Virus record (IMG/VR): IMGVR_UViG_3300032116_000805
Coordinates: 1-32,901 of that record
DNA length: 32,901 nucleotides
From: a virus
Strand: one strand, 5' to 3'
Each line of letters starts with the position of its first letter. Position 1 is the first letter of the stretch. The notes beneath the pieces are model-generated. The model had not been told where the DNA came from. It saw only the letters and a program-made list of their open reading frames with translations, and did not search any database. Shown piece after piece: positions 1-32,901 of the stretch. Both the position numbers and the translations under genes were made by a program.

Positions 1-107
1 AAGCAGCTGAGCAGCTGCTCGTGTTCGCCCAGGCGCGCGGCTTTTTCATGGACCATGAAGCCGCCATTCTCCGCGCGGGTCACCAAAAATCGCTGTAACC
101 TGCTCAT
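1..107 (-). CDS. Unknown protein, N-terminal part only (runs off the left edge)
   Basis: Leftward reading frame whose ATG overlaps the stop of the upstream gene as ATGA, so it is probably translated by coupling as part of the same operon. Only the first 35 codons are in the window. The visible protein begins MSRLQRFLVTRAENGGF and is hydrophilic, with no signal peptide or membrane segment in the visible part. I do not recognise the family. It is the last visible gene of the leftward operon that starts at 875. The start is supported by the overlap; the upstream gene ends too close to leave room for a separate promoter. Confidence 0.5.
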   Translation of the reverse strand, partial: MSRLQRFLVTRAENGGFMVHEKAARLGEHEQLLSC

Positions 108-256
108 GCGCGCGGCCTCCCGGTGAGGCAGGAGCGGCCCTCGCGCCGGCAGGCGCGGAGCTCGCGCGCGAACAGGCCGAAGCCGAGCGCGGCGATGAGG
201 CAGCCGGCGATGAGCACCGGCAGCTTGGGCACGACGATGTGAACCATGTCCACCAT
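104..256 (-). CDS. Small single-pass membrane protein, unknown function
   Basis: A 50-residue protein starting MVDMVHIVVPKLPVL with one hydrophobic segment at about residues 6-28 (VVPKLPVLIAGCLIAALGFG), followed by a basic tail rich in Arg and Cys. The start at 256 is preceded by GAAAGG at a suitable distance; an internal ATG four codons in is an alternative. It lies 11 bases after the two-helix membrane protein upstream and overlaps the following gene by ATGA. The family is not recognised. Small membrane proteins in a repressor-proximal phage operon often act in superinfection exclusion or lysogenic conversion, but that is only a guess from position. Confidence 0.6.
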   Translation of the reverse strand: MVDMVHIVVPKLPVLIAGCLIAALGFGLFARELRACRREGRSCLTGRPRA

Positions 257-267
257 GGCAAAACCTT

Positions 268-453
268 TCAAAGCTGGAGGAAAGCGAGGAGGGCGGTGCC
301 GAACGCAACACCGGATGCGGCCGCCGTGAAGGCGGGAAAGCGGCCCGGGCCTTCTTCGGCCCGGGTGAGAAAAGCGGTGCCGAGCAGGAACACCCCGCCG
401 AGAAACGGCGTGAGCACCCAGGCGGCAGCGAGGAGGGTTTCCGGCCGGGCCAT
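268..453 (-). CDS. Small two-helix membrane protein, unknown function
   Basis: A 61-residue protein with two clear hydrophobic segments, about residues 7-30 (AAAWVLTPFLGGVFLLGTAF) and 42-60 (FTAAASGVAFGTALLAFLQ), joined by a short charged loop RAEEGPGR. That topology is a short hairpin in the inner membrane. Its ATG overlaps the stop of the gene upstream by one base (TGATG), indicating translational coupling. The family is not recognised. The hairpin layout would fit a holin-like or exclusion protein, but the lysis genes of this phage sit at the other end of the window, so a role during lysogeny or early infection is more likely. Function is inference only. Confidence 0.6.
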   Translation of the reverse strand: MARPETLLAAAWVLTPFLGGVFLLGTAFLTRAEEGPGRFPAFTAAASGVAFGTALLAFLQL

Positions 454-875
454 CAGGCGCGGCCCACCTTGACGGACCGCGCCTGCAGGATTTCGGCGTG
501 CCGAGGATCGCACTCGGCGACCTGCAGCATGACAAACGTGTCGCGCATGATCTGGTGCAGCATGTGCTGCGCCGCCTCGACCCGCATCGGCGGCTTCACG
601 CGGCCATGCAAAACCGAGGCGATGCAATTGGCGATGCCGTTCTCGATCGCCGTCATCAGCACGGGATGCGGTGTGCCGCGCTCGTCTTCCGAAGCGATCC
701 ACAAGATCAGAGCCGAGAGAACCTGCCTCTGAAATCGCGAAGCGGCGGCGCCGTATTGTCCTTCGAAAGTGGACAAGTCGAACGAGCTCATCCGCTCGTC
801 AATCAGCGCGTTGGCGCGATCGACCACCTCGCGAGCCGCGCGGGTGAAATCGGTTTCCATGATGTCGGGTGGCAT
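453..875 (-). CDS. Unknown protein, first gene of the leftward operon
   Basis: A 140-residue soluble protein starting MPPDIMETDFTRAAREV. The start at 875 is fixed by a strong ribosome binding site, AAAGGAGCGGGC, directly upstream; a longer in-frame start exists but would run across the promoter and operator. The protein is mostly helical by composition, with no membrane segment, and has a Met-rich C-terminal helical region. No domain is recognised. It heads the operon 875-1, and the repressor operator at 942-959 overlaps the likely promoter, so it should be repressed in the lysogen or autoregulated with the lytic switch. Confidence 0.65.
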   Translation of the reverse strand: MPPDIMETDFTRAAREVVDRANALIDERMSSFDLSTFEGQYGAAASRFQRQVLSALILWIASEDERGTPHPVLMTAIENGIANCIASVLHGRVKPPMRVEAAQHMLHQIMRDTFVMLQVAECDPRHAEILQARSVKVGRA

Positions 876-922
876 GCCCGCTCCTTTCGTGATGGCGCAA
901 ATCAGTGCGCCTGAAAGAAGAC

Positions 923-950
923 GGTATGTGAACCGACTACAATCTGTCAA
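923..950 (-). promoter_or_regulatory. Candidate promoter of the leftward operon, overlapped by operator 1
   Basis: Read leftward, TTGACA (950-945, perfect sigma-70-type -35) is followed after 16 bases by CATACC (928-923), a partial -10. The -35 box lies inside the inverted repeat at 942-959, so a protein bound there would block polymerase. The gene at 875 starts about 48 bases downstream of the -10. The -10 match is weak, which is common in alphaproteobacteria. Confidence 0.45.
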
Positions 951-959
951 TAGACCGAT
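942..959. promoter_or_regulatory. Operator 1, 18-base inverted repeat shared with the switch region
   Basis: ATCTGTC-AATA-GACCGAT is a 7-4-7 inverted repeat with one mismatched pair. It recurs at 2275-2292 as ATCTGTC-CATA-GACCGAT, differing only in one spacer base, and the match extends one or two bases further on the right. Two such sites at switch promoters are the expected pattern for a phage repressor/Cro operator. Which of the two regulators binds is not visible. Confidence 0.7.
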
Positions 960-1043
960 TTGAGCGCGGTTCATTTCCCGATAGGCGGATTGCCTCACGA
1001 ATGCTGTCATCATCCCGTGGGTATTTTCCGGGGATAACGACGC

Positions 1044-1580
1044 ATGACGGACTGGGGGATGGTGCTATTGTTGCTGTTCGGCATCGCAGCCGCATTTGCG
1101 CTGGCGTATCTGACCGACCATTTGCGCAGAACTGATCTCTCCGAGCCGCTTGCCCGCTATCTCGGGCAGGCGGAGGATCTTGGATGGCCCGGCACGGCCA
1201 TGACCCCGGCTGGCATGCTGATGATGCAGACAGCACTCGACATGGTGCATCGGCCGGTGATCACCGAAGACGATCGCGCAACGCAGCAGGCCGTGGCACA
1301 TGTTGCGGCCATGTGGAATCTCAGCGAGCGGGTTGCCCGGCATTATGGCATGATCCGCGGTCCCGAGCCGGCACGGCTCGCCATGCGCCTCGTGAGCACG
1401 ATCAGGGCATTCCAGGAAAAAAATTACGGATTGACGCCCACGCCAGAAGACTGGGCGCTGTGCATCGCCGGGCCGCTGGCAAGCGGCAAGGTGCCAATAG
1501 AGCACGTCGCGAAGGCGCTCGACCTGATCGACCGCGCCGTTACGGCAAAGCCCGCACCATCATCCGCAGAACGCCCTTGA
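1044..1580 (+). CDS. Membrane-anchored protein of unknown function
   Basis: A 178-residue protein with one N-terminal hydrophobic segment at about residues 6-23 (MVLLLLFGIAAAFALAYL) followed by a basic TDHLRRTD stretch, so the bulk of the protein is probably cytoplasmic and held to the inner membrane. The soluble part is helical, with no recognised motif. The start follows CGGGGATAACGACGC, a modest ribosome binding site. The last 41 bases overlap the 3' end of the convergent repressor gene, so transcription of one could interfere with the other. Its position between operator 1 and the repressor suggests a lysogeny or exclusion function; this is inference. Confidence 0.6.
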   Translation: MTDWGMVLLLLFGIAAAFALAYLTDHLRRTDLSEPLARYLGQAEDLGWPGTAMTPAGMLMMQTALDMVHRPVITEDDRATQQAVAHVAAMWNLSERVARHYGMIRGPEPARLAMRLVSTIRAFQEKNYGLTPTPEDWALCIAGPLASGKVPIEHVAKALDLIDRAVTAKPAPSSAERP

Positions 1581-2172
1581 CGATAACATTCTCTCCGTCA
1601 ATCAGCCGCGTGCGCCGCTGCAGGGCCTCAACAGGCCCCGACACGACGAGCGCGGGCGGTTCGAAAATGCGGAAAACCGTCTGCGTCGCGGCCGGCTGCG
1701 CCCAGTTATAGAACTGCGCGCACACGATGTCCCCCGCCTTGGCGGGCCTGTTCAGGTCCACGATCAGCTTGTCGCCAATCCGATAACCCTCGTATTCCAG
1801 CGCGCGCGACTTCATCACAAACCACGCCAGATGCTCGTGGTTGCCGGCGACCAGCCGCATTTCCTCCGGTGACGGCTCATAGGGTTCGCTTTCGGCCTCT
1901 CCCAGGCCGCGCCGCGCAACCTGCTGCACTGCCTGCTCGAATGGTGCCGGCGCACCCGTCTCGTCCATCACGGCCGCAATCGTCAACGTGTCCAGCGTCG
2001 AGCCGCGCTCTTCGTCATGCATGAACCGTGTCAGCGCTGACGGATCAAGCCCCGCGTCTCTCGCAATGGCCGTCAGTGACCGTCCGTCCGTCCTCGCGAT
2101 CGTGTTGAGCCACGCCTTGTGATCTTCGCGAAGCTTCGCCTTCCGTTCCGACTTGTTGAAAATGCGCGCCAT
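1540..2172 (-). CDS. Phage repressor: helix-turn-helix plus degenerate S24-type C-terminal domain
   Basis: A 210-residue protein. Residues about 31-52 (GRSLTAIARDAGLDPSALTR) form a helix-turn-helix for operator binding. The C-terminal half has the LexA/CI S24 fold signature, for example GYRIGDKLIVD, AKAGDIVCAQ and TVFRIFEPPALVV. In active S24 proteins the motif G-D-S-M supplies the nucleophile and V-K-R supplies the Lys. Here the first motif is replaced by KSRALEYEGYRIGD, and V-F-R stands where V-K-R is expected. No Ala-Gly cleavage site is evident in the linker. The domain therefore probably dimerises without RecA-stimulated self-cleavage. The start at 2172 gives the usual N-terminus; a GTG at 2253 would add 27 atypical residues. 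It is transcribed away from the Cro-like gene across operator 2. Confidence 0.85.
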   Translation of the reverse strand: MARIFNKSERKAKLREDHKAWLNTIARTDGRSLTAIARDAGLDPSALTRFMHDEERGSTLDTLTIAAVMDETGAPAPFEQAVQQVARRGLGEAESEPYEPSPEEMRLVAGNHEHLAWFVMKSRALEYEGYRIGDKLIVDLNRPAKAGDIVCAQFYNWAQPAATQTVFRIFEPPALVVSGPVEALQRRTRLIDGENVIVKGVLRMMVRALP

Positions 2173-2209
2173 CGACTCGCCGCCCGATCCCGATCGGATC
2201 GGACTATGA

Positions 2210-2223
2210 TTTCCAAAAGGAAA
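2210..2223. promoter_or_regulatory. Perfect small inverted repeat upstream of the repressor gene
   Basis: TTTCC-AAAA-GGAAA is a perfect 5-4-5 inverted repeat, 38 bases upstream of the repressor start and within its leader. It differs from the 18-base operators, so it could be a site for a different protein or chance. A weak -10-like CATAGT lies just downstream of it, read leftward. Confidence 0.3.
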
Positions 2224-2274
2224 CGCGACAGCATGAACCAAGACGCTTGACACTCCGCCGCAAATCGGATCGGC

Positions 2275-2292
2275 ATCTGTCCATAGACCGAT
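2275..2292. promoter_or_regulatory. Operator 2, between repressor and Cro-like genes
   Basis: ATCTGTC-CATA-GACCGAT is a near copy of operator 1 at 942-959, with 17 of 18 bases identical. It lies 20 bases upstream of the Cro-like start and about 100 bases upstream of the repressor start, the standard place for a lysis/lysogeny switch operator. A TTGACA at 2247-2252 might be a rightward -35 element, but no good -10 is seen at normal spacing. Confidence 0.7.
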
Positions 2293-2312
2293 TTCAGGCG
2301 TTGGACAACCTC

Positions 2313-2648
2313 ATGACCTATCTGATGCAGTTGCGCGATCGGATCAGGCGCATTCGCCTGCCCGAGAAAGAGCTCGCCCGTCTTGCCGGCATCCATAAGG
2401 ACACGCTGGCCAAAACGCTTTCTGCGCGGTGCGACACGAAGAATTCCACCCTCGACAAGATCGAGCGCGCCCTCGTCGCCGAGGAGCGGCGCGTGCTGGC
2501 GCATCTGATCGCGCTGCATCCCGACCTTTCCTCCCTGCCGGCGGGTGGTCCTGTAACCCTCCCCTCGCCGGTGATTAACCCCGTGGCCCGAAACGGCCAT
2601 GGGGCTTTTTCTTCCCAAGGCCCGACCGAACAAGGGCGCGCGGCATGA
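2313..2648 (+). CDS. Cro-like DNA-binding regulator
   Basis: A 111-residue protein starting MTYLMQLRDRIRRIRL. Residues about 15-40 (LPEKELARLAGIHKDTLAKT) form a helix-turn-helix of the lambda-repressor/Cro class, followed by a helical STLDKIERALVAEERRVLAH segment. It is divergent from the repressor and lies just beyond operator 2, so it is the likely lytic-switch partner. In-frame codons upstream would run through operator 2, so the ATG at 2313 is preferred although its ribosome binding site is poor. The last 30 residues are low-complexity and coincide with a strong terminator hairpin, so this tail may not be functional. The stop overlaps the next ATG as ATGA. Confidence 0.75.
   Translation: MTYLMQLRDRIRRIRLPEKELARLAGIHKDTLAKTLSARCDTKNSTLDKIERALVAEERRVLAHLIALHPDLSSLPAGGPVTLPSPVINPVARNGHGAFSSQGPTEQGRAA
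2579..2613 (+). terminator. Intrinsic terminator inside the 3' end of the Cro-like gene
   Basis: CCCCGTGGCC (2579-2588) pairs with GGCCATGGGG (2595-2604): ten pairs with one G-U, a six-base loop, then CTTTTTCTT. This is a textbook rho-independent terminator, yet translation reads through it and the next gene starts only 32 bases beyond. Ribosomes reaching the stop at 2648 should cover it, so it may act as an attenuator for the replication genes. Confidence 0.7.
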
Positions 2649-2995
2649 GCGCCCAGGTGCTGCAGGTGATGTGGTTCGCGCCCTCGATCGAGACGCCGGG
2701 CGCCGAGACGCTCGTGCTTCGCGAGAGTGACGGCAAGCGCCGCCTGCGCGGCTATGAGGGCGCCCCGGCCGAGGCCGGCCAGCCCTTCGACCCCAAGCCG
2801 CTGACGCATTGGTTCACGATCGAGAAGGCGGCCGAGGTGGCCGGCAAGCTGTTGCGCGGCGACCCCCAGACCTTTGGCGATGCCCGCGCCGTTTTGCTCG
2901 TCTCCGCCGCGCTCGTCGCCATGGCCGGCACGCCGCCCAACCCGCCGCGGGACGTGACCCTCGCCGATGCTCCCAAGCCGGGAGATCTCGGATGA
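2645..2995 (+). CDS. Unknown protein at the head of the replication operon
   Basis: A 116-residue protein starting MSAQVLQVMWFAPSIETPG. It has no membrane segment and no motif that I recognise; the middle holds HWFTIEKAAEVAGKLLRGD, a helical stretch, and the C-terminus is Pro-rich. Both ends overlap neighbours by ATGA, which joins it to the Cro-like gene and to the small Arg-rich protein downstream. Position suggests an early lytic or replication accessory role, but nothing in the sequence defines it. Confidence 0.6.
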   Translation: MSAQVLQVMWFAPSIETPGAETLVLRESDGKRRLRGYEGAPAEAGQPFDPKPLTHWFTIEKAAEVAGKLLRGDPQTFGDARAVLLVSAALVAMAGTPPNPPRDVTLADAPKPGDLG

Positions 2996-3129
2996 ACGCA
3001 TTCGCCGTCTTGTTCCACTCCCTGGCAATGCGGCGCGCTCACGTCGCGCGTGTCCCCACGCGCGGCAGTTCCACCCGGAGCCGGCGCCGGGTGAGCGCCC
3101 GCCGGCGCTTTTCTTCCTCGCGAGGCTGA
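2992..3129 (+). CDS. Small Arg-rich protein, unknown
   Basis: A 45-residue, strongly basic peptide (MNAFAVLFHSLAMRRAHVAR, then an Arg/Ser-rich tail). Its ATG overlaps the preceding stop as ATGA and its stop lies one base before the Toprim gene, so it fits the coupled operon. Small basic proteins can bind nucleic acids, but the Arg content may simply reflect GC-rich DNA; coding status rests mainly on the tight fit between neighbours. Confidence 0.4.
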   Translation: MNAFAVLFHSLAMRRAHVARVPTRGSSTRSRRRVSARRRFSSSRG

Positions 3130-3130
3130 G

Positions 3131-4243
3131 ATGCGCGGCGAGCTGATCTCCATCGACGTCATCAAGCACGAGCTGCAAAAGCGGCTCGACAGCCTAGTGC
3201 TGCAGCTCTACCCCGCCGCCAAGCTCGACAGCTCCAAGCATAATTTCTGCCTTGGCTCGCTTTCGGGCGAAGCCGGGCAGAGCCTGCGCATTGCCCGCAC
3301 CAGCACCAAACTTGGCTGGTGGAAGGATTTCTCCTCCGGCGAGGGCGGCGACGTGCTGAGCCTCGTCAACCGCGCGCTCGGCCATCGCGACATGACCGAG
3401 ACCATCAAATGGTCGCGCCAATGGCTCGGCCTGGATGGCGGCATGAGCGCAGAGGAGCGCCAGCGCCGCGAGCGGGAGGCCGATCAGGCCAGCCGCAAGG
3501 CCGCGCAAGCCGAGCGCGACGAACGCGAGGGACGCCGCCGCGCGGCGCAGCGCTATTTCCTCGAGGCCGTGCCCATCGCCGGAACGCCGGCGGAACGTTA
3601 TCTGCTGGCACGCGACATTCTGTTTTCGCGGCTCGGCAAATGGCCGGGCGCCCTGCGCTTTCACCCCGGCATGCGCTGCCCGGTGACGCATGCGCCGCGC
3701 CCCTGCCTGCTCGCCAAGGTGGACGGCCCGGACGGCAACCTGATGACGGTGCATCGCACTTTCCTGCTCTGCCACGACGATGGCCGCGTGACCAAGGCCG
3801 ACCAGAAGAATGGCGGGCCCCTGCCCGATGCGAAGGTGGCCTTCGGGCCATATGCCGGCGGGCTGATCTCTGTCTGGAAAGGCCGCACGGGCAAGAGCCT
3901 GCGGCACCTCGAGGCCGGGGAATGGGTGGCCATGACCGAGGGCGTGGAAGATGCGCTGACCATCGCCATGGTGCAGCCGCAGATGCGCGCCGTGGCGGCC
4001 ATTTCCCTTTCGAACCTGAAGAACGTCACCTTCCCCGATCGTCTCGCCGGTCTTTACCTCTGTGCCGATAACGATGTGAAACCCGAGCCGCAGGAAGCCT
4101 TCCGGCGCGCGAAGGCTCAGATCATGAGCCGCGGCATTGCCGTGCGCGAGGTGCGGCCGCCGCCGCAATTCAAGGATTTCAACGACTGGGCCCGCGCGCT
4201 TCGCGCCCAGGAACGCCGCGTGATGCAGCAGGTGCAAGCATGA
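3131..4243 (+). CDS. Toprim-domain phage primase
   Basis: A 370-residue protein of the phage-type primase family that makes RNA primers for phage DNA replication. The N-terminal part (residues about 1-105) resembles the fold that normally carries a CHC2/P4-type zinc finger, ending WWKDFSSGEGGDVLSLV, but the usual zinc Cys residues are missing. Residues about 110-140 are a highly charged helical linker. The Toprim domain follows, with catalytic Glu270 in TEGVEDALT, Asp313 and Asp315 in LYLCADND, and a KDFNDWA motif near the end. It precedes the P-loop helicase in the same operon and probably works with it at the candidate origin near 7040-7320. Confidence 0.85.
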   Translation: MRGELISIDVIKHELQKRLDSLVLQLYPAAKLDSSKHNFCLGSLSGEAGQSLRIARTSTKLGWWKDFSSGEGGDVLSLVNRALGHRDMTETIKWSRQWLGLDGGMSAEERQRREREADQASRKAAQAERDEREGRRRAAQRYFLEAVPIAGTPAERYLLARDILFSRLGKWPGALRFHPGMRCPVTHAPRPCLLAKVDGPDGNLMTVHRTFLLCHDDGRVTKADQKNGGPLPDAKVAFGPYAGGLISVWKGRTGKSLRHLEAGEWVAMTEGVEDALTIAMVQPQMRAVAAISLSNLKNVTFPDRLAGLYLCADNDVKPEPQEAFRRAKAQIMSRGIAVREVRPPPQFKDFNDWARALRAQERRVMQQVQA

Positions 4244-4413
4244 GCGATACCCGCCGCCTGCTCGTGGAGCTGGAAACCGCCGATTACGCCGCGCTCGCGG
4301 CCGCCGCGCAGCGCCGCGGCTGGACGCTGCACATGCTGATCGAACGCCTCCTGACCGAGTGTCTCGCCTCGGAAGTGATGGCCGCCCTGCTCGACGAGGA
4401 CGCCGACGAATGA
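4240..4413 (+). CDS. Small ribbon-helix-helix-like protein
   Basis: A 57-residue protein starting MSDTRRLLVELETADYAALA. The pattern of a short beta strand (RRLLVELE) followed by two helices (DYAALAAAAQRRGW, then LHMLIERLLTECLA) matches Arc/MetJ-type ribbon-helix-helix proteins, which bind DNA as dimers. It is joined to the primase and helicase genes by ATGA overlaps at both ends. A role as a small regulator or DNA-binding accessory of replication is plausible. The family call comes from secondary-structure pattern only. Confidence 0.55.
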   Translation: MSDTRRLLVELETADYAALAAAAQRRGWTLHMLIERLLTECLASEVMAALLDEDADE

Positions 4414-6584
4414 GCGAGACGCCCCAGCTCCAGCCCATCGCCGAAGCCTTTGCCGCCGCCGATGCTGCGGCCGCCGAAGCCGAAGCCAAGCGCGAGGCCA
4501 AGGAAGAAGCGCGCGACAGCGAGGCGCAGGCCCAGATCGAGGCGGAACGCTGGATCCGCGATGTGTATCGCCGTCAGGGCGCGGCCATGGCGCATAAATG
4601 CGGCCGCTCCACCGGCATGGACCGCAACGCCATTGACCGGCTGATCGCGATCGAGGACGAGGCGATCAACGGCAAGGCCGAAAAGGTGAAGGGCAAGAAG
4701 GCGAAGCGGAAGGCCGAGCCGGCCGATGGTGGATCAGCCCCACCGGATGGGCCGCCCGGCGATATTCCGCCGGCTGACGATGAAGAGCCCGATGGGCCCC
4801 GCTTCATCAAGAAGCGCGACCCGGTGAAGGCCTTGCCACCGGATTGCCCGGTGACGCCCGTGGGCTATAACGGCACGACCTGCTACTTCCTCAACCCGCA
4901 TCGCCAGTTGATCCCCATGACCAAGGGCCAGTTCGGCGCGGAAGGGCTTCGCCTTCTGTTCGGAAGCCGGCAAGATTGGCTCTGGGAAGCCTTCCCCAAA
5001 TACAACGAGAAAACCGGCGTGCAATCCGGCTGGAAAGCCGACCAGGCGGCCGAGAGCCTCATCAAGGCCGCCACGGATAAAGGCTGGTTTGATGCGGACG
5101 AGATGATCCGCGGCATGGGCGGCTGGCGCGGCCAGGCGAACGAGCTGGTGCTGCATTGCGGCTCGGCCGTACTCGTGAATGGTGAGGCACACCCGCCGGG
5201 GTTTGTGAACGGTTACCTCTATTCCGCCGGCGTGGCCAGCCAGAAGCCGGCCGACCCGGCCGAGAGCGACGAGGAGCAGCGCCGGCAGAGCGAGGCAGTC
5301 GAAAAGGTGCTCGCCACGTTCGACAGCTACAACTGGCTCGACGGGCCCGGCGATGCTGGCGACATCGAGGCCAGCGAGGCCCGCTGCTTCGCCGCCGACG
5401 TGGACGGATCGGGCCACAAGCTCGCCTCCCTCCTCCTCCTCGGATGGCTGGCAGGATCGCGCCTCGGCGCGGCGCTCGATTTCCGATCCCTCATGTGGAT
5501 CACCGGCGATGCCGGCGCCGGCAAGACCACGCTGCAGCGCATCATCATGGCCATGACCGGCAAGGACATGGTGCAATCGTCGGACACCACGGGCGCCGGT
5601 GTGTATTCCGCGGTGGGCCATTCCAGCCGCCCGGTGATGATCGACGAGGCGGAGCCGGACCCCTTCAAGAGCAAGATGAAGGACCTCATCAACCTCGCGC
5701 GCCAGGCCGCGACGGGCGGCAAGATCCGGCGCGGCTCCTCGAACCATCAATCGGTCTATTTCGAGGCGAAGAGCGCCTTCCTGTTCTCGTCCATCATCAT
5801 CCCGCCGATGCAGGCGCAGGACATTTCCCGCTTCTGCATTCTCGACCTGGGCCCGCTCGGCAAGCGGAAGCCGCTGGCGCTGGACCCCGCGCAGCTCGCC
5901 TATGCCGGCCGCGTAATGCTGCGGCGTCTGGTGGATGGCTGGCACCGCTGGGAAGAGACGCTGCAGGCCTATCGCGCGGCTTTGCAGGAGCAGGGACACG
6001 ATCCGCGCGGTGCCGACCAGTTCGGCGCGCTGCTCGCCGCCTGTGACCTGATGCGCGGCCGGGAGATCGCCCATGCCGACACGATCGACGCCTTCGCCCG
6101 CGCGCTCTCGGCCGAGCGGATGAACGATGCCAACCCGCGCGAGGCCAACAGCCTCTCGATGCTGAACCACCTCATCACCGTGCCGCTCGACGTGTTCCGC
6201 GGCGGCACGCGCATGACGATCGGCGAGCTGGTGAGCATCGGCGCCGGCGTGAGCAAGCCGCGCGACGGCGAGGGCGCTGTCACGGCCAAGGGCTGCCAGG
6301 ACCAGCTTCGCGCCTGGTCGATCTATATTGACGGGTTCCAGACCGCGCAGAGCCGCACCGGAACGGGGGCGCGCGTGATCCTGCCGAACAAGTCGACCGC
6401 GCTCGCGAAGCTTTTCGCCGGCTCGCAATGGTATGCCGAGGGCGGTGCCGCCGGTGGCTGGGCGCAGGCCATGCGCCGCCTGAAAGGCGCGCGGGCCGAG
6501 AAATCCAGCCGGTTCGGCGGCCGCGGGTGGAGCGTGCCCGTGCATGTGTTCCTGCAGAGCGATCTCGAGGAGGGCGGAGAGTGA
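4410..6584 (+). CDS. Phage primase/helicase-type P-loop ATPase
   Basis: A 724-residue protein. After a charged, low-complexity N-terminus (residues about 1-130) comes a region typical of phage/P4-type primase-helicases (for example PKYNEKTGVQSGWK). The ATPase core follows, with Walker A GDAGAGKTT (Lys372) and Walker B-like VMIDEAEPD. A motif RFCILDLGPL follows, then a helical C-terminal region ending in a small winged-helix-like segment. It should act as the replicative helicase, loading at the phage origin and pairing with the Toprim primase upstream. The start at 4410 overlaps the preceding stop as ATGA; a further upstream start is not supported. Confidence 0.85.
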   Translation: MSETPQLQPIAEAFAAADAAAAEAEAKREAKEEARDSEAQAQIEAERWIRDVYRRQGAAMAHKCGRSTGMDRNAIDRLIAIEDEAINGKAEKVKGKKAKRKAEPADGGSAPPDGPPGDIPPADDEEPDGPRFIKKRDPVKALPPDCPVTPVGYNGTTCYFLNPHRQLIPMTKGQFGAEGLRLLFGSRQDWLWEAFPKYNEKTGVQSGWKADQAAESLIKAATDKGWFDADEMIRGMGGWRGQANELVLHCGSAVLVNGEAHPPGFVNGYLYSAGVASQKPADPAESDEEQRRQSEAVEKVLATFDSYNWLDGPGDAGDIEASEARCFAADVDGSGHKLASLLLLGWLAGSRLGAALDFRSLMWITGDAGAGKTTLQRIIMAMTGKDMVQSSDTTGAGVYSAVGHSSRPVMIDEAEPDPFKSKMKDLINLARQAATGGKIRRGSSNHQSVYFEAKSAFLFSSIIIPPMQAQDISRFCILDLGPLGKRKPLALDPAQLAYAGRVMLRRLVDGWHRWEETLQAYRAALQEQGHDPRGADQFGALLAACDLMRGREIAHADTIDAFARALSAERMNDANPREANSLSMLNHLITVPLDVFRGGTRMTIGELVSIGAGVSKPRDGEGAVTAKGCQDQLRAWSIYIDGFQTAQSRTGTGARVILPNKSTALAKLFAGSQWYAEGGAAGGWAQAMRRLKGARAEKSSRFGGRGWSVPVHVFLQSDLEEGGE

Positions 6585-6880
6585 ACGTTTTCACCACGCC
6601 CAAGATCCGCCAAAGCAAGGCCTGCATCTATTGCCGGCACATGCGCATAGGCCAGACCGGCCCGCGCTGCTTCAACCCGCTCTCAATGGACAGCGAAGAG
6701 CGTGCAGCTCTCGGCCCGCTCGGCCACGGATGGAATGGCGCTCTCGCGCGGCTCGCCCGGTGGCACAACACCGCTTGCGGGCGAGACGGCAAGCTGTTCG
6801 AGCCGCGATTGCCCGATCTGCCGCGCAGCGACGAGCAGCACCCGACATGGTTTCAGCGCATCGCACGGAGGTTTGCGTGA
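6581..6880 (+). CDS. Small Cys-rich, possibly zinc-binding protein
   Basis: A 99-residue protein starting at a GTG that overlaps the helicase stop as GTGA, behind a strong AGGAGGGCGGAGA ribosome binding site. The N-terminal part has Cys residues as C-x2-C (KACIYCRHMR) and then one in GPRCFNP; another lies in NTACGRDGK. This spacing could hold a zinc ion. The C-terminus is basic and amphipathic (WFQRIARRFA). The protein closes the replication operon directly before the iteron region, so binding to the origin is conceivable but unproven. The family is not recognised. Confidence 0.6.
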   Translation: MNVFTTPKIRQSKACIYCRHMRIGQTGPRCFNPLSMDSEERAALGPLGHGWNGALARLARWHNTACGRDGKLFEPRLPDLPRSDEQHPTWFQRIARRFA

Positions 6881-7037
6881 CCCCGCATCCCGTCATGCCT
6901 GCCAAGGTGAGCGCGAAGCATTGCGACAGCATTCCGCGCGCGAGCGCCAGCATTGCTTTTGTATTGCCTTGGAACCGCGTGAAAGCAAACAGGTTTTCGC
7001 GCGGATTGTGCCCGGCTGATGCGGGCCGGGGCCAGAG

Positions 7038-7074
7038 CGTCCCGACTGTCCCAACTGAGAAAAAGCGTCCCATC
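7038..7074 (+). repeat. Iteron block A (three GTCCCAAC-type units)
   Basis: CGTCCCGAC (7038-7046) and TGTCCCAAC (7047-7055) are in tandem, then TGAGAAAAAG, then CGTCCCATC (7066-7074). Block D at 7284-7320 is its reverse complement with 31 of 37 positions matching, including the GAAAAG spacer, so the arrangement of two tandem units plus one spaced unit is conserved as a unit. Confidence 0.8.
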
Positions 7075-7109
7075 GTCAGCCCATTGGAAAGCTTGCGCTT
7101 TCGTCGTTC

Positions 7110-7134
7110 TTGGGACGTTGGGACGCTTGGGACG
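7110..7134 (-). repeat. Iteron block B (three TTGGGACG units, inverted)
   Basis: Units start at 7110, 7118 and 7127, with spacing of 8 and then 9 bases. Block C is its reverse complement with the same 8/9 spacing and only one changed base across the 25 positions. Confidence 0.8.
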
Positions 7135-7223
7135 CGGTTTGCCTCACATGACGCATGCGCCCGCACACACGAGGGCAGGCGAGCGGGCGAGCGGGCGCGG
7201 CTACACATACGCGCGCGTGCAGC

Positions 7224-7249
7224 CGTCCCAACCGTCCCAACGTCCCAAT
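7224..7249 (+). repeat. Iteron block C (three CGTCCCAA units)
   Basis: Units start at 7224, 7233 and 7241. The block is the inverted partner of block B and runs straight into the AT-rich core that starts at about 7247. Confidence 0.8.
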
Positions 7250-7283
7250 TATCTATTTCAGATAGATATATCAATAAGTTGAG

Positions 7284-7320
7284 AATGGGACACTTTTCGT
7301 CAGTTGGGACGGTTGGGACG
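7284..7320 (-). repeat. Iteron block D (three GTTGGGAC-type units, inverted)
   Basis: ATGGGACAC stands apart at 7285-7293; after TTTTCGTCA come tandem GTTGGGACG units at 7303-7311 and 7312-7320. It mirrors block A across the AT-rich core and the B/C pair. Confidence 0.8.
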
Positions 7321-7400
7321 CTTGCCGCCATTCCTGTTCGCCCATCGCAAAGCCGCGCGAATAAAATATTGCCGGAAATTCAACGGGATGGGGCGGCGGG

Positions 7401-7988
7401 ATGACGAAAAGCGCGCTGAACTCCGATCTTGCTGTGAGTGCGCGGGCCGCCGGCGCGGCGGCTCCGGCCGCCGAGCAGCTCGACTTCCTCGCGCCGGTCG
7501 CGGAGCGGATCAACCGCGCCGACGCCGACGCCATCGCCGCGAACGCGACCGAGGAGCGCAAGCGCGGCCGCCCGAAAGGTGCCGAGAACCTCTCCTCGCG
7601 CCAGCTTCGCGAGATGCTGATCCGGGCCGGAGGCCATCCGCTGATCCACCTCGCGCGCTGGGCCACGATGACGCCGGAGGAAATGGCCAGGCGGCTCGAT
7701 TGCAAGGTTGTCGAGGCGTTCGACCGGCAGGTCGCCATCTGGGACAAGCTCGCGCCTTACGTCGCCGCGAAGCTCGCGCCGACCGACGAGAAGGGCAACG
7801 CGGTGCCGGGCCTGGTGATCAGCATCGGCGACCAGGCGATCAATGCCGGGATTGGCGTGAGTGCGGGCGGCTCGCCGCCCTGGCTCGCGGCCTATCGCGA
7901 TGCCGAGGGGCGCATCATCGACGGTGTGGAAATTCAAGGGGTTAGCGGATCGCGTGCGGAAAGAGCCGATCAGGAAGGCGGATCATGA
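7401..7988 (+). CDS. Candidate small terminase subunit / DNA-binding packaging protein
   Basis: A 195-residue protein starting MTKSALNSDLAVSARAAG. Residues about 50-60 contain an AT-hook-like KRGRPKGAEN, followed by a helical segment (SSRQLREMLIRAGGHPLIHL and PEEMARRLDCKVVEAFD) of the kind found in small terminases and other phage DNA-recognition proteins. It is the first gene after the candidate origin and lies about 800 bases before the large terminase, the normal place for the DNA-recognition subunit of the packaging motor. The assignment rests on position, the AT-hook and size; sequence identity to a known TerS was not checked. The C-terminus is low-complexity. Confidence 0.5.
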   Translation: MTKSALNSDLAVSARAAGAAAPAAEQLDFLAPVAERINRADADAIAANATEERKRGRPKGAENLSSRQLREMLIRAGGHPLIHLARWATMTPEEMARRLDCKVVEAFDRQVAIWDKLAPYVAAKLAPTDEKGNAVPGLVISIGDQAINAGIGVSAGGSPPWLAAYRDAEGRIIDGVEIQGVSGSRAERADQEGGS

Positions 7989-8242
7989 GCCGGATTTGGA
8001 AGCAAGATCAGAGGGTTGCAAAGGCATCAACGGGAGTTGCGCCGACTAGCCGTCGCGCCTCGGCGCGGGGCGGTTCGGCCTCGGATCGCGGAGCATACCC
8101 CCCCCTTCCGCCTCCCCCCCCACCCCCCGGGCGCGCGCGCCCGCGTTTTTGCCTCCCGCCTTGCTGCGATTTTTCGGCCCGCCTCATGTTGGCCGATGCC
8201 CGCGAAAATGAAATTGGCGCGGAAAAACGGGCCGGGGGCTAG
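7985..8242 (+). CDS. Doubtful short reading frame through the C-tract region
   Basis: An 85-codon frame whose ATG overlaps the preceding stop as ATGA. After a plausible start (MSRIWKQDQRVAKASTGVAP) it becomes Arg/Ser-rich, then translates C-tracts into a Pro run, crosses a terminator-like palindrome, and ends without recognisable structure. It may be a real coupled small gene, a decayed one, or no gene at all. The overlap is the only positive evidence. Confidence 0.25.
   Translation: MSRIWKQDQRVAKASTGVAPTSRRASARGGSASDRGAYPPLPPPPPPPGRARPRFCLPPCCDFSARLMLADARENEIGAEKRAGG
8129..8150 (+). terminator. Terminator-like palindrome before the packaging genes
   Basis: GGGCGCGCGCGCCC (8129-8142) is perfectly self-complementary, extends by one pair on each side, and is followed three bases later by TTTTT (8146-8150). 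It can fold as a short GC-only stem with a tight loop, or pair between strands. Runs of 8, 8 and 6 C at 8098-8105, 8114-8121 and 8123-8128 sit directly in front. It probably ends early transcription before the secreted-protein and terminase genes. Confidence 0.5.
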
Positions 8243-8290
8243 CAGGGCGCGGGAAGCCCGGCGCGGCGGCTGGGGGCTGCGGGGATCCTC

Positions 8291-8581
8291 GTGGCGGCTG
8301 CGCTCTCCGGCCTTGCGGGGCAATCCGTCGGCCGCGCTCTCGCGCATGGCTGGTATCCTTACGAGTGCTGCTCGGATCGCGATTGCTACGCCGTGCCGAA
8401 AGAGCGCGTGCGCATCGTGCCCGGCGGCTGGATCATCGACGGATTTGCCGTCAGCCATGGCGAGGCCCGCCCCTCGCCCGATGGCCTGTTTCACATCTGC
8501 CGCACCCAGGACGGCAAGGGTGATCTCATTCGCCCCTACCAGAAGCCGGCCTGTGCCTGGGCGCCGGTGCAGGGAAGCTGA
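8291..8581 (+). CDS. Small secreted Cys-rich protein (HGWYPYECCSDRDC family)
   Basis: A 96-residue protein from a GTG start. It begins with a short hydrophobic leader (AAALSGLAGQSVGRALA) and a likely signal-peptidase site after ALA, then the hallmark HGWYPYECCSDRDC. Further Cys residues follow in ICRTQD and KPACAW, five in all, so disulphides in the periplasm are likely. I recall similar secreted proteins as common in Rhizobiales genomes and their phages, without a known function. The reading frame stays open upstream as far as 8243, with RRLGAAGILV just before the GTG, which would complete a better signal peptide but has no standard start codon. The true start is therefore uncertain. A phage-carried envelope or conversion function is an inference. 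Confidence 0.65.
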   Translation: MAAALSGLAGQSVGRALAHGWYPYECCSDRDCYAVPKERVRIVPGGWIIDGFAVSHGEARPSPDGLFHICRTQDGKGDLIRPYQKPACAWAPVQGS

Positions 8582-8584
8582 GGC

Positions 8585-8794
8585 ATGAAGCGCCAAACCG
8601 TCTCTTTTGGTGAAGCAGCGGCCGGGCTCGAAATGATCCTCGCGTCGCTCAATGGCCGCCCGGTCAACATGCAGCAAACGCTCGATCTCGTGGTCGTCGC
8701 AATGCAGCACCAAATCGCACTGTTGCGCTTTCTCGAGCGCGAGTTCCCCGATGCCGAGAAAATCCGCGATGCCGTGTTCGAGGTGCGCAAGTGA
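8585..8794 (+). CDS. Small unknown protein preceding the large terminase
   Basis: A 69-residue helical protein starting MKRQTVSFGEAAAGLEM, with a hydrophobic but charged middle (TLDLVVVAMQHQIALLRFLE) that looks like an amphipathic helix pair rather than a membrane segment. It starts three bases after the secreted protein's stop, and its own stop overlaps the terminase GTG (GTGA), so the terminase is probably translated by coupling to it. The family is not recognised. A packaging accessory role is possible from position. Confidence 0.6.
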   Translation: MKRQTVSFGEAAAGLEMILASLNGRPVNMQQTLDLVVVAMQHQIALLRFLEREFPDAEKIRDAVFEVRK

Positions 8795-10341
8795 TCTCCT
8801 TCGGCTCCCTCGATGATCGGCTGAAAGGCTACACGGAAGGCGCGGCTTTGCTGCAATCGGCCGGGCCGGTTTCCGATCGCTTCATCCAGTCGCTCGGCGC
8901 GCGCGATCTCCTCAACGGGCCGGTTGGCTCGGGGAAAACCACGGCCTGCATCAAGCGGGCCCTGCTCGCGGCCGTGCGCACCCCGCCGATGATCGGCGAG
9001 CGCGATCCGCAGGGCCGGCCCGTGCGGCGCTATCGCTTGAGCCTGTGGCGCGAGACCTATGCGCAGCTCTGGGGCACCACCATCAAGAGCTGGCAGAAGG
9101 TGCTCAACCCCGACAAGGGCATCGGCGAATGGCAGGGCGCTTCCCCGCGCGCGGCCGTGCATCGCATCACCTTCGAGGATGGCTTCGGCCCGATCCTTTT
9201 CGAGGCGATGTTCTTCGCCTTCGGGGATGATGCCGATCCCGATGATCTCGGCGGCACCGAATACACCGATGCCTATTGCAACGAGCAGGACAAGCTCCGC
9301 GAGGCGCTCTACATCAACCTCGCGCGCTCGGTCGGCCGCTACCCGAACCGGGGAGAGATCGGCCTGCCGGATGACGAGCGCATCGTGCATGGCCGCATCT
9401 TTGGCGATTGCAACGCGCCCGCGCCGGATACGTGGGTTTATCGCGACTGGTGGAGCCCCAAGAAACCGCCGGGCTACCAGCTTTTCCGCCAGCCCGGCGG
9501 CTTTCATGCCGAGGCCGAAAACCTGAAAGCCGTGGGGCGCGGCTATTACAAGCAGCAGCGCGAGGCCAATGCGCACCGCCCGTGGTGGATCCGCGTCAAG
9601 CTCGACAACGAGCCCGGCTTCAACCAGGAGGCCGCAATTGTCTATCCCGATTACGTGGACAGCGAAATGTCGAGCGAAGAGCCGCTTCGCGTCTTCCCCG
9701 AAATCCCGGTCATCATCGGTGCGGATGGCGGCGCGACGCCGGCGGCCGGCCTCCTGCAGGGCATGCCCAACGGGCAGATCCGCACGCTGGCGGAAGTCGC
9801 GCTCGATCGCGGCGACGAGATCACGCTCGGCACGCATCTGCTCGCCATCATGGCGCAGCCGCGCTTCAAGGGTTGCGAATTCTACCTCACGGGGGATGAA
9901 GCCACCTTCGCCGGCGATGACCTGCCCAACGGTTCATGGATCGGCCGGCTCGGCAAAATCCTCGGCCTGAAGCCCAACCGCCCCAGCCTCGGCAACCACG
10001 ACACCGAGGGCCGGCACTTCGCGCTTCGCGATGCGATGAAGCGCCGCGTGGGCAATAACGAGCCCGGCTTCCTGCTCGATGCCAATGCCTGCCCCACCAT
10101 CCGGCGCGGGCTCAACGGCACGTTCAAATATCACGTGACCAAGTTTGGCGAGCGCGGCTCGATCGTGAAGAACCTCGACAGCCATGTCTGCGAGGCCGCC
10201 GAATATGCCGCCGGCGAGCTCGGCCAGAGCCATGCCCGCAAGCGCCGCAACGATCGCCTCGCCGAACGCGCGCAGAAGCGCGCCGAGGCTCAGCGCAACC
10301 CATCGCCCCGCTACAACCCCATCACCCGCAAGCGAGCTTAG
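8791..10341 (+). CDS. terL: Terminase large subunit
   Basis: A 516-residue packaging motor protein that pumps and cuts phage DNA at the portal. The ATPase domain has Walker A NGPVGSGKTTA (Lys49), and the Walker B region is probably near LGGTEYTDAYCNEQD. The C-terminal RNase H-like nuclease domain begins at VIIGADGGATPAAGLL, where the first catalytic Asp sits, with later acidic residues near TGDEATF and HVCEAAEYAAGEL. The basic C-terminal tail may contact the portal. Length and order fit podovirus terminases of the Bcep22/T7-like module. The GTG start overlaps the upstream stop. Confidence 0.9.
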   Translation: MISFGSLDDRLKGYTEGAALLQSAGPVSDRFIQSLGARDLLNGPVGSGKTTACIKRALLAAVRTPPMIGERDPQGRPVRRYRLSLWRETYAQLWGTTIKSWQKVLNPDKGIGEWQGASPRAAVHRITFEDGFGPILFEAMFFAFGDDADPDDLGGTEYTDAYCNEQDKLREALYINLARSVGRYPNRGEIGLPDDERIVHGRIFGDCNAPAPDTWVYRDWWSPKKPPGYQLFRQPGGFHAEAENLKAVGRGYYKQQREANAHRPWWIRVKLDNEPGFNQEAAIVYPDYVDSEMSSEEPLRVFPEIPVIIGADGGATPAAGLLQGMPNGQIRTLAEVALDRGDEITLGTHLLAIMAQPRFKGCEFYLTGDEATFAGDDLPNGSWIGRLGKILGLKPNRPSLGNHDTEGRHFALRDAMKRRVGNNEPGFLLDANACPTIRRGLNGTFKYHVTKFGERGSIVKNLDSHVCEAAEYAAGELGQSHARKRRNDRLAERAQKRAEAQRNPSPRYNPITRKRA

Positions 10342-10350
10342 GAGGCTCCC

Positions 10351-10602
10351 ATGTCCATCTTCAAACGTTGGTTCGGCACATCGGGCAAGGAAAAACAGGC
10401 GGCGGAAATCGCCCGCCGCGAAGCGGAGCGCGCCCGGCGCATCCAGGAAGCGGCGCTGACCAACCCGGCCGACAGCGAAACCTCGCGCTCGGCCGCCGAG
10501 CGTCGGCTTCGTCGCATCGGTGCCATGCGCGGCGTCAGTGGCGCGCGCACCGGCACGGGCGGCACCGCCGCCACCCAGCAGAAGACGCTGCTCGGCGCCT
10601 GA
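10351..10602 (+). CDS. Small charged protein between terminase and portal
   Basis: An 83-residue protein starting MSIFKRWFGTSGKEK behind a perfect AGGAGG. Residues about 12-35 form a strongly charged, Ala-rich helix (KEKQAAEIARREAERARR), likely a coiled coil, followed by a Gly/Thr-rich tail. Small proteins with this kind of layout often lie between terminase and portal genes in podoviruses. The function is unknown; a head-assembly or connector accessory role is inferred from place. Confidence 0.6.
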   Translation: MSIFKRWFGTSGKEKQAAEIARREAERARRIQEAALTNPADSETSRSAAERRLRRIGAMRGVSGARTGTGGTAATQQKTLLGA

Positions 10603-10631
10603 TCGACACACCCAACCGAAGGAGGCGGAGC

Positions 10632-12224
10632 ATGGACCGCGCATGGCTGATTGATCGCCACAACGAGCTGAAAACGCTCCGCCAGCCCGAGGAGCGCCTC
10701 TGGAAGCAGATCGCCGAGCTTCTTCGCCCGGATGATCAGGATTTCCAGGGCAAGACCTCGAACAATTCGGCGATGGACGAAATCCTGGACAGCACGCCCC
10801 TCTACGCGCTCGAGGATTTCACGGGCGGCATGTTCGGCCAGCTCACCAACCCTGCCAACGATTGGTTCGGGCTCGGCATCGCCGACGAGGAGCTGATGCT
10901 CTACCAGCCGGTGAAACAATGGTTCTGGACCGTCAAACAGCGCATCCGCGCCACGCTGGGCCCGACCATGTCAACCTTCTATACCGAGGTTCCAAGCTGG
11001 TTTGCCGATACCGGTGCGTTCGGCATCGGCACGCTCTATTCGGAAGAAGAGATCGGCCGCGGCAGCTTCCTTGATCGCACCATTCCCTTGCGCGAACTCT
11101 ATATCGACACGGACGCGGCCGGGCGCATCAGCGCGGTCCATCGGGAATTCACCTTGCGCGGCCGCCAGGTGCTGCAGCAATTCCCGGGCACGACGAATGT
11201 CAAGGAAGATCGCGAATACACGATCATTCATGCCGTGATGGAAAACCCGGATGCGAAGCCAGGCCGCATCGGTCCGGCCGGCATGGCCTGGGCCTCGGCC
11301 TATGTCTCGCCCGATCTCGTCGAGCTCGAGCGGCGCAGCGGCTACAACGAAAACCCCTATCACAGCATCGCCTGGTCGCGCCGCTCCGGCCGCGTCTATC
11401 CGCGCGGGCCGGGCCATATCGCCCGGCCGGACATGCGCACCCTGCAGGAGATGGAAAAGAACGATCTCATCGCCGATCAGTTCATGGCCGATCCCATGAA
11501 ACTGGTGCATGGCGAGGCCGATTTCACTCCGGCCGACATGGTCCCCGGCGCCCTGCTCATGGGCGGCATGAGCGACCAGGGCAAGCGTCTGGTGGAAGCC
11601 TTCACGCCCAACGGGCAAATGCGGGATCGCGGCCAGCACAAGCAGGAAAAGCGCGCGGCCATCAAGGAGGCGTTCTATTTCTCGGTCATGCAACTCATCA
11701 ACCGGCCGCAGATGACGGCCACCGAGTTCACCGGTTTTCAGGAGGAAACACTCCGCCGCCTCGCCCCGAACCTCGAGCGCATCCAGCAGGGCGGGCTCAC
11801 CCCCTTCATCCTGCGGCGCTTCCGCATCCTGCAGCGGGCCGGCGCCCTGCCGCCGCCCCCGCCGGAACTCGACGGGCAAATGCTCGACGTCGCCTATCTC
11901 TCGCCGCTGGCCAAGGTGCAGCAGATGCAGCAGGCGCGCGCGGCCGATCAGCTTTTCGGACGCGTCATGCAGGCCGCCCAGGTCGATCCGGAAGTGGTCG
12001 ATACCTTCGATATCGACCAGTATATCGCCGTGACCCATCAGGCGAGCGTCGCGCCGCCCTCGCTCCTGCGCTCGCCCGAAGCCATCGCCCAGCGCCGGCA
12101 GCTCCGCGCCCAGGCACAGGCGCAGCAGACCGCGCTCGACCAGGCGAAACAGCAGGTGGAAATCGCCGCCACCGGCGCCCATGCCGCGCAGGCCCAGACA
12201 TTGGCCAAGGGGCGCCCGGCATGA
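10632..12224 (+). CDS. Portal protein (T7-like head-tail connector)
   Basis: A 530-residue protein that should form the dodecameric ring at one vertex through which DNA enters and leaves. It begins MDRAWLIDRHNELKTLRQP, with the family-typical ERLWKQIAELLRP and LTNPANDWFGLGI segments, and contains YSEEEIGRGSF and GPGHIARPDMRTLQEMEK, the latter typical of T7/Bcep22-type connectors. The C-terminal 60 residues are Gln/Ala-rich and helical, as expected for the barrel. The start follows AAGGAGGCGGAGC. The stop overlaps the next gene by ATGA. Confidence 0.9.
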   Translation: MDRAWLIDRHNELKTLRQPEERLWKQIAELLRPDDQDFQGKTSNNSAMDEILDSTPLYALEDFTGGMFGQLTNPANDWFGLGIADEELMLYQPVKQWFWTVKQRIRATLGPTMSTFYTEVPSWFADTGAFGIGTLYSEEEIGRGSFLDRTIPLRELYIDTDAAGRISAVHREFTLRGRQVLQQFPGTTNVKEDREYTIIHAVMENPDAKPGRIGPAGMAWASAYVSPDLVELERRSGYNENPYHSIAWSRRSGRVYPRGPGHIARPDMRTLQEMEKNDLIADQFMADPMKLVHGEADFTPADMVPGALLMGGMSDQGKRLVEAFTPNGQMRDRGQHKQEKRAAIKEAFYFSVMQLINRPQMTATEFTGFQEETLRRLAPNLERIQQGGLTPFILRRFRILQRAGALPPPPPELDGQMLDVAYLSPLAKVQQMQQARAADQLFGRVMQAAQVDPEVVDTFDIDQYIAVTHQASVAPPSLLRSPEAIAQRRQLRAQAQAQQTALDQAKQQVEIAATGAHAAQAQTLAKGRPA

Positions 12225-12523
12225 GCGGCCTGCCCTATTACACCCAATGGTTCGTCGCCCTGTTTCGCAGCCGCCGCACGCATGAGCTCGCGGCCCAGTA
12301 TCGCTGCATTGGCGAGAACAAGCTGCTTCTCGCCGACATCATGAGCCGCGCCGGCGTCTTCGATGTCGCGCCGCGGCCGGGCAATCCGCAGCAGCTCGCC
12401 TTTCAGGAGGGCCGGCGCAGCCTCGCGCTCGAGATCCTGCACCTCGCCCGGGCCGAGCCGCTCGAAATCGAGGCCTTCCTCAAAAACGCCATCCGCCAGC
12501 CCCGAAAGGACCCCTCGCCATGA
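12221..12523 (+). CDS. Bbp19-like phage protein
   Basis: A 100-residue protein matching the pattern of the Bordetella phage Bbp19 family: an N-terminal segment with a Phe/Arg-rich helix (WFVALFRSRR), a middle DIMSRAGVFDV, and the conserved QLAFQEGRRSLALEIL. In such phages the gene sits between portal and scaffold, as here, with ATGA overlaps at both ends. The molecular role of the family is not established; a minor virion or assembly function is likely. Confidence 0.7.
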   Translation: MSGLPYYTQWFVALFRSRRTHELAAQYRCIGENKLLLADIMSRAGVFDVAPRPGNPQQLAFQEGRRSLALEILHLARAEPLEIEAFLKNAIRQPRKDPSP

Positions 12524-13398
12524 CGCAAGAACACCCCAATCCGAACCCCGATGCCGGTGCCGCCGGCGGCACTGGTGGCGCTGGTGCCGGCGCGGCCGGA
12601 ACCCAGACGCAAGGCAGCGATGCGCCGTGGTTTTCCAAGGCCGAACTCGGCCTGAGCCAGGATACGCGGGATTACCTCGCAACCAAGAACTATGGCGGCC
12701 TCGAGGATGCCTTCAAGGCAAAGCGAACGTTCGAGACGCTCGCCCGCGACCGCAATGCCCTGACCGCCCCGGATCCGGCCAAGCTCACCGAATGGGATGG
12801 CTGGACCCGCCTCGGCTGGGAAGCCGATGCCGGCAAGTATGGCGAAAGCGTGCCGGTCTACGAGAAGTTCAAGGGCGATCCGGATTACGAGCCGTTTCAC
12901 GCGGATCTCGTGAAGGCCGCGCACGAGCTCAAGGTGCCGCTCTCCCAGGCCAAGGCGCTCGCCGACAAGGTCGGCGGCCTGTTCCAGGCCCGCAACGAGG
13001 CGCTCGACGCGGCTACCGCGCGCGAGCGGGAAACCCTCGACGCCCAGCTCCGCACCCAGTGGGGCAAGGATTACGACGCCAATGTCGAGCTCGGCCGCCG
13101 CGCCGCAAAGGCCTTCGGGCTCGACAGCCCCGATATGGGCGAGCTCGAGGCCATCATGGGCACGCCGAAATTCGTGCAGGCCTTTCACAAGCTCGGCAAG
13201 GCCATGGGCGAAGACAGGCTCGTCACCACGACGAACCCGGGCGGCGACCCCCGCTCGCCGGAAGCCGCGCGCGCCGAGCGCCAGCGCCTGAAAGCCGACA
13301 GGGATTTCGTCGCTTCCCTCGATGACAACCGCCACCCCCACCACAAGGCCAACAAGGAGCGCTGGCAGAAGCTTATCGACATCGAGGCCGGCGGCTGA
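12520..13398 (+). CDS. Capsid assembly scaffold protein
   Basis: A 292-residue protein with a Gly/Ala-rich disordered N-terminus (residues 10-32), then a charged helical body and no membrane segment. The motifs KTFETLARDRNALTAPDP-like (here KRTFETLARDRNALTAPD) and the AQLRTQWGKDYDANVE region are typical of podovirus scaffolds. It sits between the Bbp19-like gene and the major capsid gene. The protein should fill the procapsid and guide coat assembly, then leave or be removed. The last residues are basic and could bind the coat protein. Confidence 0.8.
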   Translation: MTQEHPNPNPDAGAAGGTGGAGAGAAGTQTQGSDAPWFSKAELGLSQDTRDYLATKNYGGLEDAFKAKRTFETLARDRNALTAPDPAKLTEWDGWTRLGWEADAGKYGESVPVYEKFKGDPDYEPFHADLVKAAHELKVPLSQAKALADKVGGLFQARNEALDAATARERETLDAQLRTQWGKDYDANVELGRRAAKAFGLDSPDMGELEAIMGTPKFVQAFHKLGKAMGEDRLVTTTNPGGDPRSPEAARAERQRLKADRDFVASLDDNRHPHHKANKERWQKLIDIEAGG

Positions 13399-13432
13399 TC
13401 TATCCACCCCGCGCCAATCGAAAGGAAAGATG

Positions 13433-13678
13433 ATGGCCAAGACCAAAGAAACGCCCAATGACGAAGCCCAACGCCTCGCGGCCGAGCAGGCCGCAACCGC
13501 TCAGCAGCTTGACCCTGCCAATATTGGCCCGGAGCCGGACGCTCAGCCGGAGCCGGTTGCCAATCCGTTGCCGATCGACAATCGCAGCCCAGCCGAGATC
13601 CTTGCCGATCCCGGCCGCGCGCTGACCTATGGGGAAATCCTCGATCTCGAGGCGCGGGTGAGGAACGCCGCAGCTTGA
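13433..13678 (+). CDS. Small acidic, Pro-rich unknown protein
   Basis: An 81-residue protein starting MAKTKETPNDEAQRLAAEQA. It opens with a charged helix, passes through a Pro/Glu-rich linker (GPEPDAQPEPVANPLPID), and ends with a short ordered piece (SPAEILADPGRALTYGEILD). Two in-frame ATG codons are adjacent; the second fits the AAGGAA ribosome binding site better. Small proteins of this kind between scaffold and coat genes may be head accessory proteins. The family is not recognised. Confidence 0.6.
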   Translation: MAKTKETPNDEAQRLAAEQAATAQQLDPANIGPEPDAQPEPVANPLPIDNRSPAEILADPGRALTYGEILDLEARVRNAAA

Positions 13679-13934
13679 CAATCCGGGGCAAATCAGCCAG
13701 CCCTTGAAGCCTCGGGAGGAGGCGCGCATCGTCCCTTGATGAGCGCGCCTCTTCTGTCCGCTACCCGGCGCTCCCGACCGGGCCCGACTAGGATGCCGCC
13801 GAATACGGCCGCCGACTGCAGGCGTTAAACGATAGGCGGGCCCGCCATTCTGCACGGTTCGATCCCGTGCGTCTGAGCCGCTACCCGGCCGAAACTGAAC
13901 CAATCCCGTTCACTTTCGATGCCGGAGACATCCC
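13679..13934. other. 256-base untranslated, structured region in front of the capsid gene
   Basis: No confident gene is present. Visible structure: a terminator-like hairpin (13720-13750); a perfect palindrome GGCGGGCCCGCC at 13835-13846; a hairpin CACGG-TTCGATC-CCGTG at 13853-13869 that looks like a tRNA T-arm; and a 12-base direct repeat CCGCTACCCGGC at 13758-13769 and 13878-13889, exactly 120 bases apart. No full tRNA cloverleaf can be drawn. It may be the leader or promoter of the capsid transcript or a small structured RNA. Confidence 0.5.
13720..13750 (+). terminator. Hairpin between head-assembly genes and the capsid gene
   Basis: AGGCGCGC (13720-13727) pairs with GCGCGCCT (13743-13750), with an extra ATC/GAT pairing inside the loop. 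The sequence after it, CTTCTGTCC, has few T residues, so termination would be weak or partial, or the hairpin may stabilise the 5' end of the capsid mRNA. Confidence 0.4.
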
Positions 13935-14852
13935 ATGGCTTTCGAGGCAGTTACGGCGGGCCATCGGCTCGCCTACAAGGAAAACGTCCAGCTCGCGGTG
14001 CAGCAGAAGCGCTCGCGGTTCGAGAACCACTTCACCTATCAGGGCAATCTCACGGGCCGCCAGATGCGCATGCTCGAGCTGATCGGCACCACCGAAGCGC
14101 GCGTCGATGCCGAGCGCGGCGGCGACACGCCGCATATCGAAGCCCGCATCGAGGATGTCTGGCTGCGCCCGCGCCGGCTCGACTGGGGCCGCCTGATCGA
14201 GAAGGAAGACACGATCAAGGCCGCGATCGACTATTCCTCGGTTTCCGTCCAGGACGGCGCCGCGGCGATCGCGCGCGGTCGCGATCGCATCATGGCCGCC
14301 GCCTTCTTCGGCCCGCGCATCGTGGGCCAGGATGGCAGCCAGGCGCCGGAAGCCTTCAACAACCCGAACGGCAACGTGCCCGTCAACTATGTCAAGACGG
14401 GCTCCGCCACCAACTCGGGTCTCACCATTCCGAAGCTGATCCGCGGCCTCTCGATCCTGTCCGCCGGCGAAGTCGATCTCGAGATGGACCAGGCCTGCTG
14501 CGCCCTCACCAACATCCAGATGGAAGATCTCTACAACTCGCTGCAGTTCACCTCGAAGGATTACCGCGACGTAGCCGTCTTCGATGACAAGGAACGCACG
14601 GTGCTCTCCTTCATGGGCATCACGTTCGTGCGCTGGCAGGGCCTGCCGACGGTGACCGGCCAGCCGACCCAGCGCCGCATTCCGCTCTGGACCAAGAGCG
14701 GCATGCATTACGGGCCGTTCTCGGATCTCGAGACCCAGATCGAGCGTAACGCGAACAAGAACTATCGCCTGCACCCCTACATGGAAATCTGGTGCGGCGC
14801 GACGCGCTCGGAAGACGCCAAGGTCGTCGAGATCATCTGCTCCGAAGCCTGA
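13935..14852 (+). CDS. Major capsid protein
   Basis: A 305-residue protein starting MAFEAVTAGHRLAYKENVQL, the coat subunit that forms the icosahedral shell. Features of the Bcep22-type podovirus coat family are visible: a long N-terminal helix, a segment GRDRIMAAAFFGPRIVG, and the C-terminal stretch KNYRLHPYMEIWCGATRSED. It lies straight after the scaffold module and before tail tube genes. It has its own leader, and a hairpin follows it, as is usual for a protein made in high amount. The ribosome binding site is GGAG in the leader. Confidence 0.85.
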   Translation: MAFEAVTAGHRLAYKENVQLAVQQKRSRFENHFTYQGNLTGRQMRMLELIGTTEARVDAERGGDTPHIEARIEDVWLRPRRLDWGRLIEKEDTIKAAIDYSSVSVQDGAAAIARGRDRIMAAAFFGPRIVGQDGSQAPEAFNNPNGNVPVNYVKTGSATNSGLTIPKLIRGLSILSAGEVDLEMDQACCALTNIQMEDLYNSLQFTSKDYRDVAVFDDKERTVLSFMGITFVRWQGLPTVTGQPTQRRIPLWTKSGMHYGPFSDLETQIERNANKNYRLHPYMEIWCGATRSEDAKVVEIICSEA

Positions 14853-14870
14853 TCGGGCTTTCCGCCTGCC

Positions 14871-14892
14871 GCACCGGGCTTGCGCCCGGTGC
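14871..14892 (+). terminator. Perfect hairpin after the capsid gene
   Basis: GCACCGGGC (14871-14879) pairs fully with GCCCGGTGC (14884-14892) around the tetraloop TTGC, 18 bases after the capsid stop. The following CTTCCCTCTTCC is pyrimidine-rich without a proper T-run, so it is a weak terminator or, as likely, a 3' stabiliser that raises capsid mRNA over downstream mRNA. Confidence 0.55.
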
Positions 14893-14924
14893 CTTCCCTC
14901 TTCCTCATCCTTCAGGAGGCTTTC

Positions 14925-15401
14925 ATGCCCGATATGTTCGGCCAGGGTTATCCGAACCCCAATACGGCCATCCTTGTTCCGCGTGCCATCTTCCGCAACC
15001 AGTCGTCGCGCTCGACGGTCGGCCTCTTTCAGCTGTCCAACGCGAACGTCATCGGCGACACGCTCTTCATCTCGAAAGTGCCGTCGAATGCGATCATCAA
15101 GCCGTCCTCCACCATCGTCCACGATGCGCTCGGCGCCTCGGTCACGCTCAATGTCGGCTTCAACGAGACGCCGGCCGGCGCCCGCACCGCGCTCGGCTCG
15201 GCTCTGGCCGTCGCCACCGCCGGCACCAAGGCCGGCATGGCCGCGGTCGTCACCGCGAACCTTCTGAACCGTGCGTGGCAGCTCGCCGGCCTCGCGGCCG
15301 ATCCCGGCCGCGAGATCGATCTCGTCGCCACGATTGCCGGCGCGACCGTCGCCGGCACGCCCCGCATCTACTTCTCGTTCGATTTCGTGGACGAGCGCTG
15401 A
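14925..15401 (+). CDS. Beta-rich head protein next to the coat gene (decoration candidate)
   Basis: A 158-residue protein starting MPDMFGQGYPNPNTAILVPR, behind CAGGAGG at the right distance; a longer frame reaching back into the hairpin is not supported. Alternating hydrophobic residues and Ala/Gly/Thr-rich turns (LGASVTLNVGFNETPAGART, AATAGTKAGMAAVV-like) point to a beta-sandwich, with an ending ATVAGTPRIYFSFDFVDER. Proteins of this size and make-up right after the coat gene are often capsid decoration or stabilising proteins. The exact family is not recognised. Confidence 0.6.
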   Translation: MPDMFGQGYPNPNTAILVPRAIFRNQSSRSTVGLFQLSNANVIGDTLFISKVPSNAIIKPSSTIVHDALGASVTLNVGFNETPAGARTALGSALAVATAGTKAGMAAVVTANLLNRAWQLAGLAADPGREIDLVATIAGATVAGTPRIYFSFDFVDER

Positions 15402-15403
15402 CC

Positions 15404-16027
15404 ATGACGCTGACCCGCGCGGCATCCGAGCTCGAAGCGGCGAACGGCGCCCTCGCCCATATCGGCGAGGGCCGCATCTCGTCGCTCGACGAGACCAGGC
15501 GCACGGCCGCGCGGGTCATCAAGACGCATTTCGGCAGCGTGCGCGACACGCTGCTGCGCCGGCATGACTGGAACTTCGCCAGGCGCTGGGCCACCCTCGC
15601 GCAGGATCCGGCCGCCCCGGCCGGCACCTTCGCCTTCATGTATCCGCTGCCGGCGGATTGCATCCGCGTCCGCATCGTCCAAGGGGCGAGCGAGGACGAT
15701 TGGTGCGTGGAAAACGGCAGCACCGCCGCAGCGGATGGGGAGACGGGCCTCACGTCGATGCTCTCGACCGGGCTCGTCTCCCCGCGCATCGGCTACACGG
15801 CCATCATCGGCAATCCCGCGCTCTGGGATGCAACCTTCCTCGAGGCGTTCGAATTCGCGCTCGCGGCCAAGATCGCCCCGCAGCTCGGCCGCGACGATGC
15901 CCTCGCCGACAGCATGCGCGCCAATGCCGAGGCCGTCATCATGCGCGCGCGCAAGGCCGATGCGCGCGAACAGGCGCCAAGCCGCGTCCCGCGCGAGGTG
16001 AGCTATATCGGCATCCGGAGAGCCTGA
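15404..16027 (+). CDS. Tail tube protein A-like (gatekeeper/adaptor)
   Basis: A 207-residue protein of the T7 gp11-like family that forms the ring below the portal. The N-terminus AASELEAANGALAHIGEGRI and the segment RVIKTHFGSVRDTLLRRHDW (the W-N-F-A-R motif follows) are characteristic, as is the helical C-terminal LEAFEFALAAKIAPQLGRDD. Order is also right: coat, decoration, tube A, tube B. It starts three bases after the preceding stop, and its own stop shares its last base with the next ATG (TGATG). Confidence 0.85.
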   Translation: MTLTRAASELEAANGALAHIGEGRISSLDETRRTAARVIKTHFGSVRDTLLRRHDWNFARRWATLAQDPAAPAGTFAFMYPLPADCIRVRIVQGASEDDWCVENGSTAAADGETGLTSMLSTGLVSPRIGYTAIIGNPALWDATFLEAFEFALAAKIAPQLGRDDALADSMRANAEAVIMRARKADAREQAPSRVPREVSYIGIRRA

Positions 16028-18240
16028 TGGTGAAGCAGCGGCTCGAGCGGGTTTCCGGTGCGCAAGGCGAGCTGAGCCCGCTGCTGCGCGCCCGCGTGAA
16101 CGATCTCGCCAAGGCCGGCGCGGCCGATGCCCGGCTCGAGAACCTCACGCCCCTGCCGGAAGGCGCCCGCACGCGCACGCCCGGCACGCGCTTCATCGCG
16201 CCCTGGAAGGACGAGACGCGGCCGGCACGGCTGATGGATTTCGAGGTCTCGCTGGGCGACAGCTACATGCTCGCCTTCAATGGCGGCGTCATGCGCGTCT
16301 TCCGCAACCAGGCTCCCATTCTGATCCCGGCCGGCACGGCGCCTTACGAGCTGGCGCATCCCTTCCCCGACAACCAGCTCGACGCCCTGTTCAAGGCGCA
16401 GGTCAAGGGCACGATGTTCATCGCCGGCGGCGGTCGCCCGCGCGTGCTGGTGCGCAACCTGGACAACGACTGGTCGCTCACGGAATACGTGCCGACCGAG
16501 GCACCGGTCCGCCTGCAGAACACGGACAAGACCTGGACCATCCAGGCCTCTGCCGAGACCGGCACCGTCACGCTCACGGCCAGCAAGGCCACCTTCCTCG
16601 CCGGCCATGTCGGCAGCATCTGGCGGCTCGACGAAGCCGACCTCTCGACCGTGCCGAACTGGAAGGCCATCGAGAGCCCGATCGCGGTCGGCCAGCGTCG
16701 GCGCAACAAGGGCCGGATCTACGAGGTGGTGACGCTCAATGCCACCACGGGCGATACCGGCCCGAACCCGCCGGTGCATGACGATGGCGACGTGTTCTCC
16801 TCCGGCGGCAACGTGACCTGGCGGTTCATCTCGAATACCGGTGGCTATGTGCGGATCACGGCCGTCGCCTCGCCCACCTCGGCCACGGCAATCGTGCTCG
16901 ACCGCCTGCCGCAGCGCGCCGTCACCGCGCCCAGCTATCGCTGGTTCGAGGCGGCCTGGAGCGACGTGCGCGGCTGGCCCGATGCCGTCTCCGTCAGCGA
17001 TCAGTCGCTCGTCTGGACGCGGAACAACGAATATTTCATCAGCCGGCCCACGGACCTCTATTCGTTCGACCTGCTCGACGAGGAGGACAGCGCGATCACG
17101 GCCGCGATCAACGCGCCGGACGGCAAGCTCACGGAAATCGTCTGGGTTCTGCCGATCGGCGTGCTGGTGCTCGGCGCGCGCTCCAATGAATGGCTGATCC
17201 GCGGCGCGCAGAATGCGTTCGAACGCCTTACCCCCACCAACCAGCGCGCCATTCCGCAAGGGTCGCGCGGCTCTTTCAAGCCGCATCAGCCGGTGATGGT
17301 CGATGGCGGCGCCGTCTTCATCGGGCGCGGCGGCCGCTCGCTGCATTTCGTGCGGTTCGACGGCGCAACCGAGCAGATCGAATTCCAGAACTTCACGACC
17401 TTTTCCCGCCAGATGCTGCGTGCCGGCGCGCGTCAACTCGCCTGGTGCCAGGACCCCAACCCGGTCCTGTGGGTGCGCATGGCCGATGGCACCCTGCGCG
17501 GCCTGACCCTGATGACCGAGCAGGATGTTGCCGGCTGGCACCGCCGCCCGATGATCAACGGCAAGGTGCTGCAGATCGCGGCCGTGCAATCGCTGGACGA
17601 CACCTTCACCGAGCTGTGGCTCGGCGTCGAACGTGTCGTCAACGGCCAGACGCGCCGATACTGGGAAGTGCAGCAGCGCTATTTCGAGGCGATCGACGAG
17701 GATCAACCCACCGCCGCCGGCGCCTGGCTCGTGGATTGCGGCATTGCCACCGCAGCGGGCGCCGGCCCGTTCGCGAGCGTCAGCGGGCTCGACCACCTCG
17801 AAGGGCAGGCGGTCAACCTCTTCGCCGATGGCGTGTTTCTCGGCCGTCGCATCGTGAGCGGCGGCAGCGTCACCCTGCCGCGCCCCATGCGCAACATCCT
17901 GGTAGGCCTGCCGCTGGCCTGGCGGCTCGAGACCCTGCCTTTCGAGACGAACACCCCGAAAGGCTCCACCAAGGGGGTCGAGAAGGCGGCCAACAACGTG
18001 ACGCTGCACCTGCACGAAACCGGCACCGGCCTCATCTCGGCCAATGGCGCGGAAGACGCGCTTGTCTTTCCGACCGCCGGCGTGTCGCCCGGGCAGCCCC
18101 TGCAGCTTTTCTCCGGCGTCCTCACCGTGACGATCGAGGTCGCCACCGAGAAGGAGGTCGCCATCGCGCTCGCGGGTGATGATCCCCTGCCCTTCACCCT
18201 GCTTTCCATCACGCCCGAAATCGACATCAAGGACCCCTGA
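16027..18240 (+). CDS. Tail tube protein B-like (nozzle)
   Basis: A 737-residue protein that should form the beta-propeller nozzle at the end of the short tail and carry the fibres. The N-terminus VSGAQGELSPLLRARVNDLA is typical (phage stabilisation protein, Bcep22 type; T7 gp12 counterpart). The body shows repeated beta motifs such as GRIYEVVTLNATTGDTGPNP and the WPDAVSVSDQSLVWTRNNEY stretch, and LYSFDLLDEEDSAITAAIN is family-typical. The start shares one base with the previous stop. The C-terminal 100 residues vary in this family. Confidence 0.85.
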   Translation: MVKQRLERVSGAQGELSPLLRARVNDLAKAGAADARLENLTPLPEGARTRTPGTRFIAPWKDETRPARLMDFEVSLGDSYMLAFNGGVMRVFRNQAPILIPAGTAPYELAHPFPDNQLDALFKAQVKGTMFIAGGGRPRVLVRNLDNDWSLTEYVPTEAPVRLQNTDKTWTIQASAETGTVTLTASKATFLAGHVGSIWRLDEADLSTVPNWKAIESPIAVGQRRRNKGRIYEVVTLNATTGDTGPNPPVHDDGDVFSSGGNVTWRFISNTGGYVRITAVASPTSATAIVLDRLPQRAVTAPSYRWFEAAWSDVRGWPDAVSVSDQSLVWTRNNEYFISRPTDLYSFDLLDEEDSAITAAINAPDGKLTEIVWVLPIGVLVLGARSNEWLIRGAQNAFERLTPTNQRAIPQGSRGSFKPHQPVMVDGGAVFIGRGGRSLHFVRFDGATEQIEFQNFTTFSRQMLRAGARQLAWCQDPNPVLWVRMADGTLRGLTLMTEQDVAGWHRRPMINGKVLQIAAVQSLDDTFTELWLGVERVVNGQTRRYWEVQQRYFEAIDEDQPTAAGAWLVDCGIATAAGAGPFASVSGLDHLEGQAVNLFADGVFLGRRIVSGGSVTLPRPMRNILVGLPLAWRLETLPFETNTPKGSTKGVEKAANNVTLHLHETGTGLISANGAEDALVFPTAGVSPGQPLQLFSGVLTVTIEVATEKEVAIALAGDDPLPFTLLSITPEIDIKDP

Positions 18241-18800
18241 TGGACCCGCTGACCATCGCTTCAGCCGCCTTCAAGGGCGCCGGCGCCCTGATGAGCATCT
18301 TCGGCGCCGGTGCCCAGAACCGCGCGGCCCGGCGCGTGACGCGCCAGCAGCAAGCCACGCTTCGCGACAATGCGGATATAGCCATGATGCGCTCGACCTT
18401 CGAGCAGAACCGCATCGACGACCAGATCGACGCAACCACCGGCGCGCAGGTGAACTATTTCGCCGGCGGCAACCTCGACCCCGCCAGCGGCTCGCCGGCG
18501 GTGCTGCAGGCCATGACGACGGCGCAGGGCGAGACCGACAAGATGCTCGCCGCCGCGCGCGGCGCCCAGGAACGCGCCGACGCCTTCCAGCAGATTTCCG
18601 ATCTCGAAAGCGGCCTCGGCGCGCAAAGTCGCGCGATGAGCTGGGGCATCGGCACCACCCTGCTCGGCACCGCCGGCGACCTTGCGCAGATGTTCCGCCC
18701 GAAAACGGGTGCCTATGGCGCCAGCGGCGGCTCGTCCGGCGCAGATAACAGCTTCGCCCGGGCGCGGCGCATCAACAACTTCCAGGGCTGGGGCGTCTGA
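18240..18800 (+). CDS. Small internal virion core protein
   Basis: A 186-residue protein starting MDPLTIASAAFKGAGALMSI, with a hydrophobic Gly/Ala-rich N-terminal helix that may insert into membranes, then a long charged helical part (RVTRQQQATLRDNADIAMMR) and a Gly/Ser-rich C-terminus. Proteins like T7 gp14 with this layout are packed in the head and ejected first to form a pore in the outer membrane. It lies between the nozzle and the transglycosylase genes, the usual order, with TGATG overlaps at both ends. Confidence 0.65.
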   Translation: MDPLTIASAAFKGAGALMSIFGAGAQNRAARRVTRQQQATLRDNADIAMMRSTFEQNRIDDQIDATTGAQVNYFAGGNLDPASGSPAVLQAMTTAQGETDKMLAAARGAQERADAFQQISDLESGLGAQSRAMSWGIGTTLLGTAGDLAQMFRPKTGAYGASGGSSGADNSFARARRINNFQGWGV

Positions 18801-21559
18801 TGAGTGCACCGGTCTACATTTCGCGCGGATCGAGCCAGGGCATCGGCGAGCTGCAGCCGAGCCGCGACAATAGCGCGCAGATCACCGGCCAGGCGCAGGC
18901 CCGGTTCGGCCAGGCGCTTGGCGGGCTCGGCAATGTCGCCTTCAGCCTCGGCGAGCAGATCCAGCAGATCAATCGGGCCTCGACGGTTGCCGATCGCAAG
19001 ACGGGCTTCATGACCGGGATCGACAATCTCGGAAAGGAATTCGAGAACGATCCTGATCCCGCCACGGCCGAACAGCGCTTTCAGGAGCAGGTGACGAAGC
19101 TCGAAGGCTCGGCGCTCGAGGGACTTCGCCCGGACGATGCGGCCGAGTTGCGCGTGCAGCTGCGTCGCCAGTCCATCTCCTATGCCGGCGGCGTGCGGGC
19201 CAATGCGCTGAAAAAGCAGTCCGATGGCTATCTTGCCAATGTCGATCAGCAATTCGACGTTCTCACCAGGAACTATGCGAATGCCAAGACCGACACCGAG
19301 CGGCAAACCTTTATCGCCGAGCTCGACGAAACCCTGAAAAGCGGCGTTTCGCGCGGCATGATGACGGCCAAGGCCGCCGAGGCCTATCGCCAGTCCATGG
19401 CCCAGACCGGCGACAACGCCCTTGTGCTCCGCCAGATCGGCATGAACCCGGCCGCCGCGCAAGCGGCCTTGGCCGATCCCGAGCAATTCAAGGGCCTCAA
19501 CCCGGTCCAGCGCGAGCAATTCGCACAGCAGGCCCGTGCCGCCGCAGAAGCCCTCCGGGCCCAGCGGCTCGAAATCCGGGCGCGCACCAACCCGGAAGCG
19601 GCCACCATGGAAGCCGGGCGCGTGAGCGGCCCCGGCGCCATCGCGCGGATTTTCGACAGCGCCATCATTCCGCAGGAAAGTGGCGGGCGCGCCGGAGCCG
19701 TATCGCCGGCCGGAGCCGTCGGCATCGGCCAGCTCATGCCGGATACGGCGCTCGGCGTCGCCACGAAGCATGCCAGCAAGGACCCGGCCTTTGCCGAATT
19801 CGCACGCCTGCCCGAGACCGAGCGCCGCGAACGCCTGCTGACCGACCCGGCGCTAAACCGGCGGCTCGGCATGCAATATCTGCAGGACACGATCGAGGCC
19901 ACGGATGGCAGCGTCGTCGCGGGCATTGCCGGTTACCATGCCGGAACGGGCCGGGCGATTGAATGGCACAAGGCCGCCGTGGCCAGATATGGCGAGGGCT
20001 ACAGCGCCGCTGAATTCCTCACCGTGATGGACCAGAACCTTCACGACGGAAAGAACGGCCAGCAGGGCAAGCGCACGGTGGATTATGTGCGCGACATCTA
20101 CAAGCGGATGGGGGTGGATATTGCCGCCCCGGCCTTCACCGGCATGAATACCTTCCGCGCCTCGGATATCGTGCAGCGCGAATGGGACCGGCGCGAGGCG
20201 CAGACCAGACAGATCGTCAACGAGGTCACGGCCCTGTCTCGCCAGCAGGCCGACCAGTTCGGCGGCTTGCTCGATCAGGGTCTCAACGTCAATCCGGCCC
20301 GCCTCGCGGAAATCCAGTCCGGGCTGCAGCTCGGCGCGGCGCGCGGTGAACCGCAAGCCGCCGAGACGCTCCGGCTGCTCAACGAGCGGATCGAGATGCT
20401 GCCTCATGTGCAGCGCGCCTATCGCATGGCGCCTGCCGAGCTTGAAGCCTATACCAGCAGTCTCCGCTCTTCCTTCGCGCAGGACCCGACACCGCAGAAA
20501 GAGCGGCAGCTCAAGGTGTTCGAAGCCGTTGCCGCGCAGGTGGCCAAGGGCGCGAAGGAAGCGCCCGTGCAGCTTTACGAACGGCATACCGAGGGCCAGC
20601 CCACTTTCGTGAACCCTCAGGCACAGATTGGCAGCGCCGAGCTCGCGCAGCAGCTTCAGGCACGATCCATCGTTTCCGATGGCGCCTTCAAGCGCTACCA
20701 GACCCGCGCCTTCTTCAAGCCCGAAGAGGCGCGCGCATGGAAGGACCGGTTCGAAACCATGGGCGACCAGGAGCGCTTCGATCTCCTGCAGGCCCTGCAA
20801 CGCAACACCACGGGCGAGGCCGCCTATCGCGCGGCCGTGGCGGAAGTGACGGGCGGCGACAAGCTCGCGGCCACGGCGGGCATGTTCCTGACGAACAACC
20901 CGCAGCTTGCGCGCGACATCCTTCGCGGATCGTCGATCGCGCAACTCGACGGCATCAAGCCCAAGGCAGAGGAGATCAGGAACGCGCTCAAGTCCACCAT
21001 GCCCGGCCTGCTCTATCCCAGCGTGGCGATGCAATCGGATGTGATCGAAGCCGCGCTCGCGGTCTATGCCAGCGAGCGGGGCCGCAACGCCGCGCTCTAT
21101 GATGCGGGCGACCGAGCCGGTCTTGAAGCCGCCATCGAGCGCGTCACCGGCAGGATCGTGAAGATCAATGGCGCCAAGGTGCCCATGCCGCCCGATATTC
21201 GACCTGCCGACGCGCAGGAGGCAATCTACAACCTTTCCAAGGAAATCCTCGATGCGTTCGGCGGCGCTTATGGTCGCGACAATCAGCCGCTCGACCCCTT
21301 CCTGATTGCCCGCCACGCGCAACTTCGTCCGCTCACCGTGCAGGGCAACCTGTTCGCCGTTCTCCTGCCGGAAGGCCGCGAAGGAGCGCCGGTCATGAAC
21401 AAGGAAGGAAGACCGCTCGTGATCGACCTCGCCAAGGCCGTGCAACTGCATGCCCCGCTCAGCAGGCCAAGTCAGGCCGGGCGTCTCAACCGGACCCTTG
21501 CCGAGCAATTCGCGGAAGAGCGGCGCCGGCTCGGCATTCCCATGGGGGGCAGCCAGTGA
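18800..21559 (+). CDS. Internal virion protein with lytic transglycosylase domain
   Basis: A 919-residue ejection protein. Residues about 285-420 form a Slt-type lytic transglycosylase domain: AIIPQESGGRAGAVSPAGAV carries the catalytic Glu293, followed by GIGQLMPDTALG and a GYHAGTGRAIEW motif. It should open the peptidoglycan locally so DNA can cross the cell wall during infection. The long N- and C-terminal parts are helical and Gln/Ala/Arg-rich, as in other ejection proteins (compare T7 gp16). It starts on the last base of the preceding stop and overlaps the GTG of the next gene, so the ejection proteins are translated together. Confidence 0.85.
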   Translation: MSAPVYISRGSSQGIGELQPSRDNSAQITGQAQARFGQALGGLGNVAFSLGEQIQQINRASTVADRKTGFMTGIDNLGKEFENDPDPATAEQRFQEQVTKLEGSALEGLRPDDAAELRVQLRRQSISYAGGVRANALKKQSDGYLANVDQQFDVLTRNYANAKTDTERQTFIAELDETLKSGVSRGMMTAKAAEAYRQSMAQTGDNALVLRQIGMNPAAAQAALADPEQFKGLNPVQREQFAQQARAAAEALRAQRLEIRARTNPEAATMEAGRVSGPGAIARIFDSAIIPQESGGRAGAVSPAGAVGIGQLMPDTALGVATKHASKDPAFAEFARLPETERRERLLTDPALNRRLGMQYLQDTIEATDGSVVAGIAGYHAGTGRAIEWHKAAVARYGEGYSAAEFLTVMDQNLHDGKNGQQGKRTVDYVRDIYKRMGVDIAAPAFTGMNTFRASDIVQREWDRREAQTRQIVNEVTALSRQQADQFGGLLDQGLNVNPARLAEIQSGLQLGAARGEPQAAETLRLLNERIEMLPHVQRAYRMAPAELEAYTSSLRSSFAQDPTPQKERQLKVFEAVAAQVAKGAKEAPVQLYERHTEGQPTFVNPQAQIGSAELAQQLQARSIVSDGAFKRYQTRAFFKPEEARAWKDRFETMGDQERFDLLQALQRNTTGEAAYRAAVAEVTGGDKLAATAGMFLTNNPQLARDILRGSSIAQLDGIKPKAEEIRNALKSTMPGLLYPSVAMQSDVIEAALAVYASERGRNAALYDAGDRAGLEAAIERVTGRIVKINGAKVPMPPDIRPADAQEAIYNLSKEILDAFGGAYGRDNQPLDPFLIARHAQLRPLTVQGNLFAVLLPEGREGAPVMNKEGRPLVIDLAKAVQLHAPLSRPSQAGRLNRTLAEQFAEERRRLGIPMGGSQ

Positions 21560-24500
21560 CCGACTGGAACCGCGCCGCCGACGATTACCTTGCCGAATTG
21601 CGGCGGCGTCCGCCCGCGCGCGCGCCGGCCACGATCGGCGAAATCTGGGACACCGAATGGAAGGCCACGGGGCTCGACACCACATTCGGCGTGCAGAGGC
21701 CGATGATGGATGCCTATTCCGAATTGCAGGAACGCCTCACCGCCATCACCGGCAAGGATCTTGGCACGCTCGCGCGCGAGAGGCGGCTGGATTTTCTTGA
21801 GGGCGGCTTTGATGGACGTGTCCAGACCATGGGCCGGATCATCGACAGCCTGCCCGATCCGCAGCAGAAGCTCCTCGCCGATTACAAGGATGTGCGCGGC
21901 CGCGCCCGCATGAAGGCGGCGGAAATCGAGAAGCAGAGCGCCGACGTCGCCGGCGCCACCTATGGCTTGTCCGGCCATGCCGTCGCCTTCGCCGCAGGGA
22001 TTGCCCGGCAGATGGCCGACCCGGTGAACATCCTCACGGCGCCCATCGGCGGCCCGGCCAAGGGGCCGGTGCTGAAATGGCTCGGCAAGGAATTCCTGAT
22101 CGGCGCCGGCGTGCAGGCCGCGCAGGAGCCATTCATTGCCACAAGGCGGCAGGAACTCGGCCTCGAAACGAACAGCATCGAGAACGTGCTCGAGGCCGGC
22201 ATCGGCCAGGCCGGTTTCGCCGGCATCCTGCGCGGCGCGGCCGCGCTGATACGTGCCGGCAAACAGGGGAGCAACCTTCCGCCCGTCGATATCACCGCAC
22301 GCGATCATGAGGCTGTAGCGCGGCACGTCGAAGCACAAGACATCGTGATGCGCCAGACCGGCCCCAGCCGCGAGGCCGCCGATGCGCTGGCACAGGCGAC
22401 TGCGGCACTCAACGGCCAGGCGCCGATCGCTGCCGCGGCCCCGGCCCGCTCCGCCGCCTTCTCTCTCGAGGGGCCGCAGCGCGTCGTCGTCAACGACCAG
22501 CTCGCCTTCAATGTGCGCTATGCCGTCGTGGAGCGCGGCAATCTCATCGTCTCGCACTCGGCCGACGGCACGGTAAACCCGGCCTTTCCGGCGGAGATCC
22601 AGCCGCGCGACCGCGCGACGATGGAATTGCGCCAGCAGGTGCAAACCATCGCCGGCACGCTTGAGCCCTCCTGGCTCACCACCTCGCCCAATGCCCAGTT
22701 CGGCGCGCCCATCGTCTCGGATCGCGGCGTGGTGGAGAGCGGCAACGGCCGCACGCTCTCGATCGGCCTCGCTTACGAGCGTTTCCCCGATCGCGCGCAA
22801 GCCTATCGCGACGAGCTCGAACGCCTCGGCTTCGACACAAGCGCCTTCGAGCAACCCGTGCTGGTGCGCATCCGGCAGGATGAGCTCACGCCCCAGCAAT
22901 TGATGGCCTATACCGCGCGCAGCAACATCAGCGAGGTCGCGAAGCTTTCGGTGCCCGAGCAGGCCGCGCTCGATGCGCGCAACCTGCATGGTGGCATCCT
23001 CGAGAGCTATCAGGGCGGCGATCTCACGCTCGCGCGGAATGCCGAGTTCGTGCGCCGCTTCATTCAGGAGCTCGTGCCCGTTGCCGATCAGAGCGCGTTC
23101 ATCGCCGGCGGTCGACCGACCGAGGCCGGAATTGCCCGCATGCAGGGCGCGCTGATCGCCCGCGCCTGGCAGGACGCGCGCATGGTGCGCGAGATCGCCG
23201 AAAACCCCAACCCGACCAGCGTCACCATTCTCCGGGCCTTTGCCGACACCGCGCCGCAGATTTCGCGGCTTCGCGCGGCCATCGAGGAAGGGCGCGTGGA
23301 TGGCGGCGCCGATATCGTCTCGCCGCTCAAATCCGCCTTCGATCTCGTGGAGCGCGCGCGGATCGAGGGGCGCAAGCTCTCGATGCTGGTGAACCAGAGC
23401 GACGTGGAAACCGGCGCCGTGCGGGATGATGTGCGCGCGGCCGTGCGGCTCTTCTTCCGCAACGACGAGCTGACCGTGCCAGCCGGCCGCGAGACGATCG
23501 AGGCGCGCATTCTCGACGCCGTTGATCGCGCCATCATGAGCCAAGCGGGCGGCCTATTCGACGAGGCCATCGACCCGGCCGCCATCCTTCGCGCCGCGCG
23601 CTTCGCCACCGAGCCCTTTGCCGAGCTCTCGCCCACCGAACGCGCCCGGCTCCTCTCGGAGGCCGCCGGCGGCAAGGACGTCGCCACCGGCCGGCTTGAC
23701 GCCGAAGCCGCACGTTCGACCGAGCAGCCAGCGCCCGAGGCCGGCGCCCTCCTCGAGGCGCCCGTGCAGACACCGGCGCAGGTGCTCGCGTTTGAACAAG
23801 CGCGACTTGAGCAGCCCTTCACGGATCTCGACACCTTGTTCGCTCTTGCGCCGGCATCGCAGAAAGAGCTTGTCGAAGCGCTTCGCGCGACCGGCCTGGG
23901 CACGGTCAAGGATCCCGGCATCAAGGCGCGTGACGGCGGGCGTGGCGTCGAGGCCAAGGTCAAGCGCAAGGGCTACAACGATATTCGCCGCGTGACCGAT
24001 GTTGCTCGCGCCGCGGTAATCGTGAAGGACCCAGCCGATGCCCAGGCCGTTGTGCAAGCTCTCGCAAGCCGTTTCACCATCTGGGATGAAGGTTGGGCCG
24101 TGACCGGGATTGGCTATGCCGACCGCAAGGTGATGGTGCGCACGTCAAATGGGCTTCTCGCCGAAGTGCAGCTCCTCGAGGAGAGCATGGCCAACGCGAA
24201 GAAGGCCGGCCATCAGCTCTACAAGCAGCGCGGCGCCGCCATGGTCGAAGGCGATGTTGCCAAGGCCCAGCAGATCCGCGAGCAGGAGCTGCAATACTGG
24301 GGTGGAATTCAGGCGGCGTTGCCGACCGATTGGCGCTTGGCGCTGGGGCTGGAACCAAAGGCCTCGATCTCTGCACCAAACGCCGCCGTAGCAAACGCCT
24401 CGTCGATCGGGCGGCCATCCAGCTCGATATCGGCAGAGCTGACCGGAAGCCAGCCGCGCTCCTTGGTGAGCACAAACCCCTCGAGCGTGGCTTCATCGAC

Positions 24501-24783
24501 GACGGCAAGCCGCGCGTCCCAGTTGAACAGCTTGAACGAACCGAGCGACATGGGAACCTCCAAGGCCACCGTTGCACGTGGCGATGCCGAAATCAATGCC
24601 CGTGTCAAGAGCATGATGAATGAAATCGGCCCGGAGACGCGCCTGCCCTTCGAACAGGCCGACGGCACCATGAAAGAGATGACCGTGGCGGAGCGCATGG
24701 CCGAGGTCGAAAAGGTGAAGCGCGCGGCGGCCGAGCTCAACGATTGCATCGCCCGCAACGGCGGCGGAGGCAAGAACACATGA
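21556..24783 (+). CDS. Polyvalent ejection protein with DdrB/ParB-like and RelA/SpoT-like domains
   Basis: A 1075-residue frame from a GTG that overlaps the preceding stop. Residues about 1-250 are helical with a hydrophobic stretch near AVAFAAGIARQMADPVN. Residues about 300-475 match the DdrB-like ParB-fold domain of phage polyvalent proteins (ERGNLIVSHSADGTVNP, VVESGNGRTLSI, MAYTARSNISEVAKLS). A helical part follows. Residues about 785-890 look like a RelA/SpoT-type nucleotidyltransferase (VKRKGYNDIRRVTDVARAAV, GYADRKVMVR, LLAEVQL with the expected Glu870, and AGHQLYK). The last part (from about 925 to 998) is Ser/Pro-rich and opposite a convincing minus-strand gene, so the protein may really end near there. 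The tail after 24550 has its own ATG. Such proteins are thought to enter the cell with the DNA and protect it. Confidence 0.7.
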   Translation: MTDWNRAADDYLAELRRRPPARAPATIGEIWDTEWKATGLDTTFGVQRPMMDAYSELQERLTAITGKDLGTLARERRLDFLEGGFDGRVQTMGRIIDSLPDPQQKLLADYKDVRGRARMKAAEIEKQSADVAGATYGLSGHAVAFAAGIARQMADPVNILTAPIGGPAKGPVLKWLGKEFLIGAGVQAAQEPFIATRRQELGLETNSIENVLEAGIGQAGFAGILRGAAALIRAGKQGSNLPPVDITARDHEAVARHVEAQDIVMRQTGPSREAADALAQATAALNGQAPIAAAAPARSAAFSLEGPQRVVVNDQLAFNVRYAVVERGNLIVSHSADGTVNPAFPAEIQPRDRATMELRQQVQTIAGTLEPSWLTTSPNAQFGAPIVSDRGVVESGNGRTLSIGLAYERFPDRAQAYRDELERLGFDTSAFEQPVLVRIRQDELTPQQLMAYTARSNISEVAKLSVPEQAALDARNLHGGILESYQGGDLTLARNAEFVRRFIQELVPVADQSAFIAGGRPTEAGIARMQGALIARAWQDARMVREIAENPNPTSVTILRAFADTAPQISRLRAAIEEGRVDGGADIVSPLKSAFDLVERARIEGRKLSMLVNQSDVETGAVRDDVRAAVRLFFRNDELTVPAGRETIEARILDAVDRAIMSQAGGLFDEAIDPAAILRAARFATEPFAELSPTERARLLSEAAGGKDVATGRLDAEAARSTEQPAPEAGALLEAPVQTPAQVLAFEQARLEQPFTDLDTLFALAPASQKELVEALRATGLGTVKDPGIKARDGGRGVEAKVKRKGYNDIRRVTDVARAAVIVKDPADAQAVVQALASRFTIWDEGWAVTGIGYADRKVMVRTSNGLLAEVQLLEESMANAKKAGHQLYKQRGAAMVEGDVAKAQQIREQELQYWGGIQAALPTDWRLALGLEPKASISAPNAAVANASSIGRPSSSISAELTGSQPRSLVSTNPSSVASSTTASRASQLNSLNEPSDMGTSKATVARGDAEINARVKSMMNEIGPETRLPFEQADGTMKEMTVAERMAEVEKVKRAAAELNDCIARNGGGGKNT
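24309..24551 (-). CDS. Short minus-strand gene nested in the polyvalent frame
   Basis: An 80-residue protein starting MSLGSFKLFNWDARLAVVDE, with GGAGG six bases before the ATG. Its codons are the GC-ending ones used by neighbouring genes and it reads as an ordinary mixed sequence (GFVLTKERGWLPVSSADIEL, DGRPIDEAFATAAFGAEI). The opposite plus-strand reading of the same bases is Ser-rich, with rare codons such as ATA, TCA and ACA. Both signs favour coding on the minus strand. It has no membrane segment and no recognised family. It is the only leftward gene in the virion block, which suggests a moron-type gene with its own control or an exclusion function. Confidence 0.6.
   Translation of the reverse strand: MSLGSFKLFNWDARLAVVDEATLEGFVLTKERGWLPVSSADIELDGRPIDEAFATAAFGAEIEAFGSSPSAKRQSVGNAA
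24550..24783 (+). CDS. Possible separate small gene at the polyvalent 3' end
   Basis: If the minus-strand gene interrupts the polyvalent frame, the remaining plus-strand piece can start at its own ATG (24550) and give a 77-residue protein, MGTSKATVARGDAEINARVK onward, ending NDCIARNGGGGKNT. The composition is charged and helical (MTVAERMAEVEKVKRAAAEL), with normal codons, unlike the Ser-rich stretch just before. The ribosome binding site is weak. Its stop overlaps the next ATG as ATGA. It could equally be the C-terminal part of the longer protein. Confidence 0.4.
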   Translation: MGTSKATVARGDAEINARVKSMMNEIGPETRLPFEQADGTMKEMTVAERMAEVEKVKRAAAELNDCIARNGGGGKNT

Positions 24784-27380
24784 GCGTCTTCACCTGCTTC
24801 ACCGCCAAAATCGAAAAGGGCATCGTCGATCGCGAGCTCGGCCAGGGCTTGCTCGACAGCATCGCCGAGACGGAGCTCGAGCTCGGCAAGCGCCTTGCGC
24901 GTCATGAGGCCGCGCTAGAAGCCGCCACGGAAAAGGCGACCGAAGTTGCCGCGTTCGCCGCGCGGGAAACCGAGCGCGCCATGCTGCAGATTGAGGCGCA
25001 GCTCAATGTGCTGAAAACCGTGCAGCGTGCCGAGGAGGCCCTCAACCAGCGCCGCGACCAGAACAAGGCGCCGTTCTGGCTTCGGGATCCGCGCAAGAGC
25101 GCGCTCTATTCGGCCATGCGCGCGCTGCTCACGCGCGACGGTGCGGAGCTCGTGCCCGGGACGCCCTCGGTCTATTACATGGCCCGCAACATCCGCGGCC
25201 AGGCGCATGCGCTCTTCACCGATGGCATCGAGGCTCTCCGTCCCACCATGGCCGGGTTCAAGCAGCAGAGCGCGCTCGAGCTCGAAGTGCTGCAGGCGAT
25301 CAAGGACAAGGGCGCGGCCGTCTCGGATCGAGCCTCGGCCATTGCCAAGAGCTGGCATGATACAGCGGAAATGCTGCGCACGGCGTTCGTGAATGCCGGC
25401 GGCGAGCTGCCCTATCGGCAGGATTGGGGCTTGCCCAACCCGGTGCATGACACGCTGAAGATCCGCTCGGTTCAGCGCGAGGAATGGATCTCCTTCGTCA
25501 AGCCTCTACTCGCGCGCGACGCCATGCTCTCGTTCGACACGGGCAAGCCCATCGGCCCGTCAAAGCTTAACCGCCTCCTCGAGGAGATGTATGAGAACGT
25601 AGCGACGGGCGGCCGCGCCGATGGGCCGAGTTCCGCCTTCACCGGCGCCGGTGCGCTTGCCAAGCGCCGCAATGAGCACCGCTTCCTCGTCTTCAAGGAT
25701 GCCGAGAGCTGGGCCGCCTATGACGAGAAATTCGGCGCCGGCCGCGGCGTCTATGAGACGATGATGAACCACATCGAGAACATGGCCGAGGACATCGCCA
25801 TGCTCCGCGTGCTCGGCCCCAATCCCGAGGCCACCAAACGCTTCATGCTCTCGATGTTCGACCGGCAAGCCGCGCGCATGACGCGCCAGGCCGAAGCCGG
25901 CGCGCCCGATGCCGCCAAAGCGCAAGCCTACAAGGACAACGCGAAGATCGCCTCCGGCATCGCCAGGGGCAAGCGCGCCTTCGAGAACCTCTGGGCCGAG
26001 GTCACCGGCGCCAACAAGGTGCCGGTCAATATCGAACAGGCGCATTTCTGGAGCGAGGTGCGCTCCGGCCTGGTCGGCTCACAGATGGGCTCGGCCATCC
26101 TGTCCTCGATCACCGATCCGGCGCTGATGACCATGATTGCCCGGTTCAACGACATTCCGGCGGCCAATGTGATCCGCCGCGCCGTGGCCGGCATGGCCGA
26201 TGGCGGCTTCGAGTTGAATGCCGCGCAGCTCAGCCTCGTGGCAGACAGCGCCGCCATGCGGATCCGCGCCAATGACCAGTTCATGGGCGAGACGATGCGC
26301 ACCGGCACCATGGCCAAGATCGCCTCCGGCGTGATCCAGCTTTCCGGCTTGCGCCGCTGGACGGGCGTGCTGCGCTCGGCCTTCGGCATGGAGATGATGG
26401 CAACGGCCGCCGCGCGCCTCGAAACGCCCCATGCGAAACTGCCGCAGGGCTTCCGCGACATGCTGGGCCGCTATGGCATCGGCGCCGAGGAATGGGCCGT
26501 GATGCAGCAGGCCACGCCGAACGAGCCGCGCCCCGGCGGCAAGTTCCTGACCGCCGCCGATCTCCGGATGATGGACAGCTCCAAGGCCCGGGACATCGCC
26601 GATCGCTGGCAGCGCGCCATTGACGAAGAAATGGATTACGCCGTCATCGAGGGCGACCCCGAAACGCGCGCGCTCATGTATGGCCAGAGCCAGCCCGGCA
26701 CGGCCGAAGGCGAGCTCCGCCGCGCCGTCGGGCAATACAAGGGCTTCCCCATCACCTTCGCGCTCCTGCATTTCGGCCGCGCCATGGCGCGCGGCAATGA
26801 CAGCTCGCGGCTGACCCATGCGGCGCTGACCTTCGGCGCGCTCTGGGCCATGGGCATGGTGGCCATGCAGGCAAAGGAAATCGCCAAGGGGCGCGACCCC
26901 ATCAGCATGGACCCCACGACGCCGATCGGCATCCGCGCCTGGGGCGCGGCGGCGCTGCAGGGCGGCGGTTTCGGCATCTTCGGCGACTTCCTGTTCATGG
27001 ATCAGACGCGCCAGGGCGCGTCCCTCGCCTCAACGCTGGCCGGCCCCAGCTTCGCCGCGGTCGAGAAGGTCTTCGGCGACTTCCTGATGGCCAATGTGCA
27101 GCGCGCCTGGAAAGGTCAGGAGACCCATTTCGGCGGCGATGCGCTTTATGCCGCGGCCGGCCTTTTGCCAGGGGCGAACCTCTGGTATCTCAGAACTGCA
27201 TTCCAGCGTGGTGTGGTCGATCAACTCGCCCTGATGATCGACGAAAGAACGCCGCAGCGTTTCGAGAGGATCGAGCGCGAGGCGCAGAAGAACTGGGGAC
27301 AAAGCTTCTGGTGGGAGCCCGGCCGCGTGGAACCGCGCCGTTCGCCCAACATAGGCGCCGCGTTCGGAGGTGGCCCCTAA
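24780..27380 (+). CDS. Large internal virion (ejection) protein
   Basis: An 866-residue protein starting MSVFTCFTAKIEKGIVDREL. The first 110 residues are a long charged coiled coil (ALEAATEKATEVAAFAARET). The middle is mixed helical with no enzymatic motif that I can name. Residues about 420-520 and 650-740 contain hydrophobic, Met/Gly-rich stretches (LVGSQMGSAILSSITDPALM, THAALTFGALWAMGMVAMQA) that may enter the membrane during DNA ejection. The last 70 residues include a QRAWKGQETHFGGDAL stretch. It ends the ejection-protein group, a position matching the last internal protein of related podoviruses. The start overlaps the preceding stop as ATGA. Confidence 0.7.
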   Translation: MSVFTCFTAKIEKGIVDRELGQGLLDSIAETELELGKRLARHEAALEAATEKATEVAAFAARETERAMLQIEAQLNVLKTVQRAEEALNQRRDQNKAPFWLRDPRKSALYSAMRALLTRDGAELVPGTPSVYYMARNIRGQAHALFTDGIEALRPTMAGFKQQSALELEVLQAIKDKGAAVSDRASAIAKSWHDTAEMLRTAFVNAGGELPYRQDWGLPNPVHDTLKIRSVQREEWISFVKPLLARDAMLSFDTGKPIGPSKLNRLLEEMYENVATGGRADGPSSAFTGAGALAKRRNEHRFLVFKDAESWAAYDEKFGAGRGVYETMMNHIENMAEDIAMLRVLGPNPEATKRFMLSMFDRQAARMTRQAEAGAPDAAKAQAYKDNAKIASGIARGKRAFENLWAEVTGANKVPVNIEQAHFWSEVRSGLVGSQMGSAILSSITDPALMTMIARFNDIPAANVIRRAVAGMADGGFELNAAQLSLVADSAAMRIRANDQFMGETMRTGTMAKIASGVIQLSGLRRWTGVLRSAFGMEMMATAAARLETPHAKLPQGFRDMLGRYGIGAEEWAVMQQATPNEPRPGGKFLTAADLRMMDSSKARDIADRWQRAIDEEMDYAVIEGDPETRALMYGQSQPGTAEGELRRAVGQYKGFPITFALLHFGRAMARGNDSSRLTHAALTFGALWAMGMVAMQAKEIAKGRDPISMDPTTPIGIRAWGAAALQGGGFGIFGDFLFMDQTRQGASLASTLAGPSFAAVEKVFGDFLMANVQRAWKGQETHFGGDALYAAAGLLPGANLWYLRTAFQRGVVDQLALMIDERTPQRFERIEREAQKNWGQSFWWEPGRVEPRRSPNIGAAFGGGP

Positions 27381-27392
27381 GCCCGATCCGGA

Positions 27393-27411
27393 CGCCCTCT
27401 CCCCGAGGGCG
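27393..27411 (+). promoter_or_regulatory. Hairpin covering the tail-fibre ribosome binding site
   Basis: CGCCCTC (27393-27399) pairs perfectly with GAGGGCG (27405-27411) around TCCCC, and the ATG follows at 27414. The 3' arm contains the only purine-rich ribosome binding site (GAGGG), so folding would hide it. This could hold tail-fibre translation below that of the ejection proteins, or end transcription weakly. Confidence 0.45.
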
Positions 27412-27413
27412 AC

Positions 27414-28922
27414 ATGACTGTCACTTCCGAGCTTTCCGCGGTTGAACGCAGCTGGACCGGTGTGGAAACCGTGTTCGACACCGGGTTCAAAGCCCGTGAC
27501 GCCACGCATTGCAGCGTTTCGGTCGGCGCCACCGTGCTCGTGCGCGGCACGCAATACACCAGCGTTCTTGCGGCCGGCGGCGTTCTGCAGATCCTGCCGC
27601 TGGCCGGCATGCCGGCCGCGCCGGCCACGTTGCTCATCGAGCGCGTGACGCCAGCCACCCAGGAAACCGATCTCGTCAATGGCGACACCTGGGATATGGA
27701 GGCATTCGAGCGCGAGCTCGACAGCAATGCCATGCGCGATGCCGAAACCCGGCGCATTTCCAGCCTCGCGAGCAGCGCCGCCACCACTGCGCTGGCGGCC
27801 GCGCAGCAGGCGCTCGAGGGCGTGGTGGCGGCCGTCGCCGGCGTCTCCTTCTTCAATGGGCGCACCGGCAATGTCATCCCGCAGGCCGGCGATTACACCG
27901 CCGCCCAGGTGACGAACGCGGCCGCGACCAATGCCACCAACACCTTCACGGCGGACCAGCAGATTGCCAAGGCCAACCCGACGGCGACCCTCAACAAGGC
28001 CGCATCGGGGCAGGTGAACGCCCTGCGGGGCCTGACCAACAACGTGCTGCGCTGGGCGCTCCGGCTCGGCAACAGCACGGCCGAGGCGGGAGCCAATGCC
28101 GGAAGCGATTACGAGGAAGTCAGCGCCGACGATGCCGGCATCGAGACCGTGCGCCGGCGCGTCCGCCGCTCGGATGGCTACAACACTTTCTTCGGCTCCG
28201 TGGAAATCGGTTCGCCCGGCGCGGGCCATTCGGTGCTGCTGCGGCGCTTCGGCACCACCATCGGCGCCCAGTTCGATTTCGAGATCCCCAGTTCAGGCTC
28301 GGCGCTGAATGGCCCGGTGCGCGTGCGCGTCTTCGGCAACACGCTCGAGATCGCGGAAGGCGGCGGGACGCTGCGCGGCGTCCGCCTCGACCTCACCGCC
28401 GCCGCCGCCAATGCCGCCTCCGATCTTGTGCATGCCGGCAACATCGACGCCATCCTTGGTGCCCGGCTTACGCCAGTTGCTACAACAAGCGGTACGCAAG
28501 TAGATTTTACGAACTTGCCCGCTGGCATTAATGAAATTGTCGTGCCTTTCGATGGGGTTTCCCTGAATGGCACAGATCATTTGCTGGTGCAGATTGGAAC
28601 AAGCAGCGGAATGGAGGTTGCCGGATACGTTTCGACATCGGTACTTGCGTTCGGAGGAAACGGTGTTCAAGCTATTAATAACACAACCGGATTTGTTCTT
28701 TTCGGTGGATCAACTGCAAACATTGTTTCTGGACACATGACTATTCGGCGCATGAGTGGAAACAAATGGACGCAAAGCCATACTAATTTGAGTTCTCCTA
28801 CTTCGGGCCACTTTGGTGCGGGAGTTAAAACTCTTGCAGGCGAAATTACCAGCGTTCGTATTTTGGCAACAGGCGCAAACACATTTGACGCTGGCTCAGT
28901 CAATATCAGCTATACTCGGTGA
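27414..28922 (+). CDS. Tail fibre / receptor-binding protein
   Basis: A 502-residue protein. Residues about 1-110 match the N-terminal domain of T7-type fibres that fixes the fibre to the tail (VETVFDTGFKARDATHCSVS, LLIERVTPATQETDLVNGD, WDMEAFERELD). A coiled Ala-rich part follows (SLASSAATTALAAAQQALEG), then beta-rich shaft segments. From about residue 352 (base 28470) the DNA turns AT-rich and the codons change, encoding a small beta-rich tip (VDFTNLPAGINEIVVPFDGV, GTDHLLVQIGTSSGMEVAGY) of a kind that recurs at the ends of many phage fibres. The tip should bind the host surface; the base change suggests exchange by recombination. Confidence 0.8.
   Translation: MTVTSELSAVERSWTGVETVFDTGFKARDATHCSVSVGATVLVRGTQYTSVLAAGGVLQILPLAGMPAAPATLLIERVTPATQETDLVNGDTWDMEAFERELDSNAMRDAETRRISSLASSAATTALAAAQQALEGVVAAVAGVSFFNGRTGNVIPQAGDYTAAQVTNAAATNATNTFTADQQIAKANPTATLNKAASGQVNALRGLTNNVLRWALRLGNSTAEAGANAGSDYEEVSADDAGIETVRRRVRRSDGYNTFFGSVEIGSPGAGHSVLLRRFGTTIGAQFDFEIPSSGSALNGPVRVRVFGNTLEIAEGGGTLRGVRLDLTAAAANAASDLVHAGNIDAILGARLTPVATTSGTQVDFTNLPAGINEIVVPFDGVSLNGTDHLLVQIGTSSGMEVAGYVSTSVLAFGGNGVQAINNTTGFVLFGGSTANIVSGHMTIRRMSGNKWTQSHTNLSSPTSGHFGAGVKTLAGEITSVRILATGANTFDAGSVNISYTR
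28470..28920 (+). other. AT-rich island encoding the fibre tip
   Basis: Base composition and codon choice change sharply near 28470 within one reading frame: codons such as ATT, AAT, ACA, TTT and GTT become frequent, while the DNA on both sides favours G/C at third positions. The composition returns to GC-rich with the endolysin gene at 28932. This marks a recently acquired receptor-binding module. No terminal repeats or transposase were seen. Confidence 0.7.
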
Positions 28923-28931
28923 GGTAAGGCG

Positions 28932-29669
28932 ATGCGAGCAACCCTCGAAGCCTTCATGCCCACGCTTTACAAGCACGAGGGCGGCTATTCCGACCACAAG
29001 CGCGATCCGGGTGGCGCGACCAATTTCGGCATTACGCTGGCCACGTTGCGCGAGTGGCGCGGGCGCCCCGTGACAAAAGACGATGTGCGCACCATGCAGC
29101 GCAGCGAGGCCGATGCGATCTATCACGCCCATTACTGGAACCGCATCGACGGAGACAGCCTCCTGGCCGGGCCGGATGCGGCCCTGTTCGATGTGGCGGT
29201 CAATTCCGGTGTCGGGCGCGCGCGCCAATGGAAATCGCTGCTGGCGGGGAAGAACGCGGTCGATGGCGTGAAGGCGGTATGCGCCCGCCGCCGCTCCTTC
29301 TTCCGGTCGCTCTCCACCTTCGATGTTTTCGGCAAGGGATGGATGCGCCGGGTCAATTCAGTCGAGGCATGGTCGCTCGCATGGGCCGTGCGCTGGCAGG
29401 GCGGGGCCGTGAAGCCCGTTCTCGAACAAGAGGCATCGCGGGCCAAGAAGCAATCGAACGCCAACGCCGGCGGCGCTGCGGCCACGGGCGGCGGTGTTGT
29501 GGCGGCTCCGCAGGCCGATGCGGTGGCGGGCGCCAACTGGCTCGCGATTGCCGCCGTGGGAGTTCCCATCGCGATCCTGCTCGGCTTCCTGATCTATCAG
29601 GCCGTCATGCAGGCCGACCGCGCAAGGGCCATGAACGCAAAGGCCATGAAGGAGATTGCTGATGGCTGA
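28932..29669 (+). CDS. Endolysin, glycoside hydrolase family 108, with C-terminal membrane anchor
   Basis: A 245-residue muramidase that should cut the glycan strands of peptidoglycan at lysis. The N-terminal catalytic domain has the GH108 signature KHEGGYSDHKRDPGGATNFG with Glu16, then the matching YWNRIDGDSL and FDVAVNSGVGRARQW. A disordered Ala/Gly linker (residues about 175-200) leads to a hydrophobic helix at about 201-225 (WLAIAAVGVPIAILLGFLIY) and a short charged tail. The anchor is at the C-terminus, not a signal-arrest helix at the N-terminus. It should stay on the cytoplasmic side until the holin acts. GAGGTAAGG precedes the ATG. It heads the lysis genes and overlaps the holin-like gene by 8 bases. 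Confidence 0.85.
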   Translation: MRATLEAFMPTLYKHEGGYSDHKRDPGGATNFGITLATLREWRGRPVTKDDVRTMQRSEADAIYHAHYWNRIDGDSLLAGPDAALFDVAVNSGVGRARQWKSLLAGKNAVDGVKAVCARRRSFFRSLSTFDVFGKGWMRRVNSVEAWSLAWAVRWQGGAVKPVLEQEASRAKKQSNANAGGAAATGGGVVAAPQADAVAGANWLAIAAVGVPIAILLGFLIYQAVMQADRARAMNAKAMKEIADG

Positions 29670-30210
29670 CATTCTCACGACCATCGCCAGAACGCTGGCA
29701 AAGCAGGGCGCGCCCGTTCTTGGCGGGCTGATCGGAACCGCCATCGGCGGGCCGGTTGGCGCTACCGTGGGCGGGCTTGCGGGCAAGGCCCTTGAGGCCG
29801 TTGCCGACGCGCTGGGCACTTCGAGCGATCCCGCGGCCGTGGCGGAGGCGCTGAAGAGGCCGGGCGCGACGGTGGCAGTGGCGCGCGTGGAGGCGCAAAC
29901 CGGTGAAATGATCCGGCTTTGGGAAATAGAGGCCCAACGCGCGAGTGATGCGCAGGCGGCTGAAATCGCGCAAGGCTTCACCGCCTGGCAGTTCTGGCGG
30001 AATTTCATTCAGGCCGTGGTGTGGGGCGGGTGGTTGATCCTGCTCATCGCCGCGATCTTCGGCGGCAATCTCGGCATCAAGGGCAACATGCCGATCGCTG
30101 AGATGGTGACGGCCTGGGGCTTGGTTTCGTCGCTCTGGATGGCCGTTTTCCATGGCGGGCATACGGCGAAGGAAGTGTTTTCCGCCTCGAAATGGGGGAA
30201 GACGCAATGA
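29662..30210 (+). CDS. Holin-like membrane protein
   Basis: A 182-residue protein starting MADILTTIARTLAKQGAPVL. A Gly-rich hydrophobic segment at about residues 18-45 (GLIGTAIGGPVGATVGGLAG) is followed by a soluble charged part and two clear membrane segments at about 114-136 (IQAVVWGGWLILLIAAIFGG) and 150-165 (VTAWGLVSSLWMAVFHGG). This layout matches the phage holin class with three membrane segments common in alphaproteobacterial phages and gene transfer agents, and the gene overlaps the endolysin gene. It should form the inner-membrane lesion that times lysis. Assignment is from topology and context. Confidence 0.7.
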   Translation: MADILTTIARTLAKQGAPVLGGLIGTAIGGPVGATVGGLAGKALEAVADALGTSSDPAAVAEALKRPGATVAVARVEAQTGEMIRLWEIEAQRASDAQAAEIAQGFTAWQFWRNFIQAVVWGGWLILLIAAIFGGNLGIKGNMPIAEMVTAWGLVSSLWMAVFHGGHTAKEVFSASKWGKTQ

Positions 30211-30374
30211 TCGCATCCCTCTTTCGAGCGGCGGCTTTGCTGGTGCTGCTGTCCGGTTGCGAAAGTCTGCCCGGCCCGAAAGCCCTGATGGTGAATGAAC
30301 CGGGGTTCGACGTTTCCAAGATCGCTGAGACAAACAAAGCCGGCATTGCCGCCGGATGCTGGAAAAGGAGATAG
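30207..30374 (+). CDS. Small lipoprotein of the lysis region (outer spanin candidate)
   Basis: A 55-residue protein with a classic lipoprotein signal: MIASLFRAAALLVLLSGC, where LSGC is the lipobox and Cys18 would be acylated. The mature part is only 37 residues (CESLPGPKALMVNEPGFD onward). Size, lipobox and location next to endolysin and holin fit an Rz1-like outer-membrane spanin, although the Pro content is modest. The coiled-coil membrane protein at 32318 could be the inner partner, but it lies 2 kb away. Its ATG overlaps the holin-like stop (ATGA). Confidence 0.6.
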   Translation: MIASLFRAAALLVLLSGCESLPGPKALMVNEPGFDVSKIAETNKAGIAAGCWKRR

Positions 30375-30377
30375 AAA

Positions 30378-30653
30378 ATGCCTGCACCCGACCGCTTCGG
30401 CCTTTCGCGCCTGGAGCTGCACAGCCCTCTCGCCATCGGCTTTCCCATCACGCCGAATGACAGCAACGATCTTTCCCAGATGACGCGGGAAATGTTCTTC
30501 GCCGGCGCGGGCAATGTGCGCGTGACCTGGGCCGGCCAGCCCGATGGCACGTTCTCCACCCATGCCGTGCTCGCCGGCGAGCGTGTCGCCTGGCGCGTGA
30601 GCCGCGTCTGGGCCACCGGCACCACGGCCACCGGCATCGAGGGCTTTGCATGA
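30378..30653 (+). CDS. Spike base protein family (gene transfer agent rcc01079-like)
   Basis: A 91-residue protein starting MPAPDRFGLSRLELHSPLAI. The end VSRVWATGTTATGIEGF and the middle FFAGAGNVRVTWAGQPDGTF match the short beta-rich spike base family first described from the Rhodobacter gene transfer agent (RCAP_rcc01079). Such proteins attach head or tail spikes. The gene lies before the SGNH-like spike protein and overlaps it by ATGA, which fits a base plus spike pair. Family recognition is from memory of the conserved C-terminal motif. Confidence 0.65.
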   Translation: MPAPDRFGLSRLELHSPLAIGFPITPNDSNDLSQMTREMFFAGAGNVRVTWAGQPDGTFSTHAVLAGERVAWRVSRVWATGTTATGIEGFA

Positions 30654-32305
30654 TGATCGGCCCCACCGTCACGATCGGCCGGCGCCGCCGTCGCAGCGGC
30701 GGCGGTGGCTCGCTGCCCGTCGTTCCTCTCGGTGGGCTGATCACATTCTACGGCGACGGCACCGGCTCGGAAGGCGCGGCCCCGGGCGTGCGCAACTGGC
30801 CAGCCTGGGCGCTGCAGGCCATGGGCGGCAGCATCATGCCATCCGAAGGATGGATGCAGTGCAAGAGCGGAGAGACGCTCGACGGCGTTTTTGCCCGCCG
30901 GGACGCGGCGCTGAAACAGGCTCCGAATATTTTCGTTTACGCTTCCGATGGCCACAATGACGGCCTGAAAAGCTCGGGATGGTCCGCTCAATTCACCAAG
31001 TGGGAACGCAACCTCGATGCGGTTGTGGCGGGGCTGCCGAGCACGACGCGCATCGTCGTCATGCCCACGCTCTGGACATCCGTATCAGGCGAGACCACGG
31101 GCGGCAACTGGCAGCAGATCGTGCGGGATGCGCAGGTGGCCAAGGTGACGGCGCTGCAAGCCATTCATGGCGCGCGCATCATCCTGTTCAACTGGTGGAC
31201 GGCAATCAATAGCTTCGGCCCCTATGACTTCACGACCGGCGCGAACGCTTCGGATAACAATGTGCATGCCAACGCATTCGGCGGCTGGACGCTCGGCAAC
31301 ATGCTGGCCGAAATCCTGAAGCCGCATATCACCACCGCGACCACGGATGCGATCCTCGCGGATGCCGCAGCCAAGACGTGGCGCGGCGCGAACATCTATG
31401 CGGAGCGGGCCTATACCGGAACGACCGGCGCATTGGCAGGCGGCGTCGCCCCGACGGGCCAGGTGGCCACGACGCATACCCTGACCAACAACCTCGCGAA
31501 CGGCACGGGCGTAACGGTCACCGCCGCCAAGGTGGCACAATCGGGATACGATCAACAGAGGATTACCGTTTCCGGAACGCCCGCCGCCGCGCAGACCATT
31601 CGCTTTGCCCGTTCGAGCAACATGACGATCACCGGTGGAGCGCCCGGCACCTATTTCGCCTTCATGTGTGGGCTGCGCATCGAGAACGGTTCGGGCGGAC
31701 CTGCGGCAGGCCTCGATAATTTCGGGCTATCTCTTGGCTCGCCTAACGCGCTCTTCTCGAACGCGAACCTTGGCGCTTTCGGTTTCTCCAATCCTCTTCC
31801 TGCGGTCATCGACGGCGTATTCCTGTGCCCGCCCGATGCCTGGTTCGCGAATGACACAGCGGTTGCGCCGCCGACGCTGGATTTCAACTTCGATGCTGTC
31901 GCTCTCTCTGCCCAGATCACGATCGAGCGCCCGCAGGTTTTCCAGCTTTACACCAATGCCCGCACGGCGCCCTGGTATATCGGCGACGATACGATCGTCG
32001 GCGCCAACTTTCAGGCGCGCTTGACGGGCACCGGCGTCACGGGCGCCGGCCTGCCATCTGCCGGCACCATCACCGCCGCCACGGTCACCACGGTGCGCGT
32101 GGAGCCCGGCAACTGGTCTGGCGGCGGACTGACCTTCTCGCGCGTGATGCGCCGCAATGGTGCGGTTGTATCCGGCGCATTCTCGACCGGCTGGACCTAT
32201 GCAATGGGCGGGCAGGTAGTGGCCGGTGATGTCATCGCGATTGATGTGACCGCGACGAACAGCTTCGGCTCGGAAACGCGCACGCTCACCTTCAACGTGG
32301 TTTGA
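30650..32305 (+). CDS. SGNH-fold tail spike-like protein with degenerate active site
   Basis: A 551-residue protein. After an Arg-rich N-terminus (IGRRRRRSGGGG) comes an SGNH-hydrolase fold with block I GLITFYGDGTGSEG, block III ASDGHNDGL (Asn103) and block V SDNNVHANAFG (His206). The catalytic Ser of the normal GDS motif is Gly37 here, and the Asp of D-x-x-H corresponds to Asn203, with Asp202 beside it. It may therefore bind rather than cleave a surface sugar or ester. From about residue 245 onward a jelly-roll-like beta part and a C-terminal Ig-like part (VTTVRVEPGNWSGGGLTFSR) follow. The spike base gene is immediately upstream. Adjacent ATG codons at 30650 and 30653 are both usable. Confidence 0.7.
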   Translation: MMIGPTVTIGRRRRRSGGGGSLPVVPLGGLITFYGDGTGSEGAAPGVRNWPAWALQAMGGSIMPSEGWMQCKSGETLDGVFARRDAALKQAPNIFVYASDGHNDGLKSSGWSAQFTKWERNLDAVVAGLPSTTRIVVMPTLWTSVSGETTGGNWQQIVRDAQVAKVTALQAIHGARIILFNWWTAINSFGPYDFTTGANASDNNVHANAFGGWTLGNMLAEILKPHITTATTDAILADAAAKTWRGANIYAERAYTGTTGALAGGVAPTGQVATTHTLTNNLANGTGVTVTAAKVAQSGYDQQRITVSGTPAAAQTIRFARSSNMTITGGAPGTYFAFMCGLRIENGSGGPAAGLDNFGLSLGSPNALFSNANLGAFGFSNPLPAVIDGVFLCPPDAWFANDTAVAPPTLDFNFDAVALSAQITIERPQVFQLYTNARTAPWYIGDDTIVGANFQARLTGTGVTGAGLPSAGTITAATVTTVRVEPGNWSGGGLTFSRVMRRNGAVVSGAFSTGWTYAMGGQVVAGDVIAIDVTATNSFGSETRTLTFNVV

Positions 32306-32317
32306 TCGAGGACGGAA

Positions 32318-32644
32318 ATGAACTGGTCACCTCCACCGACAATCGACCCGCAGATCACCACGATCGCGACCGGCCTGATCGGCGCGATTTCCGGCTATCT
32401 CGCCCACCGCATGGGAGTGAAGCTAAAGCGGGTCGAAAAAGAGCCCGAGATCATGAAGCACCTGGACAGTGCCGTTGCCAACATCATCTCGCATTACACC
32501 AAGGCGCTTGAACAGGAGAAGGTCCGCCACGCCGAACACGTCGCGGAACAGGACGCGAAGATTTATCGCGCGCTGGCCCGCATCGATCAACTTGAGGACG
32601 CGATGCGTTCTGCCGGCATGACCGTCCCCCCGCACGAACCGTAA
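32318..32644 (+). CDS. Membrane-anchored coiled-coil protein (inner spanin candidate)
   Basis: A 108-residue protein starting MNWSPPPTIDPQITTIATGL. A modest hydrophobic segment lies at about residues 13-33 (ITTIATGLIGAISGYLAHRM), followed by a long charged helix (HYTKALEQEKVRHAEHVAEQ, DAKIYRALARIDQLEDAMRS) that should form a coiled coil in the periplasm or cytoplasm. One N-terminal anchor plus coiled coil fits an Rz-like inner spanin, but the orientation cannot be read here. GAGGACGG precedes the ATG. Other readings: a tail-associated or exclusion protein. Confidence 0.5.
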   Translation: MNWSPPPTIDPQITTIATGLIGAISGYLAHRMGVKLKRVEKEPEIMKHLDSAVANIISHYTKALEQEKVRHAEHVAEQDAKIYRALARIDQLEDAMRSAGMTVPPHEP

Positions 32645-32654
32645 AGCCAATTCC

Positions 32655-32744
32655 ATGCGCATTGTTCTTGCCGTGCTGGCGCTCGCCAGCGCCATCGCCG
32701 CGCTTGCCATCTTCGCCGCCGGCATGAGACAGCTGCACAGATAG
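32655..32744 (+). CDS. 29-residue membrane peptide
   Basis: Starts 10 bases after the coiled-coil gene and encodes MRIVLAVLALASAIAALAIF followed by AAGMRQLHR. It is a single hydrophobic helix with a basic end on both sides. The ribosome binding site is weak. Peptides like this can be antiholins, holin partners or assembly helpers; nothing more specific can be said. Too short for certainty. Confidence 0.4.
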   Translation: MRIVLAVLALASAIAALAIFAAGMRQLHR

Positions 32745-32812
32745 CGGCCGGAATGGCGCTGGAAACTGGCGCTAGTCATATTCTAAGCCGTTGAAATATA
32801 AAGCAATAGAGC

Positions 32813-32860
32813 AGTCTGGGGGACTAGGGGTCGTGGGTTCAAATCCCGCCACTCCGACCA
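32813..32860 (+). other. Attachment-site-like 3' half of tRNA-Pro(GGG)
   Basis: The 3' half of a tRNA with exact canonical spacing: anticodon loop CTGGGGG (32816-32822, anticodon GGG), 3' anticodon stem ACTAG, variable loop GGGTC, T-arm GTGGG-TTCAAAT-CCCGC, acceptor strand CACTCCG, then A and an encoded CCA (32858-32860). Upstream of about 32813 there is no D-arm or 5' acceptor strand CGGAGTG, so only the 3' half is present. This is the pattern left by phage integration into a tRNA gene. It is probably attR, with host DNA beginning just beyond, or the attP copy. Confidence 0.75.
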
Positions 32861-32863
32861 TTT

Positions 32864-32897
32864 AAGCCTTTGAAGCTGTTATGCTTTCAGGCTTTTT
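32864..32897 (+). terminator. Terminator after the tRNA half
   Basis: AAGCCT-TTGAAGC (32864-32876) pairs with GCTTTC-AGGCTT (32883-32894) around TGTTAT, with a small internal mismatch, followed by T residues to 32897. It is the normal terminator of the host tRNA gene, supporting the reading that host DNA starts here. Confidence 0.6.
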
Positions 32898-32901
32898 GCC
32901 C

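Follow-up and report, generated by a model that had tools for sequence, protein, structure and literature searches.

The SaPI protein Rep recognizes iterons located directly downstream of its own gene, apparently as two hexamers, and in SCCmec the short direct repeats downstream of the D5-type helicase Cch2 are bound by the C-terminal domain of the helicase (PMC7581432). In Streptococcus phage Sfi21, a 302-bp element works as an independent origin that is activated by infection (PMC6356513), and SV40 T-antigen assembles as a pair of SF3 hexamers, head to head, at a single origin (PMC9894130). Here, we describe an array of short repeats in a 32,901-nucleotide stretch of viral DNA (IMG/VR record IMGVR_UViG_3300032116_000805), which was analyzed in full and is referred to as the window. 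We consider it probable, at roughly 0.78, that the array is a phage replication origin used by the phage's own self-loading helicase. This is the best reading because of the annotated origin of Sfi21, the iterons of SaPI Rep and the fold of the window helicase; the array would be kin to origins of the SaPI and Sfi21 kind, with binding and replication presumed. A preliminary description of the sequence had also proposed an origin, and this is still the best-supported interpretation of what is a widespread class, with the mirrored layout recurring beside relatives of the helicase and beside VapE helicases, including at the annotated Sfi21 origin. The further suggestion of an under-described class of origin does not stand, as the class already has known analogues in the origins of SaPI, Sfi21 and P4.

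The array occupies positions 7038-7320 and is composed of 12 units of the GTCCCAAC type in four blocks of alternating orientation, A (+), B (-), C (+) and D (-), in agreement with the preliminary description. Its parts are as follows.

7039-7074, plus strand: block A, three direct units at 7039 (GTCCCGAC), 7048 (GTCCCAAC) and 7067 (GTCCCATC); mirrors block D
7109-7133, minus strand: block B, three inverted units at 7109, 7117 and 7126, spacing 8/9; mirrors block C at 24 of 25 positions
7134-7224, no strand: central B-C core with the dyad axis (7179), 73% GC
7202-7221, no strand: alternating purine-pyrimidine tract TACACATACGCGCGCGTGCA, 20 bases, Z-DNA-prone as judged by its sequence, inside the B-C core
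7225-7249, plus strand: block C, three direct units at 7225, 7234 and 7242, spacing 9/8
7250-7284, no strand: AT-rich stretch, 77% AT, candidate unwinding element between blocks C and D
7286-7319, minus strand: block D, three inverted units at 7286 (TGGGAC), 7303 and 7312

Unit spacing is 9 and 19 in block A, 19 and 9 in block D, and 8/9 in blocks B and C. The mirror relationship between A and D holds, although the 31 of 37 matching positions given for it were recounted as 32 (best 37-mer), and the arms extend further, with 7036-7086 pairing with 7272-7322 at 80% over 51 nt. The B/C arms (7110-7134 with 7224-7248) match at 24 of 25 positions (96%, 25 nt), in agreement with the shared 8/9 spacing and single changed base that had been noted. 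Both pairs are nested inverted repeats around a common axis at exactly 7179.0. This axis falls in the GC-rich gap between B and C. The AT-rich stretch that had been called a core is confirmed between C and D but is not the center of the dyad. Within the B-C core lies a feature that the preliminary description had missed: the tract at 7202-7221 is the one place in the window where purines and pyrimidines alternate over 15 bases or more.

Window-wide, the bare octamer shows no enrichment, with 17 matches at up to one mismatch against 18.8 expected. It is the clustering that stands out: the array scores 8, and 200 dinucleotide shuffles of the full window reached 6 at most. A repeat conserved purely at the protein level had been raised as a possible refutation and is ruled out because the units occur in both orientations and at spacings of both 8 and 9. 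An Rfam search gave no match, and GC skew across the window shows no clear turning point at the array.

The array is located in a non-coding gap (6881-7400) with the helicase operon upstream and a presumed small terminase gene downstream. The genes around it are listed below.

1540-2253: CI-like repressor, weak S24 match
3131-4243, plus strand: DUF7146-Toprim primase (PF23639, 6.5e-22; PF13362, 1.4e-14; phrog_510, 2.5e-39)
4359-6584, plus strand: P-loop helicase of 741 aa, presumed initiator with a predicted SF3/D5-like fold (phrog_21086, 1.9e-74; PDB 7ola, E 1.8e-8)
6581-6880, plus strand: 99-aa Cys-containing ORF between helicase and array, without family match
7401-7988, plus strand: presumed small terminase subunit (terS), assigned by position only, from a family directly upstream of terL in relatives; without PHROG match
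8791-10341, plus strand: large terminase subunit (terL; phrog_2, 3.9e-8)

Past the array, the gene order is presumed terS, terL, portal, capsid and tail genes. GC content drops to 48% at 28501-29000, near the tail fiber/endolysin boundary of a genome that is otherwise 60-70% GC, and a lipase-like gene (phrog_6102, 3e-19) occupies 30650-32305, where the late region ends. The order varies among relatives: in L132 and L126 terS and terL flank the replication genes, the array keeping its place next to terS, and in L012 a NusG/antiterminator-like gene (3799-4455; phrog_6386, 5.5e-17) separates array and terS. The array had been said to follow the primase-helicase operon directly; it does sit in the gap after the helicase, 455 bp from the helicase stop, with the 99-aa ORF in between. 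No homologue of this ORF was detected near other arrays, and it is therefore unlikely that the 99-residue Cys protein binds the units. The primase and the helicase are the sole early proteins conserved across arrays.

An AlphaFold2 model of the window helicase was built from 58 sequences (pLDDT 84). Its best fold match in the PDB is 7ola, the SaPI5 primase-helicase, which is related to the Rep helicases that recognize iteron origins a short way downstream of their own genes. Poxvirus D5/E5 and NrS-1 follow, and these matches place the modeled helicase in the SF3/D5-type AAA+ class. At the sequence level, no full-length match to the family was found in the PDB, Pfam gave no match for the window helicase and few weak AAA matches among its 58 relatives, and hhalign aligned only 40 columns of the family with VapE (PF05272-like) at a probability of 5%, indicating that the two are not homologous by profile comparison. 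A fold search of the modeled C-terminal domain against the PDB returned no match below E 1.

Relatives were gathered by helicase alignment and not by the repeat, giving 80 loci plus 10 others, or 90 in total. Approximately 60 of the 90 show the mirrored layout with differing units, whereas about 30 have no array by any caller. The automatic caller assigned a score of at least 5 within 1 kb past the helicase stop to 32 of the 90 loci, all of them above 100 shuffles each, while regions inside the helicase gene, used as a control, never scored above 2. When whole loci were called, 50 of 90 had an array, and 33 of these 50 fell between -50 and +900 bp of the helicase stop compared to 4.6 expected. 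With the six-base frame assigned by hand, we counted 25 distinct six-base units among 42 helicases of less than 95% identity. Units seen in the helicase-led scan include GCGTGAG, TGTTGCA, TGTCCCG, GTTAGG, GGTTTC, GTTGAC, GTCGCT, GGTTCT, GGTGTC, GTAGCG, TGTTCC, GTTACC and GGTGTG. Spacing in the inner blocks is 8-9 in 84 of 91 intervals, and in the outer blocks mostly 11-12 (41 of 69; range 8-13). The full set of four blocks was called in 19 arrays. Orientation alternates strictly in 11 of them, and the two arms of these 11 are nearly equal, with a median difference of 1 bp that is matched by 2% of shuffled pairings. Bacterial genomes held out from this analysis yielded clear arrays at four of nine loci, plus a partial GTCCCA array in L271, despite short flanks; in one of the four clear arrays (L267) the successive spacings are 11, 12, 42, 8, 9, 56, 9, 9, 42, 12 and 11. 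What is conserved is the layout, while the unit changes; these arrays are not defined by GTCCCAAC. When annotated phages and plasmids were searched with the array by BLASTN, nothing useful emerged because units and spacers diverge, and further scans for close relatives using L142 or L098 added nothing new.

The alternating tract is likewise shared. The longest alternating run of the whole locus (~11 kb) falls in the core of ~70 bp at 27 of 33 loci, and the longest run of the core surpasses that of 95% of random windows of its locus in 29 of 33 arrays. By comparison, the longest run falls in the core in only 10 of 27 VapE arrays. Where the caller had failed, use of the tract as a blind anchor revealed ten further arrays, in 10 of 16 cases compared to 4 of 120 random positions. 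Mean AT content is 61% in the C-D spacers of the relatives and 35% in their loci. In the window, the mirrored sets of units flank a GC-rich alternating core, with the AT-rich stretch off to one side between C and D, and the central element of the window helicase family is an alternating CG/CA tract. A Z-form of this tract would be a propensity only, as read from its base composition and order.

The search for GTCCCAAC arrays beside primase-helicases that had been proposed did find arrays, mainly in VapE phages and with the octamer in the opposite sense. Scanning viral contigs for GTCCCAACNGTCCCAAC, which detects this one unit only, identified 64 loci, 45 of them with mixed-orientation clusters and mostly VapE phages; at most clusters a primase-helicase gene, usually of VapE type, ends 7-50 bp before the array. 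On one contig (L063), GTCCCAAC arrays at 8545-8634 and 13581-13693 mirror each other in orientation and are separated by 5 kb, and one of them directly follows a DUF927-like primase-helicase, and the genomes matching the long mirrored GTCCCAAC pattern (L069-L079) are all alphaproteobacterial and nearly all Acetobacteraceae. In VapE phages such as L029 and L169, GTCCCAAC has the opposite sense to that in the window, with the inner blocks directed at the core, suggesting that the shared octamer is a coincidence. As a universal element GTCCCAAC is rejected, given the other units seen in the helicase-led scan. The mirrored layout is present in 27 of 74 VapE helicase relatives. Arrays directly follow VapE-type helicases in LPPA36, StAB, ACF1, Bob, Lactococcus phage 56701, RapA and RcKeef, and an array lies beside the helicase gene in Acjo_20. 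The array of Sfi21 coincides with a feature annotated as 'origin of replication, 302 bp non-coding region', a stretch after the putative primase with mirrored pairs in the order AGTTACTTAGTTACT, AT core, GTAACTAAGTAAC; for function, this phage provides the strongest anchor. In another Streptococcus phage, D1024 (NC_070684, ~3950-3990), an apparent Nextera transposon adapter (CTGTCTCTTATACACATCTCCGAGCCCACGAGAC) is found inside a duplicated copy of the origin region and is probably an assembly artefact.

A different function would follow if TerS rings, made from the gene just downstream, bound the short repeats and TerL cut near the dyad, making the array a packaging start site (pac/cos). We regard this as unlikely, even though the gap between array and presumed terS is 15-130 bp at most loci of the window helicase family, including those whose array is 1-5 kb away from the helicase. 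In both L132 and L126, the helicase gene is more than 2 kb downstream of an array that adjoins terS. Outside this pattern, which most of the window family fits, the array does not stay with terS. In Acjo_20 terS is at 42.4 kb and the array at 3.1-3.3 kb; StAB, Bob and RcKeef have arrays of the same plan with terS elsewhere; the annotated cos site of Sfi21 is 6 kb from its array; and in L012 the array lies 13 bp after the helicase and more than 800 bp before terS. The regions displayed for Acjo_20, StAB, Bob and RcKeef contain no terminase gene, and their arrays are right next to the helicase gene. The unit tracks helicase similarity (AUC 0.86), with which primase and TerS similarity are also correlated. 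Unit distance shows a partial correlation with TerS similarity (p 0.006), but the sign is wrong in the same/different variant of this test, and in the window family helicase and TerS similarity are too collinear to separate (r 0.87) and give contradictory signs, so that only single cases are informative. One such case is L141 and L146, which share a unit and have a helicase similarity of 0.78 with unrelated TerS (0.14). Against the origin reading, unit changes are not accounted for by similarity in any one part of the helicase over another; sliding-window covariation of helicase regions with unit changes gave no localised signal and singled out no specificity domain.

It is also improbable that the array is an operator or promoter region for the late operon just downstream, bound by a repressor or activator. 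Its position at the early/late boundary upstream of terS and the CI-like repressor encoded by the phage would suit such a role; however, conservation across arrays extends to the primase and helicase and to no early regulatory gene, 12 units over 280 bp with a shared dyad far exceed the usual operator, and the next genes in StAB, Bob and Sfi21 are not late genes. Arm sites for an integrase/excisionase or other recombinase, which mixed direct and inverted short sites resemble in outline, are very unlikely given the linkage to helicase and primase and the lack of an integrase family among the genes conserved beside arrays.

If the array is an origin for the self-loading helicase, the initiator, most likely the 741-aa helicase itself, would bind the units of 6-8 bp. 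The common axis of the four blocks could position a pair of helicase assemblies on opposing arms and in opposite directions, in the manner of the double hexamers of SaPI Rep and SV40 T-antigen; it is by analogy with these that a double-hexamer step is proposed. Opening of the DNA may be helped by negative superhelical strain at the alternating CG/CA core and at the AT-rich stretch beside it, after which the helicases would thread onto single strands, the Toprim primase would lay primers, and replication would proceed both ways. More doubtful, though possible, is that these arrays form an origin class of fixed geometry (four blocks, one dyad, inner spacing 8-9, outer mostly 11-12) in which the recognition word changes freely and the conserved alternating CG/CA core switches to a left-handed (B-Z) or hairpin form when replication initiates, replacing an AT-rich melting center in high-GC phages.

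Origins are almost never annotated in the large set of uncultured phages, and a sequence rule for locating them would be to look close to primase-helicase genes for mirrored blocks that enclose an alternating run. Dozens of natural unit variants on one scaffold make a change of recognition word by the helicase directly testable, as is whether such changes allow a phage to escape cross-titration by resident prophages. For unusual DNA structure, the conservation of the alternating core likewise raises a testable role in the replication of a bacterial virus.

Among the known systems, the SV40 T-antigen origin serves as a working model and as an analogy only, coming from a eukaryotic virus with a differing protein architecture and site sequence. 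SCCmec Cch2 has only three 5-nt iterons. In satellite phage P4, crr lies directly after the alpha primase-helicase gene and contains iterons of 8 bp, both direct and inverted, at a spacing of 9 bp; however, the P4 unit is GGTGAACA, there are two separated cis regions (ori1 and crr), and no four-block shared-axis dyad or alternating core was noted. With the unit GTCCCAAC rather than GGTGAACA and a single array, the window does not belong to the P4 alpha/ori class. The SaPI Rep/ori systems (SaPIbov1, SaPI5) resemble the window in having short iterons downstream of the gene for a self-loading helicase, a likeness in arrangement. The SaPI5 primase-helicase is the closest fold to the window helicase at about 10% sequence identity. 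The window differs in that its alternating core is rich in GC and its primase and helicase are encoded by separate genes. Like the window array, the Sfi21 origin/PER element is ~300 bp of non-coding DNA near a helicase (in Sfi21, directly after the putative primase gene), with mirrored pairs of short units at a spacing of 8 around a core and further copies outside. It differs in its unit (GTTACT), its VapE-type helicase and a core that is entirely AT, and the 73% GC core of the window is unlike the AT-rich centers of either SaPI or Sfi21.
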